Positions 1-64,000 of a DNA stretch of 64,000 bases are shown here, piece after piece. Numbering within the stretch: the first letter of the stretch is position 1; the number at the start of each line of letters is the position of its first letter. The notes beneath the pieces were generated by a model, which saw only the letters and a list, made by a program, of their open reading frames with translations, was not told the origin of the DNA and did not search any database. The position numbers were made by a program, and so were the translations under genes. The stretch is from an uncultured Bacilli bacterium (GTDB lineage Bacteria > Bacillota_I > Bacilli_A > RFN20 > CAG-288): the NCBI GenBank assembly GCA_944371605.1, contig CALVXU010000031.1, positions 1-64,000 on the forward strand, in the 5' to 3' direction.

Positions 1-1
1 A

Positions 2-430
2 TCTGCATTATCTAATTCTGCATCCATTTTGGGAAAGGAATATGGTTATTTAGTTTGGGGGATTGATGATAAAAAATATGATGTTATAGGAACTAACATA
101 AATCCATTTTGTAGTTATAAAAATGAACCATTTTAAAACTATTTGACAAGGAATCTTAAGCCTTCTATAGCTTTTATGTTTGATGAAATTTTTATAAATA
201 ATAAAAGGTTAATAGTTTTAACTATTCCTTGTGCAAAAAACGTACCGACATCTTTCAATAAAATACGATATTCAAGAATTGGTTCAAGCATTGCTTCATT
301 AGAAAAATATCCAGAAAGAGAAAGTTTACTCTGGAATGTATTAATCAAAGGTTACCCTACAATGATTAATACTGAATCGCCAATACAAGATTTAACTTTT
401 TCACAGTTAAAAAATTATCGTTTATATTAA
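2..430 (+). pseudogene. Broken AlbA_2 (Schlafen-like) domain gene, 5' end outside the window
   Basis: Reading frame 2 from the window edge gives residues typical of the AlbA_2 domain found at the N-terminus of 'divergent AAA-4' ATP-binding or transcriptional-regulator-like proteins: GKEYGYLVWGIDD, then VIGTNINPF, then RYSRIGSS and EKYPERESLLW. The frame is cut by a TAA at 134-136, in the middle of the domain, and then continues in the same frame with clear family similarity to a second TAA at 428-430. The AAA-4 and winged-helix parts that usually follow are missing. Because the stop is TAA, recoding of TGA cannot rescue it. I conclude that it is a decayed gene. A sequencing error at 134 is possible but would still leave a C-terminal truncation. 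Confidence 0.7.
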
Positions 431-891
431 AAGTGTTATAAATAGTATTTGTTTAGTTTTGTTTTTTTAAACACAAAAATTGTTCTAAATTTTAACTTAA
501 AATATGTCAATTAAAATTAATGTATTTATATTTAAGATTATTTAATTTATAAATAGCTCTCAAGGTTTAAATTACTAGATAAAATAGGTATGGCTCTCAA
601 GCACTAGAATATTCAAGGTATGTTACATTTTTTCTTTTTATCCGATAAATATTTTTTTAGACTTTTAAATAGTTTAACCAAGTTTAATTTTAAGCGATTT
701 TTAGAACACTAGACAAACGATATACAGTGGGTTAAATGATTTTCTAACTTGCTCAAACGATTATCCTTCTTGATAAACTATTATCAAATTAACAGCGTAA
801 TAATTGATTTTATGTTGTTAATGCTTTTCCAATTTTTAACAAGGAATTTATGGCTAACTTAATCAATGTTTTATTTTATAGAAAATATATT
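431..891. other. AT-rich gap, no gene seen
   Basis: No open frame or recognisable family. The 9-mer gctctcaag occurs near 556 and again near 592, 36 bp apart, but there is no third copy and no conserved repeat around it, so I do not call a CRISPR. The rest is AT-rich, unassigned sequence between two accessory genes. Confidence 0.5.
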
Positions 892-930
892 TTATTGAAC
901 AAAAAGGTGCATGTGCAACAAAATTTTCAA
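892..930 (+). repeat. 39-bp direct repeat, copy 1
   Basis: A 39-bp sequence containing AAGGTGCATGTGCAACAAAA starts here and recurs at 978-1016 with one mismatch (C versus T at the ninth base). The flanks of the two copies differ, so this is a short duplication or inserted repeat, not a simple tandem array. In this copy the embedded ATG opens a ten-codon frame that stops quickly. Confidence 0.85.
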
Positions 931-977
931 TGTAAATTAAAGTTAGTGTTGATAATTATGCTGTTTTTGTTATTATG

Positions 978-1016
978 TTATTGAATAAAAAGGTGCATGT
1001 GCAACAAAATTTTCAA
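978..1016 (+). repeat. 39-bp direct repeat, copy 2, just before the ATPase gene
   Basis: Second copy of the 39-bp repeat. It ends two bases before the GGAGG ribosome site of the ATPase gene (start codon at 1030). The embedded ATG at 997 is in frame with the ATPase, but the strong ribosome site belongs to the downstream ATG, so I treat the repeat as leader sequence. Confidence 0.85.
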
Positions 1017-1029
1017 CGGAGGTATTTTC

Positions 1030-2325
1030 ATGGAGATAAAACGAGACGAATATTTAAATAATCTAATAATTAGAAAACATAATGGTCTAATTAAGGTTAT
1101 TACTGGTATTAGAAGATGTGGAAAGTCTTATCTGTTAAACAATATATTCTATAATCATTTAATTAATGATGGTGTTTCTTATGCCCATATAATAAGATTT
1201 TCTTTTGATTCTGCTGAAGATTTATCTTTAATAGGCGAAAATCTTATTGATATTAATATTGAAAAGCAAAAAGTTGATCCCAAAAAATTCATGAATTACA
1301 TTTCTTCTAAAATTATTGATGAAGGTATGTATTATCTTTTGCTTGATGAAGTTCAAAATTTAGGAAATTTTGAAGCTGTTTTAAATAGTTATATTGGAAA
1401 ACCAAATTTAGATATTTATGTTACCGGCAGCAATTCAAAGTTTTTATCTAGTGATATTTCCACTGAATTTAGAGGACGTGGTGATGAAATACACATCATG
1501 CCTTTGTCTTTTAGCGAATTTTTTAGTGTATTTGAGGGAAATGTAGACGAAGCGTTAGCTTCTTATTCAGTTTATGGTGGACTACCAGCAATTTGTTCTA
1601 TGAAAACAGATACACAAAAGAATAAATATTTACAAACTCAAATGGAAAGTGTTTATCTTAAAGATATTATAGGAAGATATAACTTAGGAGAAGATTCTAA
1701 TATCGGGGAGTTAGTTGATGTTTTAGCATCAGGCATTTCAACTTTAGTTAATCCAACTAAGCTAGTTAATACTTTTAAAAGTTTAAAGAAGACTTCAATA
1801 TCAATTAATACTGTTTCGAATTATATTAAATATCTAAAGGAAGCCTTTTTAATTAGCGATGCAAAAAGATATGATGTGAAAGGTAAAAGATATATAAATA
1901 CTCCTTTTAAAATATATTTCGAAGACATCGGTCTAAGAAATGCCAGATTAAGCTTTAGGCAAATCGAACTAACTCACATTATGGAAAATATTATTTATAA
2001 TGAACTTAGATATCGTGGATTTAATGTTGATGTAGGAGTAGTTGAATCTTTTGAAACTAATGAAGAAGGGAAAAGAACTAAAAAACAATATGAGATTGAT
2101 TTTGTAGCTAATGCAGGAAGTGCAAGGTATTATATTCAATCAGCATACGAAATAGATAGTGAAGGAAAAAAAGAACAAGAAACTAAATCTTTTAATAAAG
2201 TGGATGATTCCTTTAAGAAGATAATTGTCGTTGCCCAAACAATAAAACCAAGGCGAGATGAAAAAGGATATTTAATAATTGGTTTAAAAGACTTTTTATT
2301 AAATAGAAATAGTCTTGAATTTTAA
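1030..2325 (+). CDS. AAA_14/DUF4143 family ATPase
   Basis: 431-residue ATP-binding protein of the AAA_14 plus DUF4143 type. The Walker A motif GIRRCGKS is at residues 26-33, Walker B ends LLLDE with D106-E107, and VTGSNSKFLSS with a following FRGRG gives the sensor/arginine region. The C-terminal half (about 200-431) matches the DUF4143 domain, with the conserved IYFEDIGLRNA stretch and a nuclease-like EIDFVA. The family is common, often in accessory DNA, and its function is not established. I chose ATG 1030 rather than 997 because GGAGG at 1018-1022 sits seven bases before it. It stands alone between a dead gene and IS debris, so it may be a defence or toxin-related cargo gene, but that is inference. 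Confidence 0.88.
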   Translation: MEIKRDEYLNNLIIRKHNGLIKVITGIRRCGKSYLLNNIFYNHLINDGVSYAHIIRFSFDSAEDLSLIGENLIDINIEKQKVDPKKFMNYISSKIIDEGMYYLLLDEVQNLGNFEAVLNSYIGKPNLDIYVTGSNSKFLSSDISTEFRGRGDEIHIMPLSFSEFFSVFEGNVDEALASYSVYGGLPAICSMKTDTQKNKYLQTQMESVYLKDIIGRYNLGEDSNIGELVDVLASGISTLVNPTKLVNTFKSLKKTSISINTVSNYIKYLKEAFLISDAKRYDVKGKRYINTPFKIYFEDIGLRNARLSFRQIELTHIMENIIYNELRYRGFNVDVGVVESFETNEEGKRTKKQYEIDFVANAGSARYYIQSAYEIDSEGKKEQETKSFNKVDDSFKKIIVVAQTIKPRRDEKGYLIIGLKDFLLNRNSLEF

Positions 2326-2340
2326 GTTATAACAATGATA

Positions 2341-2575
2341 TTAAAATAAATTTAAGAAGTCTTCTTGGTAAAGTTTTATTATATTTATATTTCTAATATT
2401 GCTTTTAGATGAAGGCAAAACATATAAATTATGAATAATTCTATCAATAATTGAATCAGCATGCATTGCTTCACTTAATATTTTATGCCAAGTTGATTTA
2501 TCAGACTGCGATACGAATATTGTTGAATTAACACCTGATCTTATGTCAAAAAGTTGATATAAATATTGGAATATT
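2341..2575 (-). pseudogene. 3' remnant of an istB-like IS21 helper ATPase
   Basis: The minus strand encodes the C-terminal part of an IstB-type ATPase: LYQLFDIRSGVNSTIFVSQS, then a tryptophan-containing STWHKIL and ADSIIDRIIHNLYVL, which match the sensor and C-terminal helix of IS21 helper proteins. The frame ends at TAA 2341-2343 and runs into a TGA at 2576-2578 upstream. The Walker A and B parts and the istA transposase are absent. It is a degraded IS21 fragment left in the debris zone bordering the polysaccharide locus. Confidence 0.7.
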
Positions 2576-3030
2576 CATTATGGAAAATATCGATAAAATC
2601 TGCACTTTCTAGGGGTATCATTTCGCTAGTAAGGGTATCGTTTTGTATTAAAGAGATAGCATAAAGGCATCTGAAAACTATACGAACTCTGTACGTCACT
2701 CGTACAGGGCTCATTTTAATTTGCGTCCTTCCTAAATATGCCGAAAAGTGCCGTAAATATCGCAAAAAATGGCAAGGCTCGAAAAAGAGAAGTCGCATGG
2801 TGGATAAAAGCCGGATTCGTATAGAAACCGCATTGCCCCTGCCACGGCAAAAAGAGAGCACATGAACACCGAGAATGAATCGAGAGTCCAAAGAAGTAAG
2901 GCTTGTTCCAAAATCCGACTACTGTTGTCCTCGTTTCTTCATCGGCAAATTTCAAAAAACTGGATTTGATAGGCGTGGTCTCGACTGATTTGGCATCGTC
3001 AAGCAGCACAAGAGAAAGCTTTCTTATGGC
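2576..3030. other. Unassigned sequence between two IS remnants
   Basis: No gene recognised. Open frames exist on the minus strand (for example 2716-3009) but lack a convincing family, ribosome site or codon pattern. A 7-bp inverted repeat with a 5-base loop (CTGTACG/CGTACAG) lies at 2689-2707. Base composition rises towards 3030, in line with decayed mobile DNA of another origin. Confidence 0.4.
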
Positions 3031-3350
3031 CTAATAGACCTCCAGTGCGTCCTTTATCTTGGCGACGAAGTCCGCGTTTTGCTGCGGAGGGATGAACCAC
3101 TCGGACTTCAGGTGAGGCTTGAGTTCGTTTTTTTCAGCGTCCTCGAAATGGTCATGTTGGATATCGAGTCGGCGTATCCGAGCTCGACGTACTTCCCCGC
3201 TATCATCCTGAGGGTCCACCTCTTGAAGGGTCGTAGCAGGACGTTGGCTGCCCTGATGGTCCTCGCCTTCGACGGCTTCGTTGAGACGATCTTCCTGAGC
3301 CTTTTCCTCTCCTCCTCAGAAAGGCGGATGACGTGAACGATTTTCGGCAT
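3031..3350 (-). pseudogene. IS630-family transposase N-terminal remnant, frameshifted
   Basis: The minus strand encodes MPKIVHVIRLSEEERKRLRK, then SKARTIRAANVLL and WTLRMIAGKY, the helix-turn-helix start of IS630-type transposases. The product continues in the -1 frame as KNELKPHLKSEWFIPP and QNADFVAKIKDALEVY, again typical of the family, and then stops at TAG 3031-3033. The frame change coincides with a run of seven A on the coding strand (T at 3128-3134), a known kind of slip site in such elements. The DDE catalytic half is missing, so it is dead. The segment is clearly GC-rich: 35 of 60 bases at 3181-3240 are G or C. Confidence 0.78.
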
Positions 3351-3421
3351 ATCCAAAACCCCCTGCCCATAGGAAAGGACAAGGGGATTAATAGGCAGTT
3401 TAGATGTTACAAACTACTAGA
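3351..3421. other. Junction between IS remnant and polysaccharide locus
   Basis: Short spacer containing CCCCCTGCCCATAGGAAAGG followed by ACAAGGGGA, an imperfect inverted repeat that could be the worn end of the IS630 element or a weak terminator for the lipoprotein gene that ends at 3422. No T-run supports a terminator. Confidence 0.25.
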
Positions 3422-3721
3422 TTAGACTAAATACCCATAGTCAACATCATCGTCATCGACAATATCGCCGATATCATATTCAGGTGGTTCATCTATCGGA
3501 CCAGTGGGACTTGATGAAGAAGAGGAACTATCTGACGAATCCGAAGACACAGGTGAACTTGAAGAATTAGAAGATATAGGAGTGCTGGATGAATTTGATG
3601 ATATAGGTCCACTAGGAGTCGATACACCGGTATTATCATTAGGAATGGTAGAAGAAGTGTTACTACAAGCTGCTAAAGAGAAGACTAAGAGTCCTAATAC
3701 GAATAGATGCTTTGCTTTCAT
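3422..3721 (-). CDS. Small serine-rich lipoprotein
   Basis: 99-residue exported lipoprotein of unknown role. It has a short basic start, a hydrophobic stretch and the lipobox LAAC (cleavage before the cysteine at residue 19), then a low-complexity stretch rich in serine, threonine and proline (about 20-70) and an acidic tail with four aspartates in a row. Nothing looks enzymatic, so it may be a spacer-type surface peptide. It is the last gene of the GH3 operon. I chose ATG 3721 because AGGAGGA sits seven bases upstream. The other ATG at 3727 overlaps the GH3 stop as ATGA but touches the ribosome site. Confidence 0.7.
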   Translation of the reverse strand: MKAKHLFVLGLLVFSLAACSNTSSTIPNDNTGVSTPSGPISSNSSSTPISSNSSSSPVSSDSSDSSSSSSSPTGPIDEPPEYDIGDIVDDDDVDYGYLV

Positions 3722-3723
3722 GA

Positions 3724-6663
3724 TCATTCCTCCTTTGCTGTTTTTTTCTTAGGCTTGAAAGTAAAGAACAAGCCGGTTGCTATACCACCGACAATAAGTA
3801 CATCAACAACTACTAATAAAGGTATCCACCACTCGAATAAGTCCTCTTTCTTAGCGGTGGTTATAGAGGCGCTTTCATCATAATTTTTGGCATAATATTG
3901 AGTTTCACAATAAGTGAAGAGAGAGTTTTTAACTGCCTGTAAGGCGCAGTAAACTGCCGCTTTATCATCTGCGTTTAACCAAGAGGTAGTCCCTTCATTA
4001 GGATTGAGGTGAAGGTCGTTTCCTGCTCTCACATGCTGATAAATCTGACCCATGTTGTAATCGGTGATGACTGAGCCTTTGAATCCCCATTCCTTCCTCA
4101 AGATATCAGTGAGTAGTGAATACGAGTTACAGCATCTGACTGCACCGATGCAGTTAAAGGCGGACATGATAGCGTTAGCTTTCCCTTTCTTGACTGCTAT
4201 CTCAAATGGTTTGAGATAGTTCTCTCTCAGATTCTGCTCGGTCAGCCACGTAGCTAAGTCGTTAGGATTCCAGCCCGGCTCTGATAAGACTAGATGCTTA
4301 AGATAACAGCTTAATCCTTGGCTCTTAGCACCTAGAATCAAGTTAGCAGCCATATATCCAGATAAGACACCATCCTCAGAATAAGCTTCATAATTTCTGG
4401 TGTTGAAGGGAGTCCTTTGAAGGTTGACAGTCGGTGCATAGATACCGGTCATATTACCGGTCACCTTAGCTTCTTTTCCTAAAGCTTGCCCGACTTGGAA
4501 AGCTAGTTCATCACTATATGTCTGCGCTAATAAGAACTCGGATCCATAACCGGTCCAAGCGTTGTTTTCTCTCTCGCCTGATGCCATCTTGTGATTGAAA
4601 CCAGAGGAGCCATCATAATCTAAGAGGTTAGGTTTACCGATGCTTTCTACAGGTTTAGTTCCAAAGCCCGCACCAGCGATGAAATCGTTGAGTTCAGATA
4701 CAGACATTTGAGATAAGAGCTGTTCCCACTTCTTTGAGTCGTAATTAGAGCCTAACTCCATGATCAGCTCTTCATTTGCAACTACAGCTCTACCTTTATT
4801 TTCTAAATCTTTGTATGAAGGTTTAGATCCGTCCTCAAGAGTGAACATCAATAGACCACTATCTTGTTCAAGAGATGGTATCTCTAGACTATCTTCTCTC
4901 TCATCAAATCCTTGGTAGTACCAATTAGCGAAAGTATCAGCTACTATCTTCTCATTCCTATTGACTAACTTAGTCTTAGGGAAGGTGCCCTTGAAGTCAC
5001 TTCTTGAAAGATAAGTGATCTTAGGATCATCCTCAAAAGAGTTACCATCTATAGGTATACCGGCTTCTGCCTTCTCACCAGTGAACCTATTTCTCACATA
5101 TCCGTTAGTATCTTTATCAAAGCGGTAGATATAACCTCTTCTACCGGATACTGCCTCTGATTCTGGAACTGTTATTTCAATATCTTCTATCTCACTAGGC
5201 TGGTGAGCAGATTTCATAATCTTGATGTTATAGAAACCGGGATCTAACTCCCAACCAGAAAAGCCGTTGTTATTCTTATCATAGCAATCGTAAGAAGCGA
5301 AATCATAAGCATCAAAAGTCAATGTGACATCCTTGCTCTGATGCGGTTCTATCATCTCGCTTTTACCATAGGAGACTAATCTCAGATACGGCTTTTCAAT
5401 CTCGCCATCGTAATAAGGAGCTTCAATGTAACACTGAAGCGATTCTTTACCAGCGACTTCGCTGTTGTTGGTGATTGTGACTATAACTTCTAAAGAAGCC
5501 TCTGAATCCTTGATGGTATTATCATCACCTATATCCGTCTTAGTATCTCCATCTATGATATAAGCATCCTTCAAACTATAGGAAAAATCCGAATAGGATA
5601 GTCCGTATCCGAAAGGATACTGGACTACTCCCTCATATCCTTGCCCGTATTCATTATTCACATCATTGAAGTACCCTTCATGATCAGCTGTCTCATACCA
5701 CTTGTATCCTAAGTAGATGTCTTCAGCGTAATTTATCTGGTTACGACCATTTCCTCCGCCTTCTCTTATAGCATTGACATAAGTAGGATCCTTAGTGACA
5801 TCATAGGCGAAAGTAGCTGTCGTCTTTCCTGAAGGGTTGACTTCACCTTTGATGATCCTAGCTAGTGACTTAACTCCTGATTGACCAGGAACACCGATAT
5901 AGAGGCAAGCATCGATGCTATCATCATCGACGAATCCTAGCTCCATCGTGTTAGTGGAGTTGATCACAACTATCGTCTTCTCAAAGTTAGATTTTACATA
6001 ATCGATCATCGCTCGTTCTGATTCATTGATGCGGATACCATTATCCTTCTCATCATAGAGTTCAGTGGTCTTATAGTTCTCACCTGTCGCTCTTGTTATG
6101 AAGATAACAGCGGTATCGGAATACTTCTTAGCATTATCTAAAACGCTACTAGAGGAATAGAAGGAGCTGTTAGGATTGCCATCTTTATAAGCCTCTAGAA
6201 GTTCTTTGTTGACTTCAAAACCAGCAGCTTCAAAGCCCTCTTGGGGAGTGACTCTGTTCTTCTTGTAGAGGACATTACCATCGCTATCCAAGATATCATC
6301 TTTGATGATAGTAGCAACACCAGAGCCCCCTACACCGGTGTAGGCAAAACCATCAGCAGTAGCTCCTACACCGAAGAGATTGATCTTATACTTGCTATCC
6401 TTGCTGAATGATAGAGGTAAACACTTTTCATTTTTGAGTAAGACTATTCCTTCATCAGCAATCTTTTGGACTAGTTCATCACCGCTTAGTAAAGCTTCCT
6501 GAGCTTTGTCAGCATCGATGATCACACCGGTTCCAACTAAGTGAGTAGTTATCTCAGTCCTATGGATATAACACATGTAGTTTCCATAGATTGCTCCGCC
6601 TAAGATACCAGCTGAAAGAAGGGAGATCCCTACTTGTAAAAACAATTTAGGTTTCACTTTCAT
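3724..6663 (-). CDS. Membrane-anchored GH3 glycosidase with swapped domain order
   Basis: 979-residue glycoside hydrolase family 3 protein, probably a beta-glycosidase acting outside the cell. The order is N-terminal membrane helix (about 8-30), GH3 C-domain (KCLPLSF near the start, then TRATGENYKTTE with the likely acid/base Glu), fibronectin-III-like domain (about 375-480), and only then the GH3 N-barrel with NYEAYSED, KHLVLSEP and the nucleophile motif VITDYNMG (D868). It ends with a second membrane helix (about 945-970) and a KPKKK tail. Thus the two catalytic halves are permuted and the enzyme is tethered at both ends. The usual N-x-x-E-x-x-x-R residues after KH are not conserved (SEPGWN), so specificity may differ from its neighbour. 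The substrate is unknown. Ribosome site AAGGAG lies six bases before ATG 6663. Confidence 0.9.
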   Translation of the reverse strand: MKVKPKLFLQVGISLLSAGILGGAIYGNYMCYIHRTEITTHLVGTGVIIDADKAQEALLSGDELVQKIADEGIVLLKNEKCLPLSFSKDSKYKINLFGVGATADGFAYTGVGGSGVATIIKDDILDSDGNVLYKKNRVTPQEGFEAAGFEVNKELLEAYKDGNPNSSFYSSSSVLDNAKKYSDTAVIFITRATGENYKTTELYDEKDNGIRINESERAMIDYVKSNFEKTIVVINSTNTMELGFVDDDSIDACLYIGVPGQSGVKSLARIIKGEVNPSGKTTATFAYDVTKDPTYVNAIREGGGNGRNQINYAEDIYLGYKWYETADHEGYFNDVNNEYGQGYEGVVQYPFGYGLSYSDFSYSLKDAYIIDGDTKTDIGDDNTIKDSEASLEVIVTITNNSEVAGKESLQCYIEAPYYDGEIEKPYLRLVSYGKSEMIEPHQSKDVTLTFDAYDFASYDCYDKNNNGFSGWELDPGFYNIKIMKSAHQPSEIEDIEITVPESEAVSGRRGYIYRFDKDTNGYVRNRFTGEKAEAGIPIDGNSFEDDPKITYLSRSDFKGTFPKTKLVNRNEKIVADTFANWYYQGFDEREDSLEIPSLEQDSGLLMFTLEDGSKPSYKDLENKGRAVVANEELIMELGSNYDSKKWEQLLSQMSVSELNDFIAGAGFGTKPVESIGKPNLLDYDGSSGFNHKMASGERENNAWTGYGSEFLLAQTYSDELAFQVGQALGKEAKVTGNMTGIYAPTVNLQRTPFNTRNYEAYSEDGVLSGYMAANLILGAKSQGLSCYLKHLVLSEPGWNPNDLATWLTEQNLRENYLKPFEIAVKKGKANAIMSAFNCIGAVRCCNSYSLLTDILRKEWGFKGSVITDYNMGQIYQHVRAGNDLHLNPNEGTTSWLNADDKAAVYCALQAVKNSLFTYCETQYYAKNYDESASITTAKKEDLFEWWIPLLVVVDVLIVGGIATGLFFTFKPKKKTAKEE

Positions 6664-6666
6664 AAT

Positions 6667-7743
6667 TCACTCCTTGACGATATCAGCTAGTTGGCACTCT
6701 AAATAGAAAGAGGTGTTGACACTGATATCTTCATTGAATTCCATGACGAATGATTTAGAGACATCCATCCTCAGATAATCGTTGTAGGTGAGATACTCAT
6801 AAGAGGGATTATCTTGAGAGATCATGATGTTATCTTTTCTCAATAATTGATTGCCGTTATCATCGATATAAAAGTTGAAATCCAGTGGGTCACCTTCTGC
6901 AAATGTGAATTTGAACTTTACAAAGAAAGTAGCATTATTCTTTAGGTGGATACCGTTATTACCGACAATACCATTTCCGCTAGCGATAGGAAAGACAGTG
7001 TATTTTACTCTGTTGTCTGAAAGACCTTCAGAGGTGTTATCAAAGTCACCGGCTTGAACCGGTCCTCCCTCCTCTCTAGAGTATACTGGATACCAAGTAT
7101 TGTTAGATGAGAAGCGAGGTAAGCAGCTCATCTGTTGATCGAAGATGATGGGATAGAGAGTTATCGAATAAGAAGGCATGACAAACTCACTATCCTCATA
7201 GAAGTAATGAATCTCCTCTTTTTCATCGAAGAAATACCAGCCTTCTTTTCCTTCTAGCTTAATAGGAGGAAGAGGATCTCCTTCTTCCATCTTCATCGTC
7301 TTAGTCCCGTCAAAGAATTCACCGTCAGCTAAGGTCAAGAAGATATCACCGACCTCTTTAGTCTGAACCGTGATATCGAAAGAGAAGTTAAAGCCACCGA
7401 TAGTACAGACTAGTTCTTTATCGCTAGCTTTTAATTCCCCGCTAGGTGAATAAGAATCTAGGTCAGCACCGATCATATCGGTGATGAGCTCCTTTTCACC
7501 GTTTATTATCCATGTAGCATCGAATCTAAGACCAGTGAGATCTATTTTCTCACCCTCAAAATAACTGAGCTTATCAGGACTCGACTTGACATCTACTTTC
7601 GTCACAAAAGGATCAGCATCAGGATCGTAGTTAGAGGTAGGTTTATCAACAGTTGTTCCGGATTGAGCAGGTTCATCGTTACAGCTTGTCAATGAGGTGA
7701 GAGACAAAGCTAATAATAGTGGAAGTATCACTTTCTTATTCAT
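6667..7743 (-). CDS. Lipoprotein with bacterial Ig-like domain
   Basis: 358-residue lipoprotein. The signal peptide ends in lipobox LTSC. Residues about 35-125 (VTKVDVKSSPDKLSYFEGE onward to SFDITVQTK) resemble the bacterial Ig-like domain repeated in Firmicutes surface proteins. The middle part, with GDPLPP and WYFFD, recalls an InlB/Flg_new-type repeat, and the C-terminal 150 residues look beta-rich, possibly glycan-binding. It sits between the two GH3 genes with short gaps, so it is probably a surface partner of the enzymes. ATG 7743 is chosen since GGAGG lies six bases upstream; the longer start would overlap the GH3 stop. Confidence 0.72.
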   Translation of the reverse strand: MNKKVILPLLLALSLTSLTSCNDEPAQSGTTVDKPTSNYDPDADPFVTKVDVKSSPDKLSYFEGEKIDLTGLRFDATWIINGEKELITDMIGADLDSYSPSGELKASDKELVCTIGGFNFSFDITVQTKEVGDIFLTLADGEFFDGTKTMKMEEGDPLPPIKLEGKEGWYFFDEKEEIHYFYEDSEFVMPSYSITLYPIIFDQQMSCLPRFSSNNTWYPVYSREEGGPVQAGDFDNTSEGLSDNRVKYTVFPIASGNGIVGNNGIHLKNNATFFVKFKFTFAEGDPLDFNFYIDDNGNQLLRKDNIMISQDNPSYEYLTYNDYLRMDVSKSFVMEFNEDISVNTSFYLECQLADIVKE

Positions 7744-7754
7744 ACTTAACCTCC

Positions 7755-10700
7755 TCATTCACTCAAAGGGCTGAAGAGAGCCAGGTAGTCGTAGTTAACA
7801 GCGATAGAGGTGGAGATGATCTTGATCTGGTTCTCACCAGCTTTTAGATGGATCTCTCCAGCTATGAATTCCTCATAAAGAGTCCAAGTATTACCAGTAG
7901 GAGAATAAGGAGTCTTGCTGTAATTGATAGAGCTCTTATCGCTACCGGCAGTGACTTCTACAGTCATGATAGAGGAGATAGGATAATCGCCCTTCTCGTA
8001 TTTAGCGCCTGATAAGAGCATGATGACATCAGTTTCAACTGACGAGTTGATAGTGAATACCATGCTTCTTCCATCTTTGAGATTAGTGACAGCTTTACCA
8101 CCTGAGAAGGCGCTATTCTCTTCAATCCTAGCTCCTTCATCAAGGAGAGCTGATTCAGCTTCATAGTAGTATCCTCTCGCTTCAGCATCGAAAGTTTTGG
8201 ATTCAGTTCCATCAGTGCAGAGCTCTTTAGAGACTTCACCGTATTTTTCAGTGAACTCGTTATCGAGATCAGGTTCTTCACCTGAATAAGGAGAAGCTAG
8301 AGCGATATAATCGACATTCAAAGAATCGTTGAAGCTGATAGAGATGGTGTTCTTGCCTTCATTCAGATGCAGTTCACCAGCTTTAAACTCCTTGAAAGCA
8401 GTCCAAGAATTAGGAAGAGGAGTGAAGGTATCACTAGCAGGAGTCATGTTCTGACTCTCCTCTCCTTCAGCTTGGTAAGAGACACTTATCAACTGCTCCA
8501 CTCTGAAGGGACCGGATGCCCACTTAGAGCCGGAGACAAGTAAGAGGACATCAGTATCGACTGTTGAGGTTATCTCATATTTAAGGGTATCACCTTTGCC
8601 GGTGTTCTTGATGAGCATTCCACCAGAAGCGGAACTGTTCTCTTCTGTATCGATGCTTCCGATGAAAGTTCCATTTTCAGCTTCATAGAAGTATCCTCTC
8701 GCCTCAGCATCGAAGGTCATAGTTGAGGTAGCATCCTTTAAGACCTCCTTAGAAGGAGAACCATACTTCTCCTCTAAATCGACAGACGGCTCAGGTTCAC
8801 TAGGCTCAGGATCTGGAGTCCCATCCCAGATGTTGACTAATTTCAAGTAATCGTAGTTGAGATCCATCAAAGAGGTGATCATGATGGTGTTCTTGCCTTT
8901 GACTAGATGGATCTGACCATAGATGGATTCTTTGAAGTTAGTCCACTGATTACCAGGTGTCACCTGATGAGTATAAGGGTTGAGATCTACTAATTCAGTA
9001 GTCCCATACTTGACTAAAGCTGCATCCTCTAAGTTGACAGGTGCTCCTTCCCAAGTGGAAGTAGCAGCTTGAAGCATGACATCAGCTTCACCATCAGAAG
9101 TTATCTCTAAAGTCAAAGTATCACCGACGCTGAAGCTACCGATGTTGCTTCCACCGGAGGAGTTAGCGTTGTTTTCAATCTTCACTCCGTCAGATAAGGC
9201 CGCAGATTCAGCTTCGTAATAGTATCCTCTCTTTGATATTGAGAATTCCTTGCTAGTAGAGCCGTCGACTAAGATGCGCTTATCAGGATCACCATATTTA
9301 GTCTCATAGTCGATAGGGTCATCGCTAGGAGCAGGAAGGTTGAATCCAGCTCCTTCCTTGACTAAGCACATATAATCGATATTGAAGGATTCATAAGCAG
9401 AGATGCGGATCTCATTAGTTCCTTCATAGAGACTGACTTCCGCGATGTAGTTTTCAGAGTAGCTGTTCCAATTGTTTCTAGATGTCATGACTCGGTCAGC
9501 AAAGTCCATAGATAAGGTGGTTTTAGAACTATCTAAGTTAGTTCCGAATTCACCGAACATGACTTCACTTAAAGGCAAAGAGGAAGCGTTGAACCAACTG
9601 GAAGTCGATAAGATGAGCAGTGCAGTAGTTGTCACTGAGGATTCGATAGTGAAGGTGATAGTATCACCGGCTCCGAAGTTCTTGACGAATTCACCACCGG
9701 AGAGAGCGATGTTAGTATCGACTTCTGGATGATCGGATAAAGTTCCGTCCTCTGCTTCATAGTAATATCCTAAAGCCTCTGTATCATACTTCATAGAAGC
9801 GACAGATCCGTCTTCGTTATAGGAAGTTCCAGGAGTCAGATACTTCTTAGAAATCTGACCGTATTTAGCTTCTAAGTCAGTATTAGGATCGACTAGGTTA
9901 GATAAAGGCGGAGTAGTATCAACAGGTAATTCCTCCGGCTTCTTGATCGTCAAGAAGATAGATAAGGCGGAAGAGAGGATGATGACAAAAGCTAAGCTAC
10001 CAGCTACTATCGAGACTTTAGCTGAGATTTTGGTCTTGTTCTCAGCTTCTTCGATAGTCATACCTTCAGCAGTCACTAATTTCTTCTGCTTATAGATAGC
10101 AAAGATTGAGTAACCCATGACAGATAAACAGAGAGCTAAGATAGTTCCTAAGCAGATATTGATGAAGAGCATGTAGCGGTGGAAGAGTGGTGTTCCTCCA
10201 GTGACGATGGAGTTGGCATCGATACCGTTCATGCCGTTAGAGTTGACGAAGGAATAAAGCATATGATGAGCTGCTCTTCGCATATAAGTCTGTGCTTGAG
10301 CACCATCAGTGGTGACATATCTATCCTCTAAGCAGAGAGCGGCATCTCCGCCAGCTGCTAACATCTGGTCGCAGTTTTCATAATCGCCATCCATGTAATC
10401 GGTGATGACAAAGCCGTTGAATCCCCACTCTTTTCTGAGGACGTTAGTGATCAGATTATAAGAGCCACCAGTCCAGGTTGTTCCTACTCTTGGATAAGCG
10501 GTCATGACACCTAAGGAGCCACCTTCTTTGATCGACATCTCGAAGGGAACTAGATAAGTCTCTCTCAATGCCTGCTCAGTCGACCAGGTGACGTTGTTAG
10601 TCATTCGGTTAGTCTCCTGCTCGTTGAAGGCGAAGTGTTTGATGTAAGTGATGACGCCTTTATCAGTTGCACCTTTGACTACTGATGAACCGATAAGACC

Positions 10701-12968
10701 TGAAAGATAAGGATCCTCAGAGTAGTATTCAAAGTTTCTACCTCCGAAAGGAGTGCGGTGTAAATTCATAGCTGGTGCATACCAACCGGTCAAGTTAGTA
10801 GCTGTTCCAGCGTTGATCTTAGCCCAGAGAGCTAATTCGCCCATAATCTTACCGACTTCGTATTCTAGCTCCTTATTGAAGGTGGAAGCCTGAACGGTCT
10901 CATTAGGCATACCGCCGGCGTTTACACCATCACCGATGAAGGACTTCCAAGCGGAAGTTCCATCCGAATCAGTCGCATAAGGTTTGCTTACTGAGTCCAT
11001 GCCATAGGTCTTATGACCAGAGCTAGTGACCATCTGTTTGAGCTCAGGAATCCTGAGTTGATCTAAGAGAGGATCCCAGTCAGGATCATCGAAAGATTTG
11101 CCTTTCATGTCGATTAGGACTCTATCGTTATTGGCATTGAAAGTAGGAGAGGTGAACTCTTCCTCAGGTGCACCAGCTGCTTCGTATCCAGTCGTCTCTA
11201 AAGTCTTCTTGAGTTCAGGAGTGATGTCGGTCTCATAGATGTAACCATCAGAATCATAACGTCCAGTGGAGATACCATCTCTGAGCCCGTTATTGTTCAT
11301 GAGCGACCAATCATTTCTAGAGAGGTACTTCTTACCGCCGTCAGCGTCCTCGAACTGATTGACTATCTCAGTCTCAGTGGTCGTATCTTTATCGTAGAGC
11401 TTCTCCTTAAATTCATCCTGTTTGACAAAGTTGGTGTCTCCATCAACATTTGCTCCTTTGGCTTTCAGGATGTTATTGATTGCTTCATGCGAATTATCCG
11501 CAACTGTGAAGTAATAGTCACCACTTTCTAGGATATAAGTTCCTTTACCATATTCATCATAAGACTTAAGTCTTTCAAGAGGTATAGTCATAGTCAAGTC
11601 CTGATCATCACCAGGATCGAGTTCCTCAGTCTTAGCGAAGTCAACGAGGTTGACAGCTGCTTTTTCAACCTTGTTGTCGATATCGTATTGAGTATAGGGA
11701 GATTGGGCATAGAACTGCACGACCTCTTTACCGGAGACATCACCAGTGTTCTTGACGTTGACTGAGACGGTTATCGTTTCCTCTTTCTCATCGAAATCAT
11801 ACTGGAAATCAGACCAGGTGAAATCGGTGTAACTCAATCCGTATCCGAAGGGGAATTGAACCACCTCATCATAGTTATAATCGCCAGCGTTTCCGCGGTT
11901 TAGGACCTTATCTTCGTATCTAGTCTCATAATACTTGTAACCGACATAGATACCTTCAGCATAAGTTACATAGTGGTGACCGGTCTCGCTTCCGTTTTCC
12001 ATGAAGGCGAAGTTACCCCAGTTCTGCATCGCCGGCGAAGAGAAGACAACGTAGGCGTAAGTGTCTGCTAGTCTTCCTGAAGGGTTAGCTTCACCAGCTA
12101 TGAGTCTAGCTATCGCGTTGAGTCCGTATTGACCAGCTCCACCGACCCATAAGCAAGCATCGACACCATATTCATTTAAGAATCCGCATTCGAAGGCGTT
12201 GGTGGTATTGAGGACGACTATCACTTTATCGAAGTTCTCACTGACATGTTTGAGAAGATCCTTCTCGTTATGATCTAACTCTAGAATGGAAGTGGTTCCT
12301 CTGGTGACTGACTTATCGGCAGAAGCCATATCGGTAGGTAAGTCCGCATTCTCAGCACCAGTTCTAGAGATGACGACTATAGCCGCATCATGATAAGAGG
12401 AGTAAGTATCAGTTACTTCCTTAGTGTATTCATTTATCGGTACTTCATTGATGCCCCAAAGGTAGGGATCCTTGCTGGTTCCTTGAGCTAATCCACCGAC
12501 TTTGCGCCTATACTTGCTTTTGTTCTTATAGAAGTTAGTGAGAGTCGGATTAGCCTCTATTCCGACGTTCTTAAGAGCTGTCTGAAGAGTCAAGTCAGAA
12601 GCTGAGATAGCACCAGATCCTCCAGTTGAGCCGATGACAAAGTCGACTGAAGACTGAGAGAAGATGCTGACTTTGTTTCCGCTCTTAAGAGGTAGAGCTT
12701 TATCGTTGTTAGTTAGCAAAACAGCACCTTCCTCCTCAACAGTTTCACAGATCTCCTGCGACTTTTTAGAAGCTTCCTCAGCTGAGGATAGTTCTCTAGG
12801 AAAGTACTGATTGTTCTCACTATCCTGCAGAGTGGTTCCTTCCATGCCAAAGAAGGTGGTCAAAGCTCCTGAATAAGTGCGAAAAGCGAGGATGTTACCT
12901 ACTACTATCACTGCTAATACGAGACCGGATGCTATACCGGTGATGGTCGCCAAAATCTTTTTCTTCAT
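7755..12968 (-). CDS. Giant membrane GH3 glycosidase with four CBM-like repeats
   Basis: 1737-residue multidomain enzyme. In order: membrane helix (about 7-30); GH3 C-domain with DKALPLKSG and SRTGAENADLP; Fn3-like domain (about 390-480); GH3 N-barrel with GRNFEYYSEDPYLSG, KHFAFNEQETNR and nucleophile VITDYMDGD (D857); two further membrane helices (about 926-954 and 984-1004) around a lysine-rich loop that should be cytoplasmic; then four repeats about 176 residues apart, each starting near YYEAE or YFYEAE (about residues 1068, 1248, 1426, 1601), with a central SGG and an end like NYDYLAL, as in CBM6/35-type beta-sandwiches. Catalytic part and repeats would both face outside. It heads the operon 12968-3422 and has AAGGAG six bases before ATG. 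The substrate is not inferable. Confidence 0.9.
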   Translation of the reverse strand: MKKKILATITGIASGLVLAVIVVGNILAFRTYSGALTTFFGMEGTTLQDSENNQYFPRELSSAEEASKKSQEICETVEEEGAVLLTNNDKALPLKSGNKVSIFSQSSVDFVIGSTGGSGAISASDLTLQTALKNVGIEANPTLTNFYKNKSKYRRKVGGLAQGTSKDPYLWGINEVPINEYTKEVTDTYSSYHDAAIVVISRTGAENADLPTDMASADKSVTRGTTSILELDHNEKDLLKHVSENFDKVIVVLNTTNAFECGFLNEYGVDACLWVGGAGQYGLNAIARLIAGEANPSGRLADTYAYVVFSSPAMQNWGNFAFMENGSETGHHYVTYAEGIYVGYKYYETRYEDKVLNRGNAGDYNYDEVVQFPFGYGLSYTDFTWSDFQYDFDEKEETITVSVNVKNTGDVSGKEVVQFYAQSPYTQYDIDNKVEKAAVNLVDFAKTEELDPGDDQDLTMTIPLERLKSYDEYGKGTYILESGDYYFTVADNSHEAINNILKAKGANVDGDTNFVKQDEFKEKLYDKDTTTETEIVNQFEDADGGKKYLSRNDWSLMNNNGLRDGISTGRYDSDGYIYETDITPELKKTLETTGYEAAGAPEEEFTSPTFNANNDRVLIDMKGKSFDDPDWDPLLDQLRIPELKQMVTSSGHKTYGMDSVSKPYATDSDGTSAWKSFIGDGVNAGGMPNETVQASTFNKELEYEVGKIMGELALWAKINAGTATNLTGWYAPAMNLHRTPFGGRNFEYYSEDPYLSGLIGSSVVKGATDKGVITYIKHFAFNEQETNRMTNNVTWSTEQALRETYLVPFEMSIKEGGSLGVMTAYPRVGTTWTGGSYNLITNVLRKEWGFNGFVITDYMDGDYENCDQMLAAGGDAALCLEDRYVTTDGAQAQTYMRRAAHHMLYSFVNSNGMNGIDANSIVTGGTPLFHRYMLFINICLGTILALCLSVMGYSIFAIYKQKKLVTAEGMTIEEAENKTKISAKVSIVAGSLAFVIILSSALSIFLTIKKPEELPVDTTPPLSNLVDPNTDLEAKYGQISKKYLTPGTSYNEDGSVASMKYDTEALGYYYEAEDGTLSDHPEVDTNIALSGGEFVKNFGAGDTITFTIESSVTTTALLILSTSSWFNASSLPLSEVMFGEFGTNLDSSKTTLSMDFADRVMTSRNNWNSYSENYIAEVSLYEGTNEIRISAYESFNIDYMCLVKEGAGFNLPAPSDDPIDYETKYGDPDKRILVDGSTSKEFSISKRGYYYEAESAALSDGVKIENNANSSGGSNIGSFSVGDTLTLEITSDGEADVMLQAATSTWEGAPVNLEDAALVKYGTTELVDLNPYTHQVTPGNQWTNFKESIYGQIHLVKGKNTIMITSLMDLNYDYLKLVNIWDGTPDPEPSEPEPSVDLEEKYGSPSKEVLKDATSTMTFDAEARGYFYEAENGTFIGSIDTEENSSASGGMLIKNTGKGDTLKYEITSTVDTDVLLLVSGSKWASGPFRVEQLISVSYQAEGEESQNMTPASDTFTPLPNSWTAFKEFKAGELHLNEGKNTISISFNDSLNVDYIALASPYSGEEPDLDNEFTEKYGEVSKELCTDGTESKTFDAEARGYYYEAESALLDEGARIEENSAFSGGKAVTNLKDGRSMVFTINSSVETDVIMLLSGAKYEKGDYPISSIMTVEVTAGSDKSSINYSKTPYSPTGNTWTLYEEFIAGEIHLKAGENQIKIISTSIAVNYDYLALFSPLSE

Positions 12969-12994
12969 AATCAGCTCCTTACAATTACAGGTTC

Positions 12995-13056
12995 ATCATA
13001 GAGCTATAAAAGCGCTATCATCAGCTTATTACGTAACTGAAAAAGATTATTTCGTA
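12995..13056 (-). promoter_or_regulatory. GH3 operon promoter with paired LytTR-type operator (site A)
   Basis: On the minus strand two direct repeats, TACGAAATAA (13056-13047) and TACGTAATAA (13035-13026), start 21 bp apart. They are followed 25 bp later by a -10-like TATGAT (13000-12995). The -35 position (TGATGA) is poor, as expected for an activated promoter. The start codon is 58 bp below the proximal repeat. The same layout occurs at sites B and C, and this spacing is the one known for LytTR-family regulators. The upstream repeat touches the stop codon of the preceding gene. Confidence 0.6.
13007..13020 (-). promoter_or_regulatory. cre-like site in the GH3 operon promoter
   Basis: The minus strand reads TGATAGCGCTTTTA, which differs at one fixed position from the catabolite repression consensus TGWNANCGNTNWCA. 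It lies between the putative operator and the -10 of the GH3 operon, so CcpA binding here would block transcription. No ccpA gene is in the window, so this is a motif match only. Confidence 0.4.
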
Positions 13057-14882
13057 TCACTGCTATAGATTTCTAGATAGTCCAGATTGAAGGTTGAAGA
13101 AGCCAAGCAGGTGACAGTTATCGAGTTGATGCCTTCCTTCAGTTCAATAGTTCCTATCTCACAGGGAGAGAACCTCGTCCAAGAGCTAGTAGCGACCATC
13201 ATCTTATTAGCTAAGGATAGCTGTTCACCATTGATAGTGATAGCTAGATATGGGGATAGTGGCTCATTGCTAGAGAGGTAGTTGCTGACTGCTAACCTCA
13301 AAAAGAAGTCGGTATCTTCGCTGGTTAAAATAGTGAAGGTTATCGTGCTTCCTTCTTGGATATAACCGACATTGCGACCGCTAGAAGCTGAGGAGTTATA
13401 TTCGACGCTGCAAGAAGAAAGGTAGGCGTTCTCAGCTTCATACCTCTGACTGAAAGTATCAGAGTTGACCATCTCTCTAGTGAAGATGAAAGAATCCAAA
13501 TAAAGATCATCAGCAATAGATGAGACTAATAACGTGTTGCTTCCACTATTCAAATTGACTCTAGTTATAAATATCTCTTGATAACTATCTGATCCTTTGA
13601 ACTCAAGATTGTTTAAATGTATATCTTCACCATTGAGAGACAATGTTAAAAGCGAGGTCAGTTTTGAAGCTTGTTGATACTTCATCCTCAATATGAGGTG
13701 ATTGTGATCGAAGGCGGAAGAGACGATATTGAGTGAGAGCCTATCTCCTCTATTTAAAAGGACTGCTTCTTCTGAATAGGCATCTTCATCAGATATGAGA
13801 GAGCCGGTGAAGAAAGCCTCCTCCGCTTCATAGTGCTGCGTATCATCGGTAAGGGAATAATTGATACCGCTGTTGAAAGTAAGATAATCGACGAAGAAGA
13901 CACCACTATTATTGTCGATAGATAATACGTTATGTCCTTCAGAGAGAAGGACGCTACCGAGATTATACTCAGCAAAAGAATCAGAAGTGACTTGTAGACG
14001 ATGCCCAGTCATCTCATCATTCAAAGTCAGATTGAAGTTGATATCAGAGGAGCTATCACCTCTGATGCTGATAGCTAACTCAGTCTCGTATTCCCTGTCG
14101 GTATCGATATAAAAGGAGAGCTTATCACCAGCTTGGGAGAAGAGGACATGATAGCCTTGTGACGATAAAGAGGAGCTGAATATGACTGGTCCTTCTCTCT
14201 CACCGCTCTCCGCTTCGATCCTGCTCTTATCTCCCTGCCCGTAGAAAGGTAAATAGTCATGACCGATAGTGAGCAAGTTTCCACTTCTCACCTCTTTAGG
14301 ATTCAAGACGAAGTAATCTAACTTATAGTGTGCATTGTAAGAGACTAAGGAAAGCAGGTTATTGCCTTGATTGAGCTTGATAACGCCTAAGGAATTCTCC
14401 TTGAAATCATATTCACTAGCTGAGGAGATGATACTGATATTATTTGTCACAACCTCCTCTTGATTGACTGAGATGGTAAAGAGATTATCTAAATCAGTAG
14501 GTATGCTGTATTCAGATTGATAATTGATAGAGAGGATGAGTTCAACATCGATATCGCTGTCGCTTAAGATAGTGTAGGAAACCGCTGAATAGTTAGAGAG
14601 GTTCTCGACGCAGGTATTATCAGAAGCGCCTATATTAGGTGAGACTATGCCAGTACCAGTTATCGAGCCCACCTCCGCTTCATAGAGCTGTCCACCTCCG
14701 CTTCTGGTGAAGACCATGTTGTCGCTCCTATCGACATAATCGCTATAAGAGTAGGAAGGATAATTCTTATCCCTATTATCAGAAGCAAAAGCTAGGACCA
14801 TGATAGTAGTAGCTAAAAAGAGGGTGATGACTGATGAGAGAATGGAGAAAAGGATGTAGGTCTTATTCTTTTCCTTGTTCAT
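13047..14882 (-). CDS. Membrane-anchored protein with four CBM-like repeats
   Basis: 611-residue non-catalytic surface protein. One membrane helix (about 9-33) is followed by an extracellular part made of four beta-sandwich-like modules, each opening with an E-A-E motif (QLYEAEVG, SRIEAESG, QHYEAEEA, QRYEAENA) and ending in a V/LDY-F/L sequence, related to the repeats on the giant GH3. No glycosidase motif is present. Its start overlaps the end of the kinase gene by 20 bases, so it is translationally linked to the two-component system. That suggests that it is a glycan-binding co-sensor for the kinase, which has no large outside domain of its own; this is inference. ATG 14882 has AGAGG eight bases upstream; an in-frame GTG at 14891 is the alternative. 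Confidence 0.78.
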   Translation of the reverse strand: MNKEKNKTYILFSILSSVITLFLATTIMVLAFASDNRDKNYPSYSYSDYVDRSDNMVFTRSGGGQLYEAEVGSITGTGIVSPNIGASDNTCVENLSNYSAVSYTILSDSDIDVELILSINYQSEYSIPTDLDNLFTISVNQEEVVTNNISIISSASEYDFKENSLGVIKLNQGNNLLSLVSYNAHYKLDYFVLNPKEVRSGNLLTIGHDYLPFYGQGDKSRIEAESGEREGPVIFSSSLSSQGYHVLFSQAGDKLSFYIDTDREYETELAISIRGDSSSDINFNLTLNDEMTGHRLQVTSDSFAEYNLGSVLLSEGHNVLSIDNNSGVFFVDYLTFNSGINYSLTDDTQHYEAEEAFFTGSLISDEDAYSEEAVLLNRGDRLSLNIVSSAFDHNHLILRMKYQQASKLTSLLTLSLNGEDIHLNNLEFKGSDSYQEIFITRVNLNSGSNTLLVSSIADDLYLDSFIFTREMVNSDTFSQRYEAENAYLSSCSVEYNSSASSGRNVGYIQEGSTITFTILTSEDTDFFLRLAVSNYLSSNEPLSPYLAITINGEQLSLANKMMVATSSWTRFSPCEIGTIELKEGINSITVTCLASSTFNLDYLEIYSSDTK

Positions 14883-16206
14883 CTTTTTCACCTCTTAGTG
14901 GTATGTAGATATCGACCTGAAACATTTTATCAGCGATCTCATAGCTGAACTTGCCACCGTATCTAGTGACTATCTGCTGCATGGAGATCATGCCAAAACC
15001 ATGCACTGATTTATCTTTCTTAGTTGAGATGATACGACCATTAGCACAGTTTAAATCCCCACCTTCATAATAGTTCTCACAGTGGATATGAACTAACTTT
15101 CCCTCCTGAAAGATAGTCAAAGAGATGAAACGCTTCTCTTTGTCTAACTTCCGAACATATTCAAAAGCGTTGCTGAGCATGTTTCCAAAGAGAGAATAGA
15201 GATCGACTTGATTGATGAAATCTAGAAGTTTTCCATCAGCCATGCAAGTCAGCTGTATTTCATTATTTGTCGCTCTCAGCTGATAGTTAGTCAAGATGAT
15301 ATCCAATGCTTCATTCTCGGTCTTGATAGCGGAGTTATAGATATCGATCGACTTTTCAATCTCAGCTACTTCCTTCTGCTTCAATCCCTGGTTATCCTTT
15401 AACCTCATGAACTGGTGCTTGAGATCGTGGCATCTGATATTGATAGTCTCAATGTTCTCCTTGATCAATGAATACTGTTTCTTGTCTTCATCCCAGAGCT
15501 TCTTCAAGATAGTCAGTTCTACTGCTGATTCTGCTTTTTGGATGATGCTGTAGGCGATAGATAGAGTGAATATCGCATATAAAACTTGAATCAGATCGAT
15601 AAAGATGAAATAGTTCGTTCTCCTATCTTGCAAGAGCAATCGGAAGATAGAAAGAATTATCAAAACTGCAATGAAAATAAAGAAGATGATAGGTGAATAC
15701 TTATTAGTAGCTATCAGGTTCTTAACTATGTATCCTCTTATCACAAAGAAGTAGATACAGATGATGAGAAGAGTCGCAACAAGAGCATCTATCACCGCTA
15801 AAAGATAGCTGTTGATATTGAAAGCATCAGTGATGAGGGAATTGATGATATTGACCAAGGCGTATTGGATATTGAAGGATGCTAGAGCTACTAAAAGATA
15901 GCAGAAGATGCTTTTGATATCTCCACTATAAGTGATGAAGATGAAGAATAGTGATAGTAGATATAGAGAAAGAAGAAAGATGAAATCCAAGATCTCTTCC
16001 GAAGCGACGATGATGAAGCAATTCAAAAGGCTGAAAACAATGACTAAAACTAGAGTTAAAGCACCTAAAACGACAGATTTTAAAGTGTAGTTTCTCTTCT
16101 TCATCAGCGGCTGAAATGATAAAAAAGTGACCGCAAAGAAAGCGACCGCTTTTATAGTATCGGTAATGAAAGTCGAAAAGAATAAATTGAGCATTTGACG
16201 GTTCAC
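14863..16206 (-). CDS. GHKL-family sensor histidine kinase (AgrC-like)
   Basis: 447-residue membrane sensor kinase. The first 220 residues hold six or seven membrane helices with short loops and no sizeable outside domain. A coiled stretch carries the phospho-accepting CHDLKHQ (His about residue 260), followed by a GHKL ATPase domain with the N-box LFGNMLSNAFEYV and the G-box HGFGMISMQQI. It should phosphorylate the LytTR regulator just upstream, with which it overlaps as GTGA. The start is GTG 16206; ATG 16194 is possible. No AgrB/AgrD-like peptide genes are nearby, so a peptide signal is not supported; the neighbours point to a carbohydrate-linked signal. Confidence 0.88.
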   Translation of the reverse strand: MNRQMLNLFFSTFITDTIKAVAFFAVTFLSFQPLMKKRNYTLKSVVLGALTLVLVIVFSLLNCFIIVASEEILDFIFLLSLYLLSLFFIFITYSGDIKSIFCYLLVALASFNIQYALVNIINSLITDAFNINSYLLAVIDALVATLLIICIYFFVIRGYIVKNLIATNKYSPIIFFIFIAVLIILSIFRLLLQDRRTNYFIFIDLIQVLYAIFTLSIAYSIIQKAESAVELTILKKLWDEDKKQYSLIKENIETINIRCHDLKHQFMRLKDNQGLKQKEVAEIEKSIDIYNSAIKTENEALDIILTNYQLRATNNEIQLTCMADGKLLDFINQVDLYSLFGNMLSNAFEYVRKLDKEKRFISLTIFQEGKLVHIHCENYYEGGDLNCANGRIISTKKDKSVHGFGMISMQQIVTRYGGKFSYEIADKMFQVDIYIPLRGEKDEQGKE

Positions 16207-16907
16207 TTCAAGAAGTAGTTGAGCTTATCTATAAAGCCAGCTTTCTTCTTTTGAGAGACCACTAATATCTTACCATCGGACATAGTGATCTCATTCTTAT
16301 TCAAGCTAACCACCTTCTTCAGATTGACGATTGTGGAGTGATTGCATCTTTCGAAGTATTCTTCAGGAAGCTTATCATCAGCATCCTTCAAAGAACCCCA
16401 CGTGGTATATTCACCCTTTTCAGTTATATAGACTAAGAGGTGGTCATGTATCTCAACATAGAGGATCTGACTAGCTAACAGCTTCACTAGTCCTTTGTCG
16501 CTCTTGATGGTGACGCTATCGTTTTGATTCTTGATGATCTTTTTAGCGACTTTAGATAGCAAGGCTGAAAACCTCGCATACTGAAGAGGTTTTAGGACGT
16601 AATCAGTAGCATTGACTGAATATCCTTTTATCGCATATTGGACGTAGTTAGTGATGAAGATGAGAAAGCAGTTTTCATCCTTTTTCCTCAGCTTTTCAGC
16701 CGTCTCTATCCCGTTTAGATGCGGCATATCGATATCCATCAAAACGAGGTCTGAAACGGCGTATTCATCTAAAAAACTTAAGGGGTCACTGAAGAAATGA
16801 ATATCAAAATCAATTTTGGTTTCATCTTGAAAACGCAAAATGTACTCTTTGATTAAATCACGTGATGTCTGTTCATCGTCCAGGACGGATACTCTGATCA
16901 TATTCAT
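16203..16907 (-). CDS. LytTR-family response regulator
   Basis: 234-residue response regulator. The receiver domain (about 1-120) has the acidic pair in VLDDEQ, the phospho-acceptor in LMDIDMP (D58), T in ITNY and K in VLKPL. The LytTR DNA-binding domain (about 135-234) has ILYVEIHDH, the typical HSTIVNLKKV motif and LVVSQKKK. LytTR proteins bind two direct repeats 21-22 bp apart, which is what lies upstream of the three structural transcription units here (sites A, B, C), so this is the likely local activator. It overlaps the kinase by GTGA. The start is ambiguous between ATG 16907 and ATG 16901, with no strong ribosome site. Confidence 0.9.
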   Translation of the reverse strand: MNMIRVSVLDDEQTSRDLIKEYILRFQDETKIDFDIHFFSDPLSFLDEYAVSDLVLMDIDMPHLNGIETAEKLRKKDENCFLIFITNYVQYAIKGYSVNATDYVLKPLQYARFSALLSKVAKKIIKNQNDSVTIKSDKGLVKLLASQILYVEIHDHLLVYITEKGEYTTWGSLKDADDKLPEEYFERCNHSTIVNLKKVVSLNKNEITMSDGKILVVSQKKKAGFIDKLNYFLK

Positions 16908-16954
16908 CAACCATATGATAACAATTATCAGGAAAAGTATACAAGTACAAATGC

Positions 16955-18991
16955 CTACTCAGCGTCAGGAGAGATGGCTATGCTCTCGAGGTTATATCCG
17001 CCTTTAACATAATCTATGGAGATGCTGTTGATGCCTTTCTTCAAGGATATTTTAACCATGTTAGCGTCTTTATATGTTGTCCATCCACCAGTTTTCACTA
17101 GGTCGAATTTAACAGGGCTAGCATCATTTACAATCAGATTGAAAGCCTCAGCTGTATCATTGTTAGCTGCATACTTGATAGTTAAATTGAAATCCCCTTC
17201 AACTGAAGAATCAACATAGAAGACAGTATTGTCTTTATCTTGTAAATTCTCTAAATGATGTATATCATCACTAGTTGTAATCTTGCCGAAGAAATGGGCT
17301 TTATCGACGTTGATAATAGTGGTATCATTCCCTGAAAATGCAGGTAAACTAGATAAGACCACTCTATCTATATTGAACTTATTTTCTTGGGTGGGTCTTA
17401 TAAGTAGGGTGTTAGCTCCTTTATTAGTTAAGAGCGTAGATACTGAGTTAGATAGATGGACTGTATCCCAGCTTTTCATATTGAAGAGAAAAGCACTATC
17501 AATTTTTTGATTATTCAAATAAGCCTCATAAGAGACATTGTCGTTATAGATTGTGTGATACATAGTAGCGATGAAGGGGCTAGCAGCTGAAGCATCGAAA
17601 GAGAAAGCAGCGAAGGAGGCGAAGTTCTTAACTGCGATACCATCTGAATATTGAGATTTGCATTCAGTGTTGCCTACATAGATACCTTTCTCAGCATCCA
17701 TACTCAAGTCACTACCATCATAAGTGCCTTGTGAATAAAGATTGACTAGTTGTATAGAGGAGATAGTCAATGCTTCATCCGTTTCGCTAGAGAGAACGAT
17801 TGTGTTGAGACCAGGCTTCAGATTCAAAACGCCATAAGAACCAGTAGAGGTTTTAGAAAAGGCTGGCAATACATCACCATTTACACTTGCTACTATCTTG
17901 CTCTCGTTATCTATGGTTAGTTTAAGTTCAACGTTAGTGTAATCTAGGGCATAGACCTCATAAGTGTTATTAGAATTCGGTTCTAAAGTCAGCATAGAGC
18001 TGAGGGAGATATAGTCAACGTTAGCATCTTCATTCTTAGTGACTTTGATCTTTCTTTCACCAGCATCTAAAGCTATACCTCCAGCATAGTATTCTCTAAA
18101 TCTCTGATCCCAACTTTTATGATCGTCCACAGTGATTCCGCCAACTTCAGTCTCATCTACCGATACAGTGTAGGCATTCTTTACCTGAGTATTGCTTCTA
18201 GTAGCGGCAACACGAAAAGCATATTCACCAGAATATTGTAAATTGTAATCAAATTCCATAGCCTGACCAGCACTCATACTCTGAACGAAATGACCATTTG
18301 AGGCTGCTTCACTATCACCGATTTTACCGACAGCTATCCCTCCTTCATCATCCCTATTAGACATATCTTCAGCTTCAATTTTATAGTAGCGATTCTGCAT
18401 CAGCTTATCACCGCTTAAGCTTATTACATCTTCAAGCGATACCGACCTAGTGATAGCAGTCGCTTCATCGTCATTGAAATAGACGCTGATATTGATATCA
18501 TCTGAGACTAGCGAAATGTCGTTATACTGAATCGAATAGCATGCCCAATAAAATTCTTCCTTATGAATTTCATCAGTAGAGAGTTCACTGCCATCGTAAT
18601 AATAAACAGTGTCATCAGCAGTTATACCTGTATAGACAGTTTCCACTTGATAGCTTTCAGTCGAAACATCATCGCCTACTTGAATGCTTCTAGTGAAATT
18701 GATAGCATCAACATCACCCCTGAAAGCGACAGCAAAACGCAGATAATATATACTTTCGCTCTCTTTAAAGCCAAACTGAGCAAACAGTTTGCTCGTCTGA
18801 ACATCATCTGTTGAAGCCACCTCTTTCAAAGAGGAACCACCATTGAGATTCAAGATATCATTAGGAGCCTCTTCAAGCCTATCTCCGATGATATCTTTAT
18901 TATCATCAACCTTATTATCATTCGTGTTACAAGAAGCTAAGGTCACTATCGTCAAAAGTGACAATAAGACACCGATTCTTTTACTTTTCAT
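16955..18991 (-). CDS. Large lipoprotein with CBM35/6-like modules
   Basis: 678-residue exported lipoprotein. The signal peptide ends in lipobox LASC. After a low-complexity linker and a first beta-domain (about 55-190) comes a clear carbohydrate-binding-type module from RYYKIEAEDM to DYISLSSM (about 203-330), with two or three further related modules to the end (the last ends YNLESIAI). No catalytic motif seen. It likely captures glycan at the surface, like the solute-binding or glycan-binding proteins of polysaccharide loci. It heads the stretch that leads into the regulator and kinase genes (44-base gap) and has its own promoter with operator site B. Ribosome site AGAGGAAG lies about seven bases before ATG. 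Confidence 0.78.
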   Translation of the reverse strand: MKSKRIGVLLSLLTIVTLASCNTNDNKVDDNKDIIGDRLEEAPNDILNLNGGSSLKEVASTDDVQTSKLFAQFGFKESESIYYLRFAVAFRGDVDAINFTRSIQVGDDVSTESYQVETVYTGITADDTVYYYDGSELSTDEIHKEEFYWACYSIQYNDISLVSDDINISVYFNDDEATAITRSVSLEDVISLSGDKLMQNRYYKIEAEDMSNRDDEGGIAVGKIGDSEAASNGHFVQSMSAGQAMEFDYNLQYSGEYAFRVAATRSNTQVKNAYTVSVDETEVGGITVDDHKSWDQRFREYYAGGIALDAGERKIKVTKNEDANVDYISLSSMLTLEPNSNNTYEVYALDYTNVELKLTIDNESKIVASVNGDVLPAFSKTSTGSYGVLNLKPGLNTIVLSSETDEALTISSIQLVNLYSQGTYDGSDLSMDAEKGIYVGNTECKSQYSDGIAVKNFASFAAFSFDASAASPFIATMYHTIYNDNVSYEAYLNNQKIDSAFLFNMKSWDTVHLSNSVSTLLTNKGANTLLIRPTQENKFNIDRVVLSSLPAFSGNDTTIINVDKAHFFGKITTSDDIHHLENLQDKDNTVFYVDSSVEGDFNLTIKYAANNDTAEAFNLIVNDASPVKFDLVKTGGWTTYKDANMVKISLKKGINSISIDYVKGGYNLESIAISPDAE

Positions 18992-19028
18992 AGTTGTTCT
19001 TCCTCTCTCATTGTTTATTAAGAGTGAT

Positions 19029-19089
19029 TTTATAGAGGTTGAAAAACAGCGAAAGGATTATTACGCAATTGCCGTCATTTTATTTCGTA
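19029..19089 (-). promoter_or_regulatory. Promoter and LytTR-type operator of the CBM lipoprotein gene (site B)
   Basis: Minus-strand repeats TACGAAATAA (19089-19080) and TGCGTAATAA (19067-19058), starts 22 bp apart, are followed 23 bp later by -10 TATAAA (19034-19029). The arrangement matches sites A and C. Since the regulator and kinase lie downstream of this gene on the same strand, the system would be self-activating if they share this transcript. Confidence 0.6.
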
Positions 19090-19098
19090 AGCGCTTAC
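19087..19098. promoter_or_regulatory. 12-bp palindrome GTAAGCGCTTAC, cre-like
   Basis: A perfect palindrome overlapping the distal repeat of site B and the stop codon of the esterase gene. It has the core of a catabolite-responsive element, but the outermost consensus bases differ, so it is a moderate match. Confidence 0.35.
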
Positions 19099-20117
19099 TT
19101 AGTTTTAGAGAACAACCACTCTGACAAGGCTGGATGCTCACTATCTCCTTTGTAGACGATAGCTTGATTCCAGATTCCGTGCCCTTGACCCGAGAAGGTC
19201 ACAAACTCCATCTTATCTCCGCCTGCAGCTTTGATGAGCTCATACATTTCAATGGTGGAGGTCGCATAGGGAACAGTGGTGTCTTTATCTCCGTGGAAAG
19301 CGTAGATAGGAATATCTTTAAGCCTAGAAACACAATCTTCAGGACCGCATCCGCAGATAGGAACACCGGCAGCGAATAGTTCTTCGTGCCTTGCTAATAA
19401 ATCCCAAGTAGCCTCTCCGCCCATAGATAAGCCTATGACATAGATTCTGCTGCTATCGATATAAGGGAGGTCCTTATATTCTTCTAATAGCTCAACTACT
19501 GAAGCTAGCATGTCGCTTTCTTCAACTTGGCTGAGTTCATAATTACCTAAGCTCCAGTCACAATCGACCCATCTAGTCGGATCTGGTAAACACTGAGGTG
19601 CTAAGACCACCGAATTGAAGAAGTTTTGATCACCTTTTTTAAAAGGTTCTTTGATCGCATTCTTGAGCTGTGAGATATTATCAGTTCCTCTTTCACCAGA
19701 ACCATGAAGGAAGAGGATAAGAGGATACTTCTCTCCCTCTGTTTCAAAGGGAGTATAGACTCGGTAATTGACATCGATATCTAAAGATGAGGTAAACCTT
19801 TGGCTTTCAAACATCGGCACGTTGAGATAACTGTATTTATGATAACAGTACTGGCAGGTACCATTCTTAGTTCCACCTTCTTCATCATCGTAGAACTTCC
19901 AAGTATAAATATGCTCTAAATCCTTACTGGTTATCTCTTCTTTTGCTTCTTCATCTAAGAAGAGCTTTTGGCAGGTTTCACACTTGTAATACTCTTCAAT
20001 GCGCTTCTGACATTCAGTGTTGGTAATTTTTACCAGGTCATGTCGATGCTCAATTGATTGATTGCAGGATGAGAGAAAGAAAACGGATACCAAAATAATA
20101 GCTTTTGCTGTCTTCAT
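19095..20117 (-). CDS. Lipoprotein alpha/beta-hydrolase esterase (CE1-like)
   Basis: 340-residue surface esterase. The lipobox is LSSC at the N-terminus. Residues about 20-95 form a small domain with CETC and CQYC pairs and the ECQKRIEEYY/KLFLDEE pattern known from cysteine-knuckle repeats in gut Firmicutes surface proteins. The hydrolase domain (about 100-340) has the oxyanion motif LFLHGSGERG, nucleophile GLSMGG, acid HGDKDTTVP and histidine GQGHGIW, as in feruloyl/acetyl esterase or PHB-depolymerase-like enzymes. It probably removes ester groups from a polysaccharide so that the GH3 enzymes can act; the exact ester is unknown. It has its own promoter (site C). Confidence 0.85.
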   Translation of the reverse strand: MKTAKAIILVSVFFLSSCNQSIEHRHDLVKITNTECQKRIEEYYKCETCQKLFLDEEAKEEITSKDLEHIYTWKFYDDEEGGTKNGTCQYCYHKYSYLNVPMFESQRFTSSLDIDVNYRVYTPFETEGEKYPLILFLHGSGERGTDNISQLKNAIKEPFKKGDQNFFNSVVLAPQCLPDPTRWVDCDWSLGNYELSQVEESDMLASVVELLEEYKDLPYIDSSRIYVIGLSMGGEATWDLLARHEELFAAGVPICGCGPEDCVSRLKDIPIYAFHGDKDTTVPYATSTIEMYELIKAAGGDKMEFVTFSGQGHGIWNQAIVYKGDSEHPALSEWLFSKTK

Positions 20118-20140
20118 AATAAGGAGCCCTCTTTTTCTTC

Positions 20141-20202
20141 AATATAGCTAACAAGAAAAAGCATCCATATCTCTTTTCGTAAGCTATTGTTTTTATTTCG
20201 CT
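20141..20202 (-). promoter_or_regulatory. Promoter and LytTR-type operator of the esterase gene (site C)
   Basis: Minus-strand repeats AGCGAAATAA (20202-20193) and TACGAAAAGA (20181-20172), starts 21 bp apart, then -10 TATATT (20146-20141) 25 bp below the proximal repeat. It is the weakest of the three repeat pairs, but position and spacing match sites A and B exactly. Confidence 0.55.
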
Positions 20203-20507
20203 GAATCGTCAAATATCAACGAACCTTCTAAAGTGAATGTGAAAAAGCTATGAGAGTCATCTGACTGCAAACATCTTCTTTAAGTCGATAAGATGAAGCT
20301 TATCATCTTTCAAATCAATTAAAACTTTCCGAAAAAATACACTATATACCTAAAATAGCTAAAACTTCTTTACCTTTTTTTGATTTATACCCCCAACAAA
20401 ATGACCTCCAAATCTTCATATGGTGAGAAGGGTAGTGTGTTCGCTCTTCTCTAGAAACTATAAGGAATAGCAATATATCAAATGCAGTATTTAGGTGGAA
20501 TCTTTTA
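20203..20507. other. Gap between esterase promoter and addA, no gene
   Basis: Holds two small inverted repeats (AAGATGA/TCATCTT at 20290-20309 and GAGAAG/CTTCTC around 20425-20452). Neither is followed by a T-run on the strand on which addA ends, so I do not call a terminator. The composition change between the polysaccharide locus and the AT-rich addAB operon falls here. Confidence 0.4.
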
Positions 20508-23500
20508 TCAAATTTCAACTTTAACTAATTTTGCTTGGACTAAAGATAAAAGATAACAGGATATCGGCTTATTTGGGAAAAGATGTGAAATATTAGTTTT
20601 ATAAGTTAAAAGTTGGTTTTTGTAAGCCTCATCAACCACTTCATTGAGCTTGTAATCAATAATCAAAATCTGGTCTTTTTTGACTAATAATAAATCGATA
20701 CTACCAGTAGTTTGATTCTGTTCATCAAAATATTCGTATTCTTGATAGATATCAGTATCTGATGTCAAATGTTTGAAGATATCTAAATCAAGAACTCGCT
20801 GCAATACTTTTTTGATATTGGTATCTTTGACGAATGATAAATCAGGATGACGCAAGTCTAATATCTCTAAAATCTTATGGTATTTGGTACCTAATTTTAA
20901 CACCTCAGCATCTTTATCGATATCGATGATAGCTTTTGAAGCCCTCTTTTTCTCTTTGACTTCATGATATTGAATCGGATCATCATTCAGTGTTAAATCT
21001 GGTTTTTGAATTAGTGTAGTGTTAACAGCTGTGAATGGCTGTTTTGGGTCAACGAATAATTGATTAAAGTTAAGATAATTTACATATGTGATATTTTTGA
21101 GATTCTTATTGAAGAGATAGATGACATAATTTGGGAAGTCTTGATAAAACTTATCCGCTTTGTCATACATGAAAAAGGTGTGATCAATCTTTGTAGAAGT
21201 CAAAGCTTTTTTCATATTATTCAAGATATCAGCTAGATTGATATCAACTTTAGATTTTTGATAAAATTTGATTAAATCATCATAAGTTGTAATACAAGTT
21301 TTATTTAAAAAATATAAAGCATATAATTCAGAATATTTATCAACATCTAAAACTTGGATAAGTTTAAAGAAAATATCTTTTTTGATATTGACGATGCTAT
21401 CATTTACACGTTTATTTGCTGGTTTAATCACTAAATCTTCATATAAGGTTTTCATCACTTTACTATCTAGTGAATTCAAATTAGATAATAATTGTTTTTG
21501 TCTATTTTGTTCGTCTATATAATTATTGATTGCACTCTTATATTCTTCTAGATGAGTCAAACTGATATCATTCTTATATTTATCTAGTAAGCTTTGTTCT
21601 AGTTTTAAATAATGTGGTGTGCAATTTAACATGTCATAAAGATTTTCGTTTCCAGGTCGCTGTGAGAGATTGCCGACAATATAAATGCTTTCTTTAGCTC
21701 TAGTTAAAGCAACGTAGAAAAGTCTGACGTGTTCGTTAATGTTTTCATCTTTATCGCCTTCAGTATTTGTATATAGGTAATCTAAGAAGGTTTTTGGGTA
21801 AACATTGATTTGATTATTAGGCAATAAGAAACCATATTTTTTGGAAAACTGATATTTGGGTTTATCTACATTGCTCTCACCACCAAGATTATTTCCCTTA
21901 ACGGGCAGATAGACAATCGGATATTCGAGACCTTTGGAGGAATGGATAGTCTCAAATGAAACAGCATTTTCAATGTCATAAACAGTCACATCTTCAATTT
22001 GAATGCTATAACGATCGAAAGCTTTGAATAAAGCAGTGAAGTCTTCGATGCTTTCACCGAGGTTTTCTTGAGCTTTTAATATTTGAAAAAATGACTCGAT
22101 TTTTGAAATTAAAGTTGAAGCATCACCGACTTTTTCCAAATTGCTGATGATATGATAATCAATCAAAAGCTTATTAAAGATCTCAGTAGGACTTAATCCA
22201 TCACTTTCTTTGATGAATGTTTGCATGTCAGTGATGATTGATGAAGACTTATAAGTTTTATTTATCAAATGATTGTAAATAGTATCATCATCGTATGAAG
22301 CATCTCTTCCGTAAATATAACTTCTTGCTATAGAAGAAAAGAGATGGGGAATGTTATCTTTAGCTTTAGTTGGATATTTTAAAGCTACATATAACTTTAA
22401 TAGTGATTCCAATAATAAAATAGGATCGCGATCTTTTAAGTAGTTCTTTTCTTCCATGTTGACGGGAATGCCATATTTAGTGAAAAGATCTTTATAAATT
22501 TGAAAATCAGTTTTCTTTCGACAAATGATACAAAAATCTTTAAAGGTACAGTCATGTAATTTTTGAGATTTATCTAACACTTGATAATGATTATTGATTT
22601 TTTTACTGATATCGGCGATGATGGCTAAACATTCATTTTTAACACATTCACTTGCCGAAATATGCTTATTTAAAATGTTTGGAAAACGAATGATGTTTAC
22701 ACCGTATTCACCATTTTGATAAAGTTTCTTTTCATCATAAAGATTCACTTCATCATCATAGTGCAATTTTTCTTTTTCTACGTAATCTAATCCACCATGA
22801 GAAGAGCTCATATAGTTTTCGAAAATGATATTAACATCTTTTAAGATCTGCTGAACAGAACGATAATTAGTACACATTTCTAAGACTTTTTTATGAGGAT
22901 CTTTTGAAAGGTGATAGTCTTCACGGCGATTTAAAAATAGTTGAAGATTGGCATTTCTAAATCCATAGATTGCTTGCTTAGCATCGCCGACAGTAAAAAT
23001 TGTCGCTTTCTGACTCAAAATGGTTAAAAACTCTTCTTGAATATCATTGGTATCTTGATACTCGTCGACAAGGATAAATTCAAAACGATCGACTATTTCT
23101 TTTCTAATATCGTCATATTCTTTGTCTTCTAAAAGTTTGATGACCATCGATGAGATATCTGAAAAGGTGAAGCAATTATTAATAGTTTTGAAATTATCTA
23201 GCTTTTTAGTGGTCTTTTTAATGATGTCTAAAAGCAGATGAATGTCTTCTTTTCGCGATAGGATTCTCTCCAATTGCTCTTGATAAGAACCTAAATTGTA
23301 AACTTTATTTAATAATTGATTACATGTTTTGATTATGCCTTTGATGTTTTGAGTGAAAGGATTATATTCTTTTTTGACATCATTAAGCTTTTTAATATAT
23401 TCTTCGTCATTTAATAATAAACCTATTTCATCAAAAACATTTTCATTAGTACTATCTAAAATAGTTTTAAGTCGTACACAATAAGAATCACTAAAATTTT

Positions 23501-24308
23501 TGTCGTTTAACTCTTCATTGGTTTTGATATTATCTATATTAGAAAAATAAGATTGATCATTTATAATATCAATATCTTTATTTTTTATGATGATGTCAGA
23601 AATTTTGATGTTTGGTTGTTCATCAATGATTACATGTGAATAGTAGTAGATTAATTTTAGATAATAACAAATATCTTCTTTAATCATTGAAATATAAGTG
23701 GAGTAGGAATTTCTTAAGTTGTTTTCATTTAAAAATACTTCATCATAATGCTTCAAGAAGATAGTGCGATCTTTAGGGGCTAAATTATTCAGTTTGTTAC
23801 AGATATCTTTGATGATATTTTTTAAATTATCATCTTTAAAGGCGTCAAAATTAAGCAAAGATTTTTTAATTCTTTCAGATTCTGACACATAAAACTCATC
23901 TAGTGTTTCATTGAGATATTCAGTCACTTTTTCTTTGATGATAGTATCATCAGCTATGGAGATATTATTAGGAAGATTTAATTGCTTACAATATTTCTTA
24001 GCTAGATACATTGAAAAAGCATCAAAGGTTTGTATGTGACTAGAGAGAATACTATCTTTGAGTTCTGGAGATATATTTTCTTTTGTTTTCTTAAATAATT
24101 CGATGATTCTTTCTTTCATTTCATGGGCGGCATTATTAGTGAAAGTTAAAACTAATATTCTAGAAGGATCGATATTATGTTTAGTGATAAGAGTGAAGAC
24201 TTTTTGAGATAAAGTACTTGTTTTACCACTGCCAGCACCTGCTGAAATGACAACATTGATATCAGGACCAGCGTTGATGGCTTCCAATTGTTCTTTATTG
24301 AAGGGCAT
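20508..24308 (-). CDS. addA: ATP-dependent helicase/nuclease subunit A
   Basis: About 1266-residue UvrD-like helicase with C-terminal nuclease, the AddA subunit of the AddAB complex that processes double-strand ends for recombination. Walker A AGAGSGKT is at about residues 23-30, LVDEYQDTNDIQ gives Walker B, VGDAKQAIYGFR and FETIHSSKGLEYPIVYLP are helicase motifs III and V, and ALTRAKESIYIVG is motif VI. The nuclease end has GTKYHKILE, GSIDLLLV and LIIDYKLNE. It follows addB with a short overlap. ATG 24308 is chosen for its spacing (nine bases) from AGGAGG; ATG 24314 and 24326 are in frame. Confidence 0.95.
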   Translation of the reverse strand: MPFNKEQLEAINAGPDINVVISAGAGSGKTSTLSQKVFTLITKHNIDPSRILVLTFTNNAAHEMKERIIELFKKTKENISPELKDSILSSHIQTFDAFSMYLAKKYCKQLNLPNNISIADDTIIKEKVTEYLNETLDEFYVSESERIKKSLLNFDAFKDDNLKNIIKDICNKLNNLAPKDRTIFLKHYDEVFLNENNLRNSYSTYISMIKEDICYYLKLIYYYSHVIIDEQPNIKISDIIIKNKDIDIINDQSYFSNIDNIKTNEELNDKNFSDSYCVRLKTILDSTNENVFDEIGLLLNDEEYIKKLNDVKKEYNPFTQNIKGIIKTCNQLLNKVYNLGSYQEQLERILSRKEDIHLLLDIIKKTTKKLDNFKTINNCFTFSDISSMVIKLLEDKEYDDIRKEIVDRFEFILVDEYQDTNDIQEEFLTILSQKATIFTVGDAKQAIYGFRNANLQLFLNRREDYHLSKDPHKKVLEMCTNYRSVQQILKDVNIIFENYMSSSHGGLDYVEKEKLHYDDEVNLYDEKKLYQNGEYGVNIIRFPNILNKHISASECVKNECLAIIADISKKINNHYQVLDKSQKLHDCTFKDFCIICRKKTDFQIYKDLFTKYGIPVNMEEKNYLKDRDPILLLESLLKLYVALKYPTKAKDNIPHLFSSIARSYIYGRDASYDDDTIYNHLINKTYKSSSIITDMQTFIKESDGLSPTEIFNKLLIDYHIISNLEKVGDASTLISKIESFFQILKAQENLGESIEDFTALFKAFDRYSIQIEDVTVYDIENAVSFETIHSSKGLEYPIVYLPVKGNNLGGESNVDKPKYQFSKKYGFLLPNNQINVYPKTFLDYLYTNTEGDKDENINEHVRLFYVALTRAKESIYIVGNLSQRPGNENLYDMLNCTPHYLKLEQSLLDKYKNDISLTHLEEYKSAINNYIDEQNRQKQLLSNLNSLDSKVMKTLYEDLVIKPANKRVNDSIVNIKKDIFFKLIQVLDVDKYSELYALYFLNKTCITTYDDLIKFYQKSKVDINLADILNNMKKALTSTKIDHTFFMYDKADKFYQDFPNYVIYLFNKNLKNITYVNYLNFNQLFVDPKQPFTAVNTTLIQKPDLTLNDDPIQYHEVKEKKRASKAIIDIDKDAEVLKLGTKYHKILEILDLRHPDLSFVKDTNIKKVLQRVLDLDIFKHLTSDTDIYQEYEYFDEQNQTTGSIDLLLVKKDQILIIDYKLNEVVDEAYKNQLLTYKTNISHLFPNKPISCYLLSLVQAKLVKVEI

Positions 24309-26703
24309 CTTCATCTTCCTCCTCATCAGTATTATTAAAATGTTTACGAATTTCAGGACCTAAATCACGATAATCATTGCTGTTTCGATAACAGATATCA
24401 CGGAAATTACAGCTTTTACAAGCATCATTAGTACCATGCTTAGCTGGTCTAATTGAAAAATCACCAGAATAGATATTATCTAACATATTAGTAGCTGCTT
24501 CTTTAACATCAGTAAATAATTTATTGTATGTGTAATCGATTCTCTTATTTAAATTGCTGTCATCATCTAAAAACTTTAATGAAAATTTTAAATAAGTCGC
24601 TTTTTTTATATCACCTGATTTGGTTAATTGATAAGTGTCATCAAAACTTTTTAAATAATCTTCTCCTATGTAGGAAAGACCATTGATGCTGATACTATTC
24701 AAATAAGTTTCATTAGTTATAGGATTTTCTTTTTGATATAAAATTTTTTTATAGTATGGGTGTTGAATACCAAAGCCAGCAAATCTAGCTCCTTCAGTGA
24801 TGCCTATATTTTCAGAATTTTGCAGAGCTAATGAATATAGCGGTAATTGAAGGCTGGAGCCTAAAAATACTTTCTTATAATCAAAAGTAGTGGAACCTGT
24901 TTTATAGTCGATGATAGTGTAATAAGTATTGTGTTCGCCTTGAGTGAAAATGATTTTATCTATACGAGCATTGAGAACGTAAGAGATGATGTTCTTTTTC
25001 GAAGGGATAGATAAACTCAGCGGTTCTTCATTCTTAGTTTTGATGATTCTAGCATGTGATAATTGAGAACGGATCGCATCAACATAATATTTTAAATAAT
25101 GTTTGACAGTATTAACCCAAATTTCTTCTTTTTGTTTGTTTAATTGGCTATCAGATTTGGCACTTTCCACAAATTTTTCGTAAGCTTTGGAAAAGATATT
25201 TTCAAAATTGTAATCAATTGAATAGATATCTTCGAATATCTCGTGAATAAAAGTGCCAAACCTCATATTTAAATCATCAAATTCAGCATCATAATTATTC
25301 AGTTTTAACACTTTATCTAAAAGATACTTGAAGGGACAATCAGCATAGGTGTCAAGCGAAGAGATACTGCATGTGTTCTTAGGATTATAACTATTTATTC
25401 CTGTGAATGTATTATTATATGAACGATATTTTTTTTGAGGTGTCGCATTTATTGAATCGTAATAAATGGTATTTAATAATTCGCTAGATTTCGTAGTATA
25501 TAAGCCATTTTCGTTATATGTCATTGCGATTGGTTTAGGCCATTTATCTTTAAATTCACTTGTAAAAGCTGAATCATAAATTTTATCTTTTAAATGTAGC
25601 TTAACACGTGAAACAAATTCGATTTTATTATATAAAAGGAAGTTTAATTTCAATCTTCGATCCAATTTGGTTAACGTGTAGCTGGTGTTAACGCCCAGCT
25701 CTTTCAGCTCAGCGTCAATAAAGATATTGTTATCATCATAGATTTTATAAAAATCATCAGAAGTGTAATTGGTGACATAAAAAGTCACTGATGGGTCGAA
25801 AAGAATTTTAGTTAAAACTCTTACGCCATCATTGTTTTCTTTTGTCTGTTCAGATAGTGTTCCTAAAATTTCTTGTAATGATATGAAGGCAAAATCAAAA
25901 TCTTGATATTTTTCAAATTCATATTTTGTAATGATGTCATAAACAGTTTTAAGAGAAGCATCAACTTCTTTATCGTCAATTTCAAATTTCTTTTTTTGAT
26001 AAGTAGTTAGCAAGTATTGTTTGACTTGAGGCTTAGATATCAGAGGCATGGTTTTAGTTTTTTCTATTTTGATATCATAAAGATCAGACATCAAATCTAG
26101 ATAATAAAAATCGTTTTCATCTTTGATTAAAATAGCTAAATCATGTGGTGGGATTTTGTCTTTAATGATTTTTTTTCTAATGTCAGAAAAGATGAAATTG
26201 AATTGGTCTAATTTATTTCCAAAAAGATAATTCTTCGGTCCATCATATTGGTGCGAATCTAAATCAGCGAAACTCAATTCTTCATAAGAATAACCATTTG
26301 CAGTCAAAACATTTTTTAATTGTTGGTCTTCCTGTGACTCGAAAAGATAAATCTCAGTATTTTTTAATTCCTCATTGATCAAATCATCATAAATGATCGC
26401 CTTGTTTTTTTTGAGAAGCTCAAGATAAATATTCAGTTTTTTCTTTTTTTCTTTAATGTTATTAGTATCTTTATCTTTAATAGATAGATCACCAGTTTTT
26501 AAAATGTCAGTCAATTTTTTAAGAGCAGAGTAATCATATTGTTTGGTCTCTAATAGTATCTTTAAAGCTTCTTCTGAATAAGAAAAGCATAACGAATCAT
26601 ACAATTCATTTTTGGTCATGATTTTATATGGAAAATCATGACTAGCTTTATACTTTAATAAATAACGTTTATAGATGTAATCACAAATAATCAGTTTTTT
26701 CAT
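24295..26703 (-). CDS. addB: AddB/RexB-like nuclease subunit
   Basis: 802-residue partner of AddA, shorter than the roughly 1150-residue Bacillus AddB. No Walker A is seen near the N-terminus, as in RexB-type subunits. The C-terminal PD-(D/E)XK nuclease has GTFIHEIFED, ARIDKI and YTIIDYKTGS, and it is bracketed by a single cysteine (YADCPFKYL) and a CKSCNFRDIC cluster, the four cysteines that hold an iron-sulfur cluster in AddB. It lies one base after glyA and overlaps addA, so all three are probably cotranscribed. Confidence 0.88.
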   Translation of the reverse strand: MKKLIICDYIYKRYLLKYKASHDFPYKIMTKNELYDSLCFSYSEEALKILLETKQYDYSALKKLTDILKTGDLSIKDKDTNNIKEKKKKLNIYLELLKKNKAIIYDDLINEELKNTEIYLFESQEDQQLKNVLTANGYSYEELSFADLDSHQYDGPKNYLFGNKLDQFNFIFSDIRKKIIKDKIPPHDLAILIKDENDFYYLDLMSDLYDIKIEKTKTMPLISKPQVKQYLLTTYQKKKFEIDDKEVDASLKTVYDIITKYEFEKYQDFDFAFISLQEILGTLSEQTKENNDGVRVLTKILFDPSVTFYVTNYTSDDFYKIYDDNNIFIDAELKELGVNTSYTLTKLDRRLKLNFLLYNKIEFVSRVKLHLKDKIYDSAFTSEFKDKWPKPIAMTYNENGLYTTKSSELLNTIYYDSINATPQKKYRSYNNTFTGINSYNPKNTCSISSLDTYADCPFKYLLDKVLKLNNYDAEFDDLNMRFGTFIHEIFEDIYSIDYNFENIFSKAYEKFVESAKSDSQLNKQKEEIWVNTVKHYLKYYVDAIRSQLSHARIIKTKNEEPLSLSIPSKKNIISYVLNARIDKIIFTQGEHNTYYTIIDYKTGSTTFDYKKVFLGSSLQLPLYSLALQNSENIGITEGARFAGFGIQHPYYKKILYQKENPITNETYLNSISINGLSYIGEDYLKSFDDTYQLTKSGDIKKATYLKFSLKFLDDDSNLNKRIDYTYNKLFTDVKEAATNMLDNIYSGDFSIRPAKHGTNDACKSCNFRDICYRNSNDYRDLGPEIRKHFNNTDEEEDEDALQ

Positions 26704-26704
26704 A

Positions 26705-27949
26705 TCAATATGGTAATGGGAAATGTTTATTTAATTCGATGACTTGTTCCTTCAATGAACTCAGATATTTTAAATCATCTTTATGATTGATAGCATCATC
26801 GATATAATGCGCGATAGTGATAAATTCTTTTTCTTTATACCCTCTAGTTGTCATGGCTGGTGTTCCGATTCTAATCCCTGAAGAGATATAGGGCTTTTGT
26901 GTATCAAAAGGAATAGAGTTTCTATTAGCAGTGATGTTGATACTTTCAAGCAATTTTTGCGCTTCCATTCCAGTTATTCCCTTTGATCTTAAAATATCGA
27001 TCAAGAAGAGATGATTATCTGTTCCACCTGTTAAAACTTCGTAGTTCATGCTGATGAATTCATCGGCCATGGCTTTTGCATTTTTAACCACTTGTCCGAT
27101 GTATGTTTTGAACTCTGGCGATAAATCCTCTTTAAACGCGACTGCTTTAGCGGCGATGACGTGTTCTAAAGGTCCTCCTTGAAGTCCAGGAAAGACATTT
27201 TTATCTATTTTTTTAGCCAGTTCTTCATCATTTGTCATGATGATTCCACCGCGAGGTCCTCTTAAAGTTTTATGAGTGGTTGAAGTGATGATATCGCAAT
27301 ACTCTATCGGAGAGTTATGATAGCCGGTAGCAACTAGTCCAGCGATGTGAGCGATGTCGGCTATCAGATATGAATCCACTTCATCAGCGATTTCTTTAAA
27401 TTTTTTAAAATCTATCTCTCTTGAATAAGCGCTAGCACCACAGATGATCAGTTTAGGCTTGATTTTTAGAGCTAACTGTCTAACTTCTTCATAGTCTAAG
27501 CGATAAGTTTTTGGATTCACATCGTATCCATATGCTTCATAGTCCTTACCAGAAAAAGACAAAGAGTATCCATGAGTCAAATGGCCACCTGCATTGATAC
27601 TCATACCTAACAATTTATCGCCATGATTTATCAATGAGCGAATAGCTGCACAATTAGCTATTGAGCCAGAATAAGGTTGAACATTAACGTATTTTACATT
27701 AAATAATTGTTTTAATCGTTCTTTAGCTAAGTTTTCAACATCATCGACGTTTTCACAGCCGCCATAATAGCGATGATGTGGGTAACCTTCAGCATACTTA
27801 TTTGTTAAAATACTTCCTTGAGCTTGCAAAACCATAGGAGAAACAAAATTTTCACTAGCGATAAGTTCAGTGCTTTCTTGCTGCCTTTTGCGTTCGGCAC
27901 TTAGTATTTCAAATACTTGTTGATCGCTTTCTCTTAAATTATTTGACAT
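26705..27949 (-). CDS. glyA: Serine hydroxymethyltransferase
   Basis: 414-residue cytoplasmic PLP enzyme that interconverts serine and glycine while loading tetrahydrofolate with a one-carbon unit. Family signatures: ASENFVSP near the start, [15 protein letters not shown], the Schiff-base lysine in [12 protein letters not shown] (K227) and [14 protein letters not shown]. Length is normal. The nearest good ribosome site (GGGAGG) is about 40 bases before ATG with stops in frame between them, so the site may not serve this start; translation probably depends on a weak site. It heads an operon with addB and addA. Confidence 0.97.
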
Positions 27950-28260
27950 TTCAATATTTTAGCACTGATATTGCTTTATCAGAACTTTCCTCCCTGTGAT
28001 TAAATATTACAACAATTATTTCTCTTATTGCTATGTTTCTTTATATAATGCTCTTTTTGTTCAGCTAATAATATATTCATATTATATTGTTTTACACAAT
28101 AATCTAGTAAAAAGTTTTAGCCAATGTTTTAGAAGTTCTAATAACAAATAATAAGAGCCAATATGTAGATTTGTTATTGTCTTCAGCTAAAGTAGACTTA
28201 TTGAAATGCATTGAAAAAAAGAGATTAAAATTTTAAAATAATATTAGAGAGGGAATAGCT
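27950..28260. promoter_or_regulatory. Divergent promoter region between glyA and the C92 hydrolase gene
   Basis: For the plus-strand gene, TTGAAA (28211-28216), a 17-base spacer and TAAAAT (28234-28239) make a good promoter, followed by GAGAGGG before ATG 28261. For glyA on the other strand, AT-rich -10-like sequences are present but not decisive. No riboswitch recognised. Confidence 0.5.
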
Positions 28261-29514
28261 ATGAGATTTATTAAAAAATATGTAGTTTTATTTTTTGCAT
28301 TGATATTTTGTATGGTCTTTTCATCGGTTGATAGACTAAAAAATCAAAACACATTGATAGGTAATGCCACACAGATAAGAAGAGCTGAGATAGCAAATAG
28401 AACGAATAAAGCTAATCATATAAAACTAAAAAAATATTATATGGATATTTATGCTGAAACTATCATGAAGGGTTTTCCTTTGTGTAGTTTTGAACAATTT
28501 TGCGCCTTATATGAAGAAATGCAACTTAATGATTCTGACTTTATTAAATATATAATTTGTCAATCTCATAACGCTATAAATACAAATGGGATATCTCAAG
28601 CTTCTAGCTCAAGTGAAGATGCAAAATACATTTTATTAAATCAAAATAATAATATGATTACTTCTAATAGTGCATTTAATAATAATTATATTCCTACATA
28701 TTATGCATTTGACTATTCACATATAAAGGAAGGGGATGTTATTATCGAATTTGATGATAGTGGATCGATTGGTACGTATGTAGGTCACGCGGCTATTGTC
28801 TATGATTTAGATAAAAAAATGGAAAATGGTGATACATATATTCAAACAATTGAAGCTGTTGCTAGTGGTATTAAATTTGGATATTTAGATGATTCAAGAA
28901 TTCTTGAATTCAAAGCAGAGGTTTATTCGTTGGATTCTTTTTTATCTAATGAACAAATAAATAAAATTAAATTTTTTGCTGAAGAACAATTAGGAAAGCC
29001 ATACAGTTATGACTATGCTAGTCAAGATTTTGATATTAATACCGATTCTTGGTATTGCTCTGAATTAGTCTATGCAGCATATAGATACTCAGGAGCTGAC
29101 ATTGGAGAATTAACTAGAGCATGGCCGACTGATTTAAAAAATTCTTCTAACTTAAAACCTGCAAGTGTTCCAATTTTGAGAGGCTTAGAAATAACTAACA
29201 ATGGTGGAAGTTTTGCTTGCTGGCACATAGCTGTGACTAATACTGGGTCTCAGCCAATAACGGTGAATTATAATACAAAGATGTGCTTTAAAAATGATGC
29301 TAAAGATTGGAAAAATTTATCTGATATAGAGCAATTTTCTCTTGCTGGCAAAACAAAAAAAGTAGTTGATGTGTATTTTAATTTTTTTGCAGATGCAGTG
29401 GCCTTTTCATTTATGCATGAAGAATATATTTATGTTTCTTATGGATTCCTTTTGGAAGCGCAATACTCTTCTATGGTTTCTTTTAATGAAGTAATTGGGC
29501 CGAATAAAACATGA
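28261..29514 (+). CDS. Exported C92 (YiiX/YebB-like) cysteine hydrolase, module 1
   Basis: 417-residue protein with an N-terminal signal peptide or anchor (hydrophobic 7-23). The central domain (about 150-300) has the order of a permuted NlpC/P60 papain fold: EGDVIIEF, then His176 in GHAAIV, the IEAVASG stretch, then Cys266 in WYCSELVYAAY. In family C92 these are the catalytic pair; members cleave amide or ester bonds, and peptidoglycan or lipid substrates are both possible. The last 110 residues are an unassigned, probably beta-rich domain. Its stop overlaps the next gene as ATGA, so hydrolase and membrane protein are made together. A paralogue with identical His-Cys spacing is at 51622-52899. 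Confidence 0.82.
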   Translation: MRFIKKYVVLFFALIFCMVFSSVDRLKNQNTLIGNATQIRRAEIANRTNKANHIKLKKYYMDIYAETIMKGFPLCSFEQFCALYEEMQLNDSDFIKYIICQSHNAINTNGISQASSSSEDAKYILLNQNNNMITSNSAFNNNYIPTYYAFDYSHIKEGDVIIEFDDSGSIGTYVGHAAIVYDLDKKMENGDTYIQTIEAVASGIKFGYLDDSRILEFKAEVYSLDSFLSNEQINKIKFFAEEQLGKPYSYDYASQDFDINTDSWYCSELVYAAYRYSGADIGELTRAWPTDLKNSSNLKPASVPILRGLEITNNGGSFACWHIAVTNTGSQPITVNYNTKMCFKNDAKDWKNLSDIEQFSLAGKTKKVVDVYFNFFADAVAFSFMHEEYIYVSYGFLLEAQYSSMVSFNEVIGPNKT

Positions 29515-31445
29515 AACAATCTAAAAATAGTAAAAAGCAGCTAATCGATTTGTCTAACTTTCAACTAAAGAATGATTTATATATTTTGAGATTTGGCAAT
29601 GATAATGAATATTGGTCATTTTCTTTTTGTTTATCTCACAATTTATATTGTTGTAAAGATGAAAGTGTTGATAAGTTTTCATCAAAACACAATATCGGAT
29701 ATTTGATGAGAAATAACGAATGTTTATTCGAGTTGTCTATCAGAGAAAACTTTAAAATTTGTTCTGTTGCAACAGATGCCACAATATCTGATCAAATGAT
29801 TGTCAAACTGCTAAATGAAGTCAATTTTGATTGTGATTCCCTACCTAACTTTCTTGACGAATCATGTTTGTCGCTAGATCGAATTAATCTGATCAAACTC
29901 GGACTAGCACTGCTCCTATTAAAGAAACCCACTATTATTTTTATCGACGCTATTTTTCAAGACTTTGATAGCATTGAATGTGATCAATTATTAGCAATAT
30001 TACAAAAATTAAGTGAGACTCAAACAATAATCATAATCGATAAAAAAACAAATCATCATATTTTTAATAATGTAAAGATTATTGACTTTCAAAGTTCTTT
30101 TATAGTCATATCCAATGATAAAAATATCAAAATAAATGATGATTTCTCAATAAACAAAAATAGAACATTTGTTAAATCAGCATTAAAAGTTATTAATCGC
30201 ATTATTTCTGGCTGCAAAATGAAGAGCACTTTATCGAGCTTGTTCTTATCATTTGTTGTTGCTATTCTAGCTTTTTTTATAATTTACAAATGGACGAATT
30301 ATGATACAACGCTGCTTGATCTTTGCTATTCTAATGATATCAATTATGTGATGTTGTCTTCTAGAAGAATGACTTATTATGATCATGGAGGATTTGATGA
30401 TTCGGCCATTGATTTTTCTGAAGAACAATTAAAAACAATTGGTGAATACTGTGAACAAGATTATCTATTTATCAGTCAGTCGATAGATTTTTATAAGAAT
30501 AGCATTGATGATGAATATGAGTTTATGTCTAATGCTTCAGCTTTAATCGATTCTATTGGATATAACACATTTGAACTAGTGCTGAACACTAGCTCAAATC
30601 TTGATTTAAAAAGGGATCCTCGTATTAGCTTTGATATCAATATGCGGTTGCCAAGTTCTGACAATGAGATTGCTTTGACATGGCTTCAGGCAGATTTCTT
30701 GATGAAATATGGATTGATCTCTCATGGCAATCATGTCTTTTTGGATAGTTTAGATGATCTCATCGGCTTAGAAATCAATCATAAGAAAATAACAGGAATC
30801 TACTCGACTGAAGATGAAGACTTCTTTTCTAAACATGTGTCTTTTTCTGATTCTCATGATAAATATTCCGCACATTTTAACCATACTTTTGCCCTAGCCA
30901 GAAGTATAATCTCATTCAAAAAAATAGATTCAGGTGCCAATATCTTAGTAAGATTGTCTGGAGATAAACATAAAGATACGAATTTTATTAAAAGTTTAGA
31001 TAAGCGCGTCTTTGGCATCGGAGATTATGTTTCATTATCAACACCCTTCGATGCTTTCCCATTATCACAAAATATCTTTTCGATTGAATCACCTGGTTAT
31101 GGGTATTTTTTAGGAATTAGTTGGACTGTTTTATTGCTTATCTCTTATTTTATTAAAAGAAATACAATGCGCTTATATACACCATCTCTTTTTTATCGAT
31201 ACCGTTATTTGAAGTCTTATGGTTTTAGTAAACCAAAAGCAGAAATATTTGTTTGGTTTGTGATGTTAGTGCGCATCATCTTTGAATTTTTATCATCACT
31301 TGTATTTATTGGTTTAACATGTTTTGTATTCAATCGACTATCTTATTATTCTTTTTTAAGTCTAGGAGTTCTATCATCAGTATTAGTGTTGTTCATACTA
31401 GTCTTCATAGAAGAATTTATCTATTTTAGGCAATATCGAAAGTGA
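29511..31445 (+). CDS. FtsX/MacB-like permease fused to a degenerate ABC ATPase domain
   Basis: 644-residue protein. Residues about 10-205 look like an ABC ATPase that has lost its active site: IGYLMRNNECLFELSIRENF fits the Q-loop region, CLSLDRINLIKLGLALLLLKK fits the signature helix without LSGGQ, and PTIIFIDAIFQDFDS fits Walker B without the catalytic Glu. The P-loop region is shortened with no GxxxxGKS, and the switch His is replaced (IIIIDKK). Then a membrane helix (about 237-256), a roughly 270-residue outside domain with SDNEIALTWLQADFLMKYG and DDLIGLEI, as in FtsX/MacB-type permeases, and three more helices at the end. By analogy with FtsEX and its hydrolase it may position or control the C92 enzyme made just before it, here without ATP hydrolysis of its own. 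Confidence 0.75.
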   Translation: MKQSKNSKKQLIDLSNFQLKNDLYILRFGNDNEYWSFSFCLSHNLYCCKDESVDKFSSKHNIGYLMRNNECLFELSIRENFKICSVATDATISDQMIVKLLNEVNFDCDSLPNFLDESCLSLDRINLIKLGLALLLLKKPTIIFIDAIFQDFDSIECDQLLAILQKLSETQTIIIIDKKTNHHIFNNVKIIDFQSSFIVISNDKNIKINDDFSINKNRTFVKSALKVINRIISGCKMKSTLSSLFLSFVVAILAFFIIYKWTNYDTTLLDLCYSNDINYVMLSSRRMTYYDHGGFDDSAIDFSEEQLKTIGEYCEQDYLFISQSIDFYKNSIDDEYEFMSNASALIDSIGYNTFELVLNTSSNLDLKRDPRISFDINMRLPSSDNEIALTWLQADFLMKYGLISHGNHVFLDSLDDLIGLEINHKKITGIYSTEDEDFFSKHVSFSDSHDKYSAHFNHTFALARSIISFKKIDSGANILVRLSGDKHKDTNFIKSLDKRVFGIGDYVSLSTPFDAFPLSQNIFSIESPGYGYFLGISWTVLLLISYFIKRNTMRLYTPSLFYRYRYLKSYGFSKPKAEIFVWFVMLVRIIFEFLSSLVFIGLTCFVFNRLSYYSFLSLGVLSSVLVLFILVFIEEFIYFRQYRK

Positions 31446-31543
31446 TTCAAATCAGTAGAAATTTCTAAATGGAATTATGAGTGAAGTATAAAAATCATTC
31501 CTTTATGGTTTAATGAAAAGCGTTTTGATAAAATCAATATGTT
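31446..31543 (+). promoter_or_regulatory. Promoter of the HAD-mgtE operon
   Basis: TAAAAT at 31529-31534 is the best -10; the start codon follows nine bases later, so the leader would be two or three bases. The -35 is weak. Confidence 0.4.
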
Positions 31544-32191
31544 ATGAAAAAGCTAGCTTTAATCTTTGATTTTGATGGGACCATCACCGATAGTTATCAT
31601 CTTGAAAATCATGTCATGGCTGAGACGATCAGAAAATTTGCAAATCCAAATTTTCAAGATTTTGAGGTGCTTAAATATTATGGTCCGACTGAAGATGGAA
31701 TAGTAGCTAAGATTGTGTCCGATGATAAGCTTGAAGAAGCTAGACGCTTTTTATTTAAATTTTATGATGAGTATCAAAAAAGCATCGGATTGAAACCATT
31801 TCCAGGAATTAAAGAATTAATGCTAGAGTATCGGCATAAACTCAAGATTTTTATTTTGACAGGGCGCAGTAGAAAGACCCTTGACTTGTCTTTGGAATAT
31901 TTCGCTTTTCCTAGTATTTTTTCCGAAATATACACGGGCAGTCAGTCGGGCATCAATAAGACAGAAAACATACTGAAATTATGTGCTGACAATAACTTGA
32001 AGAGAGAGGAAGTAGTTTATATAGGTGACACATTAGAAGATATAAAATCAATGCATCAAGCTGGTGTCGATATCATCTCTTTCGGATTAGCACATAGCCA
32101 TAGCTATCAGATCGAATTAGAAAAAAATAATCCGAACATGTTAGCTAATGACATTCACGAATTAAAAGACTTAATCGATAGATTGATTTGA
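31544..32191 (+). CDS. HAD-superfamily phosphatase (phosphoglycolate phosphatase-like)
   Basis: 215-residue soluble hydrolase. Motif I IFDFDGTITDS (nucleophile D9, acid D11), motif II FILTGRSRKT, and motif III/IV around a lysine in NKTENI followed by VVYIGDTLEDI. The cap lies between residues 15 and 85. It resembles PpaX/Gph-type phosphatases; the substrate cannot be told. Its last codons overlap the space before mgtE, with which it probably shares a transcript. Confidence 0.82.
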   Translation: MKKLALIFDFDGTITDSYHLENHVMAETIRKFANPNFQDFEVLKYYGPTEDGIVAKIVSDDKLEEARRFLFKFYDEYQKSIGLKPFPGIKELMLEYRHKLKIFILTGRSRKTLDLSLEYFAFPSIFSEIYTGSQSGINKTENILKLCADNNLKREEVVYIGDTLEDIKSMHQAGVDIISFGLAHSHSYQIELEKNNPNMLANDIHELKDLIDRLI

Positions 32192-32217
32192 TCATCAATC
32201 ATAAAGAGGTGCGTTCT

Positions 32218-33744
32218 ATGACTGAAAATAATGAAAAATATCCTGTTCTAGAAGAATCCCTTCATAATACTGATACAGTTGACTCTAATAATTTTGTCGC
32301 TTTAAAATTGCATCGCTTTTTGATCACTAATGATCATGATGAGCTTTTGAATTTAATCGATAAAACCAGCTCTGTCAGTTTAGCTGAAGCTTTGAATTTA
32401 TTATCGAGCGATGAAACTGTTCTTTTCTTCTCTACCATATTAGATCAGCAAGTGTTAGGTGAAGTGTTCTCATATATCCGAGTTGAGTTAAAAGAAAAAA
32501 TTATTATAAATATTTCTAAGAAAAAAGTTGCTGGATTTCTTCAATTTGTTCAAAATGACGATTTAGCAGATTTTATTGAAGATTTACCTAAATCATTACG
32601 TGTCTTAACCCTGAGTTACCTACCTGCTAAAAGAAGACAGATAATCGAAAATCTCGCTAAATTCTCAGATGATACTATCGGATCTATCATGACTACTGAA
32701 TATTTAGCAGTCTTACCTACTACCAAAGTGAAAGATGTCTTTTTGAAAATTAAACAGATAGGTGATACTTTAGAAACTGTCAGACATATTTTTATAGTCG
32801 ACAGCAATAATAAATTGATCGGCATCGAGGCTTTAGAGGATATGATGTTTGTCGATGAAGAAATAGAGATAAAAGATATCATGTCAAAAGATTTCGCTTA
32901 TATTTCACCTATCGCTGATAAAGAAGAAGCTATTCCTATTTGCAAAAAATATGATTTACCTGTTTTACCTGTTTTATCTAAAAATGGTGAGATGTTAGGT
33001 ATCATCACGTTTGATGATGTGATGGATGTTGTCGAAGAAGAAAATACTGAAGATGTTTATAAACAAGCTGGTATCGCTCCTGCTGAAACACCGTATTTAG
33101 AAACTAAAGCATTTAAAATGGCTCGTTCATATGTTATTTGGCTCATCATTTTGCTGATCATAAACACTTTTTCAGGAATGATTATCTCTCGGTTTGAAGC
33201 AGCGTTATTAACTCTTCCGATTTTGACTTGCTTCATACCTGCTTTGAACGATTCTTGCGGAGATGCTGGCGATCAAACTTCTTCGATGGTTATCAGAGCA
33301 TTAGCGACAGGTGAAATAAAAAATAAAGATTATTTGAAAGTCGCTTTAAAAGAGCTGCTAGCAGGATTTATAACGGCTATTATCATCGCTATTTTTAATT
33401 TTGGCTGGGTGATGTTAGAGATGAATACTAACTTGATAAATACTGATAATGCCTTTACTCCTGAGTTCATCCAACAAGCAGGCGGCATTTATAACGCCCA
33501 AATGATCATAGCGGCAGTTGTTTCTCTCGCTTTTTTATTCGGTATCACTTGTGCGAAACTTTTGGCATCTATTTTACCGATAATCGCGAAAGCATGCCAT
33601 CTTGACCCGGCTGTGATGTCTGGGCCTTTGATCGCATCGATGATGGACATCTTAACTCTTTTAGTCTATTTTGCCGTAGCCCTGGTTTTGATAGATAGCA
33701 TCATGCCGGGAGAATTAGTCGTCTCGTATTTGAGCATGCTATAG
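32218..33744 (+). CDS. mgtE: MgtE-type magnesium channel 1
   Basis: 508-residue divalent cation channel. The N-domain superhelix (about 25-130) has DLADFIEDLPKSLRV, two CBS domains follow (about 140-265, with MSKDFAYISPIADKEEA), and a five-helix membrane domain begins near 295 (SYVIWLIILLIINTF). The CBS region is the magnesium-sensing gate in this family. ATG 32218 is used because AAGAGGTG lies eight bases upstream; an earlier in-frame start overlapping the HAD gene has none. It is 14 bases before a second mgtE. Confidence 0.93.
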   Translation: MTENNEKYPVLEESLHNTDTVDSNNFVALKLHRFLITNDHDELLNLIDKTSSVSLAEALNLLSSDETVLFFSTILDQQVLGEVFSYIRVELKEKIIINISKKKVAGFLQFVQNDDLADFIEDLPKSLRVLTLSYLPAKRRQIIENLAKFSDDTIGSIMTTEYLAVLPTTKVKDVFLKIKQIGDTLETVRHIFIVDSNNKLIGIEALEDMMFVDEEIEIKDIMSKDFAYISPIADKEEAIPICKKYDLPVLPVLSKNGEMLGIITFDDVMDVVEEENTEDVYKQAGIAPAETPYLETKAFKMARSYVIWLIILLIINTFSGMIISRFEAALLTLPILTCFIPALNDSCGDAGDQTSSMVIRALATGEIKNKDYLKVALKELLAGFITAIIIAIFNFGWVMLEMNTNLINTDNAFTPEFIQQAGGIYNAQMIIAAVVSLAFLFGITCAKLLASILPIIAKACHLDPAVMSGPLIASMMDILTLLVYFAVALVLIDSIMPGELVVSYLSML

Positions 33745-33758
33745 AAAGGAGTCAGAAT

Positions 33759-35249
33759 ATGAATCAAGAATTGAATGAATTCGAGAATCAAAAAGAGATT
33801 CAGGCTGATAACTCTATAGCTAGTGTTCATGATAAGATGACTATTTCGCAATTGGAAAAATTGCTCGATAGTCATAATAATGCGGCGTTAGAAAAAGAAG
33901 TTGCTGAGTCTGACCCACATAATGTCGCTGACGCCTTGATAGAATTATCAGAAGAAAAGATTTTAATCTTCTTTAAGTCTTTGCCTTCTGATATCTCAGC
34001 TGATGTCTTCACTTGTCTCTCACAAGATGATAAAGAAAAGGTAGCAAGAGCTTTTTCTTCGGAAGAACTACAAAAATTATTGGAAGAGATGTCCACAGAT
34101 AATATCGTAGATTTTTTAGATGATTTACCAGCTAATCTAGTCACTAAGGTTTTGCGGTATACATCAAGTGAAGATCGCAAAAGGATAAGCACCTATTTAA
34201 AGTTTAAAGATGACAGCGCTGGAACTTTGATGACACCAGAATATTTAGCGATTAAAGATAGCTATACTGTTGAAGAAACAATTCAAAAAATCCGTCAAGT
34301 CGGTAAAGATTTAGAGACGATTTGGCGCATCTTTGTTGTTGATAACACCCGTCGTCTGATCGGTTCTATCAGATTGGATCATCTTTTAGAAGCCGATGCT
34401 AATGACGTGATCAAATCTGTGATGGATTATAACAATTTAGCAGTGAAAGTCGACACTGATGAAGAAGTGGTCATCAAAACTTTCCGCAAATATGATATCT
34501 CTATTTTGCCAGTCACTGATAATAATGGCCGAATGGTTGGCATCATCACCTTTGATGATGTCATGGATGTCGCAGAAGAAGAAAATACTGAGGATATTCA
34601 AATATCAGCAGCTATTGTTCCTAATGATAAACCATATTTAAAAACAAGTGTTTTGAAGCTGGTGAAAAGTTATGCGCCTTGGATCTTGTTTTTGCTGGTT
34701 TTGAACACTTTTACTTCGATGGTTTTGTCATATTTGAACGCACCATTAGCAGTCATACCATTATTGACCGCCTTCTTACCCGCTATCATGGGGACTAATG
34801 GAAATGCCTCAGATCAAACCTGTACTGTTATAACAAGAGAATTAGCTTTAGATAATATATCCCCTAAAACTTATTGGAAAACTGTTTTAAAAGAGTTTAA
34901 AGCTTCGGTTGTGACTTCCTGCATCATGGCTGTTTTCTCTTTTGTGTGGGTATTAATAGAACTATATTCTGGAATTATTTCTTTGACTGCTACTGATACT
35001 AATGTGATAAGCAATTTATATAATGGCAACCAACATGTTTTATTTGTCAGCGTTGCTTTTGTCATTTCTTTAACATTCTTTGTCGTCATTGTCATCGCTA
35101 AGTTCTTAGGTGTGTCTTTGCCGATGCTCGCTAAAAAGATTCATCTCGATCCAGCAGTGATGAGTCAACCTGTGATTTCTAATATCCTCGATATCATTTC
35201 TATATGTGTCTATTTCGCTTTTGTGGTATTAATAATTAGAGGTGTTTAA
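33759..35249 (+). CDS. mgtE: MgtE-type magnesium channel 2
   Basis: 496-residue paralogue of the preceding gene with the same layout: N-domain with NIVDFLDDLPANL, CBS pair with GIITFDDVMDVAEEENTED (the same linker as its neighbour) and a five-helix membrane part with GTNGNASDQT in the pore region, closer to the classical GNAGxQ than copy 1 (GDAGDQT). AAAGGAG precedes ATG. MgtE works as a homodimer; two tandem, diverged copies suggest that they could form a heterodimer or serve different conditions (inference). Confidence 0.93.
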   Translation: MNQELNEFENQKEIQADNSIASVHDKMTISQLEKLLDSHNNAALEKEVAESDPHNVADALIELSEEKILIFFKSLPSDISADVFTCLSQDDKEKVARAFSSEELQKLLEEMSTDNIVDFLDDLPANLVTKVLRYTSSEDRKRISTYLKFKDDSAGTLMTPEYLAIKDSYTVEETIQKIRQVGKDLETIWRIFVVDNTRRLIGSIRLDHLLEADANDVIKSVMDYNNLAVKVDTDEEVVIKTFRKYDISILPVTDNNGRMVGIITFDDVMDVAEEENTEDIQISAAIVPNDKPYLKTSVLKLVKSYAPWILFLLVLNTFTSMVLSYLNAPLAVIPLLTAFLPAIMGTNGNASDQTCTVITRELALDNISPKTYWKTVLKEFKASVVTSCIMAVFSFVWVLIELYSGIISLTATDTNVISNLYNGNQHVLFVSVAFVISLTFFVVIVIAKFLGVSLPMLAKKIHLDPAVMSQPVISNILDIISICVYFAFVVLIIRGV

Positions 35250-35251
35250 AC

Positions 35252-35812
35252 ATGTGCAAACGTTTTTCTCTTAAGTTCCAAGATGCTGAGCGGTTTTTGA
35301 AATCTTATGATTGTGATTTTAAGCTCGATCATGATCTTGAAACCAATCCGAATGATAAAGCATTGGCTCTTTATATGAGTGATAATCACTTGAAAGTTAA
35401 TCTCTTTAATTTTGGTATCGTGGCTAAAGAGCATTTGCTTCTCAATGCACGTATTGAGACGCTTGATACTAAGCCAATTTTTGCGACTTCGTTTGAGACT
35501 CGAAGATGTATTTTATTAGCATCTGTTTTTTATGAGGCTGATAAAAGAAAGGTCGATCAAGGCTTTGTGGCCAAAGATGATATTTTATTTTTAGCTGGAA
35601 TATATCAATACAATCATTTTGTTCTGTTAACACAAAAAGCGAATGAAGTGGTTGACTTTTATCATACGAGAATGCCGATTTTGTTACACAGAAAAAGCAT
35701 CGAGCAATATTTGATGTTACCACCCACTAGAGATTTAAAGGAGAAAATTTTATCATTAGAAAAAGCTGAGATTGAAGCTATAAATTCTTCGACACAGATT
35801 TTATTATTTTAA
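35252..35812 (+). CDS. SRAP (HMCES/YedK-like) abasic-site protein
   Basis: 186-residue SOS-response-associated peptidase family protein that forms a covalent link to abasic sites in single-stranded DNA. The catalytic Cys2 is exposed after Met removal (MCKRF), NARIETLDTKP provides the conserved Asn, RRCILLASVFYEAD the Glu region, and YHTRMPILL the conserved His-x-Arg-Met-Pro. It is shorter than many homologues (about 220). It starts two bases after mgtE and converges with the SIMPL gene, overlapping it by nine bases. Confidence 0.87.
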   Translation: MCKRFSLKFQDAERFLKSYDCDFKLDHDLETNPNDKALALYMSDNHLKVNLFNFGIVAKEHLLLNARIETLDTKPIFATSFETRRCILLASVFYEADKRKVDQGFVAKDDILFLAGIYQYNHFVLLTQKANEVVDFYHTRMPILLHRKSIEQYLMLPPTRDLKEKILSLEKAEIEAINSSTQILLF

Positions 35813-36388
35813 AAGATAAGTGATGGTGATATTTTCGTAAATGTCGATCATTTCTGGTTCGATATTTTTGCTTAAAGCACGCGCGCTTAATAATTGCGGG
35901 TGATTTTGTCCAGCATAGCTTATATTTTTGATACCGATGATTTTCTTATTTGCTAAAGAAGCGATGTATTGAGCTTTTTTCTCAGCTTCTTTAAAGCATT
36001 CTTTCAGTACTTTTTGAGAAGCTTTTTCGCTGTCATTTAATGCGAATGATGTGAATAAATCTTTTTCACAATCAATCTTTTCAAGGAGCTTTAAAATATT
36101 TTGATAATTTTCGTAATTCAATTTTGATTTGATCTGATACGAGAGAGTGGAGACTAGAATACTTGTCTTATTTTCATCGATTGATTTATTTATAAAATTA
36201 TTTTTTAAGACTATCGCGAACTCTTTTTTATTTTTAAAAAGTTTATCGATATTTTGAATCATGATGTCCTGTTTAGCTAATAATGATTGATATTCTTTAT
36301 CTTTTATTTTTAAGGATAGATTGATGTTTAAAACATCTGGTTGGAATTGTAGACTTTTGCTGATTGTTAATACTAATTCTTCGCTCAT
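35804..36388 (-). CDS. SIMPL-domain (DUF541) protein
   Basis: 194-residue protein of the SIMPL family: a short N-terminal beta part, the conserved helix-rich middle and a C-terminal AEKKAQYIASLANKK followed by NISYAGQ. Unlike many relatives it lacks a signal peptide, so it should be cytoplasmic. The function of the family is poorly known. It is next to the TrmH-like gene (TGAATG junction), with AAAGGA nine bases before ATG. Confidence 0.75.
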   Translation of the reverse strand: MSEELVLTISKSLQFQPDVLNINLSLKIKDKEYQSLLAKQDIMIQNIDKLFKNKKEFAIVLKNNFINKSIDENKTSILVSTLSYQIKSKLNYENYQNILKLLEKIDCEKDLFTSFALNDSEKASQKVLKECFKEAEKKAQYIASLANKKIIGIKNISYAGQNHPQLLSARALSKNIEPEMIDIYENITITYLLK

Positions 36389-37099
36389 TCAATTTAATCC
36401 TTTCTGTTTTTTTAATTCATATAAACCGATCGCGATAGATGTTGTTAAATTCAAAGAATCGACTTCATCCGATTGTTCGATTCGTACATTGTTTCTATTA
36501 TAGATTGCTGGTGGAAGACCAGTTGCCTCATTTCCAAAGACTAAGGCGCAATGAGAGGCGAATTCTATTTTGCTTAATGGAGTGGATTCAGATAAAACGA
36601 ATGGGTAATAGGGTCTTGGATATTTTGCTAAATAATCTGCAAAAGATGTGAAGCATTCGATATTGATATGAAATATCGCCCCCATGCTCGCACGGACGGT
36701 TTTGGGATTAAAATGATCAGTCGCTGGTTCGATGATGGCTAGGTCATGATAACCAAAAGCTAAAAGTGTTCTCATCGCATTGCCCAAGTTTCCTTGATCA
36801 GATGGGTTGACTAAAACCAAATGATCGGCATTCGTATTTAAGATAGTTTGATATTTATTAAAGACGGCGAGAACATGAGCATTTTCTTTGATATCTAATT
36901 TGCTGAATATCTTATCTGAAACAACAATTTGCTGAAAACTCAACATGTTTTTTAACTTTAAATAGCCATCAGAATCGATGGCGTTATTAGAAACATATAA
37001 TTGTTTAAATTGTTCTTTTTGGTATTTTAATAGTTCGAAAGTAGGAAAGAATCCTATCGTGTAAGAATAATTTGCGGTTTTGGTATATTTTTTAATCAT
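36389..37099 (-). CDS. TrmH/SpoU-family RNA 2'-O-methyltransferase
   Basis: 236-residue methyltransferase of the SPOUT class. The N-terminal part (1-95) is a short substrate-binding domain. The catalytic part has motif 1 NPSDQGNLGNAMRTLLAFG, motif 2 ALVFGNEATGLP and motif 3 NLTTSIAIGLYEL, which form the knot that binds S-adenosylmethionine. The substrate, tRNA or 23S rRNA, cannot be told. An extended -10 (TGTTAGTAT) ends six bases before ATG, so this mRNA may be leaderless. Confidence 0.88.
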   Translation of the reverse strand: MIKKYTKTANYSYTIGFFPTFELLKYQKEQFKQLYVSNNAIDSDGYLKLKNMLSFQQIVVSDKIFSKLDIKENAHVLAVFNKYQTILNTNADHLVLVNPSDQGNLGNAMRTLLAFGYHDLAIIEPATDHFNPKTVRASMGAIFHINIECFTSFADYLAKYPRPYYPFVLSESTPLSKIEFASHCALVFGNEATGLPPAIYNRNNVRIEQSDEVDSLNLTTSIAIGLYELKKQKGLN

Positions 37100-37140
37100 G
37101 TTTATATACTAACATAAAACAAACAGGGTGGCAGAAAAAG

Positions 37141-37176
37141 GAAAGAAAAAACCTCGGTTGATGCTCGCCGAGGTTT
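37141..37176 (-). terminator. Rho-independent terminator after rpsR
   Basis: Minus-strand stem AAACCTCGG / CCGAGGTTT with a ten-base loop, followed by TTTTTTCTTT. It ends the rpsF-ssb-rpsR operon. Confidence 0.85.
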
Positions 37177-37191
37177 AATATTTTCTTTTTA

Positions 37192-37422
37192 TTAGTCAGC
37201 TACGTAAGGAAGAAGAGCCATATATCTAGCACGTTTGATAGCGACAGCTAACATTCTTTGATGTTTAGCACAGGTGCCAGTGATTCTTCTAGTAGTGATT
37301 TTTCCAGAAGGAGAGATGTATTTCTTTAATAATTCAACATCTTTATAATCGATGTGATTGATGTGATTTTTTGAGAAATAACAAATCTTCTTACGAGGTT
37401 TAATTCTACGGAACATTTGCAT
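37192..37422 (-). CDS. rpsR: Ribosomal protein S18
   Basis: 76-residue small-subunit protein that pairs with S6. Conserved [23 protein letters not shown] and [12 protein letters not shown], with the C-terminal [10 protein letters not shown]. It is the third gene of rpsF-ssb-rpsR, the standard bacterial order. A second ATG at 37416 has slightly better spacing from AAGGA than 37422. Confidence 0.98.
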
Positions 37423-37452
37423 TTATCCTTTCCGCTTAATGATTAGTTAAGC

Positions 37453-37878
37453 TTAGAATGGCAAGTCATCATCAGATGAATCTATGCCTTCATGGGTTAT
37501 TGAGCTTTTTTCAAAGCTGTTATCATCTAGCTGATCATCTGTGCTTTCAGCAGCGCCTTTTTTCTCAAGGAATTGAACAGATTCTGCGACCACTTCGACA
37601 ACGGAACGCTTTTGACCGCTTTTATCTTCATAGCTTCTTTGATTAAGACGTCCATCGACGCCGACTAAGGAGCCTTTGCTGCAGTATTTAGCAACATTTT
37701 CAGCAGTTTTATTCCAACTTGTGCAAGGGATAAAACTGGTGCTTCTTTCCCCACCGACTTTGGTGAGATTGTCAACAGCGATGGTGAATGAAGTGACAGA
37801 GGCTCCAGAATTAGTTTTCTTTAATTCTGGATCTCTAACCATTCTTCCCACTAAAATAACACGATTAAGTCCAGCCAT
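37453..37878 (-). CDS. ssb: Single-stranded DNA-binding protein
   Basis: 141-residue SSB. OB fold from NRVILVGRMVRDPELK to about residue 108, a short acidic linker and the C-terminal tip DDDLPF that recruits repair and replication partners. AAAGGAG lies nine bases before ATG. It sits between rpsF and rpsR as in Bacillus. Confidence 0.97.
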   Translation of the reverse strand: MAGLNRVILVGRMVRDPELKKTNSGASVTSFTIAVDNLTKVGGERSTSFIPCTSWNKTAENVAKYCSKGSLVGVDGRLNQRSYEDKSGQKRSVVEVVAESVQFLEKKGAAESTDDQLDDNSFEKSSITHEGIDSSDDDLPF

Positions 37879-37898
37879 TTTTTATTCTCCTTTACTGT

Positions 37899-38183
37899 TT
37901 ACTTAGTAGCAGTTACAAGGAATCTCATGACCTTAGGATCAAGACGGACAATTCTGTCAAACTCGCTAAGAGCAGTGTTATCACAGCTGATTTCAGTGAT
38001 GACATAGTAGCCCTTGGTTTGTTTCTTGATCTCATAGGCTAAGTCTCTCATACCCCATTCTTTAACGCCGGTGATTTTGCCACCATTGTCAGTGATGATC
38101 TTGTGTAAAGCATCAATTTCAGCTTTGATGCTATCAGCATCAAGATTAGGCATGAGGATGTACATGATTTCATAATTCTTCAT
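37899..38183 (-). CDS. rpsF: Ribosomal protein S6
   Basis: 94-residue small-subunit protein: YEIMYILMPNLD, the GVKEWGMRDLAYEIKK core and RLDPKVMRFLV. It heads the operon. AGGGAGG lies nine bases upstream, directly next to the leader hairpin that may bind the S6-S18 complex. Confidence 0.98.
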   Translation of the reverse strand: MKNYEIMYILMPNLDADSIKAEIDALHKIITDNGGKITGVKEWGMRDLAYEIKKQTKGYYVITEISCDNTALSEFDRIVRLDPKVMRFLVTATK

Positions 38184-38195
38184 GTCTTTATACCT

Positions 38196-38228
38196 CCCTA
38201 TGGTCTTTCGGCTAGTCCTACATCAGGG
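38196..38228 (-). promoter_or_regulatory. Candidate S6:S18 autoregulatory leader hairpin
   Basis: In the rpsF leader the minus strand can form an outer stem CCCT/AGGG and an inner stem GGACT/AGACC (one A-A mismatch) with the loop AGCCGAA, placing an unpaired CCG just before the ribosome site. S6-S18 leaders in other bacteria present such a CCG to the protein pair. The match is by eye. Confidence 0.45.
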
Positions 38229-38265
38229 AATAGCAAGAAAGTATATGGCTTTAAAGCCACCGCAT

Positions 38266-38294
38266 AGTATATATAATTAATTAACTTAAGTAAA
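38266..38294 (-). promoter_or_regulatory. rpsF operon promoter
   Basis: TTTACT (38294-38289), 17-base spacer, TATACT (38271-38266) on the minus strand. It gives a leader of about 75 bases that contains the hairpin at 38196-38228. Confidence 0.65.
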
Positions 38295-38664
38295 GAATTA
38301 TTTTCTTGTAACTCACACTCATTCTAAATTTAACTTGGATATATGTAAAAGTGGTTTTGAGAAACGATAAATGCATTAAAACATAATTAACACATAGGCA
38401 ATAGAAAATTTTATCTTTGTAAATACATTAGTAATGCAAGATAGCAATTTTTATATTCGAATACAAAGTTTCGATATTTATAAACATCTACATAGCTATT
38501 ATAGACAAAAATAGTTCTCAAAAAAAGCTGATTAGAAAAATAGGGAATACTTTGAGACTAAATTGGGAATATCTGTTTTATCATCAAAATGAAAACAAGA
38601 GGTGATCAATGCTTAGTTATTAGTAAAACATAGATATGACTAAAATTTTTGACTGATATTTGTG
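38295..38664. other. AT-rich gap, nothing recognised
   Basis: About 370 bases between the ribosomal operon and the yolD-like gene. No open frame with a ribosome site, no convincing hairpin with a T-run and no RNA family that I can recognise. Confidence 0.4.
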
Positions 38665-38964
38665 CTATTCAATATCTAACATTTTTTGCAAGTCTAGACT
38701 GAAACTCTTAAAGTGTATTTTTCGTTTTATTGAATCTATCTTTTGAAAGCAGAGATTTTTTGTCAAAATAAAACCATCGAAAAAATATGTGACTCTAACC
38801 ATATCACCGGTTTTTAAATTGGTTAAGCGTTCATTTATCTCTTCTTGCTTATCATCAGATAATTCAGGCATAGCGACCTTGTTTTTTTCTTGTATATAGT
38901 CATTAAGAATTTCATATTGATTATTCAATGATTTGAATGGCAACCATTTTTTCATTCCTCTCAT
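38665..38964 (-). CDS. YolD-like protein
   Basis: 99-residue protein matching the YolD family (KKWLPFKSL near the start, a helical middle, then GDMVRVTYFFDGFI). YolD proteins accompany Y-family polymerases in Firmicutes and are thought to act like UmuD. It overlaps the polymerase gene by four bases (ATGA), which supports a joint role in damage tolerance. GGAGGG precedes ATG. Confidence 0.8.
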   Translation of the reverse strand: MRGMKKWLPFKSLNNQYEILNDYIQEKNKVAMPELSDDKQEEINERLTNLKTGDMVRVTYFFDGFILTKNLCFQKIDSIKRKIHFKSFSLDLQKMLDIE

Positions 38965-40217
38965 GCTTTATGCCCTCCTATTTGATGTTTTCGTGTTAAG
39001 TAATTCGATGAGGTAGATAATGCTGAACCAGGCATAGCTTTGTCACTACCATATCGTTTGCGAATCGCAATCATGGTCTTTTGGAGCTTTCTATCATTTA
39101 TATTTTGCTGATAATTTTCAAAAAGTGTACCTTGATAACAATTGGCATCAGCTAGTCTATTTGCGACTAAGGTTATACGCCGATAAGGCATTGAGACTTT
39201 ATCGACGGATTTAAATTGCCGTATTAGGCTATCTGATATCTGTGCACTCGAGTCAGTAGGAGTATAGAATGTAGCTTTTAAGCCATAACCAGTATTATCA
39301 AAATAGCCTAGATAAAGAATGACTTCTTGAGCGAGTACATTTTGATCACAAAGACGTTCGGATAATTCATAAGCCATATCATTAATCAATATTGGTATTT
39401 CACTTTCATCATAATTGCGAAGTAAAACTTGGCCGCAGGTTATAGAGTGTTCTTTTACATGATATCTTTCTCTGATTATCGCATCGTCATAACCCAATGA
39501 ATGATAATAGATTTCTTCACCGATCACACCCAACTCTTTTTTTAGATAACTGACATCGGCACAAGCGATATCCCCAACAGTGTAAAAACCAAGCGAATAC
39601 AAACGTTTTGCCATTTGCGTTCCTATTCCCCAAATTTTAGTGAGATCGTTTATGGGCCACATTTCGCTGGGAATATTTTTATAAGACCATTCGAATATAA
39701 AATTCGGACTGTTTTTAGCTCTTATATCCATGCAGGCCTTGGCCATAAAAATATTTGAGCCTATACCGACAGTGACTGTTAGACCAGTTCTTTCTTTGAT
39801 ATCTTTCATAATTTTTTTAGCGTAGCTTAAAGCACTGTCATGATTTCTATTCAAATAATGAGTCACATCTAAAAAAGATTCATCGATAGAATACACATAG
39901 AGATCTTCTTGTGAAACATAGTCTAAATAGATGCAGTTTATTAAAGCACTTATCTTTAGATAACGACTCATTCTAGGCTGAGCGATAATAAGACCTTTGA
40001 TGTTTTTAGGAACTTCGTATAAGCGGCATCTTGAAGGGACATGATATTTATCTTTGATATATGGAGAAGCAGCTAAAACAATCGTGCCATCACCACGCGC
40101 CTTATCAGCGACAACCAGTGGTGTTTCAAAAGGATTTAAACCTCTATCGACACATTCGACAGATGCATAAAAAGACTTTAAATCGATGGATAAAATATGA
40201 TTATTTTGGTCAAACAT
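38961..40217 (-). CDS. Y-family translesion DNA polymerase (UvrX/DinB-like)
   Basis: 418-residue error-prone polymerase. Catalytic carboxylates are in LSIDLKSFYASVE and VYSIDESFLDVTHY; the thumb HhH region has IWGIGTQMAKRLYSLG; the little-finger domain follows from about 230. It resembles UvrX/UmuC-type Gram-positive enzymes more than classical DinB. No LexA box of the CGAACNNNNGTTCG type was found upstream. Its promoter puts the transcript start on the ATG. Confidence 0.9.
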   Translation of the reverse strand: MFDQNNHILSIDLKSFYASVECVDRGLNPFETPLVVADKARGDGTIVLAASPYIKDKYHVPSRCRLYEVPKNIKGLIIAQPRMSRYLKISALINCIYLDYVSQEDLYVYSIDESFLDVTHYLNRNHDSALSYAKKIMKDIKERTGLTVTVGIGSNIFMAKACMDIRAKNSPNFIFEWSYKNIPSEMWPINDLTKIWGIGTQMAKRLYSLGFYTVGDIACADVSYLKKELGVIGEEIYYHSLGYDDAIIRERYHVKEHSITCGQVLLRNYDESEIPILINDMAYELSERLCDQNVLAQEVILYLGYFDNTGYGLKATFYTPTDSSAQISDSLIRQFKSVDKVSMPYRRITLVANRLADANCYQGTLFENYQQNINDRKLQKTMIAIRKRYGSDKAMPGSALSTSSNYLTRKHQIGGHKA

Positions 40218-40223
40218 ACTTCG

Positions 40224-40251
40224 ATTATAAGATAGTTAAAAAATCATGCAA
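40224..40251 (-). promoter_or_regulatory. Promoter of the Y-family polymerase gene, leaderless layout
   Basis: TTGCAT (40251-40246), 16-base spacer, TATAAT (40229-40224) on the minus strand; six bases then ATG. Transcription should start at or within a base of the start codon at 40217, and there is no ribosome site. Confidence 0.7.
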
Positions 40252-40481
40252 CACGAGAAAGAAACAACTTTTAAAGCGACAAAATTAACTCTTATTTTAT
40301 TTTTAATCATATATAAGGCTAGACAATTTAATCTTTTAAAAAGTTGTTAATTCAAATGTTATAAAACTAAAAAAACAATCATTTTACTTTTAAATTGATT
40401 TGTAAATATGTTTAGTCAGGTCAATAAAAAGTAAAGGAAATTTAAAGCTGACAAAAAACCGATAAAAAAACGCTTTTAAGC

Positions 40482-40509
40482 TAGACTTTAAATGACTTTT
40501 CGATAAAAT
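40482..40509 (+). promoter_or_regulatory. corA promoter, leaderless layout
   Basis: TAGACT (40482-40487), 16-base spacer, TAAAAT (40504-40509); the GTG start is at 40517, where transcription would begin. No magnesium riboswitch recognised in the 260 bases between the divergent genes. Confidence 0.6.
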
Positions 40510-40516
40510 AGAAAGC

Positions 40517-41494
40517 GTGATAAAGATATATAAAGAAATTGCTAAAATGCTTAAAGTCAGCGAGATAGATTCTTCTCAACGCGATTTTTCGATTGAAAAA
40601 GGTTCTTGGCTATCTTTAAAAGAGCTCACCTCTGAGCGAATGGAATTAGTCGCCGAGAAAACAGGTATTCCACAGCATCTATTAATAAGTGCTTTTGATG
40701 AAGAAGAAACAGCTCGTATCGATAACGAAAGCGGATCTGTTTTGATCGTCATCGATGTCCCTTGTTTAGCAAAGCCTAATGATGGCGAAGAGGGTACTTA
40801 TGAAACTGAGCCATTTATTATAGCTTATAATGATGATTATTTTGTCACTATTTGCCAAACAGATGATAAATTGATTAGAGATTTATTAGTTAGAAGCAAT
40901 TTGATAGAACCACAAAAACATGTTAGATTGGCTTTACAATTGATATATCAGATGTCCAAAGAATTTATCTTCTATTTGAAACAGATTGACGCTCATACTA
41001 AAGATATCGAAAGACGTCTCCATTCTTCGATGAAAAATAAAGAGCTTTTTGAATTGATGGCTATCAATAAATCATTGGTTTATTTTTCCACAGCTTTGCA
41101 TGCTGATAGGAAGGTTTTAAATCGCTTATTGAATTCACCAGCCTATAAAAAATTTGACAATGATTTAGACTTGATGGAAGATACCGCCGTTGAATTAGAT
41201 CAAGCTTTAGAGATGTGTCAAATTTACACTGGATTGTTATCAGGTATGATGGATGCTTTTCCTTCAATCATCAATAATAATTTAAATATTGTCATGAAGA
41301 CTTTAGCTGTCATCACTATTGTTATTTCCATACCGACTTTAGTAGCCTCGTTTTATGGTATGAATTTTAAAGACATACCTTTAAATGAACATCCGTATGG
41401 TTTTTGGATTATTATCGTTATCGCTATATTATTGGCTTTGATAGGCGGCGCTATCCTTATACTATTGACTAAAAATGGACGTAGTAAAAAATAA
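40517..41494 (+). CDS. corA: CorA-family metal ion transporter
   Basis: 325-residue CorA/MIT transporter for magnesium or cobalt. A long cytoplasmic funnel (1-260) leads into two C-terminal membrane helices; the first ends in the pore signature YGMNF followed by a short loop, and the last 40 residues form the second helix with a basic end. It starts with GTG and has no clear ribosome site. Together with the two mgtE genes it gives three magnesium-type transporters within 10 kb. Confidence 0.92.
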   Translation: MIKIYKEIAKMLKVSEIDSSQRDFSIEKGSWLSLKELTSERMELVAEKTGIPQHLLISAFDEEETARIDNESGSVLIVIDVPCLAKPNDGEEGTYETEPFIIAYNDDYFVTICQTDDKLIRDLLVRSNLIEPQKHVRLALQLIYQMSKEFIFYLKQIDAHTKDIERRLHSSMKNKELFELMAINKSLVYFSTALHADRKVLNRLLNSPAYKKFDNDLDLMEDTAVELDQALEMCQIYTGLLSGMMDAFPSIINNNLNIVMKTLAVITIVISIPTLVASFYGMNFKDIPLNEHPYGFWIIIVIAILLALIGGAILILLTKNGRSKK

Positions 41495-41512
41495 TTCAAG
41501 GAGTTGATAACT

Positions 41513-42241
41513 ATGATTAAAGCATTTTTCTTTGATTTAGATGGAACTTTGTTGCCTATTGATGAGAAGATTTTTACTGAAGTTTATTTTAAATTGTTGT
41601 GCGAAAGAGTCGCACCATTAGGATATGATCCTAAAAAGTTAATTGATGTCGTTTGGAAGGGCACGGAGCATATGTATAGGAATGATGGCTCTATGACTAA
41701 CAAACAAGCTTTTTGGAATTATTTTGCTGAAGTTTATGGGCGTGAAAGACTTAAAGACATGCCTGTATTTGATGATTTTTATGCTACTGATTTCAAACGT
41801 TTAAAAGATTATTCCAAACCCAATCCATATGCGAGACAAATTGTTGAAAAGGCTAATAAATTAGTTGATAAAGTCATCTTATCCACTAATCCTATTTTTC
41901 CTTTAGTAGCTACTAAGACTCGAATGGGATTTGTCAATTTAACACCTGAAGATTTTACATATGTGACAACATATGAAAATTCCGCTTATTCCAAACCTAA
42001 TCCTAAGTATTTTTCTGAATTATTAAAAATGTTTGATCTCAAGCCAGAAGAGGTGATTTTGTTCGGTAATAATACTTATGAAGATGGAGAATGTGCATAT
42101 CAATTGGGAATAAAAACCTATATGGTCGGAGATTTTATCATCCATCATCCTAAAGCAAAACATGAGTTTGAAACTATTCAACTAGAAGATGTTTGCTCCA
42201 TCATGGAAAAGGAATGTCGTGATGATAGCATTGATTCATAG
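41513..42241 (+). CDS. HAD-superfamily hydrolase (YjjG-like)
   Basis: 242-residue HAD phosphatase. Motif I FFFDLDGTLLP, motif II around VILSTNPIFP, lysine in YSKPNPKYF and motif IV VILFGNNTYEDGE. The long helical cap (20-110) suggests the YjjG/nucleotidase-like group; the substrate is unknown. AAGGAG is nine bases before ATG 41513, which decides the start over an upstream TTG. It is probably cotranscribed with corA. Confidence 0.82.
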   Translation: MIKAFFFDLDGTLLPIDEKIFTEVYFKLLCERVAPLGYDPKKLIDVVWKGTEHMYRNDGSMTNKQAFWNYFAEVYGRERLKDMPVFDDFYATDFKRLKDYSKPNPYARQIVEKANKLVDKVILSTNPIFPLVATKTRMGFVNLTPEDFTYVTTYENSAYSKPNPKYFSELLKMFDLKPEEVILFGNNTYEDGECAYQLGIKTYMVGDFIIHHPKAKHEFETIQLEDVCSIMEKECRDDSIDS

Positions 42242-42290
42242 TGCAAATAAAATCAATCAACTTTTGATTTGAGTAAATATAGTTTTAATA

Positions 42291-42320
42291 AATAAAAAAA
42301 GTGATACTTGATGTATCACT
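42291..42320 (-). terminator. Terminator of the tRNA gene
   Basis: Minus-strand stem AGTGATAC/GTATCACT with a five-base loop followed by TTTTTTTATTTATT. It may also help to end the converging HAD gene. Confidence 0.75.
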
Positions 42321-42335
42321 CAATGTTTTTAATTC

Positions 42336-42407
<72 letters not shown>

Positions 42408-42502
42408 ATTTATGTAGCACAAATTAATATACTATATCATTGATGACTTTGCAATGTTTATCTTCATTTTCAGTATTAAAGCTCATATGAACTGAAAATA
42501 TA

Positions 42503-42530
42503 TTGTTTTTTTGATCTTCATACTTAAAAT
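42503..42530 (+). promoter_or_regulatory. Promoter of the ATP-grasp gene, leaderless layout
   Basis: TTGTTT (42503-42508), 16-base spacer, TAAAAT (42525-42530), then seven bases to ATG 42538. Transcription would begin on the start codon; there is no ribosome site. Confidence 0.6.
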
Positions 42531-42537
42531 TATTAAC

Positions 42538-43428
42538 ATGAAATGTTTAATCGTTATCAATTCTTTTTCTGTCAGTGACAGCTGTTTAAAAAAAGCTATA
42601 CGTTTAAAAGAAGAGCTAGCTTCTTTTTCGGTTGAAACTGATATCAAAGAGGCGATCGACCTATTGGTCAAAACTGATGGAAATAATATCGACTTAAATC
42701 TCAGCGAATATCTTTTTTGTTTTTATCTAGATAAAGACGCTTATTTAGCTAAAGCTATTTCCAATAAAATAACGATGTTTAATTCTTATGAATCGCTATT
42801 ATTATCTGATGATAAAATGCAGACTTTATTAGCGCTAGAAGGAAATGGTGTCTTTGCTCCTACGACCATTTCAGCACCTCTTTGCTATAGTGATGTTATC
42901 GACGAAATAAAAGTTTCTAAATTTCTTTCGCAAGTGGAATCAACATTAGGATTTCCATTAGTTTTTAAAGAGTGCCATGGCTCTTTAGGTAAGCAAGTCA
43001 AACTTATCAAAGACGAAAAAGAATTGAAGAAAGTTTATTTGATTTATAAAAAAATCCCTCATCTATATGAAGAGTATATCTATAAAAAACCAGCCAGCGA
43101 TTATAGGTTGATCGTCGTTGGAAATAAAGTCATAGCCAGCATGAATCGAGTCAATAGTGATGAGTTTAGATCGAATATCGCTTTAGGTGGTAAGGGATAT
43201 GATACGACAGGCAAATTACCGACTTCTTTTGAAGAAATAGCGATTAAAACAGCTGGGCTTTTAAAATTGGATTATGCTGGTATCGATATTATTGAGCGCG
43301 ATGGTAAACCACTAGTATTAGAAGCTAACGGAAATGCTTTTTTTAGTGAAATAGAAAAAGTGACTAAGGTCAATGTTGCTAAGGCCTTAGTCACTTATGT
43401 GTTAACGAAATTAGGAATTATTAGATAA
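42538..43428 (+). CDS. ATP-grasp ligase (RimK-like)
   Basis: 296-residue ATP-grasp enzyme resembling RimK/LysX-type carboxylate-amine ligases. N-terminal pre-grasp domain (1-95), FPLVFKECHGSLGKQVKLI for the ATP-binding loop, HLYEEYIYKKPASDYRLIVVG, and the metal-binding end GIDIIERDGKPLVLEANGN. The product is not known; relatives add glutamate or make peptide-like bonds. It converges with potD and overlaps it by 18 bases. ATG 42538 is chosen from the promoter and homology, over an upstream in-frame start. Confidence 0.85.
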   Translation: MKCLIVINSFSVSDSCLKKAIRLKEELASFSVETDIKEAIDLLVKTDGNNIDLNLSEYLFCFYLDKDAYLAKAISNKITMFNSYESLLLSDDKMQTLLALEGNGVFAPTTISAPLCYSDVIDEIKVSKFLSQVESTLGFPLVFKECHGSLGKQVKLIKDEKELKKVYLIYKKIPHLYEEYIYKKPASDYRLIVVGNKVIASMNRVNSDEFRSNIALGGKGYDTTGKLPTSFEEIAIKTAGLLKLDYAGIDIIERDGKPLVLEANGNAFFSEIEKVTKVNVAKALVTYVLTKLGIIR

Positions 43429-45171
43429 GAGCTGACTGGTCAGAGTCTTAAATAACATATTAGAATATTTTTCTTGTTCAGCTCTCTTCATTTTTCTTAT
43501 ACGACGACGCTTTACTAATTTGTAACGATAGATCTTATATCCGATGATAAATCCGATCAAGATAATAACAACGACCAAAATCAAGATGTATGCCCATAAT
43601 GGCAAGGCTGTGTTTTTAACGGCTTCCCACATCAGCAAAACAGAAGCATTTTGTGGCCCAAAGTCTTCCATGACAGCTAAAGATGGTATTACTGAAGCAT
43701 CAGGATATTGCGTATCAAATTGTCTATCTTTCATATCTGCAGTCAAATAAAATACAGCGTTATCAATAGTCAAATCGCCTTCGAGTGTACCATCGAAGAA
43801 ATAGCTGATATCTTTAGTGTAGTAATAGTTTTCTTTTTCATCTTCTGGCAAATCGATGATCTCATCAGTAGCAATCTGTGTTAATCCGTTCAAGTAATCA
43901 TTATTGATGCTCTCAGTTTCCTCATCGTAACGCAAATCATACCATGACTGGACTAATTGTAAGATATCATTTCCAGCGATGACTGGTGTGTAGCCGATAT
44001 ATTCCATATTTTGAGCGGCATTTTCAGGAATAGATAAGAAATCTACAAAGCGTTGCGCCAAATCTTTATTGTGATTGGTTTCAACGCTTTTAGGCATGAC
44101 CCAACCATCAAACCAGATGTTGGCTCCTTTTTTAGGAAGAGCAAATTTTAAGATAGTCGGTTCAAATCCAGGTCTATCTGCACCCTCTTCATTGAATTCA
44201 TCGGCGTTATCCATCGCATAAGCAGCATCACCAGACCAAGCGACATTGATAGCGAACATATTTCCTTTAGCCATATCGGTTTTACCAGAATCAACTTCAA
44301 AACCAAAGGCGTTCGCTTTTAAGTCCTGTAAATCTTTTTGAACAGCATCTAATGTCTGGTTATCAGAGCGATTAAAAATTTCTGATACTTGTTTGTTATA
44401 TTCATCATCGGTTAATTCGCCATTATTATATCTCTCATATAATTCAGTTAATTCTTCATCATAAGTCTTCATGATGCCAACAGCATAAGTATCACGCATC
44501 GAATCTTTAATAGCTAAGAGGTTGTAATATTTTTCATCCCATAAAGATAGCCAATCTCCCATGTCTTTTTGCATCTCTACAGGAGTGATTCCACGCTCTT
44601 TTATTGTTGAGAAACCATCGTTATAAAGGATTCCTAAAGTTCCCCACATATATCCTCTAGCATATTCGGAGACTTTGCCTTCTTCGCCATCTACGATGAT
44701 TCCGCTTATTTTATCGAGGACAAATGGAGATACATATTTGTCATAATTCGGTGTTGATCCTTCATCAAAAGGAACGATCAAATCATCAGTGATCATCTTT
44801 TGAATGACATAATCAGAAGGACAGATCAAGTCATAGTTACCTTTGCCGGTCTTCAATTCAGCTAGCATTGTCTCATTGGTATCAAAAGCGGAATAGTTGA
44901 CTGTGACATCTTCACCATATTCTTCTAAGCAATAGTCTTCAAATTTGCTCACTAAGCCTTTGATAATGATCTCATTACCGTTCTCATCTTCATCAGTCTC
45001 ATCAGGAGCGATATAGTCTTCCCAGTTATAAACATTTAAAGTGCGTTTAACAGCATTTTTCTCAGCGAAATAACGTCTGCTAGCTATCGAAGAAGTTTCA
45101 GCAATTCCGCCGGTTTGGGAAACAGTAGTCAGCAAGGCGCTTAATAAGAAAATTATTTTACCTGCTCGCAT
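43411..45171 (-). CDS. potD: Spermidine/putrescine-binding protein with C-terminal anchor
   Basis: 586-residue polyamine-binding component. An N-terminal signal-like helix is not followed by a lipobox. The binding domain begins with LNVYNWEDYIAP and has the PotD-type SDYVIQKMI and GWVMPKSV; an insert of about 60 residues with acidic, helical sequence sits near 215-290. It ends with a membrane helix (about 540-562) and a basic cytoplasmic tail. So it is tethered by its C-terminus instead of by lipid, and it is much longer than E. coli PotD (348). AAAGGAG precedes ATG. Confidence 0.9.
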   Translation of the reverse strand: MRAGKIIFLLSALLTTVSQTGGIAETSSIASRRYFAEKNAVKRTLNVYNWEDYIAPDETDEDENGNEIIIKGLVSKFEDYCLEEYGEDVTVNYSAFDTNETMLAELKTGKGNYDLICPSDYVIQKMITDDLIVPFDEGSTPNYDKYVSPFVLDKISGIIVDGEEGKVSEYARGYMWGTLGILYNDGFSTIKERGITPVEMQKDMGDWLSLWDEKYYNLLAIKDSMRDTYAVGIMKTYDEELTELYERYNNGELTDDEYNKQVSEIFNRSDNQTLDAVQKDLQDLKANAFGFEVDSGKTDMAKGNMFAINVAWSGDAAYAMDNADEFNEEGADRPGFEPTILKFALPKKGANIWFDGWVMPKSVETNHNKDLAQRFVDFLSIPENAAQNMEYIGYTPVIAGNDILQLVQSWYDLRYDEETESINNDYLNGLTQIATDEIIDLPEDEKENYYYTKDISYFFDGTLEGDLTIDNAVFYLTADMKDRQFDTQYPDASVIPSLAVMEDFGPQNASVLLMWEAVKNTALPLWAYILILVVVIILIGFIIGYKIYRYKLVKRRRIRKMKRAEQEKYSNMLFKTLTSQLLSNNS

Positions 45172-46015
45172 TTTTCAGCTCCTTTCTTCTTCCTCTATTG
45201 TTCTTTTTCATGTTTACTCTGATGGAATAGATAACAACGATAGCAAGAACAATCAAGAAGATGATAGTTGTCAAAGCACGCATTTCAGGCGGTACAGCAC
45301 CTTTTTTAATCTTTGCTTGTACGAGAGTAGACAGAGTTTCGATTTGAGCTTGTCCGCTCAATAAACCAGGACCACGAGTGAAAGCAGTGACGATGAAATC
45401 ATCAAGCGAGAGTGTGAAAGAGAGTAAAAGGCCGGAAAAGATGCCAGGAAGAATCTGTGGGATGATGACTTTATGAAGCGCCTTCGTCGGACTAGCGCCT
45501 AAGTCCATAGCAGCTTCATATAATGCTGGATCCATCTGTTGTAATTTTGGCTTGACATTGAGATAGACAAAAGGAATCGCTAAGCAGCAGTGACCGATGA
45601 GCAAAGTCCAAAAACTGAATAAAGAATTATTTCCGAAAAAATTCTGACCTAAAAAGACGAACATAACTGTCAAAGACATAGCTATAACGATTTCAGCGTT
45701 CACAACAGGTATTTGATTTAAACCTTCAGTCAAGCGTTTGATACCCTTTTTGCAGTAATAGACGCCGATAGCGCCTAAAGTTCCGATGACAGTTGAAACG
45801 AAGGCGGAAATACAGGCTAAAATCAAGGTGTTGCCAAGAGCGGTCATAATCTCTTTATTAGCGAATAATTGTGAATATAATTCGAATGAGAAATTTTGCC
45901 ATTGGCCTAAAAAGGTCGCATCAGTAAAAGAAAAAACGATCAAATATAAGACTGGTAGATATAGAATTGCTAAAATCAAGTATACATAGCTATAAGCAAA
46001 TATCTTTTTTACCAT
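45158..46015 (-). CDS. potC: Polyamine ABC transporter permease PotC
   Basis: 285-residue inner permease with six membrane helices. The ATPase-contacting EAA loop reads EAAMDLGASPTKALHKVIIP. A basic tail (RVNMKKNNRGRRKELK) ends the protein. It overlaps potB upstream and potD downstream by a few bases, which gives the usual A-B-C-D order in one operon. Confidence 0.95.
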   Translation of the reverse strand: MVKKIFAYSYVYLILAILYLPVLYLIVFSFTDATFLGQWQNFSFELYSQLFANKEIMTALGNTLILACISAFVSTVIGTLGAIGVYYCKKGIKRLTEGLNQIPVVNAEIVIAMSLTVMFVFLGQNFFGNNSLFSFWTLLIGHCCLAIPFVYLNVKPKLQQMDPALYEAAMDLGASPTKALHKVIIPQILPGIFSGLLLSFTLSLDDFIVTAFTRGPGLLSGQAQIETLSTLVQAKIKKGAVPPEMRALTTIIFLIVLAIVVIYSIRVNMKKNNRGRRKELKNASR

Positions 46016-46821
46016 GAGCCATTCCCCCTATCAGCATCCTTTTCTCCTTGGAATTTACGTGTGAACAGCATGACTAAGAAAATGATGATGAGCATAATGA
46101 GTGACATGAATGAACCACCATTCCAATCAGAGTTAGAAAATGAGAGATAAATAGAATTACCGAAGAGCATGATTTTGCCTTCAGAAAGCGTATCCGAAAT
46201 GACATAAGATGAAATAGTAGGCATAAAGACCATCATGCTTGCAGAGACTATACCTGGCATCGCCTGTGGGATGATGGATTTAGTAAAGGTCTTGACAGGG
46301 TTGCAACCTAAATCTTGTGCAGCTTCGATTTGATTTTTATCAAGCTTTAGCATTGTTGAATATAAAGGTAGTATTGTGAATGGTAAATAGTTTAGAACCA
46401 TACCGATCATAGTACAAAGAAGTGGATGTTCGCCAGTCGTTGTTCCACAAGCGTTTAAGATGATAGAAAGCAAATCTCTTAAAGCGCCAGTTCTTAAAAC
46501 GAAGTTAATCCACATCGGCATGACAAACAGCATGACTAATACATAGTTTTTATTGAATTTAGGATTAGCGAGAATATAGGCTAGAGGAAATCCGATCAAT
46601 AAGCATAAGAAAGTGTTGAATAATCCGATCAGTATCGAGATGAGCAACACATTCAATTTAACAGGTGAAGTGAAGAAGGAGGTAAAAGCATCGAAAGTAA
46701 AGTTTCCGTTGACATCAGTGAAGGCATAAAAGATGATGAACAAAATCGGAAAGATGACGAATAAGATGAGAAAGAGCCAAAAAGGAATGGCTAAGCATTT
46801 CCTAAAAGCCTTATATTTCAT
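46009..46821 (-). CDS. potB: Polyamine ABC transporter permease PotB
   Basis: 270-residue permease, six helices, EAA loop EAAQDLGCNPVKTFTKSIIP. Partner of PotC. ATG 46821 lies inside the end of potA; an upstream in-frame TTG at 46830 is too close to the purine-rich ribosome site. Confidence 0.94.
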   Translation of the reverse strand: MKYKAFRKCLAIPFWLFLILFVIFPILFIIFYAFTDVNGNFTFDAFTSFFTSPVKLNVLLISILIGLFNTFLCLLIGFPLAYILANPKFNKNYVLVMLFVMPMWINFVLRTGALRDLLSIILNACGTTTGEHPLLCTMIGMVLNYLPFTILPLYSTMLKLDKNQIEAAQDLGCNPVKTFTKSIIPQAMPGIVSASMMVFMPTISSYVISDTLSEGKIMLFGNSIYLSFSNSDWNGGSFMSLIMLIIIFLVMLFTRKFQGEKDADRGNGSW

Positions 46822-48490
46822 AATCTTCAATGCTTCCTTTTAAGCGTAAACCGATTTTATCTTTATCAACTTTAAGACCGACGATGTCGCCAGGATTGAA
46901 GGTATATGGGGTGGCCACAAAGAAGTCTTCATCTTCCTTTGAACGGACTAAGATGATGTAATGATCACCTTTGTAAACTGAAGAGATGACCTCACCGATG
47001 ACTTCGGCATCGGAAGTATCATCAGAGATCAAAAATGATTCAGGAGCAATAGTTGCAACTACATCAGCATCTTTGAAATCATATTGCTTTTTATCGAAAG
47101 TCACGATGCCATCTTCATCTACTTGAGAATTAGGAATAAGTTTAGATAAATCGCAAGAGAATGGTTTGTCGTCGATATAAACACAATGATCTTTTCCGAT
47201 ATAAGAATCAGTATAGATGTTAGTGTTATCGCTCTTGTGCATCAGATGTATTCCATCCGGTTCAATACCGATATAGATCGGTTGATCAACAGGATAGTCT
47301 TTGATAGATTGAGCTAAGACTTCATCATGGCCGATCATGATGACGTATTGATAATGGATTCCTTTGAATACTTTAGAAACCATTTTTCCTTGAACATAGT
47401 CAGGTCTAGCCTCGTTAGAGAGACGAATGTCTTCTGGTCTGACCACAACTTCGACGCGCTCATTGACTTCAAAATCATCCACGCAATCAAAGATATGATT
47501 TAAGAAACGGACTTTTTTCTTAGCTATGACAGTGGCATTATAAATGTTTGAAGAACCGATGAAGTCGGCGACAAAAGCGTTCTTTGGCTCATTATAGATC
47601 TCTTCAGGAGTACCTATTTGTTGAATGACGCCATCATTCATAACGACGATTGAATCTGACATTGTCAAGGCTTCTTCTTGATCGTGGGTGACGTAGATAA
47701 AGGTGATACCTAAGCGTTTGTGCATCTCCTTTAATTCGAGCTGCATATCTTTTCTCATCTTTAAGTCTAAGGCGCCTAAAGGTTCATCTAAGAGTAAAAT
47801 CTGTGGCTCGCAGATGATAGCTCTTGCGATAGCCACACGTTGTTGCTGACCACCAGAGAGAGTGTTGATATCTCTTTCTTCTAACTCATCCAAGTCGACG
47901 ATTGATAAAGCCTTAACCACTTTCTCATCGATTTCAGTTTCGCTTAAATGCTTGTATTTATAAGCAGGAACAGGGGTGGAGAGCGCTTTATCTAATTTCT
48001 CATTTAAAATTGTCAATCTTTGTTCTTTATCTTCTTCAGAGAGAAGCTTATCTTTTTTTATTCTATTGATTTGTTTCTTCAAATCTTTGACCCGTGCTTT
48101 GTCGATTTGTAGGATCTGTTTTCCTTCTTTATCTAATTTGACAACGGGGATTTTTTTGTTTCTCAAACCAAAGGCGACATTGTCGTAAACATTAAGGTTT
48201 GGAAATAAGGCGTAATGTTGAAAAACAGTGTTGACTGGTCTTTGATATGGTGGCATAGAAGTGATATCTTTTTGATTTAAAAGAATGTCACCAGAAGTAG
48301 GAGTTTCAAAACCAGCAATCATTCTCAAAGTGGTTGATTTACCACAACCGGATGGACCTAACAAGGTGACGAATTCACCTTTTTTTATGTTGAGGTTCAT
48401 CTTGTCAATGACCGTCACATCATCATAGATTTTGGTGACGTTTTTTAGCTCGATGATGTAGGTGGAAGAATCAGTCAAATTTTTTTCCAT
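46811..48490 (-). CDS. potA: Polyamine ABC transporter ATPase PotA with coiled insert
   Basis: 559-residue ATPase that drives polyamine uptake. Walker A GPSGCGKST, Q-loop VFQHYALF, signature LSGGQQQRVAIARA, Walker B ILLLDEP, switch YVTHD. Between the Q-loop region and the signature (about residues 112-182) lies an extra stretch of about 70 residues, rich in Lys, Glu and Asp with heptad-like leucines (DKARVKDLKKQINRIKKDK), absent from typical PotA (about 378). The C-terminus is also extended and seems to hold two TOBE-like beta-domains. GGAGG lies five bases before ATG 48490. Confidence 0.93.
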   Translation of the reverse strand: MEKNLTDSSTYIIELKNVTKIYDDVTVIDKMNLNIKKGEFVTLLGPSGCGKSTTLRMIAGFETPTSGDILLNQKDITSMPPYQRPVNTVFQHYALFPNLNVYDNVAFGLRNKKIPVVKLDKEGKQILQIDKARVKDLKKQINRIKKDKLLSEEDKEQRLTILNEKLDKALSTPVPAYKYKHLSETEIDEKVVKALSIVDLDELEERDINTLSGGQQQRVAIARAIICEPQILLLDEPLGALDLKMRKDMQLELKEMHKRLGITFIYVTHDQEEALTMSDSIVVMNDGVIQQIGTPEEIYNEPKNAFVADFIGSSNIYNATVIAKKKVRFLNHIFDCVDDFEVNERVEVVVRPEDIRLSNEARPDYVQGKMVSKVFKGIHYQYVIMIGHDEVLAQSIKDYPVDQPIYIGIEPDGIHLMHKSDNTNIYTDSYIGKDHCVYIDDKPFSCDLSKLIPNSQVDEDGIVTFDKKQYDFKDADVVATIAPESFLISDDTSDAEVIGEVISSVYKGDHYIILVRSKEDEDFFVATPYTFNPGDIVGLKVDKDKIGLRLKGSIEDYEI

Positions 48491-48818
48491 ATTCACCTCC
48501 AAATTTAACGATTGAAATATTAGAGTATTTTTTTTAAAAAAACAATAAAATTTTTTTAAAAAATTTCGTTTGAAAAGTCGAAATGAAAGTTTTTAGATAA
48601 ACTCACTAATATCAAATTGAAATTTGCGTGAACAAATAATGAAATTATAGCTAAAAATAACTATGAAAAAACCTTTAAAATATATAAAAGTTGGACATGA
48701 AAATCTCAAGTGAAAAAATTTATAAAAAACGCATCGATTTCGGCACTGTTTTACGCATTGAAAATAGCGCATTTTTTCTTCATGATTTTTTGATTGTTTT
48801 TGTGATATTATTTATAGT
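48491..48818. other. Divergent AT-rich region between potA and a HAD gene
   Basis: Contains long A and T runs and the potA leader with GGAGG. Towards the plus strand TTGATT (48790-48795), 17 bases and TATAGT (48813-48818) look like a promoter, but this would start transcription a few bases inside the GTG-initiated gene, so either another -10 is used or the start is misplaced. No RNA element recognised. Confidence 0.35.
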
Positions 48819-49502
48819 GTGAAAAATAGTTATTTTTATCAAAATTTTATCTTTGATTTAGATGGCACTTTAGTTGACTCTATCGGTGACATCGCTGATG
48901 CGGTCAACCACGCTTTTTCGGTGTTTGGCTTGCCTGCTAGAGAGCTGATAGAATTTCCGTCTTTTATCGGTGATGGCTCAGTGATTCTATTAAAAAGAGC
49001 ACTTAAAGATATCAAATTATCGGATGAGCAATTTCACGCTTTGTTCGATGTCTATTATCATTATTATATGCAACATTTTGTTGTTAAGACTCGCGCATAT
49101 TCTGGTATACAAGAAGCGCTATTAACAGCTAAAGAGAATGGTATTCGTTTATTTGTTTATAGCAATAAGCCAGATGAGATAGCTAAGATTGTCATAGAAC
49201 ACTGCTTCATAAAGAATCTTTTTGAAAGAGTGGTAGGTATTCCGCTGAACAGTCGAGTTAAACCGGATCCTGAACCATTTTTGACGGCAACTATAGGATA
49301 TGATATCGATTACACTAGAACAGCTTATTTTGGTGACTCTGGCACTGATATTTTAACAGCTAAAAATTTAGGTATCGAAAACATTTTTTCTGTTTTGTGG
49401 GGATATAAAGATATTAATTTTTTTAATGAATTCGCATTTAAGCCAAAGCGATTTATAACTGAGACATCAGAGATACAGAAGATAGCCAATAGATTGTTAT
49501 AG
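48819..49502 (+). CDS. HAD-superfamily phosphatase (Gph-like)
   Basis: 227-residue phosphatase. Motif I FIFDLDGTLVDS, motif II LFVYSNKP, lysine in SRVKPDPEPF and motif IV AYFGDSGTDI. It resembles phosphoglycolate phosphatase; the substrate is not certain. The start is GTG with no ribosome site, and no other Met occurs before the catalytic motif, so a leaderless or very short-leader mRNA is likely. Confidence 0.82.
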   Translation: MKNSYFYQNFIFDLDGTLVDSIGDIADAVNHAFSVFGLPARELIEFPSFIGDGSVILLKRALKDIKLSDEQFHALFDVYYHYYMQHFVVKTRAYSGIQEALLTAKENGIRLFVYSNKPDEIAKIVIEHCFIKNLFERVVGIPLNSRVKPDPEPFLTATIGYDIDYTRTAYFGDSGTDILTAKNLGIENIFSVLWGYKDINFFNEFAFKPKRFITETSEIQKIANRLL

Positions 49503-49591
49503 GTAAAAAAAGTTGCTAAACAATTCTTTCTGCTGTTGCAATAATCTTTGTTTAAACATAGAATAATGTTTATATTTGAGGAGAAGCCTAG

Positions 49592-50164
49592 ATGATAATA
49601 TTAACTGGTCCATCAGCTTCTGGAAAAACAGCTACTTGCTTATATTTGCAAGAGCATTATCATATCAGAAAAGTCATCACTCATACGACTCGAGTCATCC
49701 GTACCGGGGAGAAAAATGGTGTTGACTATCATTTTGTTAGCGTTGAAGATTTTTTTAAGTTAAAAGAGGCTGGTAAATTTATTGAAACTGTTTTCTATAA
49801 TGGTAATTATTACGGCACTTCTAAAGATGAAGTTCGCATTGACAAATGCATGGCGGTTGAATTAGAAGGTGCTAAAACGTACAAGAGTTTAAATGATCCT
49901 AACATCGTTCTCTTTTATATGAAAGTGGATGAAAAAATCCGTACTTTGAGAATGAAAGAAAGAGGGGATGATGAAAAGAAGATTCAATCGCGTCTGATCA
50001 ATGATAGAACTGCTTTTGCATTGAATGATGAGATGAATAAATTGATCGATGTTATTGTAGACACTGAGCATCATGATATCGTCAGCGTTTCCAAATTTAT
50101 TTACGATAAATATATCAGTATATTAAAAGAAAGAGGCATTGACTTTCCGCCTTCGAATAATTGA
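49592..50164 (+). CDS. gmk: Guanylate kinase
   Basis: 190-residue P-loop kinase that makes GDP from GMP. Walker A TGPSASGKTAT, the GMP-binding HTTRVIRTGEKNGVDYHFV, FYNGNYYGTS and the lid MKERGDDEKKIQSRL. The P-loop has Ala-Ser where many GMP kinases have Gly-Val, and a second family member could exist elsewhere. GAGGAG lies upstream of ATG. It converges on the FtsX-like gene. Confidence 0.82.
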   Translation: MIILTGPSASGKTATCLYLQEHYHIRKVITHTTRVIRTGEKNGVDYHFVSVEDFFKLKEAGKFIETVFYNGNYYGTSKDEVRIDKCMAVELEGAKTYKSLNDPNIVLFYMKVDEKIRTLRMKERGDDEKKIQSRLINDRTAFALNDEMNKLIDVIVDTEHHDIVSVSKFIYDKYISILKERGIDFPPSNN

Positions 50165-50204
50165 ATCACTTGTAATCCTTTGCTCTTTTATCTTTTTACT
50201 ACTT

Positions 50205-51629
50205 TTATTGGTCCATTAATGATCTATCTGTTTCTTTGGGCTTTTTAGCACATCCTTTTATTACGAGCATTATAAGATAGCATATTGCTGATAAGCATAT
50301 AATAAAGAGAAGTCCATAGCCAAAGGTCATCCAGTTAAGGTAAAGAATCGAATGAGAAAAAAAGCTGTTAGAAATGATCAATAGTAACCAAGTTAGAGGT
50401 AAAGATAATAGATAAAGAATAACCATAATAGGAAAAATTATCGTGCTATATAAAGCAGATGATTTGAAAGTCATAATATTAGATTGCTTGTTGCTTTGTA
50501 AAATTGCATGAATTAGTTTGACTAAAAAAGTAACTATAAAAATTATTATAAATACAATGATAAAAGCCATCGTTAGTAAATAGATTTTAGATGTAAAAGT
50601 ATTTACTGCAGAATCGATAGAGACTAAGTCTGTATTTGAAAAATACACATGCATTTTATAATGATCAAAGCAACTACCTGTATTTACTGTTCCATCAAAA
50701 GAAGAACTATAAAAATTGAGACCATTTAATAATTTTAAGTTTTTTGAATAATCATCTTTTAGTTTGATATATATTCCATAATCTTTTGGTGCTTCTTTTG
50801 AAAAGGTTTTTTGTAAAAAGTTATTAAGCGAACCTTTTAATACAAATACTGAATTATCATAGAAACATGGTGCTTCATCCATTCTAATAGATATATTATT
50901 ATCTACCCATTCTTTATATTCTGGGGTTTCAAAAATGCCACAAATAGTGTGACCAGAGAGTGTTTTGCCTATCAGCTCATCAGGAGAATTAAATTTTAAA
51001 ATTTTACCACCTTTTTCCACTCTATATCCGTACTTTAGATAGTAATCAGCTTTATATGATGTCAATGCTATTTCCGCCTCATTTTCAGGCATATGATTAT
51101 TGATGGTTTTTGAAAGTCTACGATCGGGTGATAGATTCATATAATTATTATTTTTATCGACTTCAAATACTTTGAATTGTTGTCCAGCTGCAGCACAATG
51201 ATAGTAGACTACTTCATTTTCATAAAAGGGTGAATTCTCCCAGTAGTCTAAAAAAACTGCATCTATAGAATCATATGAATATTGAAGTTTAGAATAATAA
51301 GTGATGGCAGGAAGACCATCTAGATACTCATCAATCGCTTTCAGTTGCTTATTTGAAAACATAGGAGTCAGAAAATGATATCCCCATTTGAGAGTGTATT
51401 TTTGATTTTTTGGATAAATGATTGTCTCTCTTCTATCGCTATTGGTTAAAACTGTAGCTGCGATTTGATTGATGTTAGCGCAATATTTCGATATATCACA
51501 AGTGAGAATGGATATAGATATTAAAAATAAAATTATTAATATTGTAGACTTGATTTTATTCTTAAAAAACTCTTTAACAATAGTGATAAAATGTTTTATA
51601 TATTTTTTATCTTTTAATGCTTTATTCAT
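50205..51629 (-). CDS. FtsX/MacB-like membrane protein, module 2
   Basis: 474-residue protein with FtsX-like topology: one helix near the start (about 27-46), an outside domain of about 300 residues with ENEAEIALTSYKADYYLKYG and DELIGKTLSGHTICGIF, then three helices at about 352-374, 390-420 and 432-462. The outside part aligns by motif with the permease half of the 29511-31445 protein, but no ATPase domain is present here and none is encoded beside it. It overlaps the C92 hydrolase gene by eight bases. The role is inferred from the pairing: a membrane partner or regulator of the hydrolase. Confidence 0.7.
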   Translation of the reverse strand: MNKALKDKKYIKHFITIVKEFFKNKIKSTILIILFLISISILTCDISKYCANINQIAATVLTNSDRRETIIYPKNQKYTLKWGYHFLTPMFSNKQLKAIDEYLDGLPAITYYSKLQYSYDSIDAVFLDYWENSPFYENEVVYYHCAAAGQQFKVFEVDKNNNYMNLSPDRRLSKTINNHMPENEAEIALTSYKADYYLKYGYRVEKGGKILKFNSPDELIGKTLSGHTICGIFETPEYKEWVDNNISIRMDEAPCFYDNSVFVLKGSLNNFLQKTFSKEAPKDYGIYIKLKDDYSKNLKLLNGLNFYSSSFDGTVNTGSCFDHYKMHVYFSNTDLVSIDSAVNTFTSKIYLLTMAFIIVFIIIFIVTFLVKLIHAILQSNKQSNIMTFKSSALYSTIIFPIMVILYLLSLPLTWLLLIISNSFFSHSILYLNWMTFGYGLLFIICLSAICYLIMLVIKGCAKKPKETDRSLMDQ

Positions 51630-52899
51630 TATAAATCACCGAGTATCTTACCATTATGAATCTAGAAGTAGCATTAAGAGAATCTGCATAAGTGATGTAT
51701 CGATAAAATTCATCTATATAGCTACAAGCAATAGCAGTCGCAAATAAATTTTCAGTGATTTCTACATCAGCTGATGAATAAGCACTTATATTCACTAAAT
51801 CGATGTCTTTCAAATTATTAGTATTCCAATATTGCGCATCTTCTAAGTTGCACATTTTTGAATTATACATGGCAGTTAAATCAACAGGATTGTTATTTAT
51901 AATAGAAATCGTCCAAGTAGAGCCGTTTTTATTTACTATTGCTAACCTTAAATTTTTTGGCTTTATAATAATTTCTCCAACCATATCACTAAGATAAATA
52001 TGAATTGGCCAAACTGCATTGGTCTCTTCTGTTTTCCCTATGTAGTAGCTTATATCAATTTCAGCATACATATAGGCCGCCCATACTAATTCAGAACAAT
52101 ACCAGTCTTCTGAGTCTATATTGCTATGAGCTTTTCTATCGTAATCAGGGCAATATTTTTTTCCTAATTGTTGTTCAGCAAAATAAATGACTAGAGGAAT
52201 ATAGCTCATTGTTGGTGCAGTTGTTCTCAAAATTTTTACACCAAAGTCAACTATTCTTTGGTCATCTAAGAATCCATAATTAACACCGCTTCCAACCGCT
52301 TCTATAGTTTGAATAAAATAACGCCCATCAGTTGTTTTTTGATCAAGTTTTGTGATCAAAGCATTATGACCAGCATTAAAAAAAATGGTCACAGTTTCAT
52401 AGATGATATCTCCATTCATAAGTATTTTTACTAATGAATCATAATCATAATAGATAGGTAGCTCTTTAAAAACATCAGTCGGTGTTTCATCATACGTTGT
52501 TGAATTCAATACGTAGTAAGCATCTGAACTAGAACTCGAAACAGTGGCATATTTGGCTTTTTTAGAACTGCACATACTGATATTTTGAAATTCCTCTAAA
52601 GTATTAGCGTGTCGCCACTTTAGACAATATTCTGGAAGTGAAAAATTATATTCATAATACAACTCACAAAAAGTTGAAAAATCAATGAAGCTATTTTGCA
52701 ATTGTTTTTTTTCGATTAGAATTGGCTCATAATAATTCCAAAAAACATCTTTGTATGAGAATACTTCTTCATTATTTTGATTCTTGCTAACCAAATGATG
52801 TGGGATATTGGAAAGATTTATTGTAGGTTTTTTCTCTTGACTTGAGAACAGCATAAAAAGAGCTAAGAAAATAGAACAAAAAATGCGACATAATTTCAT
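51622..52899 (-). CDS. Exported C92 (YiiX/YebB-like) cysteine hydrolase, module 2
   Basis: 425-residue paralogue of the 28261-29514 protein. Signal peptide (5-20), unassigned N-terminal helical part, then the permuted papain-fold domain with His178 in GHNALI, TIEAVGSGVNYGFLDD and Cys268 in WYCSELVWAAY. The spacing between the two catalytic residues (90) equals that in module 1, and the flanking text is closely similar. A C-terminal beta-rich domain follows. AGAGGTGG precedes ATG. Substrate unknown; peptidoglycan, lipid or a peptide are all open. Confidence 0.82.
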   Translation of the reverse strand: MKLCRIFCSIFLALFMLFSSQEKKPTINLSNIPHHLVSKNQNNEEVFSYKDVFWNYYEPILIEKKQLQNSFIDFSTFCELYYEYNFSLPEYCLKWRHANTLEEFQNISMCSSKKAKYATVSSSSSDAYYVLNSTTYDETPTDVFKELPIYYDYDSLVKILMNGDIIYETVTIFFNAGHNALITKLDQKTTDGRYFIQTIEAVGSGVNYGFLDDQRIVDFGVKILRTTAPTMSYIPLVIYFAEQQLGKKYCPDYDRKAHSNIDSEDWYCSELVWAAYMYAEIDISYYIGKTEETNAVWPIHIYLSDMVGEIIIKPKNLRLAIVNKNGSTWTISIINNNPVDLTAMYNSKMCNLEDAQYWNTNNLKDIDLVNISAYSSADVEITENLFATAIACSYIDEFYRYITYADSLNATSRFIMVRYSVIYNE

Positions 52900-52919
52900 A
52901 AAACCACCTCTTTTTCTTT

Positions 52920-52934
52920 ATTATAGCGCTTACA
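52920..52934 (-). promoter_or_regulatory. Promoter -10 with overlapping cre-like site before C92 module 2
   Basis: The minus strand reads TGTAAGCGCTATAA (52934-52921), one mismatch from the cre consensus, and the -10 TATAAT (52925-52920) shares its end. Binding here would shut the promoter. The leader would be about 14 bases. Confidence 0.45.
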
Positions 52935-53269
52935 TTTGCTATTTACAATGAAACCCTTCAAGCAGAAGTATTATGCATATTCGATGCGTTTATGCTGGAA
53001 ATTTCGAACATGATGCATAAAAATACTGTGATGCAAATCATTCTTCGCATCACTAATTTTTTTGCTTATCTGATATGATTAAACAAATGATGTATATCTA
53101 TGAGAAATGGATAGTGCTTTTAAAGTATACTTTTGATCATAATCTCATTGTTTTAAAAGTGATTGATTTATGATTAAAAGAACATTTTTCAATAATCAAA
53201 ACCTCGTGTTTCTACTTGAGTTGAAGAAACTTTAAATATGATTTAACTATAATCTTGATTTGTAAAAAA
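52935..53269. other. Gap with a hairpin between ABC exporter and C92 module
   Basis: GTGATGC/GCATCAC form a stem at 53028-53053. On the plus strand TAATTTTTTT follows; on the minus strand, where the exporter genes end, AGTATTTTTATG follows. It may be a bidirectional terminator. The rest is AT-rich without genes. Confidence 0.4.
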
Positions 53270-55360
53270 TTAGTCTAATTCAGCTTTACCGATCCAAAGC
53301 TCATAATAGCGTCCTTTTTGAGCGAGAAGCTGCTCATGAGTTCCTCTTTCGATGATTTGGCCATGATCCATCACCATGATGCAATCAGCATATCTGATAG
53401 TTGATAAACGATGAGCGATGACGAAAGTGGTTTTATCCTTCATGATATTATCCATACCATGTGAGATCAAACGTTCGGTTCTAGTATCAACAGAAGAAGT
53501 GGCTTCATCTAATATTAAAATCGGAGGATTAGATACTGCACATCTAGCGATTGAAAGCAATTGCTTTTGACCTTGTGATAAAGAAGCATTAGCGGCATCG
53601 ATATAGGTTTTATAGCCATTTGGTAATTTTTTGATGAAAGCATCGGCACATGCTACTTTAGCAGCTTCTTCGCATTCTTTATCTGTAGCCTTTAGCCTAC
53701 CGAACCGAATGTTATCATAAACAGTTCCTGAGAAAAGATGGGTGTCTTGTAAAACTAATGTCATTGAACGGCGCATAGATACTCTATCGATATCTTTTAA
53801 GTCGATGCCATCGATGGTGATTTTACCGCTGTCGATATCATAGAAACGCGTTAGCATATTGGTGATAGTGGTTTTACCTGCGCCCGTAGAACCTACTAAA
53901 GCGATTCTTTGGCCGGGATGCGCATATAAAGTTACGTCTTTTAAGACTGGTTGACCAGGTACATAAGAGAAATAAACATGCTCCATTCTGACATCGCCTA
54001 AGACCGGCTTTGTTTCCATGCCATTTGTCCAATAATACTTACCATCCTCAGCTTTAAAGGATTTCCAACTGGCTTTTTGTAAACTAGGCTCAGGCTGTTG
54101 GTCCATCATTTGGAAGATTCTTTCTGCACCTGCTAAAGAGGCTTGTATCATCGTCAACATATTAGAAATTGAGTTGAAAGGTCTAGCTAGCATTCTCAAG
54201 AAGACAATGTATGACATCAAAGACCCGATAGAAACTATAAAGCCCCAGCGAGTATCAGTAGCGATTAAAATCGAACCGATGATTGCGACTAATGCTGTTC
54301 CGATATTATTGATATTATTGATTATTGGAATATTGATGGATGAAAGATAAACAGAACGGCGATTATGAAGTGTATGTCTATAATCGATCGATTTGAATAA
54401 TTCAGACATATCCTCTTCTTTTGAAAAGCATTTAACAACTTTCAAGCCAGCGAGAACTTCTTCGGCTACGCCATTAAACTCTCCCATAGAAACTTGAGTT
54501 TCTGAGAAGGCTGAAACAGAACGATGAACGTTGAAGGCGACAATACCTACCCCTATGAGTTCTAGAGCGATACAAATCAAAGCTAAGAACCAATTTAAAA
54601 TAAAAATGAAGACAAGAATCCCAGCCAAAAGGATGATGGAAGTGAAGATTTCCATGATACCAGTATTGAACAATTGTGCTAGGTTATCGACATCATTGGT
54701 GAATCTCGACATGATATCACCATGTGGCGTATTATCAAAATAGCGTAAAGGCAGTGTTTGAAGTTTATCGAACATATCATTTCTTAATCTCATCAATGAG
54801 GCGGTTCCGATTCTTGTCATCAAATAAACTTGACTTGCAGAGAGAAGAAAACCGATGACGTAGCAAGCCATGGTGATTAAGATGATGATGCCTAATATGG
54901 TCAATGCTTGATCACTGGCGTTACTACTCGCCCAATTGACTTGATCAAAGATGAATTTATATAATCCCATTTGATTATTGATATATTTATCTGCGTATCC
55001 GGAAAAAGAGCCGCCCATTAACCAATTGCCTGTGGCTGCATAGACTGCTGGTTGCAAAAGCGCATCGACCAAAGGAGCAGCTATAAAGCCGCCTAAGAGA
55101 TTGATCAATACCATCAAAATGGTGATGAAAGTGACCAAAAGCAAACGCCATTTATCAGGACCGATATAATGAAATACACGTAGTAACGAATGCCAAGAAT
55201 GTTTTGGCTTGCCATAGCCCTTCTTTCTTCTTGAATAAGAAGCGGTTATTTCTTTATAACCTTCTTTTCCGCAGGAGTACTGAATTTGTACACCATTTAT
55301 AGTCGGGCCTTCTCCACTAGCATCAAAGCCATTATAGTTATACTCATTATTCTTCATCAT
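53270..55360 (-). CDS. ABC exporter half with intact ATP site
   Basis: 696-residue type IV ABC exporter subunit: 70-residue soluble N-terminal tail, six membrane helices (about 75-390), ATPase domain with Walker A GSTGAGKTT, signature SLSQGQKQLL, Walker B ILILDEATSSVD (catalytic Glu present) and switch FVIAHRL. It pairs with the gene just upstream (four-base overlap) as a heterodimer of the LmrCD/BmrCD kind, which exports drugs, lipids or peptides; the cargo is unknown. ATG 55357 is a possible start with better ribosome-site spacing. Confidence 0.92.
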   Translation of the reverse strand: MMKNNEYNYNGFDASGEGPTINGVQIQYSCGKEGYKEITASYSRRKKGYGKPKHSWHSLLRVFHYIGPDKWRLLLVTFITILMVLINLLGGFIAAPLVDALLQPAVYAATGNWLMGGSFSGYADKYINNQMGLYKFIFDQVNWASSNASDQALTILGIIILITMACYVIGFLLSASQVYLMTRIGTASLMRLRNDMFDKLQTLPLRYFDNTPHGDIMSRFTNDVDNLAQLFNTGIMEIFTSIILLAGILVFIFILNWFLALICIALELIGVGIVAFNVHRSVSAFSETQVSMGEFNGVAEEVLAGLKVVKCFSKEEDMSELFKSIDYRHTLHNRRSVYLSSINIPIINNINNIGTALVAIIGSILIATDTRWGFIVSIGSLMSYIVFLRMLARPFNSISNMLTMIQASLAGAERIFQMMDQQPEPSLQKASWKSFKAEDGKYYWTNGMETKPVLGDVRMEHVYFSYVPGQPVLKDVTLYAHPGQRIALVGSTGAGKTTITNMLTRFYDIDSGKITIDGIDLKDIDRVSMRRSMTLVLQDTHLFSGTVYDNIRFGRLKATDKECEEAAKVACADAFIKKLPNGYKTYIDAANASLSQGQKQLLSIARCAVSNPPILILDEATSSVDTRTERLISHGMDNIMKDKTTFVIAHRLSTIRYADCIMVMDHGQIIERGTHEQLLAQKGRYYELWIGKAELD

Positions 55361-57303
55361 TCGACTCCTTTGGATTGAATAGCATCAATCTCACGATAAA
55401 TTGCACAATTTTGCAAAAGTTCTTGATGGGTGCCGATACCAGCTTGTTTTCCATTATCTAAAACGAGAATCTGATCACAATTTTTAACAGAATCTATTCT
55501 TTGAGCGATGATAAAAATAGTCGTATCTTTGAGTTTGGTACTAAATTGCTTTTGGATACGTCTAGAAGTTTCCATATCGCAGGCCGAAGTTGAATCATCC
55601 AAGATTAAAATTTTCGGCTTTTTGATGACAGCTCTAGCGATACAAAGACGTTGCTTTTGACCACCAGAAACTGATTTGCCTCCTTGGACAACAGGAGTGT
55701 CTAAGCCATCTTTAAATCCTCTGACAAAGTCAGCGGCTTGAGCTATTTCTAAAGCTTCCCAAATCTCTTCATCAGTCGCATCCTTCTTGCCCCAAAGAAT
55801 ATTTGATCTGATAGTGCCAGTGAAAAGAATGTTATTTTGTAAGACTACACCGATGTCTTGTCTCAAAGCAGTGACAGAATAGTCTTTGACATCATGATCA
55901 GCAATTTTGACTGTGCCGGTCAATGGATCGTAAAGACGAGGAATCAAGTTGACTAATGATGATTTTCCTGAACCAGTGCCACCGACGATTCCAATCGTTT
56001 GTCCTGAAGGGATATCTAAAGTGATAGGACCAACAGCTACTTTTTTTGCATCATTCACATATGAGAAGATAACGTCTTTAAATTCGACATGGCCATCTTT
56101 AAGAGTGTCGGGATCAAAATCAATCGTCTTTGGCTTCGGGTCGTAAGAAATATCGATCTTTTCGACTAAAACTCGATCGATTCTCTCTTTGCTAGCTTCA
56201 GCACGACCATAAAATTGGAATAGAGTTGACAAAAATGAGAAAGCCATTGTTAAAACAGCAGTGAAAGAAGTCAGTATTGATAGCTCACCAGCGTCGAAAA
56301 GATCAACACCATTATTCATAATCTGCCATATCTCATTGCCAGTAGCGGTGTTGATCATCGAAAAACCACCGAAATATTGGATGAGACCGATAGTCACATT
56401 GATAGCTAATGTCGTGATAGCAGTCGATAAGCCCATCTTGGAGACTGATGAATAGCTGATGATAGTTAAGTTATCATTAGAACGGGCAAATCTTTTATCC
56501 ATATAAGATTCGCGGCAAAAAGCTTTGACTTCTCTGATACCATCAGTATCTTCTTCTACATTGCGATTGACGTTATCAAGAGCTGACTGCGTCATGATGA
56601 ATTCAGGTCTAGTCTTTTTAATGATGGTGATGATGACAATAAAAGCGATCACACTCAAAGGGAGAGTGATGAGACCGATAGCCCAGTTGAGTGAGAAGAT
56701 GAAAGCAAAGCAAAAGAGAACGACTAGCGTTTGCTTGAAACCCATTCTCACAAGCATCAAAACGAAGAAACGAATATTATTACAGTCATTGGAAAGCATG
56801 GTTGTCAACTTAGAAACAGGGAAATGAGAGATATTGGAAAATGAGAATTGTTCAGCTTTCCAAAAAATAGTATTTCTTAATCTCTCGACAAAATCACTTG
56901 AGATTTTGGCAGAAAGCTTCATACCGATTGTTTGAAAAACGATGGCGATTAAGCCACATCCAATCATAAGGCCACCATATAACCAGATATAATACATCGC
57001 CGGCTGATTAAAGCCACTTCCGCTGATGATGGGCTGAGGTTGACCAAGACTATCCAAAGCACCATATCCTTCAAGTCCATTTCTGATGAGCATACCGCTG
57101 AGATATGGAATCATCAATTCACAAAAAGCGTCGACGAGGATGACGATGAAATCGATGATGATCAATTTATAGGATGGCTTTAAGCATTCCCAATAAATTT
57201 TAAGTGTCTCTTTAGCGTCTTTTTTATCAGCTATGGCGTCTTCTTTGTTATAGTGCAAGTCAATATAAGCTTGCGCTTTCATCTCTTTGATTTTTTGATT
57301 CAT
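55357..57303 (-). CDS. ABC exporter half with degenerate ATP site
   Basis: 648-residue partner subunit. Six helices (about 50-350), Walker A GGTGSGKSS, signature SVSGGQKQRL, but Walker B reads ILILDDSTSACD with Asp in place of the catalytic Glu, and the switch His is Gln (IIAQRI). This is the known asymmetric arrangement of heterodimeric exporters, where one composite ATP site is inactive. A cre-like site lies about 70 bases upstream. Confidence 0.92.
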   Translation of the reverse strand: MNQKIKEMKAQAYIDLHYNKEDAIADKKDAKETLKIYWECLKPSYKLIIIDFIVILVDAFCELMIPYLSGMLIRNGLEGYGALDSLGQPQPIISGSGFNQPAMYYIWLYGGLMIGCGLIAIVFQTIGMKLSAKISSDFVERLRNTIFWKAEQFSFSNISHFPVSKLTTMLSNDCNNIRFFVLMLVRMGFKQTLVVLFCFAFIFSLNWAIGLITLPLSVIAFIVIITIIKKTRPEFIMTQSALDNVNRNVEEDTDGIREVKAFCRESYMDKRFARSNDNLTIISYSSVSKMGLSTAITTLAINVTIGLIQYFGGFSMINTATGNEIWQIMNNGVDLFDAGELSILTSFTAVLTMAFSFLSTLFQFYGRAEASKERIDRVLVEKIDISYDPKPKTIDFDPDTLKDGHVEFKDVIFSYVNDAKKVAVGPITLDIPSGQTIGIVGGTGSGKSSLVNLIPRLYDPLTGTVKIADHDVKDYSVTALRQDIGVVLQNNILFTGTIRSNILWGKKDATDEEIWEALEIAQAADFVRGFKDGLDTPVVQGGKSVSGGQKQRLCIARAVIKKPKILILDDSTSACDMETSRRIQKQFSTKLKDTTIFIIAQRIDSVKNCDQILVLDNGKQAGIGTHQELLQNCAIYREIDAIQSKGVE

Positions 57304-57569
57304 ATTTAACGCCCCTTATAAAATCAAATGATTATTTTATTCTGGTATTAAATAAAATCAATAGATTATAAAATGTAAGCGCTATTCGATTTGATGTGAG
57401 GCCACTCTGCAGAGCAAATCTATTAATGCTATTATACAATCTTTGTATATAATCTAAAATTGGTTTAATAGCTAACATATCTGGTTTAGATGTTATTTAC
57501 TATAATAATCATAAAAGTATTAAATTATTATATTTTATATCTGAAAATTTAGATAACATTTTTAAAATA
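57304..57569. other. Upstream region of the ABC exporter operon
   Basis: Holds TATAAT on the minus strand (57369-57364) as a probable -10 and, next to it, TGTAAGCGCTATTC (57374-57387), a cre-like match with two mismatches. The remaining sequence is AT-rich with no gene. Confidence 0.4.
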
Positions 57570-57599
57570 AAAAATGAGGGTGATTTAAATCACCCTCAT
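57570..57599 (-). terminator. Terminator of infC-rpmI-rplT
   Basis: A perfect 26-base palindrome (57574-57599; arms with ATGAGGGTGA and TCACCCTCAT) followed on the minus strand by TTTTTTATTTT. Confidence 0.9.
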
Positions 57600-57623
57600 C
57601 ATCGATTGCGTTTACCAATAGAT

Positions 57624-57992
57624 TTATTTGCTAGCTTGATCAGCTATAGCCTTATTAGCCATCTCGACTAAAGCATGGAAGTCATTTGGATTGGTGCCAG
57701 CTAATTCACTTAACATTTTTCTGTTTAAAGCGATGTCAGCTAATTTGAGACCATACATAAATTGAGAATAGGAGATGCCTTCAGCTTTGCAAGCAGCTGA
57801 GATTCTTCTAATCCAAAGCTTGCGATAATCTTGTTTTCTTTCTTTGCGTCCATTGAATGCATATGCATCGGCTCTCATGACTGACTCTTTAGCAGTCTTG
57901 TAGAGTCTATGTCTAGAACTGAAATAACCTTCAGCTCTCTTTAAGATACGCTTACGATTTGCGTGTCTGACGTTTCCGCCCTTAACTCTCAT
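57624..57992 (-). CDS. rplT: Ribosomal protein L20
   Basis: 122-residue large-subunit assembly protein with RVKGGNVRHANRKRILKRAEG, RRLWI-like RKLWIRRISAACK and YGLKLADIALNRKMLSELA. The third gene of the infC operon; L20 normally also binds the operon leader to repress it. Confidence 0.98.
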   Translation of the reverse strand: MRVKGGNVRHANRKRILKRAEGYFSSRHRLYKTAKESVMRADAYAFNGRKERKQDYRKLWIRRISAACKAEGISYSQFMYGLKLADIALNRKMLSELAGTNPNDFHALVEMANKAIADQASK

Positions 57993-58007
57993 TTATCCTA
58001 TCCTCCA

Positions 58008-58202
58008 TTACTTGCTGATCAAACCTGCGACAATCTTGGTTTGAGTCGGCTTGAGATATCTCGCCTTACGATTGTGTCTGATCAATTTGTGTGTTTTATT
58101 GTGTGAAAGGTGAGATGTGTTTTGATTCCACTTTTTGATTCCACCATTAGCGGTGAATTTGAATCTTTTAACAGCACCGCGCTTACTCTTCATTTTTGGC
58201 AT
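58008..58202 (-). CDS. rpmI: Ribosomal protein L35
   Basis: 64 residues, very basic: MPKMKSKRGAVKRFKFTANG, then the conserved SHLSHNKT and KARYLKPTQ. Between infC and rplT, in the standard order. Confidence 0.97.
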   Translation of the reverse strand: MPKMKSKRGAVKRFKFTANGGIKKWNQNTSHLSHNKTHKLIRHNRKARYLKPTQTKIVAGLISK

Positions 58203-58215
58203 GTACTTTTTCCTC

Positions 58216-58779
58216 CTATTTCTTTGGATTTAAAACGACATAGTAGTCTTTGCCTAATAACTCAGGCTGTTTTTCAATAACGGAATAATCTTTTACTAAG
58301 TCTAAGAAGTAAGTCAATGTTTGTTTAACAATATCCATTCTTTGCATCATTCTGCCTTTGATGAATACTGCGACTTTGACTTTCATACCATCTTGTAGGA
58401 ATTTGATTGAAGCTTTAGCCTTAGTTTCTAAGTCATGCTTATCCGTAGTAGCAGTGAAACGAATCTCTTTTACCACAGTCTTCTTCTGATTCTTTTTAGC
58501 TTCTCTTTCTTTTTTAGCTTTATCGAATTTGAATTTACCGTAGTTAAGAATCTTGCAAACCGGTGGATGAGCTTGTGGAGAGACACAATAGAGATCTAAT
58601 TGCATTTCCATGGATTTCTGTTGAGCCACTTTAAGCGGAACAACACCATAGCTTTCTCCTTCTGGACCGATTAAAAGAACTTCTTTGAAATGGATGCGTT
58701 CGTTGACTAAATCGCGGTCATAATTGCTTCTAGGACGGACATTATTATTGGCTTGTCCTTGCTGATAACCTTTAAATAT
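58216..58779 (-). CDS. infC: Translation initiation factor IF-3 with ATA start codon
   Basis: About 187-residue IF-3. The first in-frame ATG (58629) would remove the whole N-domain, yet homologous sequence continues upstream: LVNERIHFKEVLLIGPEGE, with VPLKVAQQKSMEM joining it to HPPVCKILNYGKFKFD. Reading back, the frame is open to ATA at 58779-58777, nine bases after GGAGG (58788-58792), and there is no ATG, GTG or TTG between. IF-3 genes characteristically start with rare AUU/AUC/AUA codons that IF-3 itself discriminates against, so ATA fits. The C-domain has KEIRFTATTDKHDL and KVAVFIKGRMMQR. Confidence 0.9.
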   Translation of the reverse strand: MFKGYQQGQANNNVRPRSNYDRDLVNERIHFKEVLLIGPEGESYGVVPLKVAQQKSMEMQLDLYCVSPQAHPPVCKILNYGKFKFDKAKKEREAKKNQKKTVVKEIRFTATTDKHDLETKAKASIKFLQDGMKVKVAVFIKGRMMQRMDIVKQTLTYFLDLVKDYSVIEKQPELLGKDYYVVLNPKK

Positions 58780-58783
58780 AAGA

Positions 58784-58944
58784 CTTTTCCTCCGTTATAA
58801 ACAAAAACGGGTTTCTGATTGAGGAAACCCGTTAAATGCACGTTTTATTTTTAAGTAATAAATCAGGCATTTGACCTACCAGAACTTTATCCAGTCAGGT
58901 GAGAACGGGTGTTCTTCTTTCCTATCTCGTTTTTGACAAAGAAA
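58784..58944 (-). promoter_or_regulatory. L20-type attenuator leader of the infC operon
   Basis: The 160-base leader ends in a strong hairpin, ACGGGTTTC/GAAACCCGT (58807-58832), followed by TTTTTG, just before the infC ribosome site. Upstream, GAACACCCGTTCTCACC can pair with the hairpin's left arm or with itself, giving the switch expected of the Bacillus infC leader, where L20 promotes termination. Length and position match that family; I did not fold it computationally. Confidence 0.75.
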
Positions 58945-58973
58945 AGTCTATTCTTTTTTAGCACAATTGTCAA
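58945..58973 (-). promoter_or_regulatory. infC operon promoter
   Basis: Consensus TTGACA (58973-58968), 17-base spacer, TAGACT (58950-58945) on the minus strand. One of the strongest promoters in the window. Confidence 0.85.
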
Positions 58974-58987
58974 GAAAATTTATCAGT

Positions 58988-59638
58988 TTATTTTATTGTG
59001 CCAAAGATACGATCACCTGCATCACCAAGTCCAGGACAGATATAAGCTTTTGAATTCAAGCATCTATCTAAGCAGCCGATAAACAATTTGACATCTGGAT
59101 GAACTTTTGAAAAAGCTTTGACACCTTCTGGTGCAGCTATGATGCAAAGAAAATGAATGTTTTTAGCACCTTTATTTTTCAATAAGGTGATGGCATCGAT
59201 AGCCGAACCACCAGTCGCCAACATCGGGTCAAGAACATAAATTTCTCTTTCAGATATATTAAATGGGAGTTTGCAATAGTATTCATGAGGCTTGTGTGTG
59301 ACTTCGTCGCGATAAAGACCGATATGTCCAACCTTAGCGGATGGCACCAATTCCAATAATCCATCGACCATTCCTAGGCCTGCTCTTAAAATTGGGACAA
59401 AACATAGTTTCTTTCCTGAAATCATAGGTTGCTCTGTTTCTTCAATCGGAGTTTGAATTTTTACTAATTCGGTAGGTAAATGTCTTAGAGCTTCATAACC
59501 TTCCATGACAGCAATCTCTTTTACCAAATGGCGAAATTCATTAGTTCCGGTTTCAACTCTTCTAAGCAAAGTGATCTTGTGCTGCAAAAGAGGATGGTTC
59601 AGTAAAACGATGTTGCCATTATTTTCTTCAGTGCTCAT
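58988..59638 (-). CDS. upp: Uracil phosphoribosyltransferase
   Basis: 216-residue salvage enzyme making UMP from uracil and PRPP. PRPP loop [11 protein letters not shown], uracil-binding [12 protein letters not shown] at the C-terminus, [13 protein letters not shown] in the middle. GGAGG precedes ATG. Stands alone. Confidence 0.97.
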
Positions 59639-59730
59639 TTTGATCCTCCAAATTTTTTTTTATTATATCATTAATACTGATTTCATAACACTTTGCATTT
59701 GCAAATAAAATCAAAAGAGGATATAAATAT

Positions 59731-59759
59731 TTGCTTATTAAAGCAATTTTCCTTATACT
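59731..59759 (+). promoter_or_regulatory. Glycosyltransferase promoter, leaderless layout
   Basis: TTGCTT (59731-59736), 17-base spacer, TATACT (59754-59759), then five bases to ATG 59765. Transcription should start on the start codon; no ribosome site. Confidence 0.7.
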
Positions 59760-59764
59760 TTCAT

Positions 59765-61048
59765 ATGAAAGAAAACACTATGGTTATAACATTTGTATTA
59801 GATATGTTCGGCTCCAGCAATAATGGAACGACTGTGACTTGTATGCGAACTGCTCGCTTATTGAGAGAACGTGGCAATGAAGTGCGAATCATCGCTTATA
59901 TACCAAAAGATCACGAAGACTTATCGATGTATAAAGTTTTGCCATGTGATAGAGTAGTGGTTCCTTTTTTCGATAAATTGATTCTAGACAATGGTATGGT
60001 CATCGCTAAAGGTGATTACAAAACGATTGCAGAATTTATAAAAGGCTCTGATATTGTTCACTGTATGTTGCCGTTTTATTTGGAAAAACAAGTTAGAAGA
60101 GTAGCAACAGTAATGGGTATACCAGTGACTTCCGCTTTTCATGTTCAGCCAGAAAATGTCTCATATAATTTGAATTTAGGTAAAATTAAACCATTTAATT
60201 CTCTCATCTATTTTCTCTTTAATAAATGGTTATATAGATACACTCGTTTAGTTCATACCCCATCGGAAATGATGAAGGATCAGATGATTAAGCATCATTA
60301 TAAAAATGAAATTTGTGCCATATCAAATGGTGTTTCTGATCGTTTCAAACCATTTTTTACCGGCAAGCCTGAACAGTATAAAGATAAATATGTCATCTTG
60401 ATGATCGGAAGATATTCAGGTGAAAAAAGACAAGATTTGATTTTTAAAGCTATAGGAAAAAGCAAATATAATTCCAAAATTCAATTGATACTTTGTGGCC
60501 AAGGACCTCTTTTGAAAAATTATCAAAAGATGTCTAAAAAATATTTAGCGAATCCTTGCAAGTTTGGCTTTATGTCACAAGAAGAATTAGCAAAAACTAT
60601 TAACTTTGCTGATTTATACATCCACTCTTCTGATGCTGAAAGCGAAGCTATCTCTTGTATTGAAGCTTTTAGCTGTGGATTAGTTCCTGTCATTTCTGAT
60701 TCTAAGTTATCGGCTACTAATCATTTTGCATTAGACGATCGCTGCTTATTTAAAGCAGGAAATTATAAATCATTAAAAGAGAGAATCGACTATTTCATTG
60801 AACATCCTGAAGTCAAAAATGAATTATCAGCAAAGTATATCGAATATGGACATTCTTTTGCTCTAGATAAATGTGTTGAAAAATTAGAAGAGATGTTTAA
60901 TAGAGAGATTTTGTTATATAAAGAAGATATGAAATATGAGCGCTGCTATTACACCAGCTATCATGAAAGAAGAAAATTAAATAAAGTAGCTAAGATTATC
61001 GGCAATACAAAGCCCTGTATCTATAAGAATATCATTAAGAAGAGCTGA
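59765..61048 (+). CDS. GT4-family glycosyltransferase (glycolipid synthase-like)
   Basis: 427-residue GT-B glycosyltransferase. N-domain with FGSSNNGTTVTCMRTARLL; C-domain with IGRYSGEKRQDLIFKAI, LCGQGPLL and the nucleotide-sugar motif SDAESEAISCIEAFSCGLVP containing the E-x7-E pair. It resembles diacylglycerol glucosyltransferases and related membrane-lipid enzymes of Bacilli and mollicutes, so a role in glycolipid synthesis is likely but not proven. Translation from ATG 59765 fits both promoter and homology; an upstream in-frame start adds 24 unrelated residues. It overlaps the converging mutM-coaE gene by 14 bases. Confidence 0.85.
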   Translation: MKENTMVITFVLDMFGSSNNGTTVTCMRTARLLRERGNEVRIIAYIPKDHEDLSMYKVLPCDRVVVPFFDKLILDNGMVIAKGDYKTIAEFIKGSDIVHCMLPFYLEKQVRRVATVMGIPVTSAFHVQPENVSYNLNLGKIKPFNSLIYFLFNKWLYRYTRLVHTPSEMMKDQMIKHHYKNEICAISNGVSDRFKPFFTGKPEQYKDKYVILMIGRYSGEKRQDLIFKAIGKSKYNSKIQLILCGQGPLLKNYQKMSKKYLANPCKFGFMSQEELAKTINFADLYIHSSDAESEAISCIEAFSCGLVPVISDSKLSATNHFALDDRCLFKAGNYKSLKERIDYFIEHPEVKNELSAKYIEYGHSFALDKCVEKLEEMFNREILLYKEDMKYERCYYTSYHERRKLNKVAKIIGNTKPCIYKNIIKKS

Positions 61049-62429
61049 TTTCAGACTCCACTAAGGTGACTATCTTTTTGACTTCTTGATATAGTTTTTC
61101 TTTGTCAAAATCAGTTTTGATGATGAAATCTAAGCGATGACGGTATTTATCATATGAATTCAAATCATTAAATAATAATTTTTCTTCGATATTTTTTTCA
61201 CCGCGCTCTTTTAAGTGCTCTTTCTGATACGAGCTTTCAGTTCCTAATAGAAAAGTCATCTCTTTATCTATTTTGCTTTCAAATAGTAAAGGTATTTCTA
61301 AAGCTTTGTTTAATCCATCATTTTTTATTAAAAACTCGCGAGCTTTTTCTTTGATAATCGGATATAAAAAGTTTTGATATCTAATGCGAAATGTTTTATC
61401 TTCTAACAGCAAAGAAGATAATATATTTTTATTTAATTCTGGAGTGAATAATTGCGGAAATTTTGCTTTTAATATCGATAAAAACGTCTCACTTTTATAG
61501 AGCTTTTTTACTTCTTCATCAGCTGAAAAGGTCACATATCCGAATTCTCGAAAATAAGAAGTGACAAGACTTTTTCCAGTCGCTATCTTCCCAGTTATGC
61601 CGATTGAGATGCCTGTGTGTTGACATTTTGGGCAGAAAGAGGTTCCTCTTCCATTCAGTTTTGTTTTTTGAATTTTAAATTTATGACAATGCTGACATAT
61701 CTTTCCTTCGCGAGAGTATACTTGTAAGAAGTTTTGAAAATTTCCATGGACATTTTCAGCTGCTTTATAACTTTTAACTGTGGAACCTTGATTCAAGATT
61801 GCTAAATTAAGAATTCGCTTGGATTCTGTTAATATTTTGTCAGCCTCAACGCTTGTGATATTTTCCCCTTTTTTAAATGGTGAGATTTGAGAAGCAAAAA
61901 GGACTTCATCAGCATAGATGTTACCTAACCCTGACATGATGGTTTGATCTAATAGCAGTTCTTTGATCGGTTTTTTAAAATGATTATATTTTTCTTTTAG
62001 ATACACGCTATCTTCTATATCAAATGGCTCGGGTCCTAATTTATCAATCGGACTAGGCGCCCCTTCTTTTAAATAATAACTGACACCAAATTTTCTTGTG
62101 TCATAAAAAGCTAGTCCTTTATGACTGTTTTTAAAAGGGATAAATAACGATAAATGTTTTGTTGAATGCTCATCTTGATCGACGACAAAAAGCTTTCCTT
62201 CCATTCTCAAGTGGAATAGTAATTGATGATTGTTATTGAGATGAATCATCAAAAATTTACCTCGGCGAGATAGAGCAATTATTTGTGTGCCGACTATTTC
62301 CTTTTGATATTCAGCTAGATCTGTTTTGATCAGAGGAGAATAATAAATAGTAGGCTTGAGCAATATCGCACCAAGAATTTCTTTTTCCAAGGTTTTTTTA
62401 ACAGTTTCAACTTCAGGTAATTCTGGCAT
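61035..62429 (-). CDS. MutM-CoaE fusion: formamidopyrimidine-DNA glycosylase joined to dephospho-CoA kinase
   Basis: 464 residues in one uninterrupted frame. Residues 1-270 are Fpg/MutM, which removes oxidised purines: PELPEVETV with catalytic Pro2/Glu3, GLGNIYADEVLF, and a zinc finger CQHC...CPKC. It is followed directly by residues 272-464 with all parts of CoaE, the last enzyme of coenzyme A synthesis: P-loop GKIATGKS (280-287), VTFSADEEV, LYPIIKEKAREF and EIPLLFESK. MutM and CoaE genes are often neighbours in Bacilli after polA, and loss of the mutM stop codon would fuse them. ATG 62429 follows the polA stop by one base. Confidence 0.9.
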   Translation of the reverse strand: MPELPEVETVKKTLEKEILGAILLKPTIYYSPLIKTDLAEYQKEIVGTQIIALSRRGKFLMIHLNNNHQLLFHLRMEGKLFVVDQDEHSTKHLSLFIPFKNSHKGLAFYDTRKFGVSYYLKEGAPSPIDKLGPEPFDIEDSVYLKEKYNHFKKPIKELLLDQTIMSGLGNIYADEVLFASQISPFKKGENITSVEADKILTESKRILNLAILNQGSTVKSYKAAENVHGNFQNFLQVYSREGKICQHCHKFKIQKTKLNGRGTSFCPKCQHTGISIGITGKIATGKSLVTSYFREFGYVTFSADEEVKKLYKSETFLSILKAKFPQLFTPELNKNILSSLLLEDKTFRIRYQNFLYPIIKEKAREFLIKNDGLNKALEIPLLFESKIDKEMTFLLGTESSYQKEHLKERGEKNIEEKLLFNDLNSYDKYRHRLDFIIKTDFDKEKLYQEVKKIVTLVESEISSS

Positions 62430-62430
62430 T

Positions 62431-64000
62431 TTAATGAGCCTCATACCATGTCTCAGCAGCTGAACCATCAACTTTTAATGGGATGGTGAGTTCTATTGCT
62501 GATTCCATGGCCTTTCTTAGCAATGGTTCGACAATCTTTAATTCACTTTTAGGGACAGAAAACAAGAGTTCATCATGGATTTGTAGGATTATTTTTGTTT
62601 TATAAGGTTTCAAAAGTTCAAAACATTTGATCATAGCTACTTTGATCAAATCAGCAGCTGAGCCTTGAATGACGGAATTGACTGCCGCTCTTTCAGAAAA
62701 AGATCTAGATACTTTGTTCGAAGAATTGATATCTTTGAGATATCGTCTTCGATTCAAAATGGTTGAAACATAGCCGTTAGTCCTCGCAAACTCTATGCAT
62801 TTTGTTTGAAATTCTTCAATGCCAGTAAATGTCTCTTTGAATGAATTGATCAATTCTTTAGCTTCTTCACGGGGAATCTCTAATTGTTGAGATAAGCCAT
62901 AACTAGAGATGCCATAGATGATGCCGAAGTTGACCGCTTTTGCTTTTCTTCTCATATCGGAAGTCACTTCTTCAATCGGGACTTTAAAGACGCGACTAGC
63001 AGTTGCAGTATGGATATCTAAACCTTCTTTAAAAATTTCTTTAAGAATTTTGATATCTCCCAAATGAGCGAGCATTCTCAGCTCGATTTGAGAATAGTCC
63101 AATGAAAGGATTAAACGGTCATCATCCGGATAGAAGAAGGCTTTGCGAATATTTTTTCCTTCAGCTGAACGAATTGAGATGTTTTGTAAATTTGGTTCGC
63201 TCATCGACAACCGACCAGTAGCAGTCAAAGCTTGATTATAAATCGCATGTATCTTGCCATCGGCTTGTAAATGTTTCGGCAAAGATGAAGTGTAGGTTGA
63301 AACTAATTTACTAAATAGTCGATATTTGATGATCAAAGGAATTACAGGATGATCATTGATATGAGACAAAAGAACTTCTGATGATGTTCCTTTTTCATTC
63401 TTATATCTCTTGATGCCCAAATCTGTAAAGAGGACTTGATCCAGTTGTTTTGGCGAATTGAGATTAAATTCTTTGTTTATCAATCGATAGATTTCATTTT
63501 TTGTTTCTTCGACTATCTGGCTATATTCTTTATCTATTTTTTCCAAAGTGCATCTGTCCATCGGGAATCCTTCAATCTCCATGTTGGCGATGACTCTTGC
63601 TAAAGGTAATTCAACATTTTGAAATAGACTTAAGGAATCATTTTCTTTCAATTTATTGATGACATCATCTTTCAACAAAATAGTATTAGCGATAATTTGA
63701 TCAGATAGTCTTTCTTCCGGATTTAAATCTATATCGTAAGAAATAAAGAGATCATTTACTTTTTGACCTGAAGTCGGATTGACTAAATAGGTGGCCAATA
63801 GCAAGTCAAAATCGATTCCAACAATAGATTCAAAACCATTTCGCTTGAGTAGAACTAGCATGCCTTTGTAATCATAGCATGATATTTGTTTATCTTGAAT
63901 TAAAAAAGATTTGAAGCCATTATCTTTAAAAGCATCTTCTTTATTTATATAAAAAACAGTAGTTTTTGTTGCTAATGAAAAGCCCTTTAATTCATCAGTA
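62431..64000 (-). CDS. polA: DNA polymerase I, 3' part (5' end outside the window)
   Basis: The last 522 residues of Pol I are visible; the frame is open to the window edge. The polymerase domain has motif A LSLDYSQIELRMLAHLGD, motif B RRKAKAVNFGIIYGIS and motif C LQIHDELLFSV. The preceding exonuclease-like domain (FDLLLATYLVNPTSGQ) seems to lack the metal-binding acids, as in Bacillus Pol I, so proofreading is unlikely. The gene is followed by mutM-coaE with a one-base gap, in the usual Bacilli order. Confidence 0.95.
   Translation of the reverse strand, partial: TDELKGFSLATKTTVFYINKEDAFKDNGFKSFLIQDKQISCYDYKGMLVLLKRNGFESIVGIDFDLLLATYLVNPTSGQKVNDLFISYDIDLNPEERLSDQIIANTILLKDDVINKLKENDSLSLFQNVELPLARVIANMEIEGFPMDRCTLEKIDKEYSQIVEETKNEIYRLINKEFNLNSPKQLDQVLFTDLGIKRYKNEKGTSSEVLLSHINDHPVIPLIIKYRLFSKLVSTYTSSLPKHLQADGKIHAIYNQALTATGRLSMSEPNLQNISIRSAEGKNIRKAFFYPDDDRLILSLDYSQIELRMLAHLGDIKILKEIFKEGLDIHTATASRVFKVPIEEVTSDMRRKAKAVNFGIIYGISSYGLSQQLEIPREEAKELINSFKETFTGIEEFQTKCIEFARTNGYVSTILNRRRYLKDINSSNKVSRSFSERAAVNSVIQGSAADLIKVAMIKCFELLKPYKTKIILQIHDELLFSVPKSELKIVEPLLRKAMESAIELTIPLKVDGSAAETWYEAH

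Follow-up and report, generated by a model that had tools for sequence, protein, structure and literature searches.

A retained pseudo-ATPase domain in a putative MacB/FtsX-type permease encoded directly downstream of a papain-fold hydrolase in an uncultured Bacilli bacterium

We analysed a stretch of 64,000 nucleotides (the window) from the genome of an uncultured Bacilli bacterium. Two genes on its forward strand encode a putative secreted enzyme and a membrane protein in which a degenerate ABC ATPase domain is fused to a permease. The stop codon of the hydrolase gene and the start codon of the permease gene overlap by 4 nt (ATGA). The two proteins contain the following features, all on the + strand.

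28261..29514, +: permuted papain-like C92/YiiX-type enzyme, 417 aa, with an N-terminal signal-like helix (PF05708, AlphaFold2 (AF2) model, invariant His and Cys)
28786..28788, +: putative catalytic His176 (GHAAIVY), invariant in alignment A1 and assigned by analogy with YiiX (PMC3142127)
29056..29058, +: putative catalytic Cys266 (WYCSEL), invariant in alignment A1
29158..29487, +: tail domain of about 95 aa, an Ig-like beta sandwich (21-sequence alignment A6, AF2 model)
29511..31445, +: pseudo-ATPase/FtsX-MacB-type permease fusion, 644 aa (open ORF)
29568..30110, +: degenerate ABC domain, residues 20-200 (ABC-model matches, alignment, profile, Foldseek, and the selection test given below)
29589..29621, +: former P-loop, now RFGNDNEYWSF (alignment)
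29709..29711, +: former Q-loop Gln, now Arg67 (alignment)
29868..29882, +: former LSGGQ signature, now LSLDR, residues 120-124 (alignment)
29934..29951, +: Walker B strand IIFIDA, with Asp146 kept and the catalytic Glu replaced by Ala147 (alignment)
30042..30044, +: former switch His, now Lys178 (alignment)
30123..31442, +: MacB/FtsX-type permease with TM1 (236-261), outer domain (262-527) and TM2-4 (528-643) (AF2 model, family profile)

The upstream protein matched PF05708 over the cut-off (E 6e-10), and its AF2 model matched YiiX (2if6) with an E-value of 2.6e-5. It has the permuted papain fold with His before Cys of Peptidase C92 (YaeF/YiiX). Its tail domain is all-beta in the model, has no Pfam family and is marked by invariant N, N, K, C and A residues across the 21 sequences of A6. 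Tails of this kind are attached to C92 enzymes, subtilases, trypsin-like proteases and an alpha/beta-hydrolase, sometimes in tandem copies. They are concentrated in the order of this bacterium, where 24 of 279 genomes carry one; outside the order, an even draw of 395 genomes of the class gave a single case, G408, in which the gene after a C92 enzyme with tail encodes an ABC-FtsX fusion that has a P-loop and LSGGE (L155).

The first-pass annotation, made from the window's sequence, had described the N-terminus of the 29511 protein as an ABC ATPase-like domain that had lost its catalytic motifs and was fused to a permease. Profile searches and alignment confirmed this, and structure modelling agreed with it. 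When the N-terminal 223 aa were searched, TIGR03608 matched residues 58-177 (E 5e-7) and TIGR03740 also matched (E 9e-7); together, ABC ATPase models cover residues 58-210, and no Pfam ABC model reports the protein. The score against TIGR03608 (lactococcin-972-group ABC) was 29 bits, below the curated cut-off of 255, which the intact relatives also miss with 177-186 bits. Alignment with 12 intact relatives gave the status of each motif and bore out the reported shortening of the P-loop region and the absence of LSGGQ, catalytic Glu and switch His. The GxSGSGKTT of the relatives is replaced by a stretch with no GK, so that the P-loop lysine is gone, and the region ahead of the Q-loop is shorter than in the relatives. 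The Q-loop text, thought to have been kept, is recognisable as IGYLMRN, but the glutamine itself has given way to arginine. The Walker B strand is indeed kept; its aspartate is the sole catalytic motif residue left, and the position of the catalytic Glu, Ala in this protein, is Asn in the ortholog from genome G012. The two remaining forward frames of 29479-29760 were searched for a P-loop hidden by a frameshift, and none was found.

The AF2 model of the 29511 protein (mean pLDDT 74, from a 17-row alignment) was compared with the PDB by Foldseek. MacB ranked first as a full-length match (5lil, E 2.5e-16, and also 5nik) over about 690 columns, with TM-scores of about 0.47 overall. The N-terminal ABC part alone matched FtsE, YbbA, BceA and LptB at about 1e-6. 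Intact homologues were present in the alignment behind the model and favour it. The permease part matched its family profile with an E-value of 6e-133, the sequence itself being in that profile. With moderate confidence, the chain follows the MacB-type (type VII) order of ABC domain, TM1, large outer domain and TM2-4, and a MacB-like fold is supported rather than proven. In the alignment, the 29511 protein lacks the Walker A motif, LSGGQ, catalytic Glu and switch His of a functional MacB-type ATPase, and this loss of motifs predicts that it would not carry out ATP-driven mechanotransmission.

We then asked how the eroded domain evolves, using pairwise codon maximum likelihood on a single species pair, the 29511 unit and its ortholog in G012, another species of the genus. 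Residues 1-205 gave an omega of 0.255 (likelihood-ratio test against 1, p 9e-7) and residues 56-200 gave 0.242, near the 0.201 of the permease part; the upstream hydrolase gene gave 0.101, and the NG86 estimate agreed. The G012 ortholog is the closest relative of the 29511 protein (87% identical), is equally degenerate and has an open frame. A paralog in the genome that contains the window, C9, with 28% identity, is likewise open with all motifs eroded. The earlier proposal that the domain is a retained pseudo-ATPase rather than a decaying one is thus supported by purifying selection, by the eroded ortholog and paralog and by the MacB-like model, and recent decay is disfavoured. Homologues with an intact P-loop, which had been named as a possible sign of recent decay, do exist (G003, G243, G186 and others), but they are all distant, being less than 30% identical to the 29511 protein; the erosion is therefore not recent. 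To the first-pass annotation the present analysis adds the hydrolase gene as partner, a second copy in the window that has no ATPase, and the mostly intact ATPase of the relatives.

Divergence along 28261-31445 from the corresponding G012 locus (L094) is very uneven. In the hydrolase, the first 119 codons have diverged strongly (t 2.4) and the tail little (t 0.18), and the last 144 codons of the permease differ by just 7 nucleotides. This pattern suggests recombination or diversifying heads.

The window contains a second unit of the same kind, encoded on the opposite strand.

51622..52899, -: another secreted enzyme with C92 head and tail, 425 aa, sharing 33% identity with the first (c92 profile 1e-75, tail profile 5e-44, both profiles including this sequence)
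50205..51629, -: another permease of this family, 474 aa, with no ABC domain (profile and sequence comparison)

The start of this permease overlaps the stop of its hydrolase by 8 nt. All three permease-family members found in this genome (29511, 50205 and C9) are ATP-dead, and no intact member of the family was found in the genome, which is about 90% complete. Standalone ABC ATPases and other MacB-like fusions are present. C9 has no adjacent hydrolase gene of the C92/tail kind. In the window, 53270-57303 on the - strand encodes two adjoining ABC_membrane/ABC_tran exporters, probably a heterodimer, the first of which gave no LSGGQ match in a simple motif scan. No PBP transpeptidase domain was found in the whole genome (G000), while 10 of 14 control genomes have one, and the organism may be without a peptidoglycan wall. 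FtsX_ECD (PF18075) was not found at the 29511 locus; the genome has one sub-threshold match elsewhere. A role on the cell's own peptidoglycan is therefore unlikely, and a peptidoglycan amidase acting on the cell's wall under FtsEX-like control was disfavoured because no PBP transpeptidase was found in this genome of about 90% completeness.

We searched neighbourhoods across the order with a profile for each of the four parts; founding sequences were included, and their E-values are not independent evidence. The gene directly after a tail-bearing hydrolase was an ABC-FtsX fusion, or an ATP-dead or ATPase-less form of it, twice in the window and also in G012, G011, G062, G243 and G186; a fusion or derivative likewise follows in G235, G037, G223, G177, G232, G233, G237 and G061. 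In the pairs measured, the permease starts about -14 to +70 nt from the hydrolase stop. The ABC-FtsX partner, whether of a C92, subtilase or trypsin-like head, usually has an intact ATPase, and at two loci (L104 and L111) one hydrolase is followed by two large ABC-FtsX fusions. Other tail-bearing proteins have different neighbours. At L095, L097, L098, L099 and L100 a small multi-TM protein is encoded a few to 34 nt after a C92-tail enzyme, the multi-TM proteins of L098 and L099 being related to each other, and at L103, L108 and L109 a tail-bearing protein precedes a putative lipoprotein. Neither the small multi-TM partners nor the lipoproteins gave a convincing Pfam family, and a search for kinship of the multi-TM proteins with the permease found none. 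The partner of a tail protein therefore need not be of the MacB type.

The state of the ATPase varies widely among these relatives. Its motifs are intact in G003, G243, G228, G186 (two proteins), G235 (two), G037, G223, G177 and G061. In G004, whose sequence ends at a contig end, DEP is kept and LSGGQ is gone; erosion is complete in the 29511 protein, its G012 ortholog and C9. G062 has a split ORF, with a degenerate ABC fragment of 161 aa and a separate permease, and the ATPase is absent from the window's 50205 protein, G011 and G074. The G074 locus (L150, 7023-8396) and that of G062 (L091) are the same locus, with flanks 97% identical; a deletion of about 1.6 kb in G074 took away the ABC fragment and the greater part of the hydrolase, and the permease ORF is still open. 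The intact ATPase is probably ancestral, since it occurs in several families and in another order as well. On the permease tree, parsimony needs three changes, but the AU test does not reject one single clade (p 0.45) and the deep branching is poorly supported, so that loss may have happened once or several times.

How might such a unit work? In the reading that we favour, which we rate as falling somewhat short of an even chance, the products of the two genes form a hydrolase complex at the cell surface, in which the permease is an ATP-independent anchor, scaffold or gate and the pseudo-ATPase a structural cap. The upstream gene would yield a Sec-exported C92/YiiX-type papain-fold enzyme, and the MacB/FtsX-type permease encoded downstream would be made in translational coupling with it. 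By analogy, the Ig-like tail of the enzyme may dock on the outer domain of the permease. In relatives with an apparently working ATPase, this outer domain would be expected to move by mechanotransmission, as in YbbAP-TesA or FtsEX. In the present lineage, ATP binding and hydrolysis would have been lost, the permease would dock or gate the enzyme without ATP, and the pseudo-ATPase would be kept as a cytoplasmic scaffold, probably one that stabilises a dimer. The substrate could be a membrane lipid or a lipoprotein acyl chain, a guess from YiiX, the pocket of which holds a fatty acid (PMC3142127), and from LnsA. The recurring adjacency, the purifying selection, the three ATP-dead members in this genome, the MacB-like and YiiX-like folds and the precedent of YbbAP-TesA all count for this complex. 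So does the persistence of the unit without its ATPase (50205-52899 in the window, and G011) or with a degenerate one in a separate ORF (G062). Counted against it are the unrelated partners at other loci (L095, L097-L100; L103, L108, L109), C9 with no hydrolase neighbour, the standalone ABC ATPases of the genome, which could supply the activity in trans, and the G074 permease that outlasted its hydrolase.

The strongest rival is self-protection, in which the membrane partner would protect the secreting cell against its own hydrolase by binding the enzyme or its target, and ATP would be dispensable for protecting the target. It ranks first among the rivals because the position after the hydrolase gene is taken by membrane proteins of several unrelated sorts, and we regard it as unlikely, at roughly one chance in four. 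Variable catalytic heads on one conserved tail, together with unrelated membrane or lipoprotein partners, resemble enzyme/immunity cassettes, and the best ABC match is to the lactococcin-972-group transporter model TIGR03608. However, the pairs of large fusions after one hydrolase exceed what simple immunity would need, and the family permease occurs with no hydrolase in G074 and C9.

Two further explanations concern the ABC domain itself. The pseudo-ATPase could be regulatory, or could pair with an intact ATPase or MacB-like protein from another locus in a mixed complex that is still driven by ATP. Degenerate nucleotide sites are known, and common, in heterodimeric ABC exporters, and candidate partners are present among the standalone ATPases and other MacB-like fusions. 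We nevertheless hold this to be improbable: the genome gave no intact member of the 29511 permease family, though at its completeness a partner may be missing, and sister units persist without any ABC domain. Slow decay, in which a transporter is being lost and its ABC domain disappears first, appears less probable still. It draws on the graded series from G003 (intact) through G004 (signature lost, DEP kept), the 29511 protein and C9 (eroded) and G062 (split) to G011 and 50205 (absent), and on the deletion in G074. The series, however, mixes distant lineages and is not one timeline; moreover, the omega across the eroded domain and the frames that have stayed open in both species and in a distant paralog speak against decay.

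Extending the favoured reading of an ATP-independent hydrolase complex, we tentatively propose, as a possibility weaker than the complex itself, that a MacB/FtsX-type lineage gave up ATP. In this surface system, centred on the order, the Ig-like tail would plug interchangeable secreted hydrolases into a passive membrane receptor or gate, with the pseudo-ATPase selected as a cytoplasmic scaffold. Published descriptions treat type VII ABC proteins as machines powered by ATP, and the 29511 unit suggests such a machine now working without ATP. Next to one kind of secreted enzyme the ATPase can be intact, eroded or absent, and this natural series makes it possible to study the function of the permease part in the absence of ATP. 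The undescribed tail domain is, in addition, a marker of surface hydrolases and of the membrane proteins paired with them, in uncultured bacteria possibly devoid of a wall. No pseudo-ATPase FtsX/MacB proteins were found in the open-access papers searched, nor was any precedent found there for a MacB-type fusion that has lost nearly all motifs, is under purifying selection and sits in a recurring hydrolase unit.

The function of type VII ABC proteins is set by the extracytoplasmic partner, and YbbAP-TesA of E. coli pairs such a protein with a periplasmic lipid hydrolase (PMC12646458). The 29511 unit similarly combines a type VII permease fold with an extracytoplasmic hydrolase from co-located genes, a complex of the two being proposed here from gene coupling. 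In YbbAP-TesA the ATPase works and is a separate protein, and YbbAP has 10 TM helices, whereas here a dead ATPase is fused to a permease of 4 TM helices and the enzyme has a papain fold with an Ig-like tail. FtsEX, with peptidoglycan hydrolases (CwlO, PcsB, RipC) or the activator EnvC, likewise joins an FtsX-type permease to an extracytoplasmic hydrolase system; FtsE, however, is an active ATPase, and with no PBP transpeptidase found in this genome the cell's own wall is an unlikely substrate here. LnsA of Staphylococcus aureus, a permuted NlpC/P60 (YiiX-like) enzyme, depends on a membrane protein, LnsB, for lipoprotein N-acylation, but LnsB is remotely CAAX-protease-like rather than FtsX-like and the lns genes are noncontiguous (PMC7387801). 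MacB (5lil, 5nik), the top full-length fold match, has the same one-chain order of N-terminal ABC, TM1, outer domain and TM2-4; it differs from the 29511 protein in keeping its catalytic motifs and in having MacA/TolC, rather than a hydrolase, as its neighbour.

Follow-up and report, generated by a model that had tools for sequence, protein, structure and literature searches.

What can an ABC transporter still do when its ATPase domain has lost the motifs with which such domains handle ATP? The question is raised by an open reading frame of 644 amino acids at positions 29511–31445 (forward strand) of the window, the whole 64,000-nucleotide stretch of DNA that was analyzed, where a first-pass annotation had described an ABC ATPase-like domain without catalytic motifs fused in frame to a permease. 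The genome to which the window belongs (G000), that of a gut bacterium that is probably wall-less, amounts to 1.43 Mb in 33 contigs and is ~90% complete. The answer that we favor, with slightly better than even confidence, is that the locus encodes what is left of a type VII ABC-hydrolase system, now independent of ATP, in which the pseudo-ATPase domain would be partly kept as a docking element.

A degenerate ABC ATPase domain fused to a type VII permease

Residues 1–215 of the 644-aa protein (29511–30155, forward strand) form a degenerate ABC ATPase (nucleotide-binding) domain, with homology demonstrable over residues ~50–205 by NCBIfam, profile–profile and fold comparisons. Pfam ABC_tran does not match the protein, nor does any Pfam domain match anywhere in it, and its first ~48 residues have no reliable alignment to intact ATPases. 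The NCBIfam ABC subfamilies match residues 58–210 with a best E-value of 3.3e-6, and an hhalign comparison of the N-terminal region, as a profile from two species, with the intact ATPase domains of relatives gave P 1.8e-10 at a score of 71, where the highest score among 20 column-shuffled controls was 17. Full-length relatives are collinear with the protein in alignment, proceeding from the ATPase domain through a linker and TM1 to the extracellular domain and TM2–TM4. An AlphaFold model of residues 1–220 (pLDDT 68.6, pTM 0.70, residues 60–190 mostly at 80–92) matches the MacB domain (5lj9, Z 14.0), FtsE (6z4w, Z 15.0) and likewise YtrE, all with Z about 14–15; because the alignment behind this model included intact ATPase homologues from a scan of viral contigs, the fold match is supportive of homology and not independent of it. 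A model of the whole protein built from three sequences was unusable (pLDDT 36.7), and the viral-contig scan with the permease profile returned no relatives. Common ancestry and fold with ABC ATPases are thus confirmed, as the first-pass annotation had proposed from the letters of the DNA.

Aligned motif by motif with its intact relatives, the domain has lost all of the catalytic motifs, and this part of the earlier description holds in full. At its start the fold lacks ~35 residues, comprising its first strands, and SKNSKK stands where the relatives have the Walker A motif GxSGSGKT. The text of the Q-loop region had been described as kept, and it does survive as IGYLMRNNE (29694–29720, forward strand; IGFVFQDYN in relatives), but the Gln itself is gone, being replaced by Arg here and by Lys in two relatives. 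The former signature motif and the start of its helix read LDRINLIK (29874–29897, forward strand) in place of LSGGQRQR, and the former Walker B strand reads TIIFIDAI (29931–29954, forward strand) where relatives have LLLDEP, so that the Asp is kept and the catalytic Glu is replaced by Ala, or by Asn in an orthologue from another species (L013). The D-loop has changed from SLD to DFD, and the former H-switch strand, IIIIDKK (30027–30047, forward strand), has lost its His through replacement of STHD by IDKK. With the Walker A motif, the Q-loop Gln, LSGGQ, the Walker B Glu and the switch His all absent or replaced, the domain is an ABC ATPase homologue and not a functional ABC ATPase, and the 644-aa protein can most likely no longer bind or hydrolyze ATP. 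Nor does the protein qualify as a working type VII ABC transporter in the sense of ATP-driven mechanotransmission, as the chain contains no ATP site, though a partner might supply one.

The remainder of the protein (30180–31442, forward strand) is an FtsX/MacB-type permease domain, recognized by homology to the permease of the intact relatives and by profile matches, with TM1 at residues ~240–263, an extracellular domain at ~264–527, and TM2–TM4. In the PDB, a profile built from 14 homologous permease domains finds MacB (1.6e-4), FtsX, YtrF and LolF, which bears out the fusion of the ATPase-like domain to a permease, and the FtsX Pfam family scores above its cut-off in two homologues (L059 and L011). 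Between TM2 and TM3 the coupling helix, YRYRYLKSYGFSK (31194–31232, forward strand), is still recognizable by its conserved Gly. Sequence, the order of TM1, extracellular domain and TM2–TM4, and the coupling helix together place the domain among the type VII (MacB/FtsX) permeases.

Selection and loss in the ATPase domain

The first-pass annotation had taken the domain to be retained rather than decaying, reasoning from its being open and fused in frame. This is a weak argument, because a stop codon or frameshift would also destroy the downstream permease. An orthologue in another species (L013/L007) is 87% identical, has lost the same motifs, and shares with the window the gene order SHMT, C92 hydrolase, pseudo-ATPase gene, HAD, MgtE, MgtE. 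Selection was measured as Nei–Gojobori omega on a single orthologous pair, with 1000 neutral simulations of matched composition and transition bias. Over residues 1–210 omega is 0.25 (bootstrap 0.15–0.43), a value reached by 2 of the 1000 simulations, whose median was 0.59; over residues 60–140 it is 0.12, as low in 1 of 1000, and over residues 140–210 it is 0.87, indistinguishable from neutral (702 of 1000), there being few synonymous changes in that stretch. The permease has an omega of 0.23, and no simulation of the 1000 was as low. Purifying selection therefore acts on residues 60–140 of the pseudo-ATPase, and it is this segment that carries the low value of the domain as a whole, while the part from Walker B to the switch, at residues 140–210, is without detectable selection and may be drifting. 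Retention is accordingly supported for residues 60–140, within a degenerate domain common to two species, and not for residues 140–210. Residues 60–140 come after the Q-loop region and include the helical subdomain and the signature helix, which in ABC ATPases adjoin the coupling helix of the permease. Synonymous divergence between 26705–35249 of the window and L013 is itself uneven, at about 1.1 for SHMT, 0.6 for the C92 gene and 0.05 for HAD and MgtE, and the switch falls inside the pseudo-ATPase/permease gene, which likely marks a recombination tract.

The 644-aa protein is one of three members of its family in this genome that lack a working ATPase. The second (L002) is a protein of 669 aa that is 28% identical to it and also P-loop-less, and the third is a paralogous permease of 474 aa (50205–51629, reverse strand; permease profile E 1e-165) that has no ATPase domain at all, its N-terminus starting just before TM1. 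A profile search of this ~90% complete genome found no member of the family with an intact ATPase. Within the same genus, one genome (G006) has a domain-free permease (L008), another (G008) has a partly degraded ATPase in which the signature is lost and the Walker B DEP is kept, on a contig that is cut, and a third (G013) has an intact ATPase (L011); beyond the genus, fused forms with an intact ATPase are common in both order and class, L058–L061 and L063 being among those of the order. Since the motifs are intact in relatives from both genus and order, the ATPase was lost. There are, then, homologues whose P-loop is intact, a finding that the first-pass annotation would have read as recent decay; the loss is not recent, however, because it is common to two species and to a paralogue of 28% identity.

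A tree of 29 permeases, whose deep branches are long and only partly resolved, was used to consider a single loss. Placing the four domain-free permeases in one clade was rejected (p 1.2e-4), as was placing all eight non-intact proteins in one clade (p 5e-7); a single clade of the three pseudo-ATPase proteins is compatible with the tree (p 0.19).

The chief rival to the docking-element reading is non-functional erosion, in which a dispensable ATPase domain decays, persists only through being in frame upstream of the permease, and is heading for deletion as in 50205–51629; we regard this as possible, if on the whole unlikely. It accounts well for the graded series of forms, from intact through partly degraded (L057) and pseudo (the 644-aa protein and L002) to absent (50205 and L008), and the domain-free close relatives at the end of that series fit continuing erosion, as do residues 140–210, where the rate cannot be told from neutral. 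It also accounts for the fate of L002 in the sister genome G012, where the orthologue is a C-terminal remnant with a stop (L054:3180–3510) flanked by GH3 and glgC, the same neighbors as those of the full gene in G000, so that at least the L002 copy is dispensable. What erosion does not predict is the constraint on residues 60–140, at an omega so rarely reached under neutrality, nor that the residues conserved between the two 28%-identical pseudo-ATPases should be concentrated in the helical subdomain and the signature helix. The coupling helix, too, is kept mainly where the domain is present: its Gly is found in all 15 of the listed proteins with such a domain, whether ATPase or pseudo-ATPase, and in 1 of the 4 that have neither (Fisher p 0.004, relatedness ignored), and the motif is lost in three of those four paralogues or relatives, as would be expected if the domain and the helix matter only to each other.

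An asymmetric heterodimer, in which an intact fused ATPase-permease encoded elsewhere hydrolyzes ATP for the 644-aa protein, seems to us improbable. The genome does hold one intact fused ATPase-permease (L004) and about 40 ABC_tran ATPases, but none of the members of this permease family found there is intact, the other FtsX-type permeases above cut-off have an ATPase in frame or an ATPase gene nearby, and an intact partner adjoins neither of the window's loci. Known degenerate sites, moreover, keep most of their nucleotide-binding motifs, and here all are gone. Suggestive of such pairing is a tandem in another genome (L144:3004–6757 in G408), where an intact ATPase-permease of 729 aa and a domain-free permease of 489 aa from the same family lie together and may form an asymmetric pair.

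The adjoining hydrolases and the NSKMC domain

The gene immediately upstream (28261–29514, forward strand) encodes a predicted secreted, permuted papain-like hydrolase of 417 aa of the Peptidase_C92 family, YiiX/YaeF type (Pfam E 6e-10, 39.8 bits against a cut-off of 27), with a hydrophobic, signal-like N-terminus, and its TGA overlaps the ATG of the pseudo-ATPase gene by 4 bases (ATGA). The catalytic residues of C92-type enzymes, a His, Glu, Tyr and Cys known from Bacillus cereus and Escherichia coli structures (PMC3142127), are present as H176, E198, Y248 and C266, so that both the Pfam score and the permuted active site place the protein in the family. Across an alignment of 15 homologues the His is found in 14 of 14, the Glu in 13 of 14, the Tyr in 14 of 15 and the Cys in 15 of 15; the one exception at Glu is the orthologue in the sister species (L013:3736–5004), which has Lys at the position of window residue 198. 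A second hydrolase of this kind, of 425 aa and likewise predicted to be secreted from profile matches and the C92 alignment, is encoded at 51622–52899 (reverse strand) and overlaps the start of the domain-free permease (51629) by 8 bases, and a domain-free permease also adjoins such a gene in G006 (L008) and at L143.

Both hydrolases, like the one in G006, share a domain of ~90 aa, here named NSKMC (consensus ...YNSKMCF..DA..W.NL.D...), that is C-terminal in the first (29185–29454, forward strand; delineated by alignment, with an own-genome match of E 3e-36 and no Pfam match) and lies at 51673–51951 (reverse strand) in the second. Comparison with solved structures gave no convincing match (best E 0.22), and the domain appears to be undescribed in the libraries searched. 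It recurs at L059, L060, L061, L063, L125–L143 and L145, and a search of 279 genomes of the order found it in 24, where it is carried by secreted proteins of the C92, subtilisin, trypsin-like and C39-like kinds. At 7 of 19 loci, counted from the domain search with seed loci excluded, it lies directly beside an FtsX-type transporter or permease, for which the chance probability is about 2e-11 on the assumption of ~9 FtsX-type genes in 1400, gene numbers being estimates. C92-NSKMC genes without a type VII permease mostly precede an unrelated polytopic membrane protein (L050, L051, L128, L129 and L134), so the type VII permease is not obligatory. At L050:4844–5665, L051:4512–5318 and L134:4649–5476 the proteins in the permease's place are polytopic, ~270 aa long, and have no Pfam family or sub-threshold matches only. 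NSKMC connects a large number of unannotated genes in uncultured Bacilli with a single envelope system.

Neither the Mur ligase (PF08245) nor the PBP transpeptidase (PF00905) was detected in the ~90% complete G000, so the cell is probably without peptidoglycan of its own, and the substrate of the hydrolase is more likely a lipid, a protein or something foreign than the cell's own wall. Repeated loss of peptidoglycan is known from related families of Bacilli (PMC10868615). This bears on a further alternative, that the permease acts like FtsEX, switching on the C92 protein so that it cleaves peptidoglycan made by the cell itself. The pairing of an FtsX-type permease with a secreted enzyme of the NlpC/P60 superfamily invites the comparison, FtsEX controlling such enzymes in other bacteria (PMC11627006), but with no peptidoglycan synthesis genes of these two families detected the locus does not fit an FtsEX peptidoglycan-hydrolase system, and in relatives a subtilisin-, trypsin- or C39-like protein takes the place of the partner hydrolase; we consider this alternative very improbable. 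Chance resemblance of the N-terminal region to an ABC ATPase, for which the lack of an ABC_tran match and the unalignable first ~48 residues might speak, is already refuted by the NCBIfam (3e-6) and shuffle-controlled hhalign (1.8e-10) matches, the fold match, and its position at that of the intact ATPase of full-length homologues.

A probably unpowered permease and its relation to known systems

In the usual description of type VII ABC systems, movement outside the cell is driven by the binding of ATP in the cytoplasm; as a rule the permease also has an extracytoplasmic partner, such as EnvC, LolA or TesA. Our preferred reading, that of an ATP-independent remnant, starts from an ancestor that would have been a fused, MacB-like type VII transporter with an intact ATPase; in the relatives where the ATPase is intact, ATP-driven movement is probably the means by which the transporter acts on its secreted hydrolase or together with it. 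The extracellular domain of the permease would hold or position the secreted hydrolase at the membrane, as with EnvC, LolA and TesA, an association that we infer from the adjacency and overlap of the genes. Such positioning could work without ATP-driven movement, the permease then serving as an unpowered anchor or presenter, and this is the most likely role given that the motor has been lost and the permease and the enzyme's active site kept. The surviving half of the pseudo-ATPase would serve as a structural foot for docking to the coupling helix. More tentatively, and with rather low confidence, we suggest that type VII permeases independent of ATP ("pseudo-ABC") may form a whole class, acting as membrane receptors for secreted hydrolases by way of NSKMC, the motor having been discarded repeatedly. 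If true, the receptor reading would mean that no motor is needed for the extracellular half of a type VII system to function. A lineage where the motor is dead or gone and the permease and the neighboring enzyme's active site are kept would separate a scaffold role from a motor role and so make the distinction testable.

All parts of the system except NSKMC belong to known sequence families. The open-access literature searched, subscription papers lying outside the search, yielded no precedent for ATPase-less type VII systems, nor the combination seen here of a type VII permease whose ATPase is dead or absent, and repeatedly lost, beside an intact secreted hydrolase. Degenerate sites in heterodimeric ABC exporters, such as ABCB11, have likewise lost the Walker B catalytic Glu, but they keep Walker A and bind nucleotide (PMC7544095), whereas here the whole site is gone and there is no evident intact partner.

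With the MacB family and other type VII ABC systems (MacB, LolCDE, FtsEX, YtrEF and BceAB) the 644-aa protein shares an N-terminal ATPase-type domain, four TM helices, a large extracellular domain between TM1 and TM2, and a coupling helix between TM2 and TM3. It differs in that every ATP motif is gone, with paralogues lacking the domain altogether, and in that its neighbor is a secreted hydrolase and no MacA/TolC-like partner is present. A type VII ABC permease with a hydrolase partner is also known from E. coli, in YbbAP-TesA (PMC12646458), and there as here the permease is genomically paired with a secreted hydrolase, the evidence at our locus being adjacency and overlap of the genes; TesA, however, is a thioesterase/esterase and not a papain-like enzyme of the C92 family, ATP is bound by a subunit of its own, YbbA, and the YbbP permease is a fused double unit. 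The lipoprotein N-acyltransferase LnsAB of Staphylococcus aureus, in which the YiiX-like LnsA depends on a membrane protein (PMC7387801), offers a parallel from the side of the enzyme, a permuted papain-like, YiiX/YaeF-related protein that needs a polytopic membrane protein, although LnsB is CAAX-protease-like and not an FtsX-type permease, and the lns genes are non-adjacent.
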